Of a stretch of DNA of 64,000 bases, positions 1 through 64,000 are shown in pieces. Position 1 is the first letter of the stretch. Each line of letters starts with the position of its first letter. The stretch comes from Histomonas meleagridis (taxonomy: Eukaryota > Parabasalia > Tritrichomonadida > Dientamoebidae): contig WSYJ01000157.1 in assembly GCA_020186115.1 (NCBI GenBank), forward strand, positions 930,001 to 994,000, given 5' to 3'. The translations under genes and the position numbers were made by a program. The notes under the pieces were generated by a model. It was not told the DNA's origin. It saw only the letters and a list, made by a program, of their open reading frames with translations, and searched no databases.

Positions 1-55
1 GTCTGGAGCAAAATCTTTACTCAGAAAAACTTAAAACAAACTTTGTACAAAGTTT

Positions 56-613
56 TTACTGAACAAAGCATCCGCGATGGTCATTGTTTTTTAATGAACT
101 TTCGATGTTTTTCTTTATTTGGTAAAGTGCAATAATTGATTCTGTAATATTAATGTTATTCATTGCTGATATCTCTCTGTAAGGCACATTTAAACGATGT
201 GCAAGCTCTTCTCCTTCTTCTTTGCTGATAACACGATTTTCAAGATCACATTTATTGGCACAAATGATTATTGGGATATTGTCGGCTGTATCTTTTGTGA
301 TTTTGTTATAAATGTTCTCCACTGCTTCGAAAGAAGATCTAATATCTACGGAGTAAACAATGAGAAATCCATTATTGGTTTTAATGAAAAGATCATAGAG
401 TCTTATAAAATCAGAATTCCCTGCTTCAAAGTGACTAGCAAAAACATCTACCGACTCATTGTCAATAATAAGTGTTCGATTGCTCATATCTTCAACTGTA
501 GGATGGTAATCACCATAAAATTTTCCAACACGAAATTGATTGCATATGTTTCTTTTTCCTGTAAACTTTTCACCAACAATGCCAACGTTGAATATTTCTG
601 TTTGGTTTTTCAA
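56..613 (-). CDS. Degenerate Ras-like small GTPase
   Basis: The frame encodes about 185 residues with the overall Ras layout: a P-loop region GEKFTGKR, an effector-like PTVED, the guanine-specificity motif NKCD, a SAM motif in place of SAK, and a C-terminal CFVQ that reads as a CaaX prenylation box. Two catalytic elements are wrong. The P-loop Ser/Thr after GK is Arg, and the DxxG/switch II region is replaced by a sequence with no DTAGQE. The frame also has no ATG: the first sensible codon is TTG at 611-613, and an in-frame stop lies a short way upstream. The protein would be expected on a membrane if prenylated, but may bind nucleotide poorly. It could be a regulatory pseudo-GTPase or a decaying gene. 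The intact length and CaaX box argue against advanced decay. Confidence 0.7.
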   Translation of the reverse strand: MKNQTEIFNVGIVGEKFTGKRNICNQFRVGKFYGDYHPTVEDMSNRTLIIDNESVDVFASHFEAGNSDFIRLYDLFIKTNNGFLIVYSVDIRSSFEAVENIYNKITKDTADNIPIIICANKCDLENRVISKEEGEELAHRLNVPYREISAMNNINITESIIALYQIKKNIESSLKNNDHRGCFVQ

Positions 614-2153
614 AATGTCTATGATTAGTAGCTCTGAACTGAAATCAACCGATTGTTAAGAAACGTATCGTTTTGCCAGAACGATATGCTTTGAATTCAT
701 TGAAACATCTTGACACACTGTTCAAAAATTGACAGATTAAAACTGAGACAGGGTTAAATTTTTGCAAAAATTTTGACTAACTACAGTCAATTCCTTTAAA
801 TTTTCATGAGAATATTTCATTTTATAATCATTTACCATTTTGATTATATAGTTTCCTGGAATAACATCACATTGTATATTATATTTTATTAAAATTAAAA
901 GTCATTTTATTTTCACTTTTTTTTAAATTAATTTTGAGAAATTTCGAAGTGCTAAGATTTTTTAAAATTATCAGTGCCTTCCAAGAACACACAATGAATT
1001 TAGTTATTTAGTATATGAAAATGAGAAATTGTTGAATTTCTTCTCAAATTTGATCAAATCACAAAAATTGAATATTTTACGCATTGTAAAGTATTGTAAT
1101 GACAAAAAGTGATTTATCTTAAAGTCAAATATCTCAAATTCATATATAACAGTGAGGTTGATTTCGTTTGCATTAATTGCAACTATAAAATTCAGAATTA
1201 AAATTAAAAATAAATGGTTTTCTTGGTTAAATGACTCCCTTTTGCGGTTTTAATTATTTTTTGAAGAAACATGAAATGCTCCAAAATTTCCTGAAAAGTT
1301 GAATCGATTACATAAAAGTGACTTATAATTAGTACATTTTTTTTTTTTTTTGCTTCGATTAATATTTTTTTCTCTATATGCCTGTTATTATTATATGAAA
1401 AAAATTGAGCGTTAGGACCCTTTTTAAGGGTGGCGTCCAGGTACGATCAAAATCAATTTTTTCAATACTTTAGAAAAAACATGTTTTTGTTTTTCATATA
1501 TCTCAATGTATCTAATAAATTTTAAAATTTCTTGTTGATCCAGAAAATAATACTACATGAACTTTAAGTTTATTATGTTGTTTCCGAAAAAAGGAAGAAA
1601 AAATAAATTAATACAAAATTAATCAATATAATATAGAAACCAAATTATTGTAATTTTTTTGATACAAGCATCATATGGTATTATGTTTTATAGTGCTAGA
1701 AATCAAATAAATTAAAACAAAATCAAGAAACCCACAAAATGAAAAAAATTAAGTAAGTCTGTTCAAAGTCAAAATATTTCGATGATATTGAGTGATTTAT
1801 GATATTGTCAAAAGATTCTGACAAAATAAGCAAAAAAGTAATAATTATGTGTCACCCTAGACTTGAATTTTTGATTGATGCTTTTGGTTTTTGGCTTGCA
1901 ATATAAGAGAAAGTGATAGGGCGCCAGTGGTTTTATGCAAAAAATGCTCATTATTATCATTATTAATTTGATGTTTTACAATCGGACGCGTCCTTAAGAG
2001 TAACAGTTGTATTTGATTCTGCCAGTTTCATCTTTTAGACAATTATAGCATTTACCAGAATATTCTTTATATATGAAATGAGTTCGAAACACATATATGT
2101 AATAGGCTATTTGATGTGAAATATTAAAAAATAAAAGTAGAAATTGAATGAAT
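614..2153. other. Intergenic, AT-rich, no gene seen
   Basis: No coding frame longer than chance is visible. The only local structures are a T-run near 1340-1353 and a small hairpin near 1417-1431 (ACCCTT, TTT, AAGGGT). Myb-like AACGAT and TCGGTTG words occur just upstream of the Ras-like frame, within about 70 bp. Confidence 0.6.
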
Positions 2154-2576
2154 TTAGAAAACTGCGGGAGCGACTGAAGCGATCTTTGGCCAAAGTTCTG
2201 CACATTCTTTAGCAACTGGACCTGTAATTGCTGAACCTTTCATTTCACCCTTATCATTGATAACAACACCTGCGTTATCTTCGAAGCCGATGACAACGCC
2301 ATCCTTACGACGCCATAATCTCTTTTGGCGAACGATAACTGCGCACATAACCTTCTTACGAAGTGTTGGCTTACCCTTCTTGATTGTAACAACAATGAGA
2401 TCGGATACAGTAGCAGCTGGGAGTCTGTTTAATCTTCCCTTATGACCACGTTTTGAAATGACAAACATTGTTTTAGCACCTGAGTTATCAGCGCATTGTA
2501 CGACTGCGCCAACTGGTAAAGCGAGTGTCATAGCGAACTTTGTGCCTTGTTGACCTGTGCGTCCTCTCTTTGACAT
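2154..2576 (-). CDS. RPL23: 60S ribosomal protein L23 (uL14)
   Basis: The protein is 140 residues, the normal eukaryotic length, starting MSKRGRTG. It carries the family core, including [18 protein letters not shown], the basic [11 protein letters not shown] segment, [14 protein letters not shown] and [20 protein letters not shown]. It sits on the subunit interface face of the large subunit and contacts the sarcin-ricin loop region (family knowledge). The reading frame stays open 33 codons upstream, but the ATG at 2574-2576 matches the family start. Codons are richer in C and G than in the neighbours, as expected for a highly expressed gene. Upstream, Myb-like words cluster at 2591-2597 and 2621-2640. 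Confidence 0.97.
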
Positions 2577-2586
2577 GATCGAAAAG

Positions 2587-2640
2587 GAAGCGGTTATGAC
2601 AGCCACACAAATTGAGGAGCGGCCGTTTAAAACCGTTTCC
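2587..2640 (-). promoter_or_regulatory. Myb-like motif cluster upstream of RPL23
   Basis: Within 65 bp of the RPL23 start there are three copies of AACCG/AACGG-type words in both orientations: near 2591-2597, 2621-2629 and 2630-2638. The same words recur upstream of many other genes in this window. Binding by a Myb-type factor is an inference from the YAACKG consensus. Confidence 0.4.
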
Positions 2641-3057
2641 ATATTCTTTCTCTTTTGTCTGTTTTCATAATCCATTGATCACTTTAAAGCGAAATACAAA
2701 TATTTTTCAAGAAATGTGAATGCTCCCTGACAAGATCTCGCCATTTTAAAATCAAAAAAATTTATTATTATCATATTTTAAGAAATTCTATAAATTTTTT
2801 TAAGCAAGAAAATATATGATTTTATGTTTTTTAGGCTATTGTAACTGTTGAGTACAATAAAATTTATTCATGATATGAATATGAATTTCATTTTTTTCAA
2901 TATCAAAAAAATCATTGTTCAAAACTAACAATTTTATAAAATGTCTTTAGTGTTTATGTTTCAAGGATTTGGTGAATGTTTCATAATTTCTTTTTATCGG
3001 GTATTTTGTAAGTGATTTTTTATCGTTAAAATAAAGTATTCAAAATAAGCACGTTTA

Positions 3058-3882
3058 TTATAAAGCAGAAGCGTTGAGGAAATAAGTTAACGAAATCGAT
3101 GATGAAACATTTGATGGAACTTCGAAATGCATTCGAATGTACTTTTTATCAACGATGTACAGTAACGCAATTGTTGGTAAAACCGAATGTATTTTCAATA
3201 TTTTGATGAACTTCTTAAGATCAACAAGAACACTGCAATCCTCTCCTTTTGATAGCTCGTCGTCTTCTTCTGATTGTAATTCAAAGAATGTTGTTGAAAC
3301 GATAACAACTTCATTTTCAACTTGAAGAATCAAATTCGTTCCTCCTACTTCACTATTATGCACTATTGAAAGCGTTATTTGGTTGCTTATGTTTTTTGCT
3401 TTCTTACACCAATCCATTATTGATTTTATCGGTGGAAGACTGACGCACATTGAAGCAGGCTCCCAATTTGGTTCTGCATATTGTGAGATTGCGCTTGGAA
3501 TCAATAATAATATTGGAACACGTTGCTCTAATTGTTTTAATGCATCAAGACTTTTATGTGTGAATTGCAAAAAAATGGTGTCTCCATTCCTTGTTAAGAA
3601 CACTTGAATAGAAGGGCTTGTTTCTAGTATTAAAGCTTGTGCAAATTGAGATGGTGATAATTTCATCGAAACAGTGTTTGAATTCTTTGATTGAACATCA
3701 TACTTATTGAAGCACGCAGCAACCTCGCAACCAGCCCAAACACCAATTTGTGTTGAATCATGTGGGATGCAAATAGATAAAGATCCTTCTGAAAAATGAA
3801 GAACGATTTCACCACTTGAAGAAGGAAGTGCTGAAACTAGTTTTGCTAATACCTCAGTCGAAATCTCAGCTGTAAGACGCAT
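3058..3882 (-). CDS. HUS1: HUS1, 9-1-1 checkpoint clamp subunit
   Basis: The 274-residue protein fits the HUS1 branch of the PCNA-fold clamp family. The start MRLTAEIS and the segment MCVSLPPIKSIMDWCKKAKN followed by ISNQITLSI line up with the HUS1 pattern of a hydrophobic strand, then VEKMKNISN. The later ENEVVIVSTTFFEL and the C-terminal VDLKKFIKIL region also match. HUS1 pairs with RAD9 and RAD1 to form the ring that loads at damaged DNA and activates ATR signalling (family knowledge). The length is close to human HUS1 (about 280). The stop is followed directly by TAAA, like a trichomonad polyadenylation signal. A Myb-like TAACGG lies at 3932-3938, about 50 bp upstream of the ATG. Confidence 0.85.
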   Translation of the reverse strand: MRLTAEISTEVLAKLVSALPSSSGEIVLHFSEGSLSICIPHDSTQIGVWAGCEVAACFNKYDVQSKNSNTVSMKLSPSQFAQALILETSPSIQVFLTRNGDTIFLQFTHKSLDALKQLEQRVPILLLIPSAISQYAEPNWEPASMCVSLPPIKSIMDWCKKAKNISNQITLSIVHNSEVGGTNLILQVENEVVIVSTTFFELQSEEDDELSKGEDCSVLVDLKKFIKILKIHSVLPTIALLYIVDKKYIRMHFEVPSNVSSSISLTYFLNASAL

Positions 3883-4282
3883 TTGTGAACAGTGAAGTTC
3901 ATCGATTCACTTTCATCTGACACTTTTGTGCTTAACGGTCATTCACCAGTGAATTTGCTTTTCTCCAAATTCTTGATTATATACAATAATAAATTTATGC
4001 ACACCAAAAGAACCATTTGCCAAAACATTCATCAAAGTTTTTAAATTTGAGATTTTGCACATTCACTAATGATCATTTTCAATAAATTTTGTGATTTACT
4101 GTTACATGAATTCATTTTTTTTTTTTTTTTTGTTTAAAATACAAATAAGTGTATTATTTTTTATTTTTATTGCAATCAAATCACATTTCAATATTTATTT
4201 GTTATTTATGACGATAGAAATTTGTATTTTAGTAACGGTTTTGATGCATCAAATTCTTTGATGTGATAATTAAAATTTTCCA
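3883..4282. other. Short intergenic, promoter side of HUS1
   Basis: It holds the HUS1 upstream region (a TCACT-type initiator-like word next to the ATG and TAACGG near 3932) and a 14-T run near 4117. No gene is visible. Confidence 0.5.
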
Positions 4283-7200
4283 TTATGGATCTATAACATT
4301 ACAAACTTCATCAAAGTATTCAAGGTCAGCAGCATTATTATTAAACCAATTAACAATATTGCTCATATCCAATTTCTTTGTGTTACCATTTTGTTCTATT
4401 AATTTAGATAAACAATATATTAAGTCACATCTAATTTCATTATCCAATTTTTCATCATTTATCGCTTTGTAATACACATCAAACAATTTTGATGCACTAA
4501 ATCCGCACATAAGTAATGTTTCCAATGCCCATAATCTTTGTTTAATTGGTTTCTTTCCTCTTCTTTCAGCATTTCTTTGATGTGTTTCCAGAATTGGAAC
4601 CAATATATATAAGTCCATAACATTATTATTTATACCAATGTTATCAGCCATTCCAACAATTATTTGTTGTATTGCGTCAAGTTTTAATTCCGAAAATTGT
4701 TCAACTAAAAGATTTGTCCAAACAGAAGACACAACATTTGTCTTATCAACTTTAGCTATTGGATAAAAACTTAAAATCCTTAAAACTATATCCCAATATC
4801 CATTTTCACAACAACAATCAAATAGTTTCTGTGGAGAATCGATCATTACGTTATCATTTAAACCAATTTCTTTCCGTTTCATATAATCAATTTGTGATTC
4901 AGCAGTTTGAAGTAATATTTGCGCTTCTTTTAATAATGTTGACATACCTGTACCACGTGCAATTGCTACATCTTTATTTAACAATTTAATTCTTTTTGTA
5001 ATTGTCATTATCTTTTCATTCTTTATATACAAAAGTAATTGTGAAGCAGCAATTGCATATTCTTTATGTTGGAAATAATATTTCCATAAATATTGTGGCG
5101 CATTTTCCTTAAGATAATTCTCTAAATCGGAATTCGTTTGTAAAAGCATTTTCCTTAATCGAGAATATTTATGGGAATTCTTATATTTCGAGTTTGAATT
5201 CATAGGAAATACTTCACGATAAAGACATAAATGAAATAATTCATCATTCGATTTGATCATTTCTTCAAAGACATCTCTTTCATCAAGGATATCAAAGACA
5301 TAGTCATAACATTCACGTCTCTTATAATATTCATTTTTACCTGTATCATCATCATCGTCACCTTTCTTATTAATTTTTTCTTTATACCAACGAATCGCAT
5401 GTAACATTGGATCGACAACACGAGCCTTTTCTAATGATATATCAAAAATCCCTTTATAATATTCGAATTTCTTTAATCGTTGACATATTTCATCAAGTTT
5501 TACATATTCACTTATATTATTAATTATTATATTACATATGTTTTCAAGTTTAGTTTTATCAGGTGGATTCTTTAATTTACGTAATTCTTCTAACGCTTCA
5601 ATTATTTTAGAATCTTTCTCCGAGAAAAATGTTGGACATTCTCGATGAAGTTGTTTAGCAAAGTTATCATCACGTTTAGGGCCATTAGGACATTTAAATA
5701 ACATAACTGCAAACTCTCGTAATGCCATTATTAAACTATGTAAATCAGAAGATATAAATGTTTGACTTAATAGTCGATCAAAATATTCTTTAGGGAAATC
5801 TTTAAATGCTTCAGTTATAATACTTTTCGATTGTTGCTTAATTATTTCAATGAATTTTAATGCTTCGATTATTATCTTTATAAAGTTATTTAACATCCCC
5901 AAATATTTATTTGATTCTCTCGAATTCTTAGGCTTTTGAACATTATTTTGTGTTTCGGCATTAATCTTTTGTAAATATTTCTTTATAAGTTCATTTAAAG
6001 AAATAATTTGCGACAAAAAATTTTGTGGTAATTCATAATACAATGGATGAACATGAAACTTTTCAAACGTCTTTTGGAAAATAGGCGAATGAAATATAGG
6101 AAATAAAAGTCGTGAAGTAACTAATAGAAATGCATTTGATGATGGAGGCCTTGACATTAATTCTGTTTCCTTTTGATTAGAACATTGTATTAACAATGAC
6201 AATGATTGATTATGTTCTCTTTCTGGTGACTTAATTGCCATTAATATAATTGCTGCTAATGATTCGTCGTTTTTATTATATTCATTTATCCATTTATGAA
6301 CATCTAATGCATAATTACCTTGCGATTTATGGAAGATACGAATTAAACATTCAACCGGCGATGAGAAAGTAAGTTTGAAGACTCCTTCATTAGTCATCAA
6401 ATATCCTGGTGAAGGTTTCATTATATATTGCCATAGAAACTCATTGTTAAATAACGACAACTTATGTTGGTTAATATATTCATTATTAAATGTATTAAAA
6501 TTACGCTCAAATGATAATGACTTCGATGAATTTAAATTGATGATCATGATATCTTCTGGAGGATTCATTATAGCGATATGTGGTGAACATGAAAATCGAG
6601 TTATAGCTATAAATGTCCTAAACATAAATATAGTATATGAAAGTGAATAATGCGCATCTATAAGTTCTTGTCCTTCAAAACATGATGGACCTTTCCGAAT
6701 TTGTAAGTGGACTATCTGTTGGGACTTCGGTGGTAAGAAAGAATTTATTGGCCCAAAGAAGAATCGTGAGCCGTCACGTGTAAATGCGATGAATCTGATA
6801 TAACGTGACTCTGTCATTGGAACAGAAATAACTTTACAAAAAGTTACATTCTCTGCCTCAAAAGTCGACAATTTGTATATCTTATTGGAATCAACCGCAA
6901 AGAAATGAAGACATGAACGATCAGTAAGCAAAGTGATGTAATCGACTTCCTCTGTGAACTGACAAACCGAAATCTGGACGATAGAGCCTTTTGAAAAGGG
7001 GACCGTTAAGAAGGATTCGCCGATAAAGGAAGGAAGTAATTTTTGAAGGCCATTTGTGGTTCGATCATATTGTCGAGCTTCACATTTACCAACTTTGATT
7101 TTACATAACTTACAACGGAATAAGTAAGCGTTACCTTTTGAACTCCCTAAGTATATTCGGCCGCTATCTGAAATTGCAATTGATGTTGGTCTGAATGAAA

Positions 7201-7747
7201 GTTTAGTTTTGATTTGTGACCCTTCATATTCGTCATATACTTTCTGTCCAACACATGGGAAAATTGTTAATTCTGATGATGTAGCAACAGTGATAATATT
7301 TGTTACCTTTTTAACAAAAACAGTTTCGTCAGGCTTCGGAATGTGGACATTAGAATTAATATTACCGCTCGCTACGCAACAAATAAAATCATTAAAGTCG
7401 ATGACTTTAACATTATCATAATCTTCAAATGGCCAAACGTAAAGGGCCTTATCTATGATACAATAATGCGAACTTATTTGTGTGAATGTTCCCATTAATA
7501 CCCTTTTGCTCGATTTATAAATCGCTTGCATAATGCACTCGGGATACTTCTTCACATTCGTCATGACGCAGAGGTCAGACGGCTCTTGTATCTGATTGTA
7601 TCTCTCATCGACATATTCATCTTCCGGCTGTAAAAGTTCGAAAAATTCCGGAACGTGTCTGTCCCTTTCATATATTTCATTGATGTCTGAGATTACAATG
7701 TCTTCGTCATAACGGAATTTTGATCTGTTTTTGTTTTTGGTCTGCAT
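4283..7747 (-). CDS. NUP155: NUP155/NUP170-like nucleoporin
   Basis: The protein has about 1,154 residues from the first in-frame ATG at 7747; the frame runs further but starts at GTG. The N-terminal third looks like the NUP155 beta-propeller: ALYVWPFEDYDNVKVIDF matches the YxWNYED signature, then SDSGRIYLGSSKGNAYLF, a LLPSFIG segment, and FTRDGSRFFFGP late in the propeller. The remainder is long, alpha-helical and low in recognisable motifs, as expected for the solenoid. NUP155 is a scaffold part of the inner ring of the nuclear pore. The length is slightly short of the 1,390 residues of the human protein. NUP133 is the main alternative, but the propeller motifs fit NUP155 better. A Myb-like AAACGGTC lies at 7756-7763, only about 10 bp upstream of the ATG. 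Confidence 0.8.
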   Translation of the reverse strand: MQTKNKNRSKFRYDEDIVISDINEIYERDRHVPEFFELLQPEDEYVDERYNQIQEPSDLCVMTNVKKYPECIMQAIYKSSKRVLMGTFTQISSHYCIIDKALYVWPFEDYDNVKVIDFNDFICCVASGNINSNVHIPKPDETVFVKKVTNIITVATSSELTIFPCVGQKVYDEYEGSQIKTKLSFRPTSIAISDSGRIYLGSSKGNAYLFRCKLCKIKVGKCEARQYDRTTNGLQKLLPSFIGESFLTVPFSKGSIVQISVCQFTEEVDYITLLTDRSCLHFFAVDSNKIYKLSTFEAENVTFCKVISVPMTESRYIRFIAFTRDGSRFFFGPINSFLPPKSQQIVHLQIRKGPSCFEGQELIDAHYSLSYTIFMFRTFIAITRFSCSPHIAIMNPPEDIMIINLNSSKSLSFERNFNTFNNEYINQHKLSLFNNEFLWQYIMKPSPGYLMTNEGVFKLTFSSPVECLIRIFHKSQGNYALDVHKWINEYNKNDESLAAIILMAIKSPEREHNQSLSLLIQCSNQKETELMSRPPSSNAFLLVTSRLLFPIFHSPIFQKTFEKFHVHPLYYELPQNFLSQIISLNELIKKYLQKINAETQNNVQKPKNSRESNKYLGMLNNFIKIIIEALKFIEIIKQQSKSIITEAFKDFPKEYFDRLLSQTFISSDLHSLIMALREFAVMLFKCPNGPKRDDNFAKQLHRECPTFFSEKDSKIIEALEELRKLKNPPDKTKLENICNIIINNISEYVKLDEICQRLKKFEYYKGIFDISLEKARVVDPMLHAIRWYKEKINKKGDDDDDTGKNEYYKRRECYDYVFDILDERDVFEEMIKSNDELFHLCLYREVFPMNSNSKYKNSHKYSRLRKMLLQTNSDLENYLKENAPQYLWKYYFQHKEYAIAASQLLLYIKNEKIMTITKRIKLLNKDVAIARGTGMSTLLKEAQILLQTAESQIDYMKRKEIGLNDNVMIDSPQKLFDCCCENGYWDIVLRILSFYPIAKVDKTNVVSSVWTNLLVEQFSELKLDAIQQIIVGMADNIGINNNVMDLYILVPILETHQRNAERRGKKPIKQRLWALETLLMCGFSASKLFDVYYKAINDEKLDNEIRCDLIYCLSKLIEQNGNTKKLDMSNIVNWFNNNAADLEYFDEVCNVIDP

Positions 7748-7822
7748 TTTTGAATAAACGGTCGATTTGATGTGTTTATGAAATGTTATGTAAAAATTTT
7801 GTTCCACATGTGATTGAATGTT

Positions 7823-8056
7823 TTACATGATCGTTAAAATGTTATTAATACTACCAAAAGCATTTAATTGCTGAAACAAAGTTGGCTGCGGTATTGGTTT
7901 CTTTATTGATTCTGGTTGTTTTGAAACAGGAGCTGAGGAAGCAGAAGGTGGTGGATGCGTAACATTATTAAGGTGTTGGTTACGCTTTGGAAGCGACGAA
8001 AAAGAAGGGAATTCTTCGTCAAGCTTTTAATTTTAAGAAGAATTAACACTGCTCAT
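7823..8056 (-). pseudogene. Small Pro/Ser/Gln-rich gene with two early stops or a 24-nt intron
   Basis: From an ATG at 8056 the frame reads MSSVNSS, then TAA-AAT-TAA, then continues open in the same frame to a TAA at 7823-7825. The downstream part is clearly protein-like (LDEEFPSFSSLPKRN, then THPPPSASSAPVSKQPESI, then PTLFQQLNAFGSINNIL). Two Myb-like words lie 15 and 36 bp upstream of the ATG (8071-8078 and 8090-8096), as for other genes here. The 24 nt from 8047 to 8024 begin GT, end AG and contain both stops; removing them keeps frame. It is either a real gene with a very short intron or a recently broken one. I do not recognise the product; composition suggests a short disordered protein. 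Confidence 0.5.
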
Positions 8057-8204
8057 TTCCTAAATAAGTCGTCCGTTTGTTCAGATTATAAACGGTCTCA
8101 TTCTAATTCCATCGCCATCAAACTTTTTGAATGCATATTCGGCCGATTACAACGGTTTTTTACTATTAATACAATATATTAAACTTGACTTGCGATTCCC
8201 ACCC

Positions 8205-8305
8205 ATCGTATATATCGATCATCCTACGATCTTGATATTATGAATATATAATATATATACATTATTACATCTATGATTAATATAAATCTAAGAATAATAT
8301 CATGA
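8205..8305. repeat. Dispersed repeat A, copy 1
   Basis: About 100 bp around the core ATCATCCTACGATCTTGAT, followed by TATGATTAATA and CTAAGAATAATATC, recurs at 9197-9285 with the same order of blocks and small indels. It is non-coding on both strands. Confidence 0.7.
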
Positions 8306-9096
8306 TTAGCACGAGATAAATTTATTCTTTCATTCCAAAAAGTGACAATAATCGACTTTTGCATGGTTTATATCAAACGATAGCAACAACGATAAGTGAC
8401 GATAGGAGTGAATTTGAATGATGGTAAATATTATCAAAATTTTACTATTTTATCGAAAAGATACGTTATTTATTTACATCATTGTAATATGTCAACAGCC
8501 AAATTAAATGATTCTCGGGTTGTTAAGAAACAAAAATTTTATATTTTTTTCATAGAATCGTTATTTGTTATTCATTCCAAATAATTATATGAAATCTTGA
8601 TTTTCTTGAATTTATGAATTTATTGAAAAAAATGAATGATGTGATAATTTTCGTAATACCTTAATGAAGTACTTACTTAACCTGATTAATAGTTTATAAT
8701 CAATAAAATAGTTTCTGTATGAGTCCATTCTTGAGATATCTTGGTACAAACTAAATATTTTTTTCTGAACAAAACGATTCTTGATCATTGAATTTCTTTG
8801 ATGATTTTTTTTATTTATTTTTATTTTTGTATTTTAGCAAAATGTTCAATTTTATTGAATAAATATCTATACAAATGCAATTTGCAAATTATCTTAAAAA
8901 AAACTGAATTGAGATACATTTATCGATTCCTTTTATCTCATATTACTCGTGTGCTTTCAAATTTCAAATATATTACATTTTTCAATTTATTGTACATTCT
9001 ATGTAATGATGTTTGTTTCTCTATTTTTCCGAATATGATTCAATACCACGGTTTCTTTGGCAAGCTTTATTCTAAAATTGTCTTTGAGCACGATAC

Positions 9097-9150
9097 GAGC
9101 TGATTGAGTGATTTTTATTCGTCCACTCATTCAAATTTGACTTCGAACCG
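9097..9150 (+). repeat. Dispersed repeat B, copy 1
   Basis: About 50 bp reading GATTGAGTGATTTTTATTCG, then a variable block, then ATTCAAATTTGACT. Two further copies follow in the same orientation at about 9720-9772 and 10092-10147. Confidence 0.65.
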
Positions 9151-9196
9151 CTTGAACATGTAAAATGATATTAATGATCTATAATCGGATTATAAT

Positions 9197-9285
9197 CGTA
9201 TATAGCGATCATCCTACGATCTTGATGTATTTATAAATACATAGTGCATTTATGATTAATAAAAAACTAAGAATAATATCTTGAT
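9197..9285. repeat. Dispersed repeat A, copy 2
   Basis: Second copy of the block starting at about 8205: the core ATCATCCTACGATCTTGAT is identical, the AT-rich middle differs in length, and the tail CTAAGAATAATATC is kept. Confidence 0.7.
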
Positions 9286-9719
9286 CTATTAAGAAATTAA
9301 AAATTCAGAAATTATTTGGGAAATGATGAAATATTACTTATTTTATTTGATTACATAAAATCTTGGTGTTAAACTCTTTTCGAATCTATCGAAACTATTA
9401 ATAAGCTCAAAAAATTTCAAATATATTGATGGCATATTCATGTAATTGTCGTATATAAGTTATTTTTGATATGTGTGAATGCACATTCGACCATATATTG
9501 GTACGAACGATAACTTTTTGTACAAAACTTTCTAACGATAACTTTTCAAAATAGAATAACAGTTTTTTTATTATTGAATTTTTTCAATGGCACTTTTTTC
9601 CTTTTCGCATGATAATTCAAAATCAATTGAAAAATTATCAGTCATCCTGTGTATTAATCTTTTCCCGATGCTTATGTTATAAGACATAATCCTCCTTTTG
9701 TTGTCTTTTTTCTTTTCAA

Positions 9720-9772
9720 CTGATTGAATGATTTTTGTTCGTTCTTCTATTCAAATTTGACTACGAATAGAT
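9720..9772 (+). repeat. Dispersed repeat B, copy 2
   Basis: GATTGAATGATTTTTGTTCG followed by ATTCAAATTTGACTACGAA. It is the same layout as copy 1 with scattered substitutions. Confidence 0.65.
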
Positions 9773-10091
9773 TGTTAACCGATAACGATGTAATTCTGAA
9801 TAGTAAATTTACTATGATTCTTTTTTGACCTATGATTTGTTTTTTGCCGATAGCAAAAAACTCATAATTAAAATCTTATTTTATGCTATTCATTTTAAAT
9901 TATGTAATATTAATTTCTTCTTTTTTTTTTGATTCATGTCTTTAATTCAGATTTCAAATATATTATAATCGGCAATTTATATATGGCAACAGAAATTATT
10001 TGTAGCTCATAATATATAATGATCAATTTTACAATTCTAGAATAAATCAATATCCCCTCATTGACGATTTCGTTATCGGAAACGATATAAG

Positions 10092-10147
10092 ATAATTGTG
10101 TGATTTTTATTCGTCCTACTATTCAAATTTGGCTGTGAACCCCTTTG
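10092..10147 (+). repeat. Dispersed repeat B, copy 3
   Basis: TGTGTGATTTTTATTCGTCC followed by ATTCAAATTTGGCTGTGAAC. Third copy in the same orientation, about 370 bp after copy 2. Confidence 0.65.
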
Positions 10148-10409
10148 TTATTGAACTATATGAATTAATTGAAGATTAACTTTCTTTTTTTAAACTGGGA
10201 TTTGATTTTTGCTTTAGGCAAAAATCAAATTCAAAATAAGACAAACTACCAACTAGAGAATGTATAATTAAAATATCAAGTAGTTGAGAATTTACTATTC
10301 AAATCGATTTTTTTATTCGATCTAATGAAATATATCATATTTTTTCTAATAATAATTTTAGCAGATATGTTTTTTATTAGACTCGAATGGATATGATCTA
10401 AAATGGAAA

Positions 10410-10870
10410 ATGAATATAATAAATGGTAAAAATTTATTTTTTCTTACATATCCTGAAATCCAACAAGTTTCATTTAGCAATTGTTCCAATCTCATCATTT
10501 GTAGCGGTTTTCAACCGTCATTTTTATTTGAAAAAAATTGGATTTTCAACTTTTTGAATCAGGTTTTTCTTCCTTCGGAAAGGGATAAGAGAAGACTCAG
10601 AAGATTTTCATAAAAAGATTTGGGCAAGGTGGATGCGTTTTGGTTGAATAATGAAATATTTTTTTAATGAAAAACTTCAAGTATATGAGATAAATGATGA
10701 GCTGCCTTTGGGATGGCAGAAAGATAATAAAGTTTTAATGAATAATGAAAATTTAAGTATTCCAAATAAAATTAAATATGTGAATGGATTTCATCATGAA
10801 GTTCATTCTATGTTTTTATTTATTATAATTTTATATAAAAATTCATATCACATGTCCATTAAAAATTTTT
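10410..10870 (+). pseudogene. Decayed coding remnant, unknown family
   Basis: Two frames read as protein: an upstream part (TYPEIQQVSFSNCSNLIICS) and, after a frameshift near 10560, KGIREDSEDFHKKIWARWM followed by a TGA and then NEKLQVYEINDELPLGWQKD. The continuity across the TGA in the same frame and the mixed charged composition suggest a true gene that has lost its frame. I do not recognise the family. It lies just upstream of the DUF3447-ankyrin gene and is not obviously part of it. Confidence 0.4.
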
Positions 10871-10895
10871 TTCAGTGTTATTTAACAGCATTGGA

Positions 10896-13205
10896 ATGAG
10901 TACATCAAAGATAAATTCCTTTCCAGACTTAACTGCACTTACAGAAATAATTTATAACATAAATACAAACAATCTTGATACATCTGTTTCTTCATTACGA
11001 GAATTTTATGATAATTCACGAACGTATTCATTAAACTTGATCATCTGCCGTTTCATTTACACTTTGTTTGTAACAAGACTGAAAAATATAGATATAATTA
11101 TTGAGTTTTTGAATTTAATTGAACGAGATGTAAATAAAAATCAAGTTTCAATAATTGACATCTTTTCTCAATTCCTTCGGAAAAATAACTCACAAGAATC
11201 TAATTATCTTATCGGAAAGTTGATAGAAAAAGGTTTAATTAACTCATCGATTACTAAAAATATGAAAAATTTATTTTTTTTACATTTTAAAGCACATTTC
11301 GTTTTAAACTATCGTTATCAATTTTCTGAATATTTCTCCAAAAACCTTGAAAAACTTAAAGCGAATAATTGGGAACTTCATCAGAAATACGTTAAAGAAG
11401 GAATAAATCAGAATGAAATTGCGAAAATAATTCGGAATGATGAAATAGAAAAACTTCAAGAAATATCATCAGAAACAAACTTCGATTTTAATCAAACAAT
11501 TGAGCCATCACTTTATGAAAGATATTCATTTATTAATCAATATGATGTTACATTAATTGATTATGCAGCATTTTTTTCTTCAGTTAAATGTTTTAAATAT
11601 TTACTTATGAATGGAGCAAAATTAGATAAAACAGGTAAATATGCAGTTGCAGGTGGAAATGAAGAAATAATTCATTTATGCGAACAAAATCATTCAACAT
11701 TTGAAGATGCATATGAAGCAGCAATAGAATTTCATCGAAATGATATATTTAAATATTTTTATGATAATAAGTTAAAAGAAATTAAGAATTTAGAAGAATT
11801 AGGAGCAAAATGTGTTTTACATGATAATTATGAACTTTTATCATTTTTACTTAAAGAAGGAATGAAAATAAATGAAAATATTCTCATTGCTTCAATCATA
11901 ACAGGGAATTTATATATTACTCAATATTTTCTCGAAAGTAATCATATTCCTATTGATTTTTTTGAAAATTTCGGGTTTTTCTGGAAATGTGGAACTTTAT
12001 AACTATTTAATTAACAATAGATACATTGATTTTAGCAAGATTGTTTGCTTATTTCATTAGATTTTTATTAAAATATTTTATTGTTTCATAAAAATTTTTA
12101 AATTTTTTTTTTAAATATTTTTAGCACTAACAAATGCTTCAAAAAATGGTTATACAGAAATAGTTAAATTACTTCTTGAACAAGAAGGAATTGATATTAA
12201 TGCTAAAGATATTTATTTGTTTTATTTAAAATTTATTTTAATAATTTAATATTTCAAAATAACATTTGGAAATTGTTTAAATTATTTTGGACAGCACTTA
12301 TGTATGCATCTAGAGATGGTTATACAGAAATCGTAAAATTACTTCTTGATCAAAAAGAATTGATATAAATGCTAAAGATATTTATTTGTTTTATTTAAAA
12401 TTTATTTTAATAATTTAATATTTCAAAATAATATTTGGAAATTATTCAAATTATTTAGAACAGCACTTATTTGGGCATCTTGGAATGGTTATACAGAAAT
12501 AGTTGAATTACTTCTTGAACAAGAAGGAATTGATATTAATGCTAAAGATATTTATTTGTTTTATTTAAAATTTATTTTAATAATTTTGGAATATTTCAAA
12601 ATAATATTTGGAAATTATATAAAATATTTGAAACAGCACTTATTAGAGCATCTTGGAATGGTCATATAGAAATAGTTAAATTACTTCTTGAACAAGAAGG
12701 AATTGATATTAATGCTAAAGATATTTATTTGTTTTAGTTGATATTTATTTTAATAATTTGGGATTTCAAAATAATATTTGGAAATTATTTAAATTATTTT
12801 GGACAGCACTTATGTATGCATCTAGAGATGGTTATACAGAAATCGTAAAATTACTTCTTGATCAAAAAGGAATTGATATAAATGCTAAAGATATTTATTT
12901 GTTTTATTTGAAATTTATTTTAATAATTTAATATTTCAAAATAATATTTGGAAATTATTTAAATTATTTAATACAGCACTTATGTTGGCATCTGAAAAAG
13001 GTCATACAGAAATAGTTGAATTACTTCTTGAACAAGAGAATATTGATATCAATGCTAAAGATATTTTTTTGTTTTATTTAAAATATTTTGAAATAATATG
13101 AAATTTCATATAAACATTTGGAATTACTTATAAACATATAAAACAGCGCTTATGATAGCATCAGAAAAGAAAAATGCAGAAATTATTCGATTATTTGCAG
13201 CCTAA
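10896..13205 (+). pseudogene. DUF3447-ankyrin gene with spaced modules, two frame breaks
   Basis: The N-terminal part (ATG at 10896) is closely related to the proteins at 36647, 56843 and 28287: helical N-terminus, then IIRNDEIEKLQEISSE, SLYERYSFINQYDVTLIDYA and EIIHLCEQNHSTFEDA, which is the DUF3447 core. A 1-nt shift near 11975 moves the frame into GFSGNVELYNYLINNRYIDF. Seven ankyrin modules of the form TALMYASRDGYTEIVKLLL follow, the last ending in a natural stop at 13203-13205. They are separated by AT-rich spacers at 12211-12287, 12380-12456, 12550-12629, 12723-12799, 12893-12969 and 13063-13139 (77, 77, 80, 77, 77, 77 nt). Module 2 (12288-12379) has lost one base; the next four are exactly 93 nt. 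The product would be an ankyrin protein of unknown partner. Confidence 0.75.
12121..13205 (+). repeat. About 170-bp tandem array: ankyrin module plus spacer
   Basis: Units recur every 169-173 bp: a 93-nt module encoding about 31 ankyrin residues, then a 77-80 nt spacer. Each spacer starts ATTTATTTG (one copy ATTTTTTTG) directly after the codon for the Asp of NAKD. It carries ATTTCAAAATAA and ATTTGGAAA in the middle and usually ends TTATTT before the codon preceding the Thr of TAL. Spacers contain stops in every frame that would join the modules. Confidence 0.9.
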
Positions 13206-13348
13206 ATTCAACATCATAAATGTGACGACATAATAAAATTAAAAGATTCTCAAGGATAAAAGAGTTAATATTTAAATATTGAAATAAACATTTCCTAAAT
13301 TCAGTTTGTTTTCATATATTATTATTAACGCATTAAATTTGATTAATA

Positions 13349-14823
13349 CAGTAATGTATAAAAAGTGGTAACGGTATAAAATATGGTAACGACGGTTATT
13401 CCGTTAAATGTGAAAATTAAATGAAAAAACAAAAATTTCTCAAAATATATGTAATAATTTCTTTGTTAACCAACTTAAAAATATTTTATTTTATATTAAT
13501 TTAGATTTTTAAATCATTTTTTTTTATCACATTATTTGTTAAATTAAAAATAAAAAAATTAATTAATTGATGATTTATTTTTCACCATCAATTGTTTTCT
13601 GAAATTTTTCAAAAAAAAATTGTTTGTTTATCCATTTCCATCTTTGTGCTTTTTTTCTAGGAGACATGGATTTATCTGAGTAGTTATAATCCCAAATTTC
13701 TTTAAATTCATCATAATTTTCAACTTTTTGACGATTTAATTTTAAATAATCCACACCATTTTTCTTATGATATTCAAATCCAGTATGCTTAAATGAAGCA
13801 TGGATATTTGTTGAACATGTGCTTAATTCATAAGCTCTAAACATCTTATATAAATGCTGAAGTTTTGGATGAATATCATCATTATTTGGAATATATTTTT
13901 TGTAATTTTTTAAAATACCAAAAAGTAAACGATCTAAAACTTGAAATAAATGATAAGTATGAGGGGGATAAGTAATAACTACAATCATAAGTTTTGCTAA
14001 TTTTTTTAATAGTTTTTCATCAAGATGACAAGAACAAGAATCAAAAAAGAGAATCGCCGGTATTTCTGAACAATCGAGTCCATTTCGATCAGATTTAACT
14101 TGCGGAACAAATTTTTGTAGAATAAATTCAGTAAATATTTCTTATGTAACATAAGATGATGCTTCAACCCTTATACTTAGATCAACATCCCTTCTTATTG
14201 GTGTATTAAATATTTCTTCTGAATTTGGATCAGATGTAATTATTAGAGGGAAATAAGCATCGCCACCATCATTTATTGTGACAACAAGGGTTAAATGTTT
14301 TATTCTCCTATTTACTGGATAATGAAGACTTCTATTTTCAAGTTCCTTTGGGACTACAACCATTTTCGGTTTTCTATCTTCTCAATCTGATGAACCCACC
14401 TCATCAATATTATAGGTTAATTCTGCAGAGGTAATTTCTATAACTTTTTCGATGAAGTTAAGGTACTCTATCAAGTACTTACGCGGAACTTTTAACCTTG
14501 TGTCTTCTTGTGGTTGAATAATGATTTTAATAATTTCAGTAGAATGACGATCAAAAAAACAATTTAACCAGCCCGTCGTTAGACGAATAAAAAGTAATCG
14601 TTTATTTCGAGAAGAACTAGTTATAAAACCATCATTTCTTGTGATTGCCCGAACATCAATAGGGCGAATGATTGTCCCAATGCATCTCTCACAAAATTCT
14701 TCTTTTGATAAAGGAGGAGCTTTCGGCGGCATGAAAAAAATTAAAAATAAATAAAAAAATTTTAAACGTACACCTATCGGCGTTACCATGTTTCATACCG
14801 TTACCACTTTTTATACATTACTG
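13349..14823 (-). mobile_element. Pogo-like DNA transposon (1,475 bp, complete ends)
   Basis: The element has 43-bp terminal inverted repeats at 13349-13391 and 14781-14823 that differ at only two positions. Both begin CAGTAATGTATAAAAAGTGG from the outside, and the element is flanked by TA on each side (13347-13348 and 14824-14825), the target-site duplication of the Tc1/mariner/pogo superfamily. It carries one transposase frame on the minus strand. It lies about 140 bp past the end of the ankyrin gene and does not disrupt it. Near-identical ends suggest a young insertion. Confidence 0.93.
13575..14732 (-). pseudogene. Pogo-like transposase with two nonsense codons
   Basis: A single reading frame runs from MPPKAPPLSKEEF (ATG at 14732) to the stop near 13575, broken only by a TGA at 14379-14381 and a TAA at 14139-14141. 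Catalytic-type acidic residues are visible in order: YNIDEVGSSD, then FFDSCSCH, then QVLDRLLFG, with 35 residues between the second and third by my count. The conserved PPHT before the last Asp is typical of pogo/Tc5-type DDE enzymes. The TGA replaces what is likely a Trp (SSD-stop-EDRKPK). The enzyme cuts and pastes the element. This copy cannot make it without readthrough but could still be mobilised by a sister copy. Confidence 0.85.
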
Positions 14824-15833
14824 TATTATTATTATATGAATCAAAATTTGATAAATAGAATATTTTATATCATATATCATTGTATGATTTTCATATAATT
14901 CGATGATAACCCCTGTGAAAAAAATGATGAAAAATTCATAACAACAAAAAATTAATTAATATTCATAGTATTATTTATTCTTAATATTTAATGTAAATCT
15001 ATTGAGTACACCTTATTGTTTTTAGTCCCATAATACAAAAAATTTGTATGGAATCGTACCGGCTACCCTTTTGATCATTGATCATTTTTTTTCTTCTTTC
15101 CGATCAGAGATTTTGAGTAAAATTTTATCGGAAACCGCCTAAAAGTGACATTTTTAACGTGCTTATGATCATTGATCATTTATTTTTTTCACTTTCCTTT
15201 TCTTAAGAGATTCGAACATTCTTACATAGGAACAATATTTTAAATACCCGGAAACTTCATATTTGAATAAATATTTTTTACTTAGATTTTATGTTTGTAT
15301 AATATATTAATATGTGCATATAAGTATAAAAATGTGGATTTGTTATCTTTATCAGACATCAAGTTATAATCAAATATAAAATATATCATATTTACTTAAT
15401 AATTTCTTGTATAATGTTAAAGTATTTTGCAACTTAACAATCTTCTTGTAAACTTTGATTTTCAGCAAAATGTGATCGAAAAATACGATCCCTCAAATAG
15501 ACAGAAGTTCTGTATAGGAAAATTTTCTCATTATTCATATTTGAGAAAATTTTGAAAATTGTTTATTTCAGCTGGCATTTGTTCAATTTTTTTTGTATTG
15601 AATCCATATTTCCAAAACATTATATAACTGAAGAACCTACTGAAAGTCATCAAATTCTATTTCTAGTATCAAAGAATCTACAACGAAAAAATAAACTTTT
15701 CTTAATTTATCGTTTTTATCATCAGATCTTGGCGAATTAAAGCTTCTCTTTAATCTAAATTGGATAACGCCATAACCAAAAACACACTTTCGCATAAACA
15801 ATACAAAAAATGAAAAATTCAAATCTCTCTACA
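14824..15833. other. Intergenic region with a duplicated TGATCATTGATCA word
   Basis: No gene is visible. The word TGATCATTGATCA followed by a T-rich tract occurs at about 15074 and again at about 15167. The remaining open frames are AT-driven and lack domains. Confidence 0.5.
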
Positions 15834-17914
15834 TTACATTTTATTTTCCATTTCTTTATCATGATCACTTATTAGCTTTGCAATCTCAACAAAATTCTGT
15901 TCGTTCGCGATTTCCAAAGGCGTAGTTTTAAAAACGATGAATAAACTCCGAAAACAACAAATGAATTTTATATTTAATTTTTGTATCAATTGATTCTTTC
16001 TTTAGCAGTAACTTGACGACATCGATTAAATTCATTTCCACTGCCATATGTAAAGGTGACCAATTATTATAAAATCAATTCCATCATCATAACATAAATT
16101 TACGTCGATTCTATTATCATTTAGTAAAATTTGAATAATTTCCAAATTTTCTTCTGGTCGAATTGCGAAATGTAAAGGTGTCCAACCTTCATTATTCCTA
16201 CAATTAATATCTACGTCGTTATGAGCGAGTAAATATCTTAAAACTTGTGGATGATTATGTTGTACTGCGTAATGAAGTGGTGTCCAAAACAAACAAAAAA
16301 GAAATTCCTTTAATATCACGAATATTAACATCGATATCCGGATGTGTCAAAAGTATTTTAATAGCATCAGAACGTCCATTTTGAGCAGCGAAATGTATAG
16401 GTGCACATCTTTCATCATCTAATGCATTTACTTTTATATCAGGTTGATTCAATAATATTTTTATAGCTTTCGAATAACCTTCTTGAGATGCGAAATGTAA
16501 TGGCGTTTTAAAATATTTAAAAAAATACCAAAAAATTTAAACAAATAAATTTATCGCGTGAATTAACATTGATATCTTCATGTGATACAAGTAACTTCAT
16601 CGGTTTATACCGACCATTTTCAGCTGCTACATGTAATGCCGTTTCTTCATTTTCATCACATGCATTAATATTTAATCCTTTATGTGCTAATAATAATGAT
16701 ATCGAATCCATTCGAGAGCGCTCAGTAGCTATATGTAATGGTGATAATAATGTTCGACCTTTAATATTTACATCGACTTTCTTCCCAATGCAAAATAACA
16801 TTAATCGTGTGTTATTAGCACCTGCTGCAGCATGTAATACAGAATCAAGTTCTGATCCAATATCTGTTAATCCATTTGGACATTTGTTCTTATATAACCA
16901 ATGGAAGATATTATGTTGATGCATTGCAGCTGATATTTGGATCGCATCTTTAAATGTAATACCTTTTTCTTCAAGGATTTTGATAATGTTTAAATTGCCA
17001 CCAGCTACTGCAAAACATGAAACATCAAAATTATTACGTGAGAGTATAGTTAAGTCTGAACCTAATTCAATTAAATATTTAAAACAATTTACCGCGCCAT
17101 GAAAAGCTGCAAATTGTAATAAGGTTGGCTCGTTCCATAAAAACATACAACGCTCAAAAACAGATGGATGAATACGTTGGTTCTTGTCGAAATATGGGCT
17201 CTTGGACATCTCGCGAAGTGTTTCAATGTCATCATCTTTAAGTGTAATGGAAATTGGATCATTATTAAATCCATAATCTGCGCGTTGGATTAATAACTTC
17301 CAATTGTTCGCTCGTAATGACTCTAATTGGTCAATAAATAAATCAAGCTCAGGTGGTAGATAGCCTGCGTATTTGCCGGTGCACATAGTTTTGAATTGTG
17401 TAAGAATAGAATCAAATAACGGTTTATCATTATGTTCAATTTCAGGAGCAAATACACAAAACGTGGATAACGTGTCTTCGATACGATCTGGATGTGACTT
17501 GAGAAAACGATTTAACTCAAAAATGATGTCTTGCGCGGAAATGCACGAATGATACATTAACTGTCGAAGTAAATATAAATGTGCTGAATGTCGAGTGGGA
17601 GGCCTGGAAAGCGAATGCATAAGATGTGCTTTCATTGAAGATAAGTTTTCATTGGATTCAATCGAATTGATTAAATGTTGACATAAATTACAAATATATC
17701 TGGTGCTAAAAGGACGAACTTCTGATGCTAAAAATATGTTTGAGACTAATTGATCAATTCGTTTGGGAGAAGTAACAAAAATGGAATCTAAAATCTTTTG
17801 CTTTGTTTCTTCTAAATTATCGGAATTTATATTCATTAGCCACGTTTGAAGTTCTGCTACAGTATTCGCTTCTTCTACTGCGCTTTGAGATGTAAAAACT
17901 TGTTTTCCTTTCAT
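15834..17914 (-). CDS. DUF3447-ankyrin protein with short internal inserts
   Basis: The first open stretch (ATG at 17914) encodes about 450 residues: a helical N-terminus, the DUF3447 core (LKDDDIETLREMSKS, FERCMFLWNEPTLLQFAAF, CFAVAGGNLNIIKILEEKG), then ankyrin repeats of the TPLH type. Repeats continue to a natural stop at 15834-15836, but four times the frame is shifted by an AT-rich insert just before the Thr-Pro-Leu motif: near 16510-16552, 16280-16307, 16052-16077 and 15936-15978. Measured from the Asp-equivalent codon to the codon before Thr, these are 43, 28, 26 and 43 nt, against 9 nt in an uninterrupted repeat. Several other repeat junctions are uninterrupted. Removing the inserts restores a continuous ankyrin protein. 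A Myb-like CGGTTTTAAC lies at 17971-17980. It is either a gene with unusual introns or a recently fragmented one. Confidence 0.75.
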
Positions 17915-18822
17915 TTATTGTATTCCACTTTTTGAATCTGATTATAACGTGTTCAGCCATTAATGGTCAGCGGTTTTAACTTTTTCAAAATGAATCGATA
18001 ACTTAGTATTCATTGGATTCTATCGTGTAAGAAATCTATGGAATTCCATATATGTTGGATAGAATAAAAAAATATTCCAGGTGTTTACAAACATACCTAT
18101 TTTTTTTCATCATGAATGGGGCAACTTGATTTGATTATTTTAAATTTTGCTAATAATCTTAAATACAATTATGAAAATTTTTTCATTATGATTTGCTAAT
18201 GATTCTGACTTTAAAAATCAATAGCTAGGAATTTAATCATAAAAACTAAAAGGAGATATCACTTTTAGTAATCATTATAATGTATTCCGTATAATTCAAA
18301 TCTTTTAATGGTAATAAAGTAATCAGTTTTAGCCATTTTGAAAAACAAAAGACTCCTTTTTTTATTTTGAAATTTTTTTCTTTTAAAACTTATTCAATTG
18401 AGGAAATATTTGATTTTCATATTTCCTTTTTATGCATTCATTCTCTGTCTTCACTTTTTTTGCTATGATCTAAAAAGACATTTCTTGATCTTTCTCTTTC
18501 TTGCGGGCAATTTACGGAATTGGAATTGGCCAATTTAATTTTCAACATTGTCCATGTTTACTTGTGATATCTTTATTATAATAATTGAGGTGAGAAGTTC
18601 TATAAAATTTAAACAAAAAATCATTGTTTTATCCTTATAAAAGAATGAGAAAAAAAGATTGATGTTTCTTGAGTATTCGCATATAATTTTAGTTATGCAT
18701 GTAAAATTAAATATGATGAGTGTTATATTTGAACAGAGAAAATGTTTTAATTTAGGTTTTTGAAGAGTTTAAATAACAAAGAATAAGTGAAAACTTTTAC
18801 TCAATGCTTTCATTCTTTTGAC
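17915..18822. other. Intergenic, promoter side of the ankyrin gene
   Basis: Contains CGGTTTTAAC at 17971-17980 and a GTTATAATC-like word near the ankyrin start. Nothing coding is visible in the rest. Confidence 0.5.
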
Positions 18823-20073
18823 TTAATTATCAAAAAGCGTACCAAATATTTCAAATCTATTAAGTGATATGCCACCTTTTTGAGATAATTTTAAAAAACG
18901 AAATGGACCTTTCTTTTCAGCTATTTTGAATATCTCTTCTCTTGAAGATTTTGAAAGAATATCAGTTTCTTCTTTATCTAAAATAGACCAATTAATAAAT
19001 CATTTGATCCTTTTAATTTCCAATTCTTTAGACAAAATGAAAATTCGTATGAAGCTGATCTTAAAGAATATGCACTTAATATAATTTTTTTGTCTCTTAA
19101 ATCAATTTTAATATATTGATTTGAAAGGTCTTTTGTTGCAAATTCACCATATTCTTCTACAATGTAAGAGGAAGAATAACTCCTTCCATAATTTGATGTT
19201 ACATCTACTATAATCACCCCATTACGAACAATATCTCCATTAAAATATCTTTGAAAAATAATTAAAAACTCCTTTAAATCGATGAAATCCATCAAATTTA
19301 ATTTTTTTTCCAGAAAATCTTTTTGTATAATCTTTTACGAATGTTTCTTTTTTAAAATATGACCTAATTGACATCCATACAGATACAATTTGATTTTCAT
19401 TAAACGTATCAATAATAGATAAAAATCTTTGTAAATCTTTTTCATCTAAAAATTGACTTTGAATAAACTTAAATAAAATATAGTAAGAAGGATCTTCTTC
19501 CATTTTCTGTAGAATAAAATCAAGTAATGATTTTTCATTTTGAAGTTTAAGTTGATCATCACCTAAAATTAATTGCCATTGTGATAATGGTATGTTTTGT
19601 GTTTTTATTTGTTCAAAATTTGTTGCACCAATCTCTTTATCAAAGTTTATTATGATGATTTGATTTTAATTAGATTATCACAAGTAGGCTCTGGTAAATC
19701 ACCAAAATAAATAAGGTCGAGATTATTAATACTCTTCAAAATGTTTATTATAGGATCATTTGCATTGACATTTATTGTTTTTCCATGTAAAAGCATTTCT
19801 CCCTTTTGGAGTGTTTCATCTGTTATTTCCTCATCAAAATATAAACTTTTTGCGTTTGGTTCTTTAGATTTAAGACATGAAACAATAGGTGATAAAAGTT
19901 CAGCAAGCAAATCAGGATAATGCAAAACCTTATTATTATTGAACCTGAATTTGGAAGTTTAATTTCATTAAGCAAGGTATAGACATAGAAATGCATACTA
20001 AATTTTGCTGGTTACGCAAAGTTGAAGCATCCTCCAATGGTATAATTCCAAAATCAGGCTTTGATTGTTCCAT
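18823..20073 (-). pseudogene. BTB/BACK plus discoidin-type gene, multiply frameshifted
   Basis: An ATG at 20073 opens MEQSKPDFGIIPLEDASTL. Pieces in different frames then continue: a BTB-like part (HYPDLLAELLSPIVSCL), a BACK-like helical part (IPLSQWQLILGDDQLKLQNE, then SLLDFILQKMEEDPSYYILF), and a discoidin/F5-8C-like domain (FKGVFNYF, NGVIIVDVTSNYGRS, FCLKNWKLKGSNDLL, and, after another shift, FRFLKLSQKGG and LNRFEIFGTLFDN followed by a stop at 18823). The order is that of the intact protein at 43023-45299, without the RRM part. At least three frameshifts are needed. It would have been an intracellular adaptor of unknown ligand. Confidence 0.65.
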
Positions 20074-20380
20074 AAAGATCGAACTTTAATAAAAATGAAA
20101 TAAAATTCCTCAAGAAAAAATGCCTCTTTATTTTTGAAAGCCTAAACCTTCATTAAACATTGAAATTTTTTGCCAAATATTTGGCAAATTAAAAATGCAA
20201 ATTTTATCTTTTTGCATGAATTCATCTAACATAACTCATCAATAAATAGTATTATAGCAATAACAGTGTAATTGTTCTTCAATAAACTCAAATCCTTTTG
20301 CACATTCAAAAATGAATTTATAAAAAGTAAAAAAGTTTATCAATAAATAGAACTATTTACCTTTACAAAACACTTTGACA

Positions 20381-22438
20381 TCAGTTATTTTCCTTTTTTT
20401 CTTCTTCCTCCAATTTTTCCTTCAAGAATTGATATGAAGACAAAAATTGAATTAGTGAATATTCATGTGAATGTGGTACCACAGAGTTAACCAACAAAAG
20501 AGGCTCAACGAATCTTGACAAAAACACATAAGTTGAAGTCAATTCTTCAGGGTTCGCGTAAACGGTCGCCAAAATAGCAAACGGCACAATTTGGTCCGCC
20601 CCAATTTCGCCGATACCAGCCTCCTGTAATAAACCAGTCAAAACGTCGTAAGCAGCATGAATGTGGTCCAGGCGAACAAATAACATCTTGCACTTAAATG
20701 CTTTATCAAATTCTTCGAAGAAATATTTTAATTTTTTTTGTGGATTAATTTTATATTTTTCTAAAAAGTCTAAATGATGACAATCAATTAATTCATCTCT
20801 TTTTTCATCTAAGAATTTATGCATTTTCCTTTCTTCTTCTTGAATCTCTTTATTTTCATTAATCCATTGACTAATTCGAAGTTGATGTACGAGTAATGAA
20901 TGTAAATTTTTATTTGTAGTAACGTTCATTTTAATATTTGGGTTAATTTTTTGTAAAGCATTCAAAGCATTTGTAAAGTATTCAACGAAGTTTTTGGTTT
21001 CATAGGGATTTTCTGGCGGAGGATTTTCAACCAAAAAATTTGGCAGAGCTTTTTGAATCATTATGAAATTTGTTTCGTTCTCTGAATTTTCTGCGATTAA
21101 TTTGTTGAATTCAATGATCCTATTCAAATAAGAGAATTGTGAACTGTACGACGCGATTTCGATCAGCGGATCTTCGGATTGGTTTTCTTCTTCGACCTTT
21201 AATTCGTCCTCGATCATTTTACAAATGTTATTAATCGTTGCATGCGAAGAATTCAGCAAAATCACAAGTTGATCAAATGTCGATTCTAATTCAATGCTGA
21301 TGTCCATTGATGACAAATCGATTAATTGCCTAAAGTATTCATAAGCATTTGGGAATTCCTTTTCTAAATGAATTATTTCAGTTTCTAATAAGAATTTTCG
21401 TGCATAATATGTTAATGTTGGCGCATTACGTTGACTATCACTTGTTGCAGTTGTCGGAACTGTTGATGATAAAGGAATATATGAAAGCGGCGATTTCGTT
21501 TGCGGTACTCCGAACTTTGGTAATGTACTCGAATCAATTAATGTTGTTGGGGTGTAATGTGAATATATTTCGAAAAGTTTCGTTTCTTGTGGAGTGACAA
21601 TGATTGACTTTGAATTGCTAATTAACTTTTCGACGAACGTTTGCGATTCGGTTGTATTGAAATATTGTTCGATTTGAGATAGAAGAGAACTAAGTTCTTT
21701 GGAACAGAACAGATATAGTTCAGGATCGGAGATACCAAAGAGTGTAAAGTGTTCGATGAATGGTTTAAGAAAAGAGTTACAAAGAAGTGCAGATTTGTTT
21801 TGATTCATTTGAATATAATCTTTAAGATATGATGGAATAAGAGAAGAGTACTTTAGAAGTGAATCAAGGAGAAATTGGAGATTATCGTCAGAACCACCAA
21901 AGTTCTCAAAAACTGGTTTAAGTGCAGATATGAAATATATTTGAACACATGGGAAAACTAGAAAACATTGAGAAAGACCAGTTTCAATAATGCCTTCGAC
22001 TTGGGTTACAAAACGTAAGAATAAATCAATTGATTCTTTGGACCAAAAGAAATTGAATAAACTAAGAAGAAAAATAAAGTCGTCTCGTTCAAGATGGGTA
22101 GTAGATGACAATGAGTCAATAAATTGTTTTGGGTTATCTTTAATTTTGGCAAGAGTAGAAGAAATTTCTTCATTTATTTCTGATTCAGTTGGTTGAGGTT
22201 TTATGTTTTGCAGATAAGTCTCAGATGATACATCGTCGGTGTTGTTAATATGTTCCCATATATGTAATGCTGATACATATAATTGATAAATGTATGTTTG
22301 AACTTGAGCTTCATAAGTTTTTTGAATCCTTTTTACTTCTGCTCTTTTACGGCGCTGGTTTACTTTGTTCCGCTTTAAGCTCATTTGAATTCTGTAGAGT
22401 CTTTCAGAGTTTGGTGTTTTTTCCATTGAAAGTGACAT
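20381..22438 (-). CDS. VPS9-domain protein, probable Rab5-type exchange factor
   Basis: From the ATG at 22438 the protein is about 685 residues. The C-terminal 80 residues match a VPS9 domain: a GADQIVPFAILATVYANPEE core, then STYVFLSRFVEPLL, a HSHEYSLIQFLSSYQFL end, and an acidic EKLEEEEKKE tail. VPS9 domains catalyse GDP release from Rab5/Rab21 GTPases on early endosomes; the Asp of GAD and the Tyr/Leu-rich helices are the usual contact elements. The N-terminus has a basic coiled-coil stretch (about residues 15-45). The middle is helical without a domain I can name. The frame extends 17 codons upstream of this ATG, but an AAACCGTTTA motif at 22448-22457 lies inside that extension, which favours the shorter start. 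Confidence 0.75.
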   Translation of the reverse strand: MSLSMEKTPNSERLYRIQMSLKRNKVNQRRKRAEVKRIQKTYEAQVQTYIYQLYVSALHIWEHINNTDDVSSETYLQNIKPQPTESEINEEISSTLAKIKDNPKQFIDSLSSTTHLERDDFIFLLSLFNFFWSKESIDLFLRFVTQVEGIIETGLSQCFLVFPCVQIYFISALKPVFENFGGSDDNLQFLLDSLLKYSSLIPSYLKDYIQMNQNKSALLCNSFLKPFIEHFTLFGISDPELYLFCSKELSSLLSQIEQYFNTTESQTFVEKLISNSKSIIVTPQETKLFEIYSHYTPTTLIDSSTLPKFGVPQTKSPLSYIPLSSTVPTTATSDSQRNAPTLTYYARKFLLETEIIHLEKEFPNAYEYFRQLIDLSSMDISIELESTFDQLVILLNSSHATINNICKMIEDELKVEEENQSEDPLIEIASYSSQFSYLNRIIEFNKLIAENSENETNFIMIQKALPNFLVENPPPENPYETKNFVEYFTNALNALQKINPNIKMNVTTNKNLHSLLVHQLRISQWINENKEIQEEERKMHKFLDEKRDELIDCHHLDFLEKYKINPQKKLKYFFEEFDKAFKCKMLFVRLDHIHAAYDVLTGLLQEAGIGEIGADQIVPFAILATVYANPEELTSTYVFLSRFVEPLLLVNSVVPHSHEYSLIQFLSSYQFLKEKLEEEEKKENN

Positions 22439-22759
22439 GATATAACAAAACCGTTTATCTTCTTGTCGACATTTGCAAACGCACAACAAGAACTCCTTTG
22501 CATAAAGTTAATATTTACTTATAGCAATTATTTATGCTTAATATGATTAACGCCCATTAGTTTTCTGAATTTATTTATTTAAATGAATTAATATTTGATC
22601 AATGTACATTGTCAAATCTTTTAAGTCTCATAGCTAATACCTTTGTAGGCATTTGACTTATTTTAAATTCTCACTTAATACATTAAATTTTTGATCTTCA
22701 ACTTGATTTAAAAATTCAAAATAATTTATTTCAAAAACTTAATTTTAACTAAATGGTGT
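22439..22759. other. Short intergenic, no gene
   Basis: Contains the AAACCGTTTA word at 22448-22457 upstream of the VPS9 gene and otherwise AT-rich DNA with no coding signal. Confidence 0.5.
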
Positions 22760-23803
22760 TTATAAAAATATTTCTTTTCCACCCGTTTTCTCCACATCAT
22801 TCTTAATATATTGAATCACTTTATTGTATTCATTCTTATTAAAACAAACGAGATATACTTCTAATCCAGACTTAATGATCAATTCTACGGCGCTAGAAAT
22901 TGATCTGCATATCAGATCGATTGGATTGCCAAATGCACCGCCACCAATCAAACATAAAAAAAGTTTTTTAGAGCCCTTTTTCCCAGGGTACTTAAGCGAG
23001 TTTTCCCAAGCAGAGAGTACGGTCAACTTATATTCGTTGGATAGAATATTTTCTGCAATTTTCAAATTGGCATTAGATTTTTCTACATAACCGAAGCAAA
23101 GAGTTGAGCAAAATACTTGATGGATCCTTTGGTTTTCAACAATTCTGAATTGATTGCCACGGTTACCACTTCGGCCAAGTGTCACATCAATATTTTGATG
23201 AACACCAACTTGATAGTTATCCGGATTTGACCAGTTAAACAAAGGAGGAAGGTAATGAACATAGCCATCAATAACTTCGGCTGGCGTACGGGAAAGTAAT
23301 TGAACATCTTCGTCCATTTGTCCAATACGACCAGAAGGATGTGGAAGTAAGTACTGACGATAAACAAGAGCTGGGCCACATGCAACAGTACCAGGACCTC
23401 CTTGCTCATGAGATGTAACATAATAACTCAAATATCCCATTGGCGGTTTTTTATATGGCATGTGGTCAAGACAATTGAAGTTTGAAGCCATTTGAAACGT
23501 AGCTCCATTGTTCTCTGGATTTGTTTCGCAAGTGATGATATCAGCATCTACAGTTTGAGACCCATTGCCAACAAGAAGATTGAGTGTACCGCCTCCAATT
23601 TCCTGTAAATCTTTAAAAGATTTTAAATCACGTATCTGGAAATTACCTACAGAATAAGATTTTCCATTGTCTTTTGAAGTAATCATAATGTCTCCATTTC
23701 TATCTTTTGACAATGAGAAATGTGAGGCAACCTGGTTAGGTACTTCTTCAAACCCGAAAAGCCTTGTGAACCATTCGTTAGATTCTGAAAAAGAATTGTC
23801 CAT
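22760..23803 (-). CDS. Macro-domain-like protein
   Basis: The 347-residue protein has features I associate with a macro-like family in protists: ATFQMASNFNCLDHM, a GGPGTVACGPALVYRQYLL segment, and a C-terminal LFLCLIGGGAFGNP followed by an alternating hydrophobic LEVYLVCFNKNEYNKVI strand-helix. These resemble the ligand loops of macro domains, which bind ADP-ribose and related nucleotides. Whether this protein binds or hydrolyses ADP-ribose is not known. No signal peptide or membrane segment is seen, so it is probably cytosolic or nuclear. The ATG at 23803 is clean, and an AACGATAC word lies about 35-45 bp upstream. The identification rests on motif memory rather than a profile search. Confidence 0.55.
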   Translation of the reverse strand: MDNSFSESNEWFTRLFGFEEVPNQVASHFSLSKDRNGDIMITSKDNGKSYSVGNFQIRDLKSFKDLQEIGGGTLNLLVGNGSQTVDADIITCETNPENNGATFQMASNFNCLDHMPYKKPPMGYLSYYVTSHEQGGPGTVACGPALVYRQYLLPHPSGRIGQMDEDVQLLSRTPAEVIDGYVHYLPPLFNWSNPDNYQVGVHQNIDVTLGRSGNRGNQFRIVENQRIHQVFCSTLCFGYVEKSNANLKIAENILSNEYKLTVLSAWENSLKYPGKKGSKKLFLCLIGGGAFGNPIDLICRSISSAVELIIKSGLEVYLVCFNKNEYNKVIQYIKNDVEKTGGKEIFL

Positions 23804-24712
23804 TTTTTTTGTACAACTTTTTCAAATATTTACGCGGAACGATACAAAACATGCTTGACAAAAAATTGTAAATGTAAAACATCATCCTTATACCAAAGGT
23901 CTGTATTTAATTTCAAAATATTTTAATTTTTTAATAAAATTTTTTATTAAATCATATAATTAAATCAATTTAATAGTTTTTAAGTAATTCAACTATATCT
24001 GCGTGTTCATTATTAACTGCATATTCACATGCAGTCCAAAATAATTTAAATCATTTCCAAATATTATTTTAGAATTTTTAATCATTAAAATAAATATCCA
24101 ATAAAAAGATTAAATGTTTTTAATATTAACATCAATTCCTTTATACTCAAGAAGTAATTTAACAATTTCCATGTTACCATTTTTAGCTGCATATAAAAGT
24201 CCTGTATTAAATAATTCAATTAATTTCTATATGTAAAAAATGAATTTCAGCCCGAAACAGAGCAAATATATATCTTGAAAGTTAATGTCAAGTCCATCTT
24301 TTGAAAGAAGCTTTCAAATTATTTTTGTATAATCATTTCGAGCAGCATAAGTAAGTGTAGAATTAAATGATTTATATAAATTCTAAAAACCATTTTTGAA
24401 TATTAAGTAAAACAAATAAATGTTTTTGGCATTTATATCAATTCCTTTTTGTTCAAGAAGAAATTCGACCATTTCTATGACACCTTTTTTAGATACTAAA
24501 ATAATGAGTGCTGTATCAAATAATTTAAATAATTTCCAATTTTTTTTTAGAAATATCAAATTTCTTGAACAAATTTTAAACAAAACTCATAAATATTCTT
24601 ATCATTAATATCAAATCCTTCTTGTTCAGTAAGTAATCCAGCTATTTCTATTTGATTACATTCACATGCTATCATAAATGCTGTATTAAATAGTATAAAT
24701 AATTTCCAAATA

Positions 24713-25975
24713 TAGGGGGTGGAAAAAGTCCGTTCGTCAGCTTGATTTATATTAGATATTAATGGAATCAAATTATATAAATAAAATTTATAATAAATAT
24801 ATTATCATTATTATTATAATACTTTTTTCCAAGTAAATATGATGGATGAAGTGAAACTACTTTTTTTCAGGATACCTCTGAGAGAGAACGTTTAATCATT
24901 TTAATGTCAGTTCCAATCGAGGAATTACGTTCTGTTGTGTATTTCCTTTGGTTAGAATCAAATGAAAATCAAGACATATATAGGCGATTATGTGCTGTAT
25001 ATGGTGATAATATTATTACACTTCGAACAGTTCAGAAATGGACAAAAAAGATGAATGAACATACCTTCTCAATTTTCGAACAGAAAAAAACAGGGAGACC
25101 AAGAAGATCAGATTTAGATCAAAGAATAACCAGTTTTATATTAAGTTATCCATATGCATCGACGAAGAATGTTGCGAAGAATGTAGGCGCAGGTCCAAAA
25201 ACAGTGAAAAATATAATTATTAATATTTTAGGGATGAAAAAAGTTAACTTCAAATGGATCCCACATAAGTTGACTCCAGAAATCAAAGCCAAAAGAGCTG
25301 CCATTGCTTCTGAATTATTTGAATTCCTATTTAGTTCAAATGACTACAGACTAAGACACATATTGACGCAAAATGAAACCTGGATTTATTTTGTTAACGG
25401 GAGAAACTCGATGTGGATTGAATCTGGAGTGCAAAAACCATACAAACGCATACAAACTATTGCCTCCAAAAAAGTAATGATATGTGTTATATGGTCTATA
25501 ACGAATATCGAGTCAATAACAATGCTCCCGATAGGCCAAAAATTTAATCGAATTTTTTTTCTGAAGTTGGAGATTTGGCAAAAAGAATTTCAACGAAGGG
25601 ATATTTTTTGCATATGGATAACGCCCGGCCTCATTTGGTTCATGAAAAATTGAATGAATTGGGGATTGAAAGACTTCCGCAACCCCCGCTTTCGCCAGAC
25701 CTCGCACCTTCTGACTTTTTTCTGTCCGGATATCTAAAAAAAATGCTCGAAGGTGAGGAGTTTGAAAATGAAGATCAACTTTTTCAAAAGGTTGAAACAT
25801 TACTGTATAATATTCCTAAATACACCTTCAGAGCCGTATATAATGAATGGATGAACAGACATTTAATTACAATTGAAACTCAAGGTGAATACATATCATG
25901 ATAAATAAACAAAATTTCTTTTACTTTTTTATTCATTAAAAAAAAGGCTGACGAACGCACTTTTTCCACCCCCTA
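24713..25975 (+). mobile_element. Mariner-type transposon (about 1,263 bp)
   Basis: Terminal inverted repeats of 27-29 bp lie at 24713-24741 and 25947-25975. They read TAGGGGGTGGAAAAAGT from each end and differ by one base. The element sits inside an ankyrin spacer, and flanking TATA on both sides fits a TA target duplication. The homologous empty spacers read CAAAATAATATTTGGAAA, which places the insertion at the TA before TTTGG. It carries a mariner transposase on the strand opposite to the host gene. Confidence 0.95.
24904..25901 (+). pseudogene. Mariner transposase, frameshifted, first catalytic Asp lost
   Basis: The first frame (24904-25653) has the paired helix-turn-helix region (RTVQKWTKKMNEHTFS, KKTGRPRRS) and reaches LTQNETWIYF, where active mariners have a GDE-type motif with the first catalytic Asp; here it is Asn. 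A frameshift close to the T8 run near 25553-25560 moves into the second frame (to 25901), which holds the second Asp in HMDNARPH and the third in LSPDLAPSDFF. By my count 31 residues separate them, three fewer than the usual 34. The copy is therefore doubly disabled. The tail runs YNEWMNRHLITIETQGEY. Confidence 0.9.
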
Positions 25976-28702
25976 TATTATTTTGACATATTTAAAAATC
26001 ATTAAAACAAATATTATATAAAACAAGCAAATATCTTTAGCATTAACATCAATTCCTTTTTGTTCAAGAAGTAATTTCATCATTTCAATATAAGGTATTT
26101 TACATGCATGCATAAGTGCTGTATCAAATGATTTAAATAATTCCCAATTATTCTTTCAAAATATGAAATTATTTAAACAAATTTTATCTTTGGAATTTAT
26201 ATCAATATCTTTTCTCTCAAGAAGTAAATTAATTATTTTATATTGTTTCTTTTCAACAGCCAAAATAAGTGCAGTTCTAAATATTTCATATAACTTCTAA
26301 ATGTTATTTTAAAATTTTAAGATATCAAAACAAATATAATCTTTAAAATTCACATCGGTTTTTATATTTTCAAGGAGTACTTTAACTACTTCTGTATTCC
26401 CTTTTTCAACAGCAAACATAAGAGCTGTATTAATTAATTTATACAATTCCCAAATAATATTTTATAATAAGAAATTATTAAAACAAATATCAAACCAAAA
26501 TAATATATACAATAAGCATTAACATCAATTTTTTCTTGTTCAAGAAGTATTTTAACTATTTGAATGCATCCTTCTTTAGCTGCTCTCATAAGTGCTGTTA
26601 AAAACAATTTAAAAAGTTTCCAAATTATTAAAATATATTTTAAATGAAATAAATAAATACAATTCTCATTGATATCAATTTCTTCATTTTCAAGAAGATA
26701 TTTCACTAAATTAGCATTACCTGATTGAGCTGCACATGAAAATATTGTTCTAAACACATAAAATAATTTCCAAATATTACTTTAAAATATAAATTTTATC
26801 AAAGAAATATCTTTTGTTTTGATATTGATATTTTTTCTTTCAAAAAATAACTTTACTACGTCTAATTGACCACTACAAACTGCAAAGAAAAGGGCATCAA
26901 TAAAAATTAAATTCAAATTTTGACTTTTTAATAAATATATCAAAACATTAAAATATATTTTCGTTTGAGCAATATGAATTCCTTTATGTTCAAGAATTAT
27001 TTTTACTAAGTCAATATATCCACGACCAGCTGCTTCATATAGTGCTGAATAAAACATTTTGAAGAAATTCCAAATATACAATACAATTATAAATAAAAAT
27101 TTTAAACCTATTTTATACTTAAATTTAATAAATCTGTTATCTCTAAGGTAATTAAAAACTTCTTCATTTCCCGAAAAAGTTAAAATCTCATGAACATGGA
27201 TTTTAATAGGCATTTTTTGAAGTAAATGTTTCACAATAAATAAATTACCCATTTGAACAGCTTTAAAAATCATTGATTTATCAATTTCCATTCCTTCATT
27301 TTCTAAAAATGAGAAAATTTCATAATTATAATTAGAAATACATTTTTTCCCTAATTTTATTAAACTATTAATGGTAATTAACTTATTTTCATAAAGATAA
27401 TTAAAAATATCATTTCGATGAAACATAATTAATGAGTTACATGAATCTTCAAAACTTAAATGATTTTGTTCACATAAATGAATTACTTCTAAGTTTCCAC
27501 CTGCAACTGCATATTTACCTGTGTTTTCTGTTTTACAATTGTTTAATAATAAATATCTAAAACATTTAATTGACCCAAAAAAGCTGCATAATCAATTAAT
27601 GCAACTTTTTTTTTGTTAATAAATGAACATCTTTCATAAAGTGATGGCTTAATTTTTTGATTAAAATCATAATTTTCGTGTGATGATATTTCTTGAAGTC
27701 TTTCGATTTCATCATTTCGAATTATTTTCGCAATTTCATTTGGATTAACTCCTTCTTTAATTAACTTCTTATGAAGTTCCCAATTATTTGCTGTGAGTTC
27801 TTCATAATTTTTTGATACATAATTCCCAAAGTTTTTTTTATCTAAATCATTTCCATCACTTAAGTATACAAAATATGGTAATTCTTTGAATCTGAGTTTA
27901 TCTGAACAAATCATTTCTTTTTCAAGCATTTTCTCAAGAAGAAAGTTTGCTTCTTGAGTTTTATTATAAATAATAAGAAAATCCACAAAAATATCAAGAA
28001 TTGATTTATTTTTTGAATTATTAATAATTTCTCTTTCTTTTGTTTGAACCATTCTTAAAAATTCAATACATAAATTATAATTATCCGTTGATACAAAATA
28101 TGAATACAAAAATTGGCAAACTGCTAAATTAGATGAATATGGATATTCTTTGGAAAAATAAGTTTTCATGAAAGAATCTACAGATTCATTAATATTTTCT
28201 TCATTTAAATCAAAAATGATTTGTTCAACAGATTGTAATATTTCTAAGTTTTCGTCACTATTCTCTTTTGTTTTTCTTCTGTTTCATTTTATCTAACTTT
28301 GTTTCGACAAAAAGAATTTTGAATTGGATAAACGTTTATTTGCATAGAAAAATTGAGGGGTAAACTTTAACCAATTAAAGACCAAAAATAAAATGCAAAT
28401 ATCTCATGTTCTGTGAATAAATAATATAAATTACTAAAATAAGAGATGTAAAACATATAGGGAATATAAAAATATGTGTTATTATCTATTATAAGGAAAT
28501 TAATAATTTTTCCATTAAAAGATTAATATGTATTATAATATAAAACATAATGAAAAAACGATGTTTTCTAGTGAGCATAGCATTATAAATTGCAACATAA
28601 AAAATAAAAAGAGAAGTACAATTCGTTCCTTCAAAAATATAAGTTTTTATTCAAACAAAAGTTTTATCAGAACTAACATTTAGTGAAACAGGATAGTCAT
28701 TT

Positions 28703-29122
28703 TTATGACGAATTAATTTTTTCGTTAGATTCACTTAATTTTTCTTCTATTAATTGCACAAGAAGTGGTGTTTTATCTTCAAAGCGTAATCCATATTTCT
28801 TACATAAACCTTCTCGATCACATTGTATATCAGGATTTTGACTTTCATACTTCAAAACTGATGGTGTAAATTTTAATCCAATTGATTCCAAATATTCTAA
28901 AATAAGTAAAAATTCATCTCTTTTATCATCATTTAATTCTATTCCTTCAAATGCTTGAGGCTCAGGTATTTGAGGATTAATAATGTGCATTGCTTCTTGT
29001 TGCGCAAGAGATTGAGCTTCTTCCAGAATTTTTTCCTTAATTCCCTTTTCTTTTACAATTTTTTGGATTTCTCGCACAATTTCCTCCTGTGCAGAATCAG
29101 TCAAATCATCCAATAAATTCAT
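28703..29122 (-). CDS. LisH/FOP-FOR20-like small protein
   Basis: The 139-residue protein has a helical N-terminus (EEIVREIQKIVKEKGIKEKI) and a LisH-like core FLLILEYLESIGLKFTPSVL followed by KYES and GLCKKYGLRFEDKTPLL. This matches the layout of the N-terminal dimerisation domain of FOP, FOR20 and plant TON1, proteins of centrosomes and basal bodies. A basal-body role is an inference; flagellated parabasalids have such structures. The start is a clear ATG at 29122. It is head-to-head with the coiled-coil gene, with only 92 bp between the starts, so a shared promoter is likely. Confidence 0.55.
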   Translation of the reverse strand: MNLLDDLTDSAQEEIVREIQKIVKEKGIKEKILEEAQSLAQQEAMHIINPQIPEPQAFEGIELNDDKRDEFLLILEYLESIGLKFTPSVLKYESQNPDIQCDREGLCKKYGLRFEDKTPLLVQLIEEKLSESNEKINSS

Positions 29123-29214
29123 GCGCCGAAGATCGAAAAATTAAAACGTTCATTATATTGAAAAAGTTGTAAGACATAAAATTTTTTATTCAAAAAAAAT
29201 GGCAGAAGTTCTGG
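29123..29214. promoter_or_regulatory. Compact divergent promoter region
   Basis: The 92-bp gap between two head-to-head genes must hold both promoters. It contains an AAAACGTTCATT word near 29141-29152. An out-of-frame upstream ATG at 29199 opens a 9-codon frame (MAEVLDATL) that overlaps the plus-strand start. Confidence 0.4.
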
Positions 29215-30141
29215 ATGCAACTTTATGATTCTTCTTCATCTTCTTCAGGGCTACCACTATTAAAATCAGCTTCAGGCACAAAGCCTAGCTTCGAGTTAAG
29301 TCAATCTTCATTTTCAACTGCTTCCAGACCATCAAATTCAAGCTTAAGCTTTGATAATTCAGCATTAGGATCTGAAAGAAGAAATAGAAAACCTTTTAAG
29401 CCAGTATCATACTTTTTTGAACGGCAACTTCAACAAAACCAAGACACTCTTAATCATTTTCAAAGAGTTTCAAAAACCCATAAAGCAACTCTTGCTTCTT
29501 TAATTGAAGAAAAATCAGAAATACAAACTGCAATAAAAAGGGAAGAATCTCATATTGTTAATGTTAATCAAAAGTTTGATGAACAAGAAAAAAGCATATA
29601 TCAAAGCTTAGAAATTCTTCGAAACGCAAAGAATGAGAAAGACACTGACGATGATCCTCCATCTATTTCACAAATTCGGAAAATATCCGATGCAATTCTT
29701 CGCGAAGGGTTAAAATTTAAACAAATGTCAGAGCAACCTCAACGAATTGAGCAAGAAATGCTTACTGCCAGGTCAGATGGTTATAGTGAACCATGCCTTA
29801 CACTCCAACAAACAGTTTATGATGGTGATTTGAAATTTGATGATATTGAATTTCAACGTAACAGACTTTCTAGCTTAGTCTTTAGGTATGAGGACGCAAG
29901 CTTGAGGCTCGAAGCTGTTTTGTCCAACCGAGAAATGCTCAATCGGGTAATATTTGATTACAATACACATCTTGAAGCATTAAAGCTAAAGAAGGAAAAT
30001 CTGATGGAGGAAGGCAAGAAACTCGAAGACGACTTCAATGACTTGCTTTCGAAGTATGCAACGCAACTTGGCGAGTTAATGTGGAAAAATCAAATGATCA
30101 ATGCTTGCAACGAAATCGCTTCTATCAAAAAGGAAAATTAA
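29215..30141 (+). CDS. Coiled-coil protein, unknown function
   Basis: The 308-residue protein begins with a Ser-rich low-complexity stretch (about residues 5-55) and then a long coiled coil from about residue 70 to the end, in two blocks separated by an acidic, Pro-containing hinge (DTDDDPPSISQIRKISDAIL). No catalytic domain is visible. Similar layouts occur in cytoskeletal and axonemal proteins, which would suit its head-to-head partner, a FOP-like protein, but this is only a contextual hint. The ATG at 29215 is used because no in-frame ATG lies upstream. Confidence 0.7.
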   Translation: MQLYDSSSSSSGLPLLKSASGTKPSFELSQSSFSTASRPSNSSLSFDNSALGSERRNRKPFKPVSYFFERQLQQNQDTLNHFQRVSKTHKATLASLIEEKSEIQTAIKREESHIVNVNQKFDEQEKSIYQSLEILRNAKNEKDTDDDPPSISQIRKISDAILREGLKFKQMSEQPQRIEQEMLTARSDGYSEPCLTLQQTVYDGDLKFDDIEFQRNRLSSLVFRYEDASLRLEAVLSNREMLNRVIFDYNTHLEALKLKKENLMEEGKKLEDDFNDLLSKYATQLGELMWKNQMINACNEIASIKKEN

Positions 30142-30999
30142 AATTTTGTTTGTAAATGTTTTATATGTGTATATGCTGTTGTTATTTTTTGATTAATTTT
30201 TCCTTTAATTTCAAAATATTTACAACAATATTGTCTTTAATGATTTGGGTAAATCAAAACCAATACAATTGTCAATTAATTATACAAATATCATAGTTAT
30301 GTCAATTTATCCTTTTCTGATTTCCATTAACTTTATATTAATGGAATGTCGTCATGTTATAATACTTAATCGAACATTTTTATTGTATCTAATTGTCAAT
30401 AATCATATAACATATTTAAATTAACATACATAAGAACTAGGCTATAACCAAAATCTTCATTATCTGTTAAAGTAAGACTCCTTTACGTGATTACATGGAA
30501 TGAATATAAAGAAATTACATAATTTAAATATCGTAATTTTTGATTCGAATCATGTGTGAAAAATTAATATAATTAATATTAAATATTTACAATTAAAATT
30601 AATAACAATCGTAATGTTAGGAAGTTAGACATCATAACAAAAATAATACATGCATCGATTCTCGAATCTCACCAAAATTATTATACATACTGGTATATGC
30701 TTTCGAATATATTCCATTTAGATATCAAAATATCGCTAACCAAAAGCAATTAGAAAGATTTCTACATCTTATCTTAGCACATATATGCTTCCTTTAAATG
30801 ACTTTCTAAACAACATATAAAAAAGAATTTAATTATTTAATAAATATCAATAATTTGTCATAAGTTCTTTTTTGAAATTGTAATTTAAATTAAAAATGCA
30901 ATGAAACACAAAATTGAACACATGGCAAAATTAGCACTTTCGTATCGTTGATTTGTCCAACCAAAAGGTTTCATAGGGCCTATCAAAGAAAAGTAGTCC
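30142..30999. other. Intergenic, AT-rich, no gene seen
   Basis: No open frame of interest or repeat is visible. The last 90 bp are the upstream region of the apyrase gene and contain TTTCGTATCGTTGATT. Confidence 0.55.
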
Positions 31000-32301
31000 A
31001 TGTTCTTTTTTATTTTCTTTTCCAGGTGCTTCCAGAAACTACGTTATGGAATTATGATTGACGCCGGAAGTTCTGGAACAAGGGCTCATATTTATCAATG
31101 GGATTCTTCAGATGAATTTCCCAACGTACAGCCAGTTTCAGAAGGTGGGAAACCATGCTTTATCAAAATTAAAATTCCTATTGCAAAATCTGCAAAAAAT
31201 ATGACCCTTATTCCAGTAATTTTTAATCAAATCATTTCTTTTTGTATAAAACATATCCCACCAGCATACTTACCAAAAACAAGAATTTTTGTTTATGCCA
31301 CTGCAGGTATGCGTCTTCTAACAGATTTAGAACAAGAAATGGTTATTGGCACAACATATAGATATTTAATCAAAAGCTCCCCTTTCAAAGTGAAGCCAAA
31401 CTATATTCGCATTATCAGCGGTATAGAGGAAGGCATATATGGATGGCTGTCAGTCAATCATCTTCTTGGAAATTTCGTTCATAAGAACCCAACTGTTGGT
31501 GCCCTTGATATGGGAGGTGCATCATTCCAAGTTGCTCTTGAGGTCTCAGATCAACAATCTCCAGTTCATACAGTCACGATTGGTGATAAGCGCATAAATA
31601 TATATGCACATTCTTATCTTGGCTATGGTGCTAACGAAGCATTAAAGTCCATCACACGTTCATTGTATGCTGTTTTTGGTTCATCAGGGAAACCTTTTGA
31701 GCATCCATGTTATAACAATGGATACAATGGAAGTTATCATGGAATCTCATTTGTTGGCACCGGTGACTTTGGTAAGTGTTCTACTTTCATTCAAGAGATA
31801 CTTCTTCAAGCTTCACCCTTTAGCTCTGTTGAAATTCCCAGCCTCGAGAAAACGAATTCGTTTGTCGCAATGGCTTCTTTTTATTACATAAATTCGTTCT
31901 TCAACTTAACAGCTGCATCATCACTTGACGAACTGAAAGATAAGTCGCAAGAATTCTGTAAGAAGAATTGGAATGACCTTTCCAAGACATATGGCAATGA
32001 TGAATATGTATTAACATATTGCTTTGCTTCGGTGTACCAATGGAATATGCTCGCCGAAGGTTTGGGGTTCCAAGAAAGAAAAACAAAGGTTGCGAAACAT
32101 GATGATATAAATGGAGTCGACCTTTCCTGGACAATAGGAGCAATGCTGAGCCAGGCTGGTGAAATAGAAATTGACGAAAAGCCTGCGCTGATGTTCCCGG
32201 TTCTTATTTTGGCAAATGTGATTTCGTTTTTGGTTTTGTTGCCTGTCTTCATTATCCATGAAAGAAAGAGAATGACGCCGAGTCGATTCGCTGTAATGTG
32301 A
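31000..32301 (+). CDS. GDA1/CD39-family apyrase (E-NTPDase)
   Basis: The 433-residue protein has the apyrase conserved regions in order: MIDAGSSGTRAHIYQW (ACR1), VYATAGMRLL (ACR2), SGIEEGIYGWLSVNHLLG (ACR3), VGALDMGGASFQVALE (ACR4) and DLSWTIGAMLSQ (ACR5). It hydrolyses nucleoside tri- and/or diphosphates. The C-terminus has one membrane helix (FPVLILANVISFLVLLPVFI) followed by a short basic tail. The N-terminus has a short Phe-rich hydrophobic stretch that could be a weak signal anchor, placing the domain in the secretory lumen or outside the cell. The preserved ACR residues predict an active enzyme. A role in purine salvage or in degrading host ATP is inference. Confidence 0.93.
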   Translation: MFFFIFFSRCFQKLRYGIMIDAGSSGTRAHIYQWDSSDEFPNVQPVSEGGKPCFIKIKIPIAKSAKNMTLIPVIFNQIISFCIKHIPPAYLPKTRIFVYATAGMRLLTDLEQEMVIGTTYRYLIKSSPFKVKPNYIRIISGIEEGIYGWLSVNHLLGNFVHKNPTVGALDMGGASFQVALEVSDQQSPVHTVTIGDKRINIYAHSYLGYGANEALKSITRSLYAVFGSSGKPFEHPCYNNGYNGSYHGISFVGTGDFGKCSTFIQEILLQASPFSSVEIPSLEKTNSFVAMASFYYINSFFNLTAASSLDELKDKSQEFCKKNWNDLSKTYGNDEYVLTYCFASVYQWNMLAEGLGFQERKTKVAKHDDINGVDLSWTIGAMLSQAGEIEIDEKPALMFPVLILANVISFLVLLPVFIIHERKRMTPSRFAVM

Positions 32302-32735
32302 TTGATATCAATATTTTCATAATAAAACTATTATTATAATATGCAAATGTTGTTGATAAAATATGAAATGTAAATTTTTGTCTTGAAAAATTTTTCATTT
32401 TCACATTGATCTTGTGAAATTTTCTTTATGATTCTCAACTTTTGTCATAAATCAAATGTTATAAAACGTTCTTTTATTTGTTTACTATATGCATGCTTAC
32501 AAAGTATTAAGTCAAAAATATCCATCGGTTTTTATTTTTTAGAAAGAGATTAGCTACACATTTATACAAAAGTGGCACAATAAAAACGACACTTTTTACA
32601 GCCACTCCTCGGTTCAAAAAGTCGGTAAAAATTGAATAAATTACATAATTTTCAAGTTTTTCAACATGCCACATGAGGTTTTTGTTAGCGTTATTTGAGA
32701 TTTGAATAATTTCAAAAGTCTTTTTTGAAGTTTAC
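32302..32735. other. Convergent intergenic, no gene
   Basis: The 3' ends of the apyrase and ROK kinase genes face each other here. TAATAAA-type words follow the apyrase stop. Nothing else is recognised. Confidence 0.5.
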
Positions 32736-33716
32736 TTATTGATTCAATGCAATTGCTGCAGCTCCGACAAGCCCAGCATCTTTCAAGTGCTTCGGTAAGC
32801 AAATTACCGGAGCAACGATATAGCCGTTGAGTATTTGTTTGCAATATTCATTTGCCTTTTCTATTATGAATTCTCTTCCATCACCTGTGACAATTCCACC
32901 ACCGACAACGAAATGATCAAGAGAATAGCATAAAGCTGCAATAGATGCAGCTTCTCCGATATAGAATGCTAAAGTATCCCAGACTGGATTGTCATTGGAA
33001 ATTGTTGGAAGTTGTGAGTGATCAATACCAAGACGTTGAGCAAGGGCATTGCTTGAAATAATGCCTTCTAGACAGTCGCCATGGAATGGACAGAGGCCTT
33101 TGTATGTATCACCTTCTTTCTTTTGTAATTTGATATGACCAAATTCTGGATGCATAATTCCGTGATAAGTTTTGCCATCGCTATAAACACCTAATCCAAC
33201 ACCTGTGCCAATGGTTAAATAAGAAACAGCTTGAACAGATGAATCAATTTCATGAAGTGCCAAATATTCAGAATAAGCTGGAGCATTAACATCTGTCTCA
33301 AAGTAAATTGGTATACCTGGGAAGTACTTTTGAAGCTCAGAAACGATTGGAAAGTTGCGCCAATTTGGTTTGGGTGTATTTGAAATGCAGCCTTTTTGAA
33401 CATCTATTGGACCAAAGGAGGCAATTCCAATGGACTGAAATTCCATATTACTTGATTTAAGTGTGTCAGCAATTTCTTTGACAGCTTCATGTGGATCTCG
33501 AGGAGCAGCAGTATTTATTCCTTTTACTTTCCACAAGAATGTACCAACTGTTTCTGCGATGGCAACAGCAGCACTTGTACCACCAAGTTCAAGGCAAGCG
33601 ACTCTCTTTGGATTCAAAACAAAAAAATCCCAAAAACTTTTCAAATCATTTGAAAGAGAGACGATACAATCACACAGAAAAATTCTTTGAAACTGCCATT
33701 TGTTCAGCGGCTTCAC
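32736..33716 (-). CDS. ROK-family sugar kinase (fructokinase/glucokinase type)
   Basis: About 310 residues of clear ROK kinase: CLELGGTSAAVAIAE phosphate loop, IGIASFGPIDVQKG, TPKPNWRNFPI, FETDVNAPAYSEYLAL, YLTIGTGVGLGV, HPEFGHIKL and the zinc-type CPFHGDCLEG, ending in a FVVGGGIV nucleotide motif. The HPE and the Cys/His cluster are those of bacterial-type ROK fructokinases, so the substrate is probably fructose or glucose, with ATP as donor. The family is mainly bacterial, which suggests ancient lateral transfer. The start is unclear: the frame opens with GTG at 33716 and has no ATG before the catalytic core. An ATG at 33699 lies in another frame and reads MAVSKNFSV before a stop, so a small indel or intron near 33640-33680 is possible. 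Probably cytosolic, feeding glycolysis. Confidence 0.88.
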   Translation of the reverse strand: MKPLNKWQFQRIFLCDCIVSLSNDLKSFWDFFVLNPKRVACLELGGTSAAVAIAETVGTFLWKVKGINTAAPRDPHEAVKEIADTLKSSNMEFQSIGIASFGPIDVQKGCISNTPKPNWRNFPIVSELQKYFPGIPIYFETDVNAPAYSEYLALHEIDSSVQAVSYLTIGTGVGLGVYSDGKTYHGIMHPEFGHIKLQKKEGDTYKGLCPFHGDCLEGIISSNALAQRLGIDHSQLPTISNDNPVWDTLAFYIGEAASIAALCYSLDHFVVGGGIVTGDGREFIIEKANEYCKQILNGYIVAPVICLPKHLKDAGLVGAAAIALNQ

Positions 33717-34242
33717 TCAAAAAAGTTTAACACACTCAAATTTTTGAAATTATGTGAAGTGAAGTGGTGACTTGTTTAACGTCTTTATAAAGTGTTCTTT
33801 TCCTTTTGTTGAAATAGGTAATTAAGTTGTTTATTACAAAAGAATTTGTTAAATATTTTCAATGCAATTTAATTCAAGGAAGTAGAAAATTTGTAAAAAA
33901 ATTTGTAATGCAATCTTTGTTTTCAACATAATTTTCTTTATAAATTATCGTACACCACTTGAAACACATTCGATTGTACTAATTGCTTATGAGAAATAAA
34001 AGGAAAAAATGGAATTTGTACAGCTGTATGAAATGTGATTATATATTCCGATGGGAATTGGATGGGTCTGTAGGAAGATACGTAAATGATCTGAAATTGA
34101 TTCCAAGTCGGTTGGAAATAGATGAAATATAAATTTCTTTTTTATCTTGAATTTAATTCATTTTTTTCATGGGGTAATTGCGGTTAAACTTCGATGATTT
34201 AAAAATTAATACTATATTTAATATTCGAAAAAAATATTCGAA
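33717..34242. other. Intergenic between ROK kinase and tRNA
   Basis: No coding frame is visible. A GACGTTAAAC-type word lies upstream of the ROK kinase near 33773-33784. Confidence 0.5.
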
Positions 34243-34314
34243 GGGAGTATAGCTCAGTGGGAGAGCGCCACTTTAGCATAGTGGAGGCCTGGGGTTCAAT
34301 CCCCCATACTTCCA
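34243..34314 (+). tRNA. tRNA-Ala (anticodon AGC)
   Basis: The 72 nt fold into a full cloverleaf. The 7-bp acceptor stem is GGGAGTA with TACTTCC and one G-U; the discriminator is A. The D stem is GCTC/GAGC with loop AGTGGGA, the anticodon stem CCACT/AGTGG with loop TTAGCAT, and the T stem TGGGG/CCCCA with loop TTCAATC. The anticodon AGC is at 34275-34277. Internal pol III boxes are in place (A box from about 34250, B box GGTTCAATCCC from about 34293). A T-run right after the gene serves as the terminator. No intron is present, and CCA is not encoded in full. Confidence 0.98.
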
Positions 34315-34330
34315 TTTTTTGTTTTTTTCT
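34315..34330 (+). terminator. RNA polymerase III T-run terminator
   Basis: TTTTTT followed by a second T7 run directly after the tRNA-Ala acceptor end is the usual pol III stop. Confidence 0.8.
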
Positions 34331-34553
34331 TAGGGTGAATTTAGTCAACTGAGAAAGAATCCAAGTTTTGTTTAAATTTTTTGAGGAATTAACACCAATC
34401 TTTGTTCTTAAGAAAGAGAACATACTTGAAAAGCATTATGTTATTTAACAAAAATTTTTTCACTTCAATTTTAACTTTGAATAAGATTTCAAATGCTGCA
34501 ATATGGAATGTCATTTTTTTTCAGAACTTTTAAAAATGTCATTTTGCAAGTGA

Positions 34554-35435
34554 ATGACTTCAAAAGCGACTTTCACCTTTGACAAATTATCACGTACATA
34601 TTTCTTTAACGACAAAATCACCTGCACATGTAGTATAGAAACCACAGAACCAATTCGAGCGAAAGAAATTTCGTTCAATATTTTTGGTGTAAGAACAATA
34701 AATCCCAAAGGTCATGGGCTTTCCGGATATGACAGTCAAATTCCTCACACTCCAGAAAACACCATTTACCATTCACCAATACAACATAAATTTCCAAATG
34801 TTATTGAAAATGGATATAATTTTTCTTTTGAATTTACAGTACCCAAAGGAAGCAAACTTACTGAAAGTGTTCGTGGGAAATATGTCAGTGTTGATTATTT
34901 TGTTGAGTTATCAATCAAACGTGGTGTTTTTTCATCTGACTTTACAAGTTCACGTACCTTTTTCTTAATTTTCCCACCAGCGCCACTCCCTAAAGGTGAA
35001 CCCGTTGATGTCACCATGGACGAAAAAGACATCATCAAAGGGAAAGCCGTTAAGTTCCATGCAAAAGTGCACCTCAAAACGAACGTTATCTCGTTTACAA
35101 AACCGCCGCGCGGTTATGTGATAATCACTGGCTCCGAAAGCCCGATTCTGTATTGCTTTACTTCGTATTACAGAACTGAGACCGTCAAAACAGATAAGTC
35201 GAACCCAATAATAGGACATACAGAAGTAGGACTAATTCAAATCGCAGAATCTAATCCACCATTTGGAATTAAATTGCCAATAAGTATGGAATGGATAAGG
35301 TTTTCAATCGTACCCCAAATAGATACAAGTTTGTTTGGTTTTAAGGTTGACTTGAAAGTAACAATTTATTTTGAAGGTGGATCAAAGGCTTCAAAAGTGA
35401 TTCCACTCACTTTATGCCGCGATTTAGGATATTAA
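34554..35435 (+). CDS. VPS26C: VPS26C/DSCR3-like arrestin-fold protein
   Basis: The 293-residue protein has two arrestin-like beta domains. The N-terminal half contains SRTYFFNDKITCTCSIETTE and ESVRGKYVSVDYFVELSIKR, comparable to the YETYHGVFVNIQY region of VPS26 proteins. The C-terminal half contains LIQIAESNPPFGIKLPISM and EWIRFSIVPQIDT, then FGFKVDLKVTIYFEGG and a terminal PLTLCR, which fit VPS26C (DSCR3) better than VPS26A/B. VPS26C is a subunit of the Retriever/Commander assembly that returns membrane cargo from endosomes. Plain VPS26 of retromer is the alternative. It lies 240 bp after the tRNA on the same strand, and a 23-A run follows 100 bp after the stop. Confidence 0.65.
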   Translation: MTSKATFTFDKLSRTYFFNDKITCTCSIETTEPIRAKEISFNIFGVRTINPKGHGLSGYDSQIPHTPENTIYHSPIQHKFPNVIENGYNFSFEFTVPKGSKLTESVRGKYVSVDYFVELSIKRGVFSSDFTSSRTFFLIFPPAPLPKGEPVDVTMDEKDIIKGKAVKFHAKVHLKTNVISFTKPPRGYVIITGSESPILYCFTSYYRTETVKTDKSNPIIGHTEVGLIQIAESNPPFGIKLPISMEWIRFSIVPQIDTSLFGFKVDLKVTIYFEGGSKASKVIPLTLCRDLGY

Positions 35436-35535
35436 CAAATAAAAAATAGCTTTGGTTTAACATTTTGACTTTTAATTTTGCATTATAAAAAAAAACAATT
35501 TTGTTTTACAAATATTCTTATCGAAAGAACTCTTC

Positions 35536-35558
35536 AAAAAAAAAAAAAAAAAAAAAAA
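35536..35558 (+). repeat. 23-nt poly(A) run
   Basis: An uninterrupted run of 23 A follows the VPS26C-like stop by about 100 bp. It is the longest homopolymer I noticed in the window. Confidence 0.9.
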
Positions 35559-35627
35559 TTCCACCATCTGAATTATTCATTTCTGAATGATTACACCTTT
35601 TTTTTATGTGTAGGTCTTTCATAATAT

Positions 35628-36185
35628 TTGGTTAATTTCGATACACAATATTGTGTATTAATTGGCGATTCAGTTATTAAAACTATTGATGGCTATGTTA
35701 AAGTATCAAAAGATATAAAGTTATATGTTAATGAGAACTTAGATATCTCAACAGGATGGTTAACTCCTTATTTAACTCAGAATAAAATGAACCAATTCTA
35801 TTACAACAAGAGAAGGAATGTTTCATTAAAGTAAGCACGACATTCATTGCTGAAGGCGATAAAATTGTAACAAATGACTTAAAATATGGTGATAAACTTA
35901 AGTTACAATTTGTTCTCAAAGGTAAAGAGAATGATAAAGTACTCACATCAACATATGCATATCCAGAAGGCAATATTATTTGAATACAATGCTAAGACAC
36001 AACCCTCTGGTGCTATTCCATCAGGTGAAAAAACTATTGATATAATGATAAATAAAGGTAAAGAACTTGTTCCAGTGAATACTGAATCTGGTTTATACCA
36101 ATCGAAAGTTAAAATCATTGGTAGCATTGATACCAAGTCTAAAGTAATCAAATCCACAAAATATTTAATCATTTTATGCAACAAT
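35628..36185 (+). pseudogene. Broken gene remnant, unknown family
   Basis: Protein-like segments appear in successive frames: IKTIDGYVKVSKDIKLYVNE, then KVSTTFIAEGDKIVTNDLKY, KLKLQFVLKGKENDKVLTST, then PSGEKTIDIMINKGKELVPV and YQSKVKIIGSIDTKSKVI. Alternating beta-type residues suggest a beta-sandwich repeat protein, perhaps secreted or surface-bound. There is no ATG at the front and at least two frameshifts. I do not recognise the family. Confidence 0.45.
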
Positions 36186-36453
36186 AAGAAGTTGCCAAGC
36201 GGAGCATTGAAGGCGACCTAGTGGATGTAGTACCGCTTACGCAAAAGAAGAAGGGAAGCAGATTGAGTAATCACATTGAAGGACTTAATGGCGCATGAAG
36301 AATAGAATTGATAAGAATCGGAGAGGATAACAACGAGAAACCAAGCTACACACAGAGAGTTGTCATCGAAAAGTCAATAAGCAAATTGGTGAAGAAGTTA
36401 CCCATCGAAGGAATCGCATGGAGCATTATACTCATAAAGCACATCAAAGCGTA
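36186..36453 (+). pseudogene. GC-shifted coding fragment, unknown
   Basis: A stretch with visibly higher GC and purine content than its surroundings reads as protein in one frame: KRSIEGDLVDVVPLTQKKKG, a TGA, then RIELIRIGEDNNEKPSYTQR and KLPIEGIAWSIILIKHIKA before a stop near 36453. The junction with the AT-rich remnant before it is sharp, near 36185. It looks like a captured piece of another gene or mobile element. I cannot name it. Confidence 0.4.
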
Positions 36454-36646
36454 AACACGAAATATTTTTTTAATGAGTGAGAAATGTCATAATGTTCTCA
36501 ACGAGAATGTTTTATTTGCACGATCAATGATTTTACTTCAAGTTTTGACAAACACTTCATTTTTTGAATACAATTCCGATTATTTCCCATTCATTTTATT
36601 CTATCGTTGCAATTTAATTTAAAAAAAAAAAAATTAATATTTTTAT

Positions 36647-38644
36647 TTATTGTTCTAGTTCATTCAGTTTTTCATTTAATTTATTTAAAGCACTAGGAAT
36701 TTGATTCAAATAAAATGGAACATCAAATTCAATAGTGCTAAATTTATTTATAACGTCAATTGTATGTGAAATTTTATTATTTTTGTTATTATTATTTTTT
36801 CTTTGTGTATTTTTTTGTGATTTGTTTTTCTTCTTATTTAAAGCCGCAATTAAATCCGCATCTTTTTTATTTTTTATTTTTATATTTTCATGATTTGTTT
36901 TTAGTTTCTTTTCATTTTCTTTTTGTTTATCTAAAATTTCATTTAGATATAAAATTAATGCCTTTACGATAGTAATTTTATTTTTCTTTTCTTCGAATTT
37001 TTCCAAATATTCCTTTATTTCAAAAGCTTCACATTCTTCACAAAAATGGATATAATCGATTCTATAATTTTCATCTATTTTTTTAGAATATATATCAACA
37101 TATTCAGCAATTCCATTATCACTACCAAAAAAACCATCGCCTGTATCCCTGAATTGTTTATATTTTCCTGTGCCAACTAATAATTTTACAATTTCCATGT
37201 TATGATTTTCTATTGCCAATGCTAAACAAGTTCGTTCCGTGAATGTATTTGATTTTTTTGAATGATATCCAAAAAATAAATTAATATTTGGTTGATCAAT
37301 AAGATATTTTACGAGTTCTATGTTATCACATTGAATGACATAACCTAAAAAAGTATAACGTTCTTTAAAAGAATATTCATTATTTGTAAAACGAAAAGAA
37401 AAATTATTTAAAAATTCGAATATTTCAATGTTTTGAATAAAGAATTGAAGAATTTTCTCATCTTGAAATTCATTAATGAAATATTTAATTGTGTAACTGA
37501 AAAAATTCTGTTGGAATTCATTAATTGTCTCAGTACAAAACAGAATTAGTTCGGGTAAGAAAAGAACTTTCGATAAAGTACAAAGGCTTTCATATAATAA
37601 ATTGTTCATTTTCATTCCCTCTTCTTTTAAGAATGAGAAAATTTCAAAGTTATTATAATAAATACATTTTTTTCCCAATTTTCCTAAATCGTTAATTTCT
37701 TCTAATTTATTTTCATAAAGATAACGAAAGATATCATTTCGATGGAATTGGATTGCTGTGTCATATGAATCTTCAAATGATGAATGATTTTGTTCACATA
37801 TATGAATGATTTCAAGATTTCCGCCTGCAATTGCATATTTACTTGAAGATATGTATGCACCATTCATAAGTAAATATTTAAAACATTTAACAGAAGAAAA
37901 AAATGCTGCATAATCAATTAATGTAACTTCATCATTATTAATAAAAGAATACCTTTCATAAAGTGATGGTTCTATTGTTTGATTAAAATCGAAATTATTT
38001 TTTGATGATATTTCTTGAAGTTTTTCTATATCATCATTTCGAATTATTTGCGCAAATTCATTTGGATTAACTCCTTCATGAACAAGTTCTTTATGGAGTT
38101 TGAAGTTGTCTTTGATCAAATTTTCTTTGTTGGAAACAAATTGATTGATAAATGGAGAGCATTCTAATTGTTGTACAATATATCCCCAACCATCATAATA
38201 AGCACTACCATAACCCCTAAAATTATAACGGGGCGTATGTTTTAATTTCACGATGGCTTCTTCTGGTTCAGTATGTGCTAATAATAATGTTGGATTTGAT
38301 TTAATTGTTCTTGGATCAACTAAACCATTATCAATAAGAGCTTCAATAAGAAAAGATGCTTCATAAGTTTTAAGGTTTTGCAATAAAAGAGAAAATAATT
38401 TGATGATTGATTTTCCTTTAAAAAATCCTTTTTCCATCTTTTCAAGTTTCTCTAGAAATAGCATATACACTATTGCTCTTTTAGATTGAGAAACATATGA
38501 AGTATATAGAACTCTACAGACATACAAATTAAATGCTGTAGGATTTTTTCTATCAAATAAACTCATTACTTCCTTAGCTGCTGGTTCAATAGTATCTTCT
38601 TCTAATTCATCATAAACAATTGCTTCAATTCTCTGAGCCAACAT
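36647..38644 (-). CDS. DUF3447-type protein with Lys/Asn-rich tail
   Basis: From the ATG at 38644 the protein has about 665 residues; the frame continues upstream with another ATG at 38773. The core is that of the other DUF3447 genes here: LIKDNFKLHKELVHEGVNPN, AQIIRNDDIEKLQEISSKNN, SLYERYSFINNDEVTLIDYA, then YAIAGGNLEIIHICEQNHSS. Two weak ankyrin-like repeats follow (TFLGYVIQCDNIELVKYLID and TCLALAIENHNMEIVKLL), then a charged, low-complexity Lys/Asn stretch (about the last 140 residues) ending in a short coiled coil. This copy has no spacers: it is one uninterrupted frame. Function unknown; probably an intracellular binding protein. An AAACGTTTATTTG word lies upstream near 38680, shared with the locus at 28287. 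Confidence 0.8.
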   Translation of the reverse strand: MLAQRIEAIVYDELEEDTIEPAAKEVMSLFDRKNPTAFNLYVCRVLYTSYVSQSKRAIVYMLFLEKLEKMEKGFFKGKSIIKLFSLLLQNLKTYEASFLIEALIDNGLVDPRTIKSNPTLLLAHTEPEEAIVKLKHTPRYNFRGYGSAYYDGWGYIVQQLECSPFINQFVSNKENLIKDNFKLHKELVHEGVNPNEFAQIIRNDDIEKLQEISSKNNFDFNQTIEPSLYERYSFINNDEVTLIDYAAFFSSVKCFKYLLMNGAYISSSKYAIAGGNLEIIHICEQNHSSFEDSYDTAIQFHRNDIFRYLYENKLEEINDLGKLGKKCIYYNNFEIFSFLKEEGMKMNNLLYESLCTLSKVLFLPELILFCTETINEFQQNFFSYTIKYFINEFQDEKILQFFIQNIEIFEFLNNFSFRFTNNEYSFKERYTFLGYVIQCDNIELVKYLIDQPNINLFFGYHSKKSNTFTERTCLALAIENHNMEIVKLLVGTGKYKQFRDTGDGFFGSDNGIAEYVDIYSKKIDENYRIDYIHFCEECEAFEIKEYLEKFEEKKNKITIVKALILYLNEILDKQKENEKKLKTNHENIKIKNKKDADLIAALNKKKNKSQKNTQRKNNNNKNNKISHTIDVINKFSTIEFDVPFYLNQIPSALNKLNEKLNELEQ

Positions 38645-38988
38645 ACTAGAAATGAACTGAACAAAAATTTTAGCCAGAAAACGTTTATTTGAAAGAAATT
38701 TCAGAAACTTTTTGATATTAAATTTTGGCAAAATTTGAATGATATTGTGTGTGGGGGAGGGGTGTTGAATCATAAAAATTTGAAAATTCGAATTTTCGAA
38801 AGTGGAAATAACCAAGTGTACCAGACATTAAGTTATAACATAATTATGTTATAAATGATGAGGTATAAATGATAAATAATTTGCAAATTAATTAATTTCA
38901 TATTGCTTTATGAAAAAAAATATATTCATTTTCTTTTTTGATGAAATATTTTAAATTAAAATAAAAGTAGTTTACTAAATAATTTTTT

Positions 38989-39440
38989 TTAATATATCAA
39001 ACACTCACTTTGTGCTAGTAACAAATAATTTTCAATTTGACTCTGATGATTTGTTGATACAATCATACAAGCAGTTTGAAGGAGCGCTCTGGGTTGGTGA
39101 GGAAGATGGTCTGCTTGAAGAAGTTGATGTCCTTTGTCTTGCAGAGGGAGGCAGTGATGACGGGGTACACGTTGACGGTGACGTTGGGAGTCTCCCATCG
39201 ACTGGTGGACGACGACCTGCTGAATGCCGGGCTTGTTGCTGGACGCGAAGGCCTTCTTTGAATAAAATTTCAAATTATTTGAATAAATATTATATGAAAC
39301 AAATAAATTTTTAACATTCATCCCTTTTTGTTCAAGAAGCAATTTAACAATTTCTGGAAAACCTTTTTGAGATGCAATCATATATACTGTATTAAACAGT
39401 TTAAATAGTTTCCGAAATAAAATCAATTTCAACATAATTA
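38989..39440 (-). pseudogene. Orphan ankyrin modules with a captured fragment
   Basis: A spacer-like end (GGAAACTATTTAAACTGTTT) is followed by an ankyrin module (VYMIASQKGFPEIVKLLLEQ), a spacer beginning TTATTTGTTTC, a foreign GC-rich insert (39079-39260), and a weaker module (TACMIVSTNHQSQIENYLLL). No DUF3447 N-terminus is attached. It reads as the relic of a larger ankyrin locus. Confidence 0.6.
39079..39260 (-). other. GC-rich coding fragment captured in an ankyrin spacer
   Basis: About 180 bp with far higher GC than anything nearby. On the minus strand it reads with C-ending codons (AAC, GTC, ATC, TTC) in two frames joined by a shift: KKAFASSNKPGIQQVVVHQS, then ETPNVTVNVYPVITASLC and DINFFKQTIFLTNPERS. 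This is the codon style of highly expressed trichomonad genes. The donor gene is not recognised. Confidence 0.6.
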
Positions 39441-39601
39441 TATTTTATAGTACCAATTGCTCAAACTTATAAAGAATCATTTTGAACGAATTGTTATCAG
39501 ACAGAAATCAATTCTAAAATTAAAACTCATCAAAAAAATTTAATCGCATCAAATTTCCATGTTTGAAAAATTTACAAAAAATTGCTCTCTTTCATTGTTT
39601 A

Positions 39602-40696
39602 TTAAGATGATGAGTCTGATGACTTATGATGATGACGATGCCTAATCTTAAGGTTACCTTTCTCATCTATCTTACCTTCTTCTTGTAATCTCTTTAAGCA
39701 TTTTCTGCAACATGGCTTTCCGCCGATATTTGTAAACTTAGCACCTTTAAATCCTAATGGTTCCATGCAATATTTACACTTAAGACACTCAGGATGCCAT
39801 AAGAAGCCACATGCACGTTTTCCTTTCTCCATAATTGGACGACCGCATTCAGGACATCGAACTCTATCTTCAGAAGAGCATGATTTACACTTGAGAATAC
39901 CTGCGTTAAAGACACAAGTGTTTGGTTTTAATGGTTGACTACAGACAGAACATTGAAAATGTATTGTATGCCACCAAATATCTTCCATTTTGTTACCTTG
40001 ATCGAAAATAGGCTCATTACAGGACGCACATATACGTGACATACCTGTCTCGTAACAATGTTTGCAAACGAGTCGATCATTATAAACACAACATTGAGCT
40101 GGCGTAAGATTGGTTGGGCAATAAATGCATCGGAAGCAGTCAGGGAAGTGAACAAAGTGTTTCTTACCTTGGAAGAAGAATTCTTTTCGTTCTTGTGATG
40201 GGGTAATAACTTTCTTGCAAACCAAACACTTAGGGAAGTATTCAGAAAGTTCTTCGAAGCAATGATTACAATATGGGAAATGATAAAGAGCATTAAATTT
40301 GGTTTGTTGTATATTTTGATCACCGCATCTCATGCATGTGAAACATTTTGCATGGAAGTTCTTACCCATGGCTTGAACAACTTTCTTAGGGTTAATAAGG
40401 CGTGTGCATTTGGCACAACGTTCAGAGAAACATTGCTTAAAACACTTTGGATGAAGAATTAAATCATCTTTTTGTACACAGCTATCAGTTTGGAATGGTT
40501 GATTGCAAAGACTGCACTTGAAACATTCTGGATGCCAGTCATGTCCTGCATATGTTAAAACATCTTTTTCAATCTTTGTTTCGCAGCCAGGGCAGTAACC
40601 TGCATGAACATTAGGCACATGCCATAGCCGATTAGGTGGGTCGTATGGTTCAACAGCTACAATATGAGCTAAAGGAAAGAGTTTCCCGTCGGACAT
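39602..40696 (-). CDS. Five-LIM-domain protein (PINCH/paxillin-like)
   Basis: The 364-residue protein starts at the ATG at 40696 (MSDGKLFPLAHIV). It has five LIM zinc-finger pairs in tandem, with leading motifs CPGC, CAKC, CLVC, CASC and CPEC; the second-finger halves, such as FKCSLCNQPF, FTCMRCGDQN and LKCKYCMEPL, are intact. LIM domains bind proteins, and five in a row without other domains recalls PINCH, an adaptor between adhesion sites and actin. The tail is His/Lys/Ser-rich. The stop is followed by TAATAAA. A TACGGTTA word lies at 40717-40724. The longer frame upstream begins with a TTG and is not needed. Confidence 0.93.
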   Translation of the reverse strand: MSDGKLFPLAHIVAVEPYDPPNRLWHVPNVHAGYCPGCETKIEKDVLTYAGHDWHPECFKCSLCNQPFQTDSCVQKDDLILHPKCFKQCFSERCAKCTRLINPKKVVQAMGKNFHAKCFTCMRCGDQNIQQTKFNALYHFPYCNHCFEELSEYFPKCLVCKKVITPSQERKEFFFQGKKHFVHFPDCFRCIYCPTNLTPAQCCVYNDRLVCKHCYETGMSRICASCNEPIFDQGNKMEDIWWHTIHFQCSVCSQPLKPNTCVFNAGILKCKSCSSEDRVRCPECGRPIMEKGKRACGFLWHPECLKCKYCMEPLGFKGAKFTNIGGKPCCRKCLKRLQEEGKIDEKGNLKIRHRHHHKSSDSSS

Positions 40697-41190
40697 AATG
40701 AACGAAATGATAAATTTACGGTTATTTGTGAAAAAGTTCGTAGGAAGCTTTTTGAAACGCAATAACCAAAATGAAGCAAAATTCAGAAAAACGATAGAAC
40801 TTTTTGAACAAATAATTCTCTGTCAAATGAGGTTTGATGGTCACGCTGGAGTTTCCATCTTTTTCTTTTAGAATTTTCTTTGGAAAAAATAGTACTTCTC
40901 TGTAAATGAGTTGCAAATTGCAGAAAACTTCGGTCTTTTATTCCTTTTAAATTCTTTTTAAATGTGATATTTGAAATCAGCGTTGGGGAATAAAAACGAT
41001 AGAGTCGAATGAATTAAAAATCATCGTGTTTTCATTCAAAAATTGAACCCATCAAAAACGTTTTTGCGATTGTGGCTAACGTTTTTCCTTTGCAGATCTC
41101 AAATTTTGCATTTAAAATACAAACGAGTGTAACATAATGCATAAAATAAGAAAATAAAGTTTATTCATGAGAGTTTGATGGTGGATGAAA

Positions 41191-41784
41191 TTAGTTTGAA
41201 AGGAGCCATTGAACATCAACATTAACGCAATCTAAGATTTGTGGATTTGCTTGCGCTGCATTTTGGAATTCTTCAAAGGAAATAACTCCATTTCCATCTT
41301 GATCAATTTGACGATATGTTGTTTCAATTGCTTGATTGAGCTGATCTGATGTAAATTTCACGGACCCATTTTCCCTTAGACTGAGAGATAATACGATTTT
41401 AAGTTCTTCTCTTTCGATTGTTCCATTTCCATCAATATCAAAGAGTCCAAAGCAGAATTTGGCCTTTTCAGAAACACTAGCTCTTGGGCAAATAGCAGAG
41501 AGGCCTCTTGCGTATTCTTCAAAGTCAATAGTTGAACTATTGTCGTTATCGAAAGCAGCAAAAATTCTTTGAGCAAACCCAACACTTTTGAGGCCTAGTG
41601 CTTGCTTAAACTCTTCCATATCAATGACTCCATCGTCATGGTCCAATTTACTGAGTTCTTCATATCTCTTAAATAAAACCTTTATTTCATCTTCAGTGAA
41701 ATGTGTTTCTGCAACAAGCTTGTTGATTAATTTCTTGGTAAGTTTTGTCCTTTTGATTTTTACCTTGCTTCCTTTGTTCCCCAT
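41191..41784 (-). CDS. Calcineurin-B-like EF-hand protein
   Basis: The 197-residue protein starts MGNKGSKVK, a good N-myristoylation signal. It has four EF-hand regions. The first (KLDHDDGVIDMEEF) is irregular, one residue short in the loop. The second (FDNDNSSTIDFEEY), third (FDIDGNGTIEREEL) and fourth (IDQDGNGVISFEEF) have usable calcium ligands, including the position-12 Glu. Size and layout match calcineurin B and its CBL/CHP relatives, which are regulatory partners of phosphatases, kinases or ion exchangers at membranes. The exact partner is not set by the sequence. ACCGTC lies near 41827, about 40 bp upstream, and TCATTTCTT just before the ATG resembles the trichomonad initiator. Confidence 0.88.
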   Translation of the reverse strand: MGNKGSKVKIKRTKLTKKLINKLVAETHFTEDEIKVLFKRYEELSKLDHDDGVIDMEEFKQALGLKSVGFAQRIFAAFDNDNSSTIDFEEYARGLSAICPRASVSEKAKFCFGLFDIDGNGTIEREELKIVLSLSLRENGSVKFTSDQLNQAIETTYRQIDQDGNGVISFEEFQNAAQANPQILDCVNVDVQWLLSN

Positions 41785-43022
41785 AAGAAATGAGGTTAAT
41801 AAGATTTTACGTTTTCAATTTTCGCCACCGTCACTTAAATGGTCTTTCTGTCATTTTTTTCTACCAATTTTGAATGATTGAAACCTTGGTTTTTGTGAGA
41901 AAATTTGAATTTCAGTCTAAAACAACACTCTTTTAACGATATAACCGCTATTTGAAACTTACACCCGCTATTTCTTTACTACAAGAACTTTTTGAAAAAA
42001 CTTGACAGGTTAAATAAACGTTCGATGTTTTTTGAATACTTTACATCATGGATTTTACAACGTTTTATATTAAAAGAACTGCTGCATAATGTGAGGTTTA
42101 CTAAACACATTATTCAAATTTCATAGCGGTTATAGAGGGGAAATTATGCAGATCCTCGTAAGTTAATAGCTGTAACAAATTAACAAAGTTTCAGAAATGA
42201 CTATTACGATAATAGAAAAAGGTACAGCAAGAATATCACATATATGTTAAACAACCTGAACCCTTTTGAAACTTGTTATTAACACCAATATTAATTTTAA
42301 TGTTATTTGATTCTTTCGATTCGTTATACAATATTATTTGATATTTTTATGACCTGTAATAATTTTTGTACACAGGTTCTCAAATTGTTTTAACATGTAT
42401 TCGAATACATATATTTCGATCAGAAAAAATCTAATTCTATAAAAACAAATTGATTATATTACGTTTGTTTTGCAAAGCAGTTAGTACACTCTAGTTCTTT
42501 CATACCTCACAACGTTCGTTTTAATTCGCTTTATTCGTGAAAGATTGTACGTTAATAATAAACGGCCGCCCGAAAAACACTTCACAATGTCAAATCAGAA
42601 TTCGAATTATTTTTTTTTACCTGTCATTTGGGGATTATTATGAGTTATCAATTACTTGTTTTCTTTTAAAATATAGAACTCGGTATAATTGTTCACATGT
42701 GTCTAGAGCCACCACCGAATTCCAAACTTTTCCTTGGAAGCAAGCGTACACTTTGATCTTCAAAACAATCACTGGTTGACTGAATATTAGCTAATATTAG
42801 CACCATTTTCATATTGAACGCAACAAATAAACTTTTTATCGATAGATACATGAATGATGTGACGCAGCATTCAACCAAATGACTTCTTTGATAATGGATA
42901 GGGTGACATTCATCATCAGAATGTCGATTTTGTTCTTTATACGACTATTTGTTGTGCAAGTAAATTGTTATTTTCCTTTAAAAAAAACATGTCCTATTTA
43001 ATTTTTAATAAAAATTCGAATT
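41785..43022. other. Intergenic with one promoter-like spot and an 18-codon ORF
   Basis: Most of the 1.2 kb holds nothing I can read. At 42587-42643 an 18-codon plus-strand ORF (MSNQNSNYFFLPVIWGLL) is preceded by TTCACA at the ATG and AAACGG near 42560, the upstream layout of real genes here. It may be a first exon, a small peptide gene or chance. Confidence 0.3.
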
Positions 43023-45299
43023 TTAAAGAGGTCTATATAAGTCGCCATACAATTCGATATGCGACAGCCAAAATATGTAATCGTTCTTATTTTGAGAGGA
43101 ATCTGTCATTGTAATCTTGACAAATCTAAACGGTTCTGTCATCTTTTGCTTATCAACATCCCACACCAACGTTTGCAGGGGCTCAGTATACTTATCACTA
43201 TTTTTGACGTCTGCCACTGTGATATATCTTCTGTCATCATTCGATACTTCCACTTTCCATGACTTAATAAATGCTCTTCCATAATGAGTCTTCAATGCAT
43301 ATCTATCAAACTTCACTTTCATCGCCATCATATCGATTTTAACATACGAATTCGGTACTTTTGGAGATCTCCAACATCCTTCCCAATTACTTTCTACTAG
43401 ATACTTAGGATCTGAAGAGGTCGTAATTTCCATTTTACCTTTTTCAACAGGATTACCTTGTACCAAACGAGTAATCCTTGCAATAATTCCATTCCATTCG
43501 TTCCCTTGTTTAGTATATTCGATATCTTCATTAAATTTAATGATACGACCGAAAAATTCTATCCCACGAATGTACATACAGAAGTTTCCATATCCATTTT
43601 TGTCGATATGTGTGATGCGGATGAATCGATATCGATTCTTACTCGGGTTAATAGGTGTTGGAGGCAATTCACGTTTCTCAGAACTTGCAGTGGCGTTGCG
43701 CTTTTCATCGAGAGTTTCAAAGCTGTGGCCATCAAGTGAACCTTCTAATCTCCAAGATGTTAAGAATGGTAATTTCACATCAGAGACCAATGTCTTAATG
43801 ACGTAGCCGGTAGGAATGATCTCAAACTCCTTAAAGTCTATGCAGAGCCATGAGTTTGGTATATCTGGTGATGCCCAATAATTATTAAAATCAGGATTTA
43901 AGATATTTTGAACAATAGTATTCGATGTTACATTGATGAAATTAAAGTCTTGTGGATTGCCACTACAATGTGCGCATAAGTGTGCAAAAATTCCAAAGTT
44001 CGGATTTTCTTTTGTATAATGGCATTGAATAATTTCATACTCGCCTTTCGAAACGTCTGTTCCTTTGGCCATTAATTTTAAGATTGGATGACGGACTAAG
44101 TTCGTATTGACACGTTCATCACGTACAACAGTGTATGCGCTTTTCTTCGGCGCGCATTCAAAATCAATAAATTGGAGTAAACGGTCTCTATTCAAAATGT
44201 CGTTGTAAACGAACTCGTAAAGCCATTCGTTGAGTTGATTGATGTCCTCGGTATGAAGGGTGGGGCAATGGAGTACAGATGCTATGAGCTGTATTGGTAA
44301 GGATGTGAAGGATTCATTAAATATCATATTATCAATATTTTGTGCTAAATAGTTTATATGTGGGCCTTCAGATAATTCAATCCCATACTTAGAAAGCTCA
44401 TTATAAAGTGAAAGTGAAGAATCGTCATCAAGTTGTAATGATAAAGGAATTGAACAAGCATATACTAACTCATCCATCCCTAAGTATGAAGCCATTAAAA
44501 AGAGAAAATGCGCGTTTTCACTATCGATTTCAATTTTTTGCCCAAGAAGTGCACTGGCAATCAAATCAAAAGGTCCTTGAATATCAATTTTGATTTCAAC
44601 TCGACTAAGAAGAGGATTAGAAAGTTGAAGTTGCTGGATCTTACTGGAATAAATGCTGGCAAGGAAGTTATTCACTTTATATGGTGTTTCACAATGAATT
44701 AATTCGAGATTTAAAAAGGTTTCATAAAGATCAGTTTCATATAAAGCATTGGAAGGTGGTGGTTGAAAGTCAATACTACATGGAAGATAATCTTCTGTAC
44801 GGAGATCTAATAAATTATCATTTGGTTTAACAACTTTGAATGGTAATTCGTCGCTGTAAGAAAGAGCTAACTCTTGTGCTTCGGTTGTAGGAAAATCAAT
44901 GATGGCAAAGCCTAAATGTTCTGTGCTTACTTTCATTTTGATTGCAACATCTATAGGTTTGATATCAGAAAAACATTCAAGAAGATAATCACGTGTTGTG
45001 CTTTCGTTGGAAAAAAAGACAAAAATGCTGAATTTTAATCTTGTGGAGGGTTTGGAATCGTGAATATGAAAAAGACTGTTTTTAAATGATATATGATTTC
45101 CTGCATGTAAACACTTTTCTTTTCCTTCTTTATCTTCGAATTGAACCATTGCATATCCAATTGGATATTCATAATTTTGAAATTTTTGACTAAAGATCTT
45201 GATTCTTTTAACAATTCCAAACACATTAAATAAATTCCATATGTCAGTTTCTGTACAGCCTACAATTACATTTCTGAGAAAAACAGCATTTTCGCACAT
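43023..45299 (-). CDS. RRM plus BTB/BACK plus double discoidin-domain protein
   Basis: The 758-residue protein combines domains rarely seen together. Residues 1-165 look like two RRM folds (VFLRNVIVGCTETDIWNLF with YPIGYAMVQFED, then FSIFVFFSNESTTRDYLLEC with LGFAIIDFPTTEAQ). Residues about 190-400 are a BTB/BACK-like helical part. The last 330 hold two discoidin/F5-8C-like domains, each with an N-terminal VTSNT or ITTSSD strand, PNSWLCIDFKEFEI or PNSYVKIDMMAMKV, SWRLEGSLDG or SWKVEVSNDD, and a closing RGIEFFG or SHIELYG. RRMs usually bind RNA; discoidin domains bind carbohydrates or lipids, but trichomonads have many intracellular BTB-discoidin proteins of unknown ligand. The frame is intact, with a clear ATG. 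Confidence 0.75.
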   Translation of the reverse strand: MCENAVFLRNVIVGCTETDIWNLFNVFGIVKRIKIFSQKFQNYEYPIGYAMVQFEDKEGKEKCLHAGNHISFKNSLFHIHDSKPSTRLKFSIFVFFSNESTTRDYLLECFSDIKPIDVAIKMKVSTEHLGFAIIDFPTTEAQELALSYSDELPFKVVKPNDNLLDLRTEDYLPCSIDFQPPPSNALYETDLYETFLNLELIHCETPYKVNNFLASIYSSKIQQLQLSNPLLSRVEIKIDIQGPFDLIASALLGQKIEIDSENAHFLFLMASYLGMDELVYACSIPLSLQLDDDSSLSLYNELSKYGIELSEGPHINYLAQNIDNMIFNESFTSLPIQLIASVLHCPTLHTEDINQLNEWLYEFVYNDILNRDRLLQFIDFECAPKKSAYTVVRDERVNTNLVRHPILKLMAKGTDVSKGEYEIIQCHYTKENPNFGIFAHLCAHCSGNPQDFNFINVTSNTIVQNILNPDFNNYWASPDIPNSWLCIDFKEFEIIPTGYVIKTLVSDVKLPFLTSWRLEGSLDGHSFETLDEKRNATASSEKRELPPTPINPSKNRYRFIRITHIDKNGYGNFCMYIRGIEFFGRIIKFNEDIEYTKQGNEWNGIIARITRLVQGNPVEKGKMEITTSSDPKYLVESNWEGCWRSPKVPNSYVKIDMMAMKVKFDRYALKTHYGRAFIKSWKVEVSNDDRRYITVADVKNSDKYTEPLQTLVWDVDKQKMTEPFRFVKITMTDSSQNKNDYIFWLSHIELYGDLYRPL

Positions 45300-45692
45300 T
45301 TTTTCTCTTGTAAATTAAAATTGACTCTTTTTTTCTCACAATTTCCTGGAATATTGTGAAAAAATATTATGACATTCTTTCCTATTTTTTTTTTTTTTTA
45401 GCTTATACTGACTTTCTTCATAACTCATGAAAATTTAAAAAAGAAATTTATACAAAAACGAATAAAATTTTAAGAAAAAGGCGTATCCTAAATAAATTTT
45501 ATATTTTATTAGATCATAATAAATTTTTGAATGTTATTCACTCTAGTTTTTTAAAATCACATATTTTAGTCATTATAATTTTTTACTGTAAGAAAGTACA
45601 AAATATTATTTATATTCCACAAAAAAGTAAAAACGCATAAAGACATCGAAGATGTATAAGACATGGATTTTTATTAATTACATATTAACAAG
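45300..45692. other. Short intergenic, no gene
   Basis: AT-rich with a T-run near 45389-45401. Nothing coding. Confidence 0.5.
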
Positions 45693-48600
45693 TTATGAAT
45701 TGATTTTTGGGAGATCTTCCTTTTGAACGTCAGGAAACATTTCATCAAATTTTGCAATCACTTGATTCAAATTCGGTCTTCTTCTATAATCTCTTTGTAA
45801 CACGAATCTTAAAAAAGAAGCAAACCTTTGGTCATTTGGTAAAGCCTCCAAATTCTGTTTTGTTAACAATTCTTCTTTTTCGTCAGATATCCTTAAATAA
45901 AACCTACACCAATCTGTATCTATAAACAAAAACTCATCAGTCAGCAGTTCATAAAATAAACATCCTATAGACCAAACGTCACCTTCAGGTCCAACGCCAA
46001 TTTTTCTTGTTCGATCGAAATTTGGATTTGCCGCTGATGAATTCAATGCAATTGAGAGCATTTCCGGTGGTTTTATCCATTCTGTTCCTCTATTTAAAGT
46101 AATAAAACTATTTTCTTCGTTATTATATTGGACTGATTCACCGAAGTCAGCAATGGCCGGGGTTCCGTTATTGTCCAACATTATATTATCACATTTTAAA
46201 TCGAAGTGATTAATTTGGTAATCAATTAAAACAGTAGCTGTATATAAAAACTCTCTATAAACCCTCAAAATGGTATTAATTGGCAAGTTGTTACTATCCA
46301 AAGACTTTCTCCAAGATTTTAAAGTTAATGGGTAATATTCCATAACAACATAATAACTTGTATCAGTACAACCATAGTCATACAACTGCGTAACCCTTCT
46401 ATCTCCTTTACAGATTTCCAAGACCGAGACTTCAGTATATACTTCGATCAAATGAGGATTATCAAATTCGTTTTTCGATTTATCCAAAACTTTGACTGCG
46501 AGTGAGTCACCATTCAAAGTCACGTTCATTACAGCGCCAAAAGCACCAGAACCTATGAATGTTCCATTTGAATATTTATTGGGATCGAAAAGTTTCGGAA
46601 CTGTCAACTTTAAAAGCCTTGAATAATCCTGGAACAAATTTGAGTCGTTTAACTTGTTATTATTCTTTATATTGAATTCTTCCATTTTGATATTTGGTAT
46701 GAAATTGGGAATTGAAAGATAACGCTCCAACTGTTTATGGTCCAAAGAAACAGAAGTAAATAGTTCGGGGAACTCATCCTCTTCTTCGTTATTTGATATT
46801 ACTTCTATTTGATTTATTGAATTATTGATAACATTTTGTTTATTGTTTTTGTTCATTGTAAAATCATTTAATAAATCATTAACTATGTATTGATTGTTTT
46901 CATTTTCCATATGTTTCATTAATGTATATAATATATTTAGTTTCCGATTTGCATATGGGAATTCGTCACAAAAGAAATGATCCAATCGATGAAAGCTATG
47001 ACTAATTAATGTAGCAAAAAGTAATTGAATAAATTTAATATGAATTGTTTTCGTTATATAAATTGGATATTTTGATTTTTCTTTTTCATAATCAAGTTCA
47101 TTTTCTTTTGTTTCATTGTTTTGTATGTTTAAATCTAATAATGGTATATAAGGTTTCGTTGAGCTATCGTTGGCGGTTTGTGACTTGTTTTTTGGAGCGG
47201 TTTTTGTTATCAAATATTCAAGTTCAATGTTGAACGATAGGAATTGTAAAAAATTCAAATTCAAAAGTTGCGTCGTTGTATAGTTGTGACGATTAGCTAC
47301 AATTGAAATTATCGACGATAGCAACGACTCCAAAATATTTATTGGGATTTCTAATCGTGAAATTGTTATGATTAAATTATGGAATATAAAAGAAGTATAA
47401 AACATCATCATATCTTCTTCCAAGAAATGATAAGAAACAGTAAAAAAATTTATTCCTGATTTAACACATGTCGGAAAACATATGTTTTGTCGAACATATC
47501 GAATAATTATTGATGAAATATTATTAAACAAAAACCAATCCTTAAATAAACTTGGAAAATAAAATCCGATTTTTAAAATAGAAACAAAACCGAACCTCGA
47601 AATTTGTGAAGTGAAATTTGAATTCAAAACGTTTATAACCGTCGAAAAATTTGCGGGAAAAATTTGTGAAATCGAATTATGTAATTGTTCTGAGTCATTA
47701 ACCAAATCCAAAAACGTTTCAAATAACCCACACCATGCAATGAATGGTATAGTATTTTTTAATTCTATTGATGATGTAATAGTTCCTATTCTATTCATAA
47801 AAAAATTTTGTACTTCGCCAAAAAAAATCGGAATTTCAGTTTTGTAATTTTGGCTTTGTAACAATAAGAAATCTCTAAGTATCCAACAAGCTGATGTCTC
47901 ATTTTCATTGAACAATGATAATATCATATGATGGAATATATTATAATTAAAGTTATCACTTAATAATAATTGGAATAAATGATTTCGTTTCGATATAAAC
48001 TCTAAAAATTCTTCGGATGAATTTGTTTTCTTAATTTCGAAATATTCCAATTGTAACAAATGTAAATTGTTTTGATTCTTTTGATAATTATCGACAATTG
48101 TATACATTATTTCTTTCGTATCATCTTTTACGCCATTAATTTCCATTTCTTTTGGTGTTATCTTCTTATCAAATATTTTTACTTCTTTGTTATACTTAAT
48201 AAAATGATTGGAATATCTTTCAATGAATAAATTGCCTAATAGTTTCCCAACTATTGGCATGTCTTCTTCTGTAGAACGATTACTATTCAAACTAAATGTT
48301 GACATCGAACTAAATGATGAAAATACTCTTCGTGAACTTCGTGAACATGGAACAAAATCAGAGCCATGACTTATAGAATGCATCGACAATAATGGGACAC
48401 CGGGAACAGAAGTAATATCTGATGTTAATGAGTTCGCATCGGAGATATTAAAAAATGAATTTCGAGATGAAAATAAAAAACTCACTTTCTTAGACATTTG
48501 TTGCTTCAATTTGATTGGAGAATTTGCTGTGTTTTCGATATACTCAATTGCGATGTTGATCTTTTCTTCTTGCGTAAGATTATTTGTGTTGATTTGTAGC

Positions 48601-49451
48601 ATTTCAAATATGTTATTAAGACGTTCATTGATTGTTTTATTTAATCGATGGATTTCATATATTTCATTTTGTATGGATTCTTTGGTGGTTAATAGTTCTT
48701 GAAGAAGATGTTGGGAATGTGTTAATAAGCGAAGGTTATTATGATGTGATAAATCTGTTTCTTTAATTTCGTTTTGTACGATTTGTTTTCGCTCAAGAAG
48801 ATTTTTCAATTCATATTTGGCCGATTCCGATTCCTTAGTAAGAGAATGATGGATAGATTGTTGCTCGTTATAAATGGATTGAATGGCTTGAAGATCAGTT
48901 GTGCCGAAACATTTTTCAATAAGAGATTTGATTTGTTGTGTCGTGCTTTGATTAGCTCGAGATATATATAGAGAAGAATCTTCGTTTGGGAGTTTTTTGA
49001 TGCGTGTGATTGAAATAGGAGGAAGAATGCTTGCGCTACTCGTAAGAGGGTCTGCTGTTACTTTTTTAGGTACTGTAAATATGTATTTTTCTGATTGTGT
49101 TTGAAGCTTAGGGAGTTCTGGATTAGACTTTTCATTATCGCTATCACTATCAGCAGAGATTTCTTTGCAAAGAAACTCATAGGAATTAATGAGTTGGGAA
49201 GATAATTTTATTTTAAATTCTAAACTTTTTCTTTGTTTTTGGATTTCTCTATCTTGAAAAGAGGGCAAAGACATGTATTTCTTATTAGACGAATTTTTTT
49301 TGGGATTTTGAATTTTTATCGTTTTGGATTTATGTCCAGAAAAATTCTTATCAACACGCTTATTATGGGAAGCTGGATAATGCCCTTGATTGTAATGGCT
49401 ACTATTAATGGAGGGATTGTACGCTAAATTTACTTTAGGTTGGGTAGCCAA
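45693..49451 (-). CDS. Large protein kinase with long N-terminal region
   Basis: The frame spans about 1,252 residues. The C-terminal 280 are a protein kinase: FIGSGAFGAV glycine loop (about residue 967), LAVKVLDKS with the ATP-binding Lys, HFDLKCDN catalytic loop (about 1082), IADFGES (about 1103), GTEWIKPPE in place of APE, then EGDVWSIGCLFYELLT. The catalytic loop has Phe where RD kinases have Arg; the catalytic Asp, Lys and Asn are present, so activity is expected. The long N-terminus has a coiled coil (about 200-290), Ser/Asn-rich linkers and a helical region. The expected start has TTG (49449-49451, TTG-GCT-ACC-CAA) instead of ATG; the next in-frame ATG is at 49274. AAACCGTTTT lies at 49473-49482, close to the TTG, so transcription probably starts nearby. 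Confidence 0.85.
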   Translation of the reverse strand: MATQPKVNLAYNPSINSSHYNQGHYPASHNKRVDKNFSGHKSKTIKIQNPKKNSSNKKYMSLPSFQDREIQKQRKSLEFKIKLSSQLINSYEFLCKEISADSDSDNEKSNPELPKLQTQSEKYIFTVPKKVTADPLTSSASILPPISITRIKKLPNEDSSLYISRANQSTTQQIKSLIEKCFGTTDLQAIQSIYNEQQSIHHSLTKESESAKYELKNLLERKQIVQNEIKETDLSHHNNLRLLTHSQHLLQELLTTKESIQNEIYEIHRLNKTINERLNNIFEMLQINTNNLTQEEKINIAIEYIENTANSPIKLKQQMSKKVSFLFSSRNSFFNISDANSLTSDITSVPGVPLLSMHSISHGSDFVPCSRSSRRVFSSFSSMSTFSLNSNRSTEEDMPIVGKLLGNLFIERYSNHFIKYNKEVKIFDKKITPKEMEINGVKDDTKEIMYTIVDNYQKNQNNLHLLQLEYFEIKKTNSSEEFLEFISKRNHLFQLLLSDNFNYNIFHHMILSLFNENETSACWILRDFLLLQSQNYKTEIPIFFGEVQNFFMNRIGTITSSIELKNTIPFIAWCGLFETFLDLVNDSEQLHNSISQIFPANFSTVINVLNSNFTSQISRFGFVSILKIGFYFPSLFKDWFLFNNISSIIIRYVRQNICFPTCVKSGINFFTVSYHFLEEDMMMFYTSFIFHNLIITISRLEIPINILESLLSSIISIVANRHNYTTTQLLNLNFLQFLSFNIELEYLITKTAPKNKSQTANDSSTKPYIPLLDLNIQNNETKENELDYEKEKSKYPIYITKTIHIKFIQLLFATLISHSFHRLDHFFCDEFPYANRKLNILYTLMKHMENENNQYIVNDLLNDFTMNKNNKQNVINNSINQIEVISNNEEEDEFPELFTSVSLDHKQLERYLSIPNFIPNIKMEEFNIKNNNKLNDSNLFQDYSRLLKLTVPKLFDPNKYSNGTFIGSGAFGAVMNVTLNGDSLAVKVLDKSKNEFDNPHLIEVYTEVSVLEICKGDRRVTQLYDYGCTDTSYYVVMEYYPLTLKSWRKSLDSNNLPINTILRVYREFLYTATVLIDYQINHFDLKCDNIMLDNNGTPAIADFGESVQYNNEENSFITLNRGTEWIKPPEMLSIALNSSAANPNFDRTRKIGVGPEGDVWSIGCLFYELLTDEFLFIDTDWCRFYLRISDEKEELLTKQNLEALPNDQRFASFLRFVLQRDYRRRPNLNQVIAKFDEMFPDVQKEDLPKINS

Positions 49452-49902
49452 AATCCAATGAACCTCAACAAAAAACCGTTTTCTCGGGGTATTGAAAAAC
49501 AGATTTTAGCACCATTCAAAATATTGTAGTTTGAACTGCCATGATCGTCTTGTCGAAGCACATGATAAAAACTATTAACAACCGAGCTTTTAGATTCATC
49601 TAAACATTAAAAAATAATGTCCTTCTCATCTATTATTCCGTGCATTGTGGATATATTTGAGATTTGATCTTTAAATGGAAAAAATTCATTTTTTGTGAAA
49701 ATTTAAAAAAAATTGTCAGAAATGTTTTTCTTTATAACCGCTTTTTTCAAATACAATTTTTTATCAGAAATCCAGCTGGAGAAAGCTCATTCTGTTATGT
49801 AAAGTATTAAAAAAGTCATGAGTTTCTGGTAAAAATTCCAATGAGACTGAGATTTTTTATTTGTAGATAGAGTATAACTAGAAGTTTTATATTCTATTGC
49901 TT

Positions 49903-50448
49903 TTAGAAAATGGTACAGCAAACTTCTTTATCTGGAAAAATTGCTTTAACAATAGCATTATCAAAAACTTCTTTAACCCCTTCATTTAAAAGAGCTGAAC
50001 ATTCAAGATAATCAAATGCTTGAATTTGTTTTGCCATCAACAAAGCTTCTTCTTTTGATACACATTGATCATTAGGCTTTGACTTTCGTAAGTCAGATTT
50101 AGTACCAACTAGTAAGAAAACTGGTTTCCTTGTATGAATTTTAACTTCTTCAAACCATTTGTTTCGAATATTATCAAATGAAGCTCTATCAATAATCGAA
50201 AAACAGAGTAAAAAAATATCCGTATTTGCATAAGAAAGTGTTCTTATATTTTCAAGTTCTTCCTGGCCAGCAGTATCCCAGAGAAGAATTGTATATTCAG
50301 AGCCATTAACTTTAACTTTTGCTTTATAATTTTCAAATACAGTAGGTACATATTCGGTAGGAAATGTTCCTCTTGCATATACAACAAGTAAACATGTTTT
50401 TCCAACAGCTCCATCTCCTACAACAACAAGTTTTAGACTTTTCGACAT
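49903..50448 (-). CDS. Rac/Rho-family small GTPase
   Basis: The 181-residue protein from the ATG at 50448 (MSKSLKLVVVGDG) has every nucleotide-binding motif: GDGAVGKT, effector loop YVPTVFENY, WDTAGQEE, the Rho-type GTKSDLR, and ECSALLNEG. It ends CTIF, a CaaX box compatible with prenylation, after a short Cys-containing tail. It should cycle between GTP and GDP at the plasma membrane and act on actin. The VFENY switch and length place it in the Rac/Cdc42/Rho group; a finer assignment is not safe by eye. The frame continues 48 codons upstream, but that part is not conserved in type. Confidence 0.95.
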   Translation of the reverse strand: MSKSLKLVVVGDGAVGKTCLLVVYARGTFPTEYVPTVFENYKAKVKVNGSEYTILLWDTAGQEELENIRTLSYANTDIFLLCFSIIDRASFDNIRNKWFEEVKIHTRKPVFLLVGTKSDLRKSKPNDQCVSKEEALLMAKQIQAFDYLECSALLNEGVKEVFDNAIVKAIFPDKEVCCTIF

Positions 50449-51103
50449 TATTTCTTGAAAAATACTCACTGATATCAAAAAGTTGATTATGTCCTTTGGG
50501 ATATTCATAAGGACCTTTTTCCTAGAGTATTTCAATTTAAATAACCGAAAAAAGCAAAGAAAGAAAATTGAATTTGTTTTATTTTTTAACACAAGAAAAC
50601 TGTATGGAAAAACTAAAGAATTTGAATGAAATTGTTTGTTTACTTATCTTATGATGTGTAAAATAAATAAAAAATGTAAAAGTTACATTTATTAGGTAGA
50701 ATATAAATTGAATTTTAAAAATTAGGTAATTTATAAATGTTTAAAACCTCATTAAGAGAATCCGATCTTATCTTCTTCATTTTATTTATGTTCTAATTGC
50801 GATATAGATATAAAATTATAAAAAAGATAAGAGTATAATAGAAAAATATTCGGTTAGAAAATTAGTTAGTGTGTTTATTTTACAGAAAATATGATCATTC
50901 TAGTTTGATATACTTTGATCAGCATATATGTAATTTTTTTTAAAAATAATTATTGATAAAAAAAGCATGTAAAATTATAATTTTCAGAAACAAAAGAAAT
51001 TATTAAAAACATGAGGTAAGCTGGTCACAGGGCTTCGGTTGGGGTTAGACCTATGCATTTTTGTTTTCGGATTGACCCGGGATAATTCAAAGACGTTAAG
51101 TTA
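50449..51103. other. Intergenic between Rac gene and subtilase fragment
   Basis: AT-rich up to about 51010, then a higher-GC stretch (GCTGGTCACAGGGCTTCGG and later GACCCGGGATAA) that does not resemble its surroundings and leads into the fragments below. No gene is assigned. Confidence 0.45.
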
Positions 51104-51190
51104 CTTCACATTGACTGAACTCACTTTTTTGGCATAACCGTCTGGCAAGCAATAGCTATTCAAATCAATGACTACCCACACAAAATTTGA
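51104..51190 (-). pseudogene. Short captured gene end
   Basis: The minus strand reads FVWVVIDLNSYCLPDGYAKK then VSSVNVK and a stop. It has protein-like composition and codons unlike the adjoining DNA. It ends abruptly where the subtilase homology begins (about 51194). It looks like the 3' end of an unrelated gene brought in by rearrangement. Origin unknown. Confidence 0.35.
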
Positions 51191-51193
51191 GAT

Positions 51194-52226
51194 CAAAAAA
51201 TCATTAAATGAAAATGATAAAATTAATTCATATAATGGTGTAGCTCCTGACTCTAAACTTATGTATTTAGGTTTATTTGATGAAAATTTTAACGCACTTA
51301 TGGCAAACACAAGCAAATTAGTTGAAATAATTCAAGCAGGTAATGTTCATATCTTTACTAATTCATGGGGTTCTTTTTCATCATTGGATATACGAGAATT
51401 TCAATATTTATTTGATAAAATTATATATGAAGATAATGTTGGTGAAAGCTGTTTGATACTTTTTTGTGCAGGTAATGAAGGAAAAAATGGATTTTATACA
51501 ATTCGTTCACCCGGTAATTCAAAAAATGTTTTAACTGTTGGCGCAGCATCCAAAGTTTTCGATTATCAAAATTTTAAAATCATTATTACAAATGAAGAAG
51601 GAAAACGAGTAAAAGTATTTAGACAAGATCCACAGCCTTATTCTGCTGATGAATTTAATATAGTCAATATGAAATTTTATTTATCAAATTGTTCTGACTT
51701 TAGTATGCCAAAGATGAGTAAGAAATTTTTATATTTTGATATTAATGATTTAAATAAAATTAAAAGTGATTTTTCTGAAGTATTAGCTCAAATACAAAAT
51801 TATGATATTTCTAGATTTGTTTTTGATATAAAATGTGAAGAATTTAATGACTATAGTTCATATTTTTCTAAAATTTATCCTTCTCGAATATTTATAACAA
51901 ATAATCCAACAGTGCTTAAATCAGATGTCGGGAAATATATTACAATAAATTATACTTATGATTCACTTATAGGAAAACAAAATTCACAAATTTCTAAATC
52001 ATTTTATTCTTCAATAGGTCCAACACATTTTGGTGTAATTAAACCTGATGTTATGGCACCAGGTTCATTCGTAACGAGTTCTAAATCTAAACAAATAATT
52101 GATCCTAATCATGGTTCAAAAGATGATTATTTAAATAATTTATTTATTGCAGATGGAACATCAATGGCAACACCAAACGCTACAGGTGCTGCAGCATTAA
52201 TTTCACAATATTTTGATGACTATTAA
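51194..52226 (+). pseudogene. Truncated S8 subtilase copy
   Basis: The open stretch matches the catalytic half of the full subtilase at 52600. It begins at SLNENDKINSYNGVAPDS, contains the oxyanion CAGNEG and the serine motif ADGTSMATPNAT, and ends at SQYFDDY with a stop just past the serine helix. The regions carrying the catalytic Asp and His are absent, so it cannot be active. Its last part, about 51854-52182, is base-for-base identical to the full gene, while the first part is much more diverged. Confidence 0.9.
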
Positions 52227-52599
52227 TGGATCTTTATTTTATGCGTTGTGAGTTTTCTTCTTTTCTTTGTAACAAAAAATTATAAACTAGTCAAAAATAT
52301 TCGATTGTTATCCCTTATCGGTAATTGGGTAAAAAATTAAATTTAATTTTGCCAATTCTGAATTTGTGTCAGTTATTCAAAATTTTGAATATTTATTCTT
52401 GTCAAAATTGTATGATTCATCTTTTTGTGTTAAAAAAAAATACTGATACGTTCATCATTATTCGAAAGTTGAAGGTTGGCTATGTCTCCAATAAATCTGT
52501 CTGAAAGTATAGCCATAAAAGGTTTAAATCAAAATTTGAGCGTAAAATCGATACAAATACACCAACCGTTCAAATAAAATTAATTAATTCACAATAAGC
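52227..52599. other. Intergenic, promoter side of the subtilase
   Basis: CCAACCGTTCAA at 52563-52574 lies about 30 bp before the subtilase ATG. The rest is AT-rich with no gene. Confidence 0.5.
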
Positions 52600-55500
52600 A
52601 TGTTTATAATTATCATAGCAAAATGTACAGCAAGCAATGCACATATTTTTACAACCTCTTTAGGAGGAAATATAACATTTGATCCAAATAAAAAGGCGGT
52701 ACTTTCATCAAATAATCAATGGACTTATGTGTATTTTCAGAATTCACCAAATATTCATCAGCTAAAAGATCATGGAATTGACTTACAAAAGGGTGTTGTG
52801 TATAAAAATGTTTATAAGCTTTATTTGACACCAAAACAAATTTCGTTTTTACAAAAAAATGAAGCTCTCCTTACACCTATTGATCCAAATAGCAAATTAA
52901 TTAATATAACTAAGATTAGTAATTCTAAACAATTATATGTTAAAGGAGAATTTAATCAAATTTCACCAAAGAATAAATCATTTTATACAATAATATCTTA
53001 TTCAGAAGATCATCTCATTATTAAAACCAAAGATCCCATCAAATCATCCAAACATTTTAGTTCATTACCTGAAGTTGAATTTATCAGTTCATATGAACCA
53101 CCAACATCAGCCAATAATATTGCATCAGGGTTCACACAAAAGAATACTGCTGATCTAATTACAGATACACATGGTAATATTATTGCACCTCGATATCTTG
53201 AGTCCAAAGGACTTACAGGTAAAAACCAATCAGTTGCATTACTTGATGAATCAATTGATTATTATCATTCACATTTTTACGATCCTTCAGTCAATATGAT
53301 TTTTAATAAATTTATAACAAATCATCGAAAGATTTCATATTATTATAATTTTTTTGAGACTGAGGAATTATTATATAAAAAATATATGTCAAATCATTCT
53401 CATGGTACACATGTATCAGGGACTATAGCAGGAAAATCATTAAATGAAAATGATAAAATTAATTCATATAATGGTGTAGCTCCTGATTCTAAACTTGTAT
53501 ATTTAGGTTCATTTGATATAAATTACAATAAACTTTTATCAAACATAAGCAAATTAATTGAAATAATTCATGTAGTTAAAGCTCATGTTTTTTCTAATTC
53601 ATGGGGTTATAGAGATTATAATTTATTTACACAGTATTTACTTGATACAATAGTTTATGATTCACTAATTAATGAAAGTTGTTTAATAGTTTTTGCTGCA
53701 GGCAATGAAGGAAAAGATGGAGTTTATACAATTCGTTCTCCAGGAGTTGCAAAAAATGTTTTAACTATTGGTGCAGCTTCCAAAGTTTTTGATTATCAAA
53801 ACTTTAAATTCTTGGTCATAAATGAAGAAGGAAAAGAAATAGAAGTTATTATACCATATCAACAACCTTATTCAGGAAATGATTTTAAAATAATTAATAT
53901 GAAATATTATTTATCAAATTATTCTGATTTTAGTTTACCTAAAAAAAGTTTAAAAATTTTATATTTTAATATTGATGATTTAAACAAAATAAAAAATGAA
54001 TTTACAAATGTATATCCAATTATTGTTAGTCAATTAAAAAATTATTCTATTTATGTAATTATTTTGGATATAAAAGCTGAAGAATATAAAAACTTTAGTT
54101 CATATTTTTCTAAAATTTATCCTTCTCGAATATTTATAACAAATAATCCAACAGTGCTTAAATCAGATGTCGGGAAATATATTACAATAAATTATACTTA
54201 TGATTCACTTATAGGAAAACAAAATTCACAAATTTCTAAATCATTTTATTCTTCAATAGGTCCAACACATTTTGGTGTAATTAAACCTGATGTTATGGCA
54301 CCAGGTTCATTCGTAACGAGTTCTAAATCTAAACAAATAATTGATCCTAATCATGGTTCAAAAGATGATTATTTAAATAATTTATTTATTGCAGATGGAA
54401 CATCAATGGCAACACCAAACGCTGCAGGTGCTGCTGCATTAATTTCACAATATTTTGATGATTGTAAATATTTAAATGAGAAAGTTAATATTAATTCATT
54501 ATTATTAAAATCACTTTTGATTACTTCTGCTTCTAAATCTGATGGAAGTTATACTCCAGATAATTTTGTGGGTCATGGATTAATAGATATATCAACTGTA
54601 TTACCATTTGAAGATGATAATTTTGGTTTAAGATTTTCGAATATTATTAAAATGTCAACAGGCCAAATGCATCATAAAGGTCAAATTAAAATTACTAAGA
54701 ATACAACATCTCTTAAAATTGTTTTATGTTCACATGATAAACCTTTAAGTATCGAATCAATAATACCAATTTATTTCGATTTAGATTTAATAGTTATTTC
54801 ACCAACTAAAAAAATATATATTGGAAATAATCGTATTAATGATACAGAACATTATACATTAAATGAAAAGATTATAATTCCAACGACAGAATTAAAAATT
54901 GGTGAATATGAAATTCATGTCATATCAAATATTGAAATCACTGAAAATATTTCATATATTATAACAACAATTGGACCATTTGAACAAAATGATATAAATT
55001 CAAATCCGAAATTTATTGAAATGCAAAACACGAATAAATGTATATCAACAAAAAAATTCGAATGGATGTAATAAAGGAAAATTAATATGTAAAAATGGAT
55101 TTACAGGACAATTATGTAATATTGAATTTCAAGAATTTCCTTCATATATAACAAGTTCATCAACAATTTTACCAGAAAATTCAGAATTTATTATGCAGCC
55201 GAATACATTAAAATTCTTTAAAGTTTCAAAATATTCTAATTATGATGAATTATTAATGGTATTTTTTGCATATGATATTCGAAACCAATATTCATTTCTA
55301 TGGGAAATGGAACAACCTGGAGATTATATTCCAGCATTATCACAAAATGCTTATAAATGTATAACATCAGATAAATTATTTACAAATGAAAATATGCCAA
55401 TAACAATTAATGCATCACAAGAAAATTACTTCTTTATATCAAATAATTTCCCCTACAATACAACATTTTTTGCAGCTGTATTAAATAAGCCTAATGAAAA

Positions 55501-56428
55501 TGATCCATTATGTTTCTGTAACAACAATGAATGTAGTAATAAAGAAATATGTAAATTACAAAATACATATTCAACAATTTCTGTGTTATATGGAATTTTT
55601 TATTATTGTCATGATAGAGTAATTTATATCGATAAAGATATCGAAATACCTTCAACACTTTTAATTATAGAAAAACCAACCTTTGAATTACTTAAAAATA
55701 ATAATACTAATTCAAAACATTTGGTTACTTTTATGAATTGTGTTTCTTCTGCTAGTACTTCTAATTATTATTTATCAATCAATAATTTAAGAATTAAATT
55801 TGCTGAAACAAGTCAAGTTTCAAGCAACATAATTCCATTCGAATATTTAGAACTTAAAAATATTACTTTTGAAGATAATAATAATTTTATTTTATCAATC
55901 AAAAATTTAATTACTGACTATGAATCATTTGATTCAAATATGCAAATTACTCAATCAATTAAAATGAATAATTCTGAAATTTCAATTAAAACTATTAAAA
56001 TTTATAATAATTCCATAGATTTTATTAATTCTAATGATCAAACAAAGAAAATTAATTTGGTTGAAAATCTTAAAATTGAGTTTCTTGTAATATGTAATAA
56101 TACTTTAATTAATATATTAAATGGTGAAAATTATTCATTAAGTTTACCAAATAATATTCAAATTATTATTAATTTTAATGGAACAGTAAATTCAAATTAT
56201 AAAATTGATGAAAGTATTAAAGATAAAGTTACAATAATAATTGAAGAAAATGAAAATAAACATAAAAAAGGTTTAACAACACTGCAAATCGTTTTAATTG
56301 CTGTTGGTTCTGCTGTTGTTGTTATTTTAATTATTGTTTCAATAGTAACTATTTGCATTAAAAGGAAAAAGAAAAAGCATGAAGATATAATCATAATATA
56401 TGATATAATGCGCAAAGCATTGACTTGA
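52600..56428 (+). CDS. Membrane-anchored S8 subtilisin-like protease (one frameshift)
   Basis: The ATG at 52600 starts a signal-like peptide (MFIIIIAKCTASNAH), then a propeptide-like region. The catalytic domain has Asp in VALLDES (residue 216), His in HGTHVSGT (268), oxyanion Asn in AAGNEG (369) and Ser in DGTSMATP (602), a complete triad. The first frame ends at 55071. A 1-base shift within the A7 run near 55051-55057 continues directly into an EGF-like Cys segment (NGCNKGKLICKNGFTGQLC), a long beta-rich region and a C-terminal membrane helix (residues LQIVLIAVGSAVVVILIIVS) with a basic cytoplasmic tail, ending at 56428. It would be a type I surface protease of about 1,280 residues, like trichomonad SUB proteins. 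The shift may be a sequencing error or a real lesion. Confidence 0.9.
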
Positions 56429-56842
56429 ATAAATGTTATATCCATTTTTTCTTTTCAACAATTATTGTTCGGGTTTATAAACCAAATATATAAATGTTAT
56501 TAAAAATAAAATCATGGTTTTATTCAATGGAGAAACCATAATATTTTTCATTAATATCAATAAACTTAAAAATTACAACATAAAGATATATGTTTTGACA
56601 TTTGTTATTGTCCGCCACATAGTAACTATTATTAATTTAAATACATACAGAAATGTGTATACTTTTATTTCTTGCAAGAATTCGATCAATTTCAGCACTT
56701 TTTCATTTTGGCTGATAAATATTTTAAATATTTTACTTGAAATGTAAAATATTCAATATCAGTGAAATTCCACTTTTGACGGTTTTCTTGACCATTTCCT
56801 TATTTCACATCTAAGCAGATTGACTTTGATTAAAATAAATTC
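56429..56842. other. Intergenic, promoter side of the ankyrin gene
   Basis: Contains TTTTGACGGTTTTC near 56773-56786, about 60 bp before the next ATG. Open frames here are short and AT-driven. Confidence 0.45.
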
Positions 56843-59800
56843 ATGGAATCAAATGTGAAATGTATTTTAAAACATAAAGAAATGCAATATCTAGAGTCGA
56901 TTTATCAAATTACATTCCAACTTGGACAAGAAAACATTAGTTTAATAGTTAAATCTATTATGAAATATTTTGATCAAGACAATTTATATTCATTTAACAC
57001 TGTTCTTTGTCAATGTGTATATTCATCTTTTTATTCGCAAAGGAAGTCTATTGATATATATTTTTTATATTTGCAATCAATTGAAGAAAGTGAAAAACAA
57101 ATTCTTCAACAAAATCCACAAATCTTTAATGTATTTTTACAATTTCTTTTACTTATAAATAAAAACGAATCAAATTATATTATTGCACAAATGATAGAAA
57201 ACAATTTCATTAAACCTGATTTAATTCAAGATCGGCTTAATATTAAGTCTTATTATGCAAATATGTATTTTGCGCATATAATACCAAAAGATTTTGAAGA
57301 AGAATTAAATTCTTATTTTTCTACATTAGGAGAAAAATATATTAATATTGAAGAGTTAAAAAAAGATAATTGGAAATTGCATCATCACTTTATAAAAGAA
57401 GGAAATCCTTCAGAAATGTCGAAAATAATTCGAAATGATGAAGTTGAAAAACTTCAAGAAATGTCATCACAATCCATTTTTGATTATGGTGGATTAATTC
57501 AATCATCTCCTTATGAGAAATATTCTTTTTTAAAATATAGTAATGTTACTTTAATTGATTATGCAGCATTTTTTGGATCAATTAATTGTTTTAAATTTTT
57601 ATTGTTAAATGGTTCTAAATTGACAAATACAATTAAATATGCAATCGCAGGTGGTAACATAGAAATAATTCATTTATGTGAACAATATCATTCGACATTT
57701 GAAGGCTCATTAGAAATAGCAATTGAGTTTCATAGAAATGAAATATTTCATTACCTTTATGATAATAATATTTCAAAAGAAGAGAAAACAAAAATTATAA
57801 CAAAATTAGGTATTAAATGTATAGAATCAGGAAATTATGAAATTTTTTCTTTTTTGGAACAAGAAGGTTTAAGTTTTAATGATGAAATTATACAAACTAC
57901 AATGAAAAGTGGGAACTTATATCTTGTTAAACATATTACCAAAGAAAAAGATTTCCCAAAGAATTCATTGCCTTTTTCTGTTTCATCTAAAAATATTGAA
58001 CTTGTTAGATATGTTATTCAACAAAAAGGAATTGATGTTAATTCCAAAGACATTTGTTTTTGTTTTTTGATGTTTGTATTAGTGTTTTAAAGTTTTAACA
58101 TGATTATCAATGTTTTTTTCTAAAATTTTATGCTTCATTAATTTATGCTTCTGAATTTGGTTTAAATGAAATAGCAAAATTACTTCTTGAATATAAAGAA
58201 ATTGATGTTAATGTAAGAGATGTTTTTTTGTTTTATTCACTGTTTAATTTAAATATTTTTCTATTTTTGAATATAATATTTAAAATTTAATCAAAACATT
58301 TAAAACGGCACTTATTTTTGCATCTGAAAAAGGTTATAAAGAAATAGTTAAATTACTTTTGGAGCAAAAACGAATTGATATTAATGCAAAAGATGTTTAT
58401 TTGTTTTAACCAGAATTAATTTTTAATAATTTCATGTTTAAAAATAGTATTTGGTGATTATTTAGATTATTTAAAACAGCATTCATGTATGCAAATGAAA
58501 AAGGTCATATTGAAGTAGTTGAATTACTTCTTAAACAAGATGGAATTGATGTTAATGCTCGAGAGTTTTATGTTTGTTTCGATGTTTCAATGTTTTTTAA
58601 AATAATTTGGAATTTATTAATATTATTTCAAACTGGTCTAATGTATGCATGTGAAAATGGTTATATTGGAATTATTAAGCTCCTTCTAGAGTATAAAGGT
58701 ATTGATATTAATGTAAAAAATTTTTAATTTTTTTATTTTGGGTTATTCATAATCCTTTGGAATTTCATAATAACATTTGGAATTTGTTCAATATGATTGA
58801 TACAGCACTTATGAAAATATCTAGAAAATCAAATACTGAAGTTGTTAAAATGCTCTTGGAAAAAAGTGATTTTAATATTAATGAAATAAATATTAATTCA
58901 ATTTGTTCAATATTAATTATAATTATTTGAAATTTCAAAAAATTATTTAGAGCTTTTTTAAATAATTTTTTTCAGCTCTTATGATTGCATCTGAATATAA
59001 TCAAATTGAAGTCGCAAAATTGCTTCTTGAGAAGGAGGGGATTGATATCAATATAAAAAATATTTTAACATTTTGTTTAATGCTTTTTTAAGAAATTTAA
59101 TATTAAAAAATTATATTTAGAATTAGTTTCACTTTATTGAAACAGCATTTATAATTGCATCTCATAAATGTCATATAGAAATTGTAAAATTGCTTCTGGA
59201 ACAAAAAGGAATAGATATAAATATTAAAAACAGTGTTTTCTTCAATTTCATTTAGGAATTTATTCATATTTTTTAAATCAGCACTAATACTAGCAACAAA
59301 AAATGGATACTTTGAAATTATCAAATTAATTCTTGAATATAAATCAAACGAAATCAATAAAAATGATATAAATTTAACTTATTATGTGTTTGCTAAAATA
59401 ATTTGAAACAGCACTTATAATTGCAACACAAAATAACTATACAGAAATAGTAAAATTGCTTCTTAAACAAGAAGGAATTAATATAAATCATAAAGATTTT
59501 TATTTTATTATAGTAATATCTAATTTTATAATATTATATTCCAAAAATATATTTGGAATTCATCAAAATAATAGATGACACCATTATTGATTGCATCACA
59601 AAGAGGATTTACTGATATTGTAAAATTACTCCTTGAAAAAGAAACTTTAGATATCAACGCAAAAAATATTTATTTATCTTAATTAATTTATAATTAAATT
59701 TATTCAAATTCCAAAAATTAATTTAATATTTGATTAAACAATTTCAGACAGCACTTCTAACAGCATCTACTCATGGAAATATCGAAATTGTAAAACTGCT

Positions 59801-60178
59801 TCTTGAAAGAAAAGGAATTGATATAAATGCTAAAGATGATTATTTAAATTAATTGTTGTTTATTCATATTATTTTTTGTATCAAAAAAATATTTGGAAAT
59901 GAATTAAATAATTTCGAACAGCACTTATTGAAGTATCATGGGCAGGGAGAACAGAAATTGTCAAATTATTACTCGAACAGGAAGAGATTGACATGAATGT
60001 CAAAACCAGAAATGGAATGACACCAATTCTTCTGGCAGCTGCTAGAAATAAAACAGAGATTGTTGAAATATTCAAGAATAAAAAAGGAGTCGAATATGAC
60101 GAACAACGCTTGAAAGAAGTCTCAATGAGTCCTGAATCCGTAATGAAAGGTTTTACTCCAACAAACCTTGATAACTAA
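56843..60178 (+). CDS. DUF3447-ankyrin protein with 12 spaced modules
   Basis: The best preserved of the family. The first block (56843-58051) encodes the helical N-terminus and the DUF3447 core (IIRNDEVEKLQEMSSQ, NVTLIDYAAFFGSINCFKFL, YAIAGGNIEIIHLCEQYHST) and the first ankyrin repeats. Eleven modules follow, each exactly 93 nt and free of stops, and a last block (59915-60178) that runs two repeats together without a gap (NVKTRNGMTPILLAAARNKT) and ends at a natural stop. Spacers: 58052-58128, 58222-58301, 58395-58472, 58566-58628, 58722-58798, 58892-58968, 59062-59138, 59232-59274, 59368-59404, 59498-59574, 59668-59744, 59838-59914 (77, 80, 78, 63, 77, 77, 77, 43, 37, 77, 77, 77 nt). Joining the modules gives a continuous protein of about 15 ankyrin repeats. 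Ankyrin repeats bind other proteins; the partner is unknown. Confidence 0.8.
58052..59914 (+). repeat. Ankyrin module/spacer array (12 spacers)
   Basis: Eight of the twelve spacers end in TTT directly before the codon preceding the Thr-Ala-Leu motif; the others end in ATT or AAT. Many start ATTTATTTG or GTTTATTTG. The sequences are much more diverged than in the 12.1-13.2 kb array, yet seven are still exactly 77 nt and align without gaps (for example 58892-58968 against 12211-12287). Confidence 0.9.
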
Positions 60179-60403
60179 CTTCATAGAATAACATTTTTTG
60201 TTTGACTTAATAAAGATAAATTACATTTCTTATAAGATATTATTTTAATAAATTAATTTTTTTCTTTATAAATTCAGCAATTTTGTCTCGATATTAATGC
60301 AGTGATACAAATTAAACTATGCAACAATATTTACAAATTTCTTGAGTCTCAAATAAAAAAAAATATTTAATCAAATAATTAAAACAATTCATCTATTATT
60401 TAT
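60179..60403. other. Convergent intergenic, no gene
   Basis: Short AT-rich gap between two genes that end towards each other. Confidence 0.5.
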
Positions 60404-61828
60404 TCATTTCATATTTTCTAATTTCTTATATATCATATCCAATGTTTCCACGTAAATTTTCTCTCCTCTAACAAATGCGTCTTTTCTTTCCTCATTTGAC
60501 ATTTTAATCCATTCCACAAACGCCAAATCGTTTTTGTTAATCCTTTCGAAACATTTCAACAAATTATTTAAATTTTTTCGTTTCGGGAAAATTCTCTTAA
60601 AGCGTTTCAGCGTTAATTTTTCTTCCACAAAGTCTCTAATGTTTACTATATCTGCGAAAGAAGGGTTCATCCAATCAGTTGGATTTACCTTTTGTTCAAT
60701 CGCTTTATGATATTCATCGTCATATAAACTAATTCCGGGACATGGATCATTCAGTTTCGGATCGCAATCAATGACGCGCCCGATGTTCATCATTTCGGCA
60801 ATGATTTCGCTCTTTTGATAATAATCAAGTTGCGAATCTTTACCACTCATTGATGGAGAAACATTTACTTCTATTAAATGACATTTTCGATTTTCGTCAA
60901 TTAATATATCGATGCCAAAGAGTTCAAATGACGTTTGTCGTGATTTAATATACTTTTGATGATATTCAAGAATTTGCGTTGATGCAGATATGATTGCAAT
61001 GGCTGAAATCTCATTAAATTGCCGCTGAATTTCTTCACGACTTATTCCATGTTTGGAAATTATGGTAAACATTTCGTCAAGCGAAAGTTTTTGTTGTGCA
61101 GAATTAAATGAGGAGTCATGCCGATTAAGAGATACATTGGTGAGATGTGAACAAACATCAGTGAGTTCTCCACCATATTTATGTGTTGCAAGACGAGCAA
61201 GTCCAAAATCGTGGAGATATATTCGAAGCGGATAAATTGATGTAACCAAAACATAAAGACGAATATCGAATTTTTGACTGTTGCAGATGAGGAGAGGCCT
61301 TTCTATGTATTCTTGAACTATATAACCGGGTTGAATTGAAATTGATTGTGAACTATCAACAATGGTTATGCCTTCACCACGAGAAGAAGCGATGGGCTTG
61401 AGAATCCAATGCTTGTGGTTCTTCCAATTTTGTTGTAAAGTTGTTGTATCAGATGAAAGATATGATTCTGGATAAAAATCAATATTTGGAACCCTTTGTT
61501 TTAATGAACACATTCTCTTATGGAGTTCACCCTTTTTTCCAATTAAGAAAGCACCAGCAAAATGGTTGATTTTTTGCCATGGAAGACATCTTTGATATTC
61601 AGGTGGATCAAATTGTTGACCCCATGAAACATTCCATTTTTTGTTGAAATCTTCAACATGTGGAAAACCTGATTTATTGAAGTATCTTGCAGTTAATTCG
61701 GCTATTACTTTATTAACAAGAAACGCATGATAAGGATGCCTTCCCGTAGGAGGGTCATCAATGTAAGGGAATGTAATATATTTATAAGGAAGAGGATGTT
61801 GCCTAAAAAATGAATAAATCTCTTCCAT
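60404..61828 (-). CDS. Tubulin-tyrosine-ligase-like polyglutamylase
   Basis: The 474-residue protein has the TTL family core in order: WNVSWGQQFD, NHFAGAFLIGKKGELHKRM, HWILKPIASSRGEGI, VQEYIERPLLI, KFDIRLYVLVTS, CSHLTNVSLN, FELFGIDILIDENRKCHLIE and VNVSPSMSG. The ATP-grasp Lys, the IRLYVLV and the EVN metal ligands are present, so an active enzyme is predicted. The layout matches the TTLL4/5 group that adds glutamates to tubulin tails, which regulates flagellar and cytoskeletal microtubules. The basic C-terminal helices would bind the tubulin tail. The ATG at 61828 is 38 bp from the divergent start of the next gene. Confidence 0.92.
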   Translation of the reverse strand: MEEIYSFFRQHPLPYKYITFPYIDDPPTGRHPYHAFLVNKVIAELTARYFNKSGFPHVEDFNKKWNVSWGQQFDPPEYQRCLPWQKINHFAGAFLIGKKGELHKRMCSLKQRVPNIDFYPESYLSSDTTTLQQNWKNHKHWILKPIASSRGEGITIVDSSQSISIQPGYIVQEYIERPLLICNSQKFDIRLYVLVTSIYPLRIYLHDFGLARLATHKYGGELTDVCSHLTNVSLNRHDSSFNSAQQKLSLDEMFTIISKHGISREEIQRQFNEISAIAIISASTQILEYHQKYIKSRQTSFELFGIDILIDENRKCHLIEVNVSPSMSGKDSQLDYYQKSEIIAEMMNIGRVIDCDPKLNDPCPGISLYDDEYHKAIEQKVNPTDWMNPSFADIVNIRDFVEEKLTLKRFKRIFPKRKNLNNLLKCFERINKNDLAFVEWIKMSNEERKDAFVRGEKIYVETLDMIYKKLENMK

Positions 61829-61866
61829 CCAGTCAAGAAACCGTTAAAGGTACAAACGGTCGAAAA
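61829..61866. promoter_or_regulatory. 38-bp bidirectional promoter with paired Myb-like words
   Basis: Only 38 bp separate two divergent ATGs. They contain AAACCGTTA at 61838-61846 and AAACGGTC at 61854-61861, one copy facing each gene. This is the clearest case of the upstream motif in the window. A slightly longer start for the right-hand gene (61810) would overlap the left-hand coding region and is less likely. Confidence 0.55.
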
Positions 61867-63261
61867 ATGGACTTGGCTTCAGGCCAAAATCGGAGAGAAC
61901 CAATTCCAAAGGATGTTAACATAAAATATCCACCTGACTTCGAAAATGAATTTAATTATATGGTAAATGCTAACATTTCACAAAATACATCTCATGAAGA
62001 AATGATTAATTATCTCAAATTTTGTATAAATTGGTTTTCAGGATTCAAACCACTTAGATGCCTTCCATATAACGTGGTTATGTCTTCTTCTTTTCCCATT
62101 CGTATTTCAGAGATATATCAAAAGTATGAAATTGAATTAATTGAAGAAGAATATCTTCTTCAAATTATTGGTTATTTAGTAAAGGAGGTTGCTGGTGTAT
62201 TACATCCAGCATTTCAAAATATAGGCTTTTTGCAAAAATTATTTCAATCATTAAATAGTCAAGTTTTAGCAATTGTCTTGCTTGCCCAAGATGTTTCAAT
62301 AGATATTGCATCATTTCCAGATTCGTATTTGTTTCTAAGCAAAACACCAATCATCTCATTCTTCGAAAATGTCTTTATACCCAATGAAAACTTTAAAATT
62401 CGTTCTAACGCAAGTATTTTTATTGAAAAAATCGTATTTTTTATTACTGACCAAACAGAGTTAAATTTCATTATCCAACAATTTATCCAGCAACTTAATA
62501 TAGACGTCCCATACAATGCCATCTCTATTACAGTTTCTTTAAAATTTATCTCAAATGTTGTAACTGACCCAATTTTACGCGTCAATTTTTTTAATTCCGG
62601 AATAATAAATTATTGTTATAAAATTCTTTTTAATGACACAAATAAATTTCGAGATTATTATGTTGAGTATGCCCTTCGAATTTTGTCTGTTATATCCATT
62701 CAAGGAACACTTGAAGAAGTTCTTTCTTTATTTAATGTTGGAATTATCCAATTAATTTTAGTTGAAAAAACTGTCTTTGATGTAGAATATTATTATCTAT
62801 ATGACCAAGAAGTGTTTTCTTATTGTTGCCAAATTATAATTGGCTTAATAAGGTTAGAAAGAGATGAAATCGATGATGTTTTTAACGAAGTCCAAATGAT
62901 CGAAAAAATTGCAAACATTATGAAAAGTGGCACTCTATCGTTTAGAGTGAATTGTCTTGATATAATTTATGCAATTGTAATAAGAAATAGGAAAAATCTT
63001 GAATGGGCACAAAAGTTTTTAGCTTATGGAGGTTTAAGTATAGTAGATATGATCGATACTTTGAACCAAAAAACTGTTGACATTGTTCTCTTGATATTTA
63101 TTGAAATGTTTAATTTTGTTCCACAAATTAATGAGGTTTTGGAATACGCTGAAATTGAGGATAAATTAAATGACTTCTTATTAAGTGATGCGGATGATGA
63201 AATTTTGATGCATTGTGAATATTTGATTCAGTTATTGAATCAAAATAAAAATCAAGAATAA
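61867..63261 (+). CDS. Armadillo/HEAT-like helical repeat protein
   Basis: From the ATG at 61867 the protein has about 464 residues, almost all amphipathic helices in pairs of about 40 residues (for example LKFISNVVTDPILRVNFFNS, then IINYCYKILFN), typical of armadillo repeats as in importin-alpha. An N-terminal basic patch (GQNRREPIPK) precedes the repeats and could be an importin-beta-binding-like or nuclear signal, but the NLS-binding Trp/Asn arrays of importin-alpha are not obvious. Function is therefore not assigned beyond protein binding. It shares a tiny divergent promoter with the TTL-like gene. Confidence 0.65.
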   Translation: MDLASGQNRREPIPKDVNIKYPPDFENEFNYMVNANISQNTSHEEMINYLKFCINWFSGFKPLRCLPYNVVMSSSFPIRISEIYQKYEIELIEEEYLLQIIGYLVKEVAGVLHPAFQNIGFLQKLFQSLNSQVLAIVLLAQDVSIDIASFPDSYLFLSKTPIISFFENVFIPNENFKIRSNASIFIEKIVFFITDQTELNFIIQQFIQQLNIDVPYNAISITVSLKFISNVVTDPILRVNFFNSGIINYCYKILFNDTNKFRDYYVEYALRILSVISIQGTLEEVLSLFNVGIIQLILVEKTVFDVEYYYLYDQEVFSYCCQIIIGLIRLERDEIDDVFNEVQMIEKIANIMKSGTLSFRVNCLDIIYAIVIRNRKNLEWAQKFLAYGGLSIVDMIDTLNQKTVDIVLLIFIEMFNFVPQINEVLEYAEIEDKLNDFLLSDADDEILMHCEYLIQLLNQNKNQE

Positions 63262-63790
63262 AAATTATATTTAAATCGCACAAATGATAGTTTATTATTG
63301 TTCATATAAAATAAGATATTAATAAAAATATGATATTTATTATGCTGTTATGAATTTTGTTTTATTTTATATATGATATTCTACAATCGTTGTAAACATT
63401 GTTTGTAAACATATATCATATATACGATCAAAAGAACTAAATTTCTCATATAAGTTAATTTATAAAAAATCTAATATTAGGAAATGTAAAATATATAGTG
63501 AAATTCAGCAAAAGTGGTGATGCTGTGATATGTATTTCAATAATAAATAAAATAGTTATATTCTTAATTTTTATGAATAATTCGATTACTATTGGTATTA
63601 AGAATTTGAAAATTATTCAATACAAATACTTTGTTTTTTGTACAACAAATGATAAAATACTTTATTCTAATTACGTGTTCATTTTACCAGTAATTTCATT
63701 TTTGTTATGAAAGTGAAATAATTTATGAAAGTTAGTTTTGTGTCTTTTGGAATCATAAGTCATTTTCATTATCATTTTATTTTATTAAAT
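63262..63790. other. Intergenic, no gene seen
   Basis: AT-rich with short open frames only. The last 50 bp are the upstream region of the BspA-like gene. Confidence 0.5.
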
Positions 63791-64000
63791 ATGATTGTTC
63801 TGATATTATACTATCTTATGATACCCGCATTTGGAATATTTGATAATCAAACAAAAACATTAACAATAAAAACCATGGAAGATTTTACAAATGCAACAAT
63901 CTATAAAAATGAAGCATTATTTTTGATTATCGCTGATAATATTACTTCAATACCATCCGATGTATTTCGTGGGTGGATGAATCTAGCATCTGCTAAAATT
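63791..64000 (+). CDS. BspA-like surface protein, N-terminal part (cut by window end)
   Basis: The frame starts at ATG 63791 with a signal-like peptide (MIVLILYYLMIPAFG) and is open to the last base (70 codons). It is followed by strands and an ITSIPSDVFRGWMNL segment that resembles the LRR_5 repeats of BspA-like proteins, a family greatly expanded in trichomonads and linked to adhesion. Only the beginning is visible, so the repeat number and any membrane anchor are unknown. Confidence 0.6.
   Translation, partial: MIVLILYYLMIPAFGIFDNQTKTLTIKTMEDFTNATIYKNEALFLIIADNITSIPSDVFRGWMNLASAKI

Follow-up and report, generated by a model that had tools for sequence, protein, structure and literature searches.

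We found that the ankyrin-coding region at positions 56843 to 60178 of the analysed window is an interrupted array, in which modules of 93 nt alternate with short AT-rich spacers, and that this array is a true feature, representative of a large gene family of Histomonas meleagridis, a parabasalid parasite of poultry. On balance, we lean towards reading the spacers as introns with non-canonical borders that would be removed from RNA by a non-standard route, each locus being a single multi-exon gene. The modules are under coding constraint, the spacers, judging by their stop counts, are untranslated, and no consistent splice signal accompanies them, which together imply that the spacers are removed or bypassed. 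If they are removed as proposed, they would represent a new class of introns.

Architecture of the interrupted ankyrin loci

The window is a stretch of 64,000 nt (contig WSYJ01000157.1, positions 930,001-994,000) with a GC content of 28.4%, taken from the H. meleagridis assembly of 43.28 Mb in 121 contigs. The N-terminal ORF beginning at 56843 matches DUF3447 and ankyrin domains, and its frame reads ...GIDVNSKD up to 58051, directly before spacer 1, i.e., at the position equivalent to the Asp of NAKD where the original prediction had set the spacer site. From there the ORF extends 39 nt into the spacer and stops at 58090. All 12 modules that follow (12/12) are exactly 93 nt long, stops occur in none of them (0/12) and their phase relative to the spacers is constant; 11 of the 12 are flanked by spacers on both sides, which confirms the predicted run of 11 internal stop-free modules in one phase. 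The terminal block was also described correctly, as RNG (9 nt) connects its two repeats and a proper stop closes it. Among the spacers, 10 of 12 are not divisible by three, nine are interrupted by a stop when read in the upstream frame, and 11 when either flanking frame is considered. The array is diverged, with a mean identity of 0.56 among its seven 77-mers and 0.63 among its modules.

Table 1. Coordinates of the interrupted ankyrin loci within the window
Feature	Position	Strand	Remarks
N-terminal exon, DUF3447/ankyrin domain	56843..58051	+	open up to ...GIDVNSKD
Spacer 1	58052..58128	+	77 nt
Module 1	58129..58221	+	93 nt, open
Spacer 2	58222..58301	+	80 nt
Module 2	58302..58394	+	93 nt
Spacer 3	58395..58472	+	78 nt
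Module 3	58473..58565	+	93 nt
Spacer 4	58566..58628	+	63 nt; both flanking frames open
Module 4	58629..58721	+	93 nt
Spacer 5	58722..58798	+	77 nt
Module 5	58799..58891	+	93 nt
Spacer 6	58892..58968	+	77 nt
Module 6	58969..59061	+	93 nt
Spacer 7	59062..59138	+	77 nt
Module 7	59139..59231	+	93 nt
Spacer 8	59232..59274	+	43 nt
Module 8	59275..59367	+	93 nt
Spacer 9	59368..59404	+	37 nt
Module 9	59405..59497	+	93 nt
Spacer 10	59498..59574	+	77 nt
Module 10	59575..59667	+	93 nt
Spacer 11	59668..59744	+	77 nt
Module 11	59745..59837	+	93 nt
Spacer 12	59838..59914	+	77 nt
Terminal exon: module 12 (59915-60007), 9-nt junction, last repeat	59915..60178	+	stop 60176-60178
Second gene of the same build	10875..13205	+	N-terminal ORF; modules from 12118; spacers 76-80 nt (period 170); stop 13203-13205 closes the last module
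Third gene of the same build	26033..28169	-	spacers 57, 60, 77 nt; N-terminal region split over two frames
Additional interrupted module array	24039..24687	-	spacers 57, 63, 77 nt

The same build recurs elsewhere in the window (Table 1), and its general form is a DUF3447/ankyrin exon of roughly 400 codons as the N-terminal part, followed by spacer-separated 93-nt modules and by a terminal module with a stop. At the threshold used, all spacer-like matches within the window (16/16) fall in ankyrin arrays. With P0005, a related protein, as the query, the genome gave at least 101 matches in about 99 loci, among the 99 of 8255 candidates that were scored, so the family may well exceed this number. 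The interrupted architecture was present in the 60 scanned loci, which are distributed over many contigs. An Inr-like promoter 5' of the ORFs was only weakly indicated (8/46 vs 3/46 in a more distant stretch).

Length, consensus and borders of the spacers

We scanned 60 loci (L002-L062 minus L041) and the window with an HMM of the module; L041 and L001, the latter lying inside the window, were excluded from the counts, and spacers were counted only where the flanking modules were ungapped (n = 390). The most common length is 77 nt (287 spacers), followed by 60 nt (35), 80 nt (19), 57 nt (14) and 78 nt (10). The 77-mers share a single AT-rich consensus along their full length, with GG at positions 58-59 (92% and 88%) and T at position 77 (98%). 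In 56 unique, strongly diverged 77-mers, T77 is retained in 98% (P = 8e-8), T2 in 95% (P = 8e-6) and a purine at position 1 in 95% (P = 1e-6), far above the mean of 0.66 for the top base of the interior, which indicates that the borders are held while the interior decays. Among 373 unique spacers, 65% begin with AT and 16% with GT, and 86% end with TT. The original prediction was thus right that the spacers vary, that most are not multiples of three and that they carry stops, but their sequence is not free, as one consensus and one prevailing length run through the family. Nor are they unconstrained, as it had also held: their length, borders and the GG near the 3' end are conserved. The held (A/G)TTT, GG and final T are candidates for border recognition.

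As for the reading frame, some spacers keep it, and 8 of the 30 unique 60-nt spacers are open. Stops are about as common in the spacers as the base columns predict. The possibility that the spacers are frameshifted coding sequence was ruled out, as the stop frequencies in both frames follow column composition and stops have not been eliminated from the 60-nt class. Stops amount to 5 to 6% at codons 2 and 3 of the spacer and to 7% at the penultimate one, compared with roughly 0.09% for the codons of the modules (430 modules with 31 codons apiece, 12 of these modules having a stop), so that at most one codon on each side is likely exonic and the border can probably be placed to about one codon. 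A modular element of 17 nt behind the lengths 77, 60 and 43 was considered, but in 24 of the 35 60-nt spacers the RTTT start is shifted by three bases, which fits one A-rich codon added in front of a 57-nt spacer. In our own reading of the alignment, some losses of 20 nt apparently took place between near repeats within the spacer; a remaining part of the spacers displays independent-looking deletions of 17 and 20 nt for which we have no explanation.

Protein-level selection on the modules

That the modules are coding-constrained, the other part of the same claim, stands. Only 12 of 430 modules (score >= 20) contain a stop, whereas 200 simulations of frame-blind substitution gave a mean of 219 (minimum 194) and 131 would be expected if half of the substitutions ignored the frame; at score >= 8 the count is 21 of 481, and the choice of modules by the HMM somewhat favours open ones.

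Recent paralogues were compared in 13 pairs, hand-picked among the top 40 in a set of 14,798 alignments, with loci overlapping between pairs, which are thus non-independent. It was in such paralogues that modules had been proposed to be set against spacers, and the outcome agrees with the original prediction: the modules (pS 0.139, pN 0.157) differ by three stops vs 34.2 expected at the silent rate, two of the three being located in the partner copy not selected by the HMM, while spacer divergence (p = 0.108) lies near module pS and that of the stretch 5' of the ORF is 0.111. Nonsynonymous change is concentrated in codons 1, 5, 6, 9, 10, 12 and 13 of the module, a set chosen after the variation had been viewed, where pN (0.385) exceeds pS (0.251), and the codons outside this set show the reverse (pN 0.078, pS 0.115). 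Codons 1, 9 and 10, a set taken from the positions varied in DARPin design, reach a pN of 0.432 at a pS of 0.216. The N-terminal exon, in turn, shows a pS of 0.153 and a pN of 0.078 (pN/pS 0.51). Both rates may be inflated by an exchange of modules between units, which could also explain part of the excess of pN over pS. Gaps in the pairs number four in 5208 nt of modules, one frame-shifting inside a module and three at the last base beside the spacer, and seven in 4354 nt of spacers.

We relied on these pairs since a comparison across units, in which spacers are closer than silent sites, was binned by spacer distance and is therefore biased. Indel counts against the consensus unit were dropped, as compensating gaps dominated them, and the gaps in the pairs were used. 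Modules and spacers show what introns show in general, namely flanks under protein-level selection around an insert that is not. Taken together, the marks of selection fit a translated product that would run from the N-terminal exon through the modules.

Ends of the arrays and alternative roles of the modules

In 49 of 50 arrays, the last detected module has no stop across its first 20 codons. A spacer occurs 3' of the last detected module in 17 arrays, so that these arrays either contain one more, undetected module or are decaying; no spacer-like stretch follows it in the other 33, of which 17 stop within 31 codons. For the last modules as a whole, purifying selection was not detected in the pairs (pS 0.145, pN 0.157; about 218 codons, some from modules that are not truly the last).

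The main rival to the intron reading, though an unlikely one in our judgement, is that the modules are silent cassettes which serve as gene-conversion donors for genes elsewhere, and that the protein of the locus itself consists of the N-terminal part with a short tail from spacer 1. Borrelia vls, Neisseria pilS and the lamprey VLR donors are arrays of open variable cassettes, and the silent cassettes of antigen-variation systems are, like the VLR donors, copied by gene conversion. The ankyrin arrays resemble them in their open and variable modules; the conserved framework, the hypervariable codons and the near-identical module and spacer units observed within loci would also suit a donor array, as would the natural end of the N-terminal ORF in the first spacer and the behaviour of the last modules. 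Yet, in contrast to silent cassettes, the ankyrin arrays follow an N-terminal exon of their own, which is open for 370 codons or more in 47 of the 51 paralogous loci examined (the best matches to one relative and not a random sample), and most finish in their own last module, the 33 arrays mentioned above closing with a spacer-free module in gene order. Moreover, the longest open frame among the approximately 99 N-terminal loci listed is 581 aa, hence no assembled recipient is found there, and the held spacer borders would have no evident role.

We regard it as clearly improbable that only the N-terminal protein of about 400 aa is made and that the arrays are relics. Purifying selection on the N-terminal exon, the stop of its frame in spacer 1 and the fact that length-limited protein searches did not find a product containing later modules all suit such a scenario. 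However, stops in the modules fall short of expectation by a factor of 11 to 18, including in the comparison of recent paralogues with spacers, the framework codons are under purifying selection and nearly all last modules are open over 20 codons.

Splice signals and other signals of removal

The intron reading places the spacers in a genome that seems to contain ordinary introns. Intron-like stretches of the form GTATGT...ACTAACNCATAG gave nine matches vs none in the reversed control, a comparison that is partly circular since this strict pattern was written after matches to a looser one had been viewed and six of the nine were already among these. The looser pattern, GTATGT..ACTAAC..AG, gave 18 matches vs 162 in the control, so enrichment concerns the strict form only. 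Two copies of U2 were found above the cut-off and U6 at 43.7 bits, just below the cut-off of 44; they carry GTAGTA and ACAGAGA, presumably the usual U2/U6 elements. No match to the Rfam model of U1 was obtained at E <= 10, which carries little weight for a divergent protist. The 3' motif of T. vaginalis, ACTAACACACAG, was found three times vs twice in the control.

None of these ordinary signals accompanies the spacers, in keeping with the earlier statement that neither a consistent GT-AG pair nor a signal of the Trichomonas type is present. The best fixed, frame-keeping GT..AG pair fits 8% of the 287 77-nt spacers, on which ground GT-AG splicing with shifted borders was rejected. The 3' motif ACTAACNCATAG occurs in 0 of 70 family loci, and the looser GTATGT..CTAAC..AG has no match in the window. 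It is thus very improbable that the spacers are ordinary GT-AG introns with misplaced borders, even though 109 of the 287 contain some frame-keeping GT..AG within the flanks taken, or that they are an assembly artefact, given the same build in the 60 loci scanned.

Other marks of removal were also sought. None of the 25 column pairs with the strongest coupling in the spacer indicated a helix with compensatory changes, and a helix through G9-C45, considered as a candidate, was rejected as it lacks covariation. Complementarity between the spacer ends is 6.08 vs 5.98 +- 0.05 in shuffled pairing (two standard deviations) and vs 6.08 +- 0.07 after base shuffling. Thus, in the spacers examined we found neither GT-AG nor a branch motif, a supported helix, or an inverted or direct repeat that could serve removal. 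Programmed excision from DNA or bypassing by the ribosome, instead of splicing of RNA, is the least probable of the alternatives: the spacers do look like the IESs of ciliates, which are short AT-rich elements with a weak end consensus inside coding sequence, but direct repeats at their borders are at chance (1.50 vs 1.51 +- 0.03), the codon 5' of the spacer is mostly GAT or AAT and the usual last spacer triplet TTT, so take-off and landing codons for bypassing do not match, and we know of no trichomonad with either process.

Relatives and origin of the spacers

The 16 closest proteins (P0001-P0016), encoded on ENA contigs of 1.3 to 6.1 kb, show 42 to 50% identity to the window protein. P0005 reaches at most 55% identity to loci of the H. 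meleagridis genome and thus stems from a different source. Of 12 of these relatives inspected by eye, most end soon after the same N-x-K-D position, and in several the terminal peptide resembles a translated spacer; P0005 tracks the spacer translation over its full length to the codons of the next module, the equivalent of TTTGG included (by eye). In P0004, one junction comprises only three residues, in frame. Directly joined repeats follow the same N-terminal domain in the Tritrichomonas proteins P0018 and P0060, and also in P0053 and P0054. Removal of the whole spacer would leave one residue between D/N and Thr-Ala-Leu; in the relatives, a D-to-T spacing of four residues is the commonest (22 of 53 pattern matches) and one Tritrichomonas match has a spacing of one.

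The spacer-like tails of close relatives and the directly joined repeats of Tritrichomonas point to entry of the spacer in the Histomonas lineage. It probably entered one repeat there before the split from P0005-like relatives and was spread by unit duplication. Duplication of one module and spacer unit would explain the recurrent position and make repeated insertion unnecessary.

Length-limited protein searches returned only distant proteins for the terminal block (39-44% identity) and for the N-terminal domain (25-44% identity), and at least one of 48 relatives in the protein collection is named as Histomonas (P0017). No transcript or peptide spanning a spacer was found in the protein collections searched. 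In the accessible portion of a study on the Histomonas proteome, ankyrin is mentioned solely for a KANK1 entry, which we were unable to link to the interrupted family (PMC10063853). A limited search of the literature on Histomonas, Tritrichomonas and trichomonad introns, splicing and ankyrin, covering partial texts, yielded no published description of the spacers.

Proposed gene model and comparison with known introns

According to the intron reading, each locus would open with the N-terminal exon and close with a terminal exon carrying the stop, and the ankyrin-repeat exons in between would have arisen by tandem duplication of a 170-nt unit of exon and spacer. Each spacer would be a phase 0 intron, most often of 77 nt, lying between the D/N that closes a repeat and the codon before Thr-Ala-Leu, beginning with (A/G)TTT and finishing in T. 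Having neither GT-AG nor ACTAAC, it would be removed from RNA independently of the ordinary intron signals of the organism. The predicted product is a long ankyrin protein; its surface residues would diversify from one paralogue to another and may form a binding repertoire. More tentatively, and with rather less confidence than in the gene model itself, we suggest that a second system of intron removal may exist beside the ordinary spliceosomal introns, acting on (A/G)TTT...T introns, mostly of 77 nt, that would number from hundreds to thousands and do without GT-AG, a branch motif, end pairing or terminal repeats. These introns would occur in a single ankyrin family only, and its repeat exons would diversify in the manner of a recognition repertoire.

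The spliceosomal introns of Trichomonas, as described in the sections available, resemble the spacers in being short (56-196 nt for type A), in belonging to parabasalids and in occurring also in ankyrin-repeat genes, but types A and B both have GT/AG and a fused branch/acceptor motif, neither of which is seen in the spacers, and they number one per gene, rarely two (T. stableri), against about a dozen spacers (PMC12316389). In H. meleagridis, 573 and 638 introns have been counted, with at most one per gene, in the part of the report consulted, which portrays the species as intron-poor (PMC8529796). The canonical intron-like stretches that we detected share their genome with the spacers and have similar lengths (58-71 nt, the pattern allowing 46-76), yet they start with GTATGT, end with ACTAACNCATAG and in most cases contain an internal hairpin (by eye), features unseen in the spacers.

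Outside parabasalids, Amoebophrya likewise has many non-GT-AG introns that form repeated families, and its U1 was undetected; according to the excerpts at hand, a subset of its introners contains inverted repeats and is bordered by direct repeats, neither of which is clear in the spacers (PMC7789003). In contrast to those introners, the spacers would have spread by unit duplication within one gene family. The nonconventional introns of euglenids and the noncanonical ones of diplonemids also have variable borders, and in euglenids the mechanism of removal is given as unknown in the portions accessible (PMC4770533, PMC12621601). The ends of euglenid introns are, however, joined by RNA structure according to the same partial text, whereas the spacers have no supported helix or end pairing (PMC4770533).

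Implications

If the spacers are spliced, many introns per gene would be removed against the organism's own splice rules in an intron-poor species, and a single gene family would offer a ready model for the origin and recognition of non-canonical introns. If they are not, the diversifying ankyrin modules of the arrays would make up an extensive silent repertoire. In both cases, the family, with about a hundred genes or more, emerges from its sequences as a candidate recognition system of this poultry parasite.

Family size and copies in the window

We found at least about 99 loci of the DUF3447/ankyrin family in the genome. Among the 48 protein-collection relatives listed, only one carries a Histomonas name (P0017, caskin-like), and the genes of this family may be largely unannotated. 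The second array of the window lacks 1 nt in one module and has an earlier stop in its last module compared with the paralogous locus L002, which suggests that this copy may be decaying. In the third gene, the division of the N-terminal exon over two frames reflects either decay or an assembly error.

Features discussed in the text
Feature	Position	Strand	Remark
Module of the second array	window 12288-12380	+	1-nt deletion relative to L002
N-terminal exon of the third gene	window 26782-28169	-	divided over two frames
Example of an intron-like stretch	contig C48:408794-408853		GTATGT + ACTAACNCATAG motif pattern, whole assembly

Ordinary intron-like stretches

A motif pattern search of the whole assembly recovered candidate intron-like stretches of 58–71 nt with GTATGT and ACTAACNCATAG, most of which contain an internal hairpin, as judged by eye. 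This strict pattern may aid the annotation of ordinary introns in H. meleagridis. U2 and U6 are present in the same assembly, in which no U1 snRNA matched the Rfam model at E ≤ 10.

Spacer and module variability

Net deletions of 17 and 20 nt recur among the 57- and 60-nt spacers, and several appear independent. An extra codon and perhaps near repeats together account for only part of this recurrence. Across the scanned loci, modules combine conserved framework codons with hypervariable ones. Since the latter include the DARPin contact positions, while the framework is conserved, the variation looks like that of a diversifying binding repertoire.
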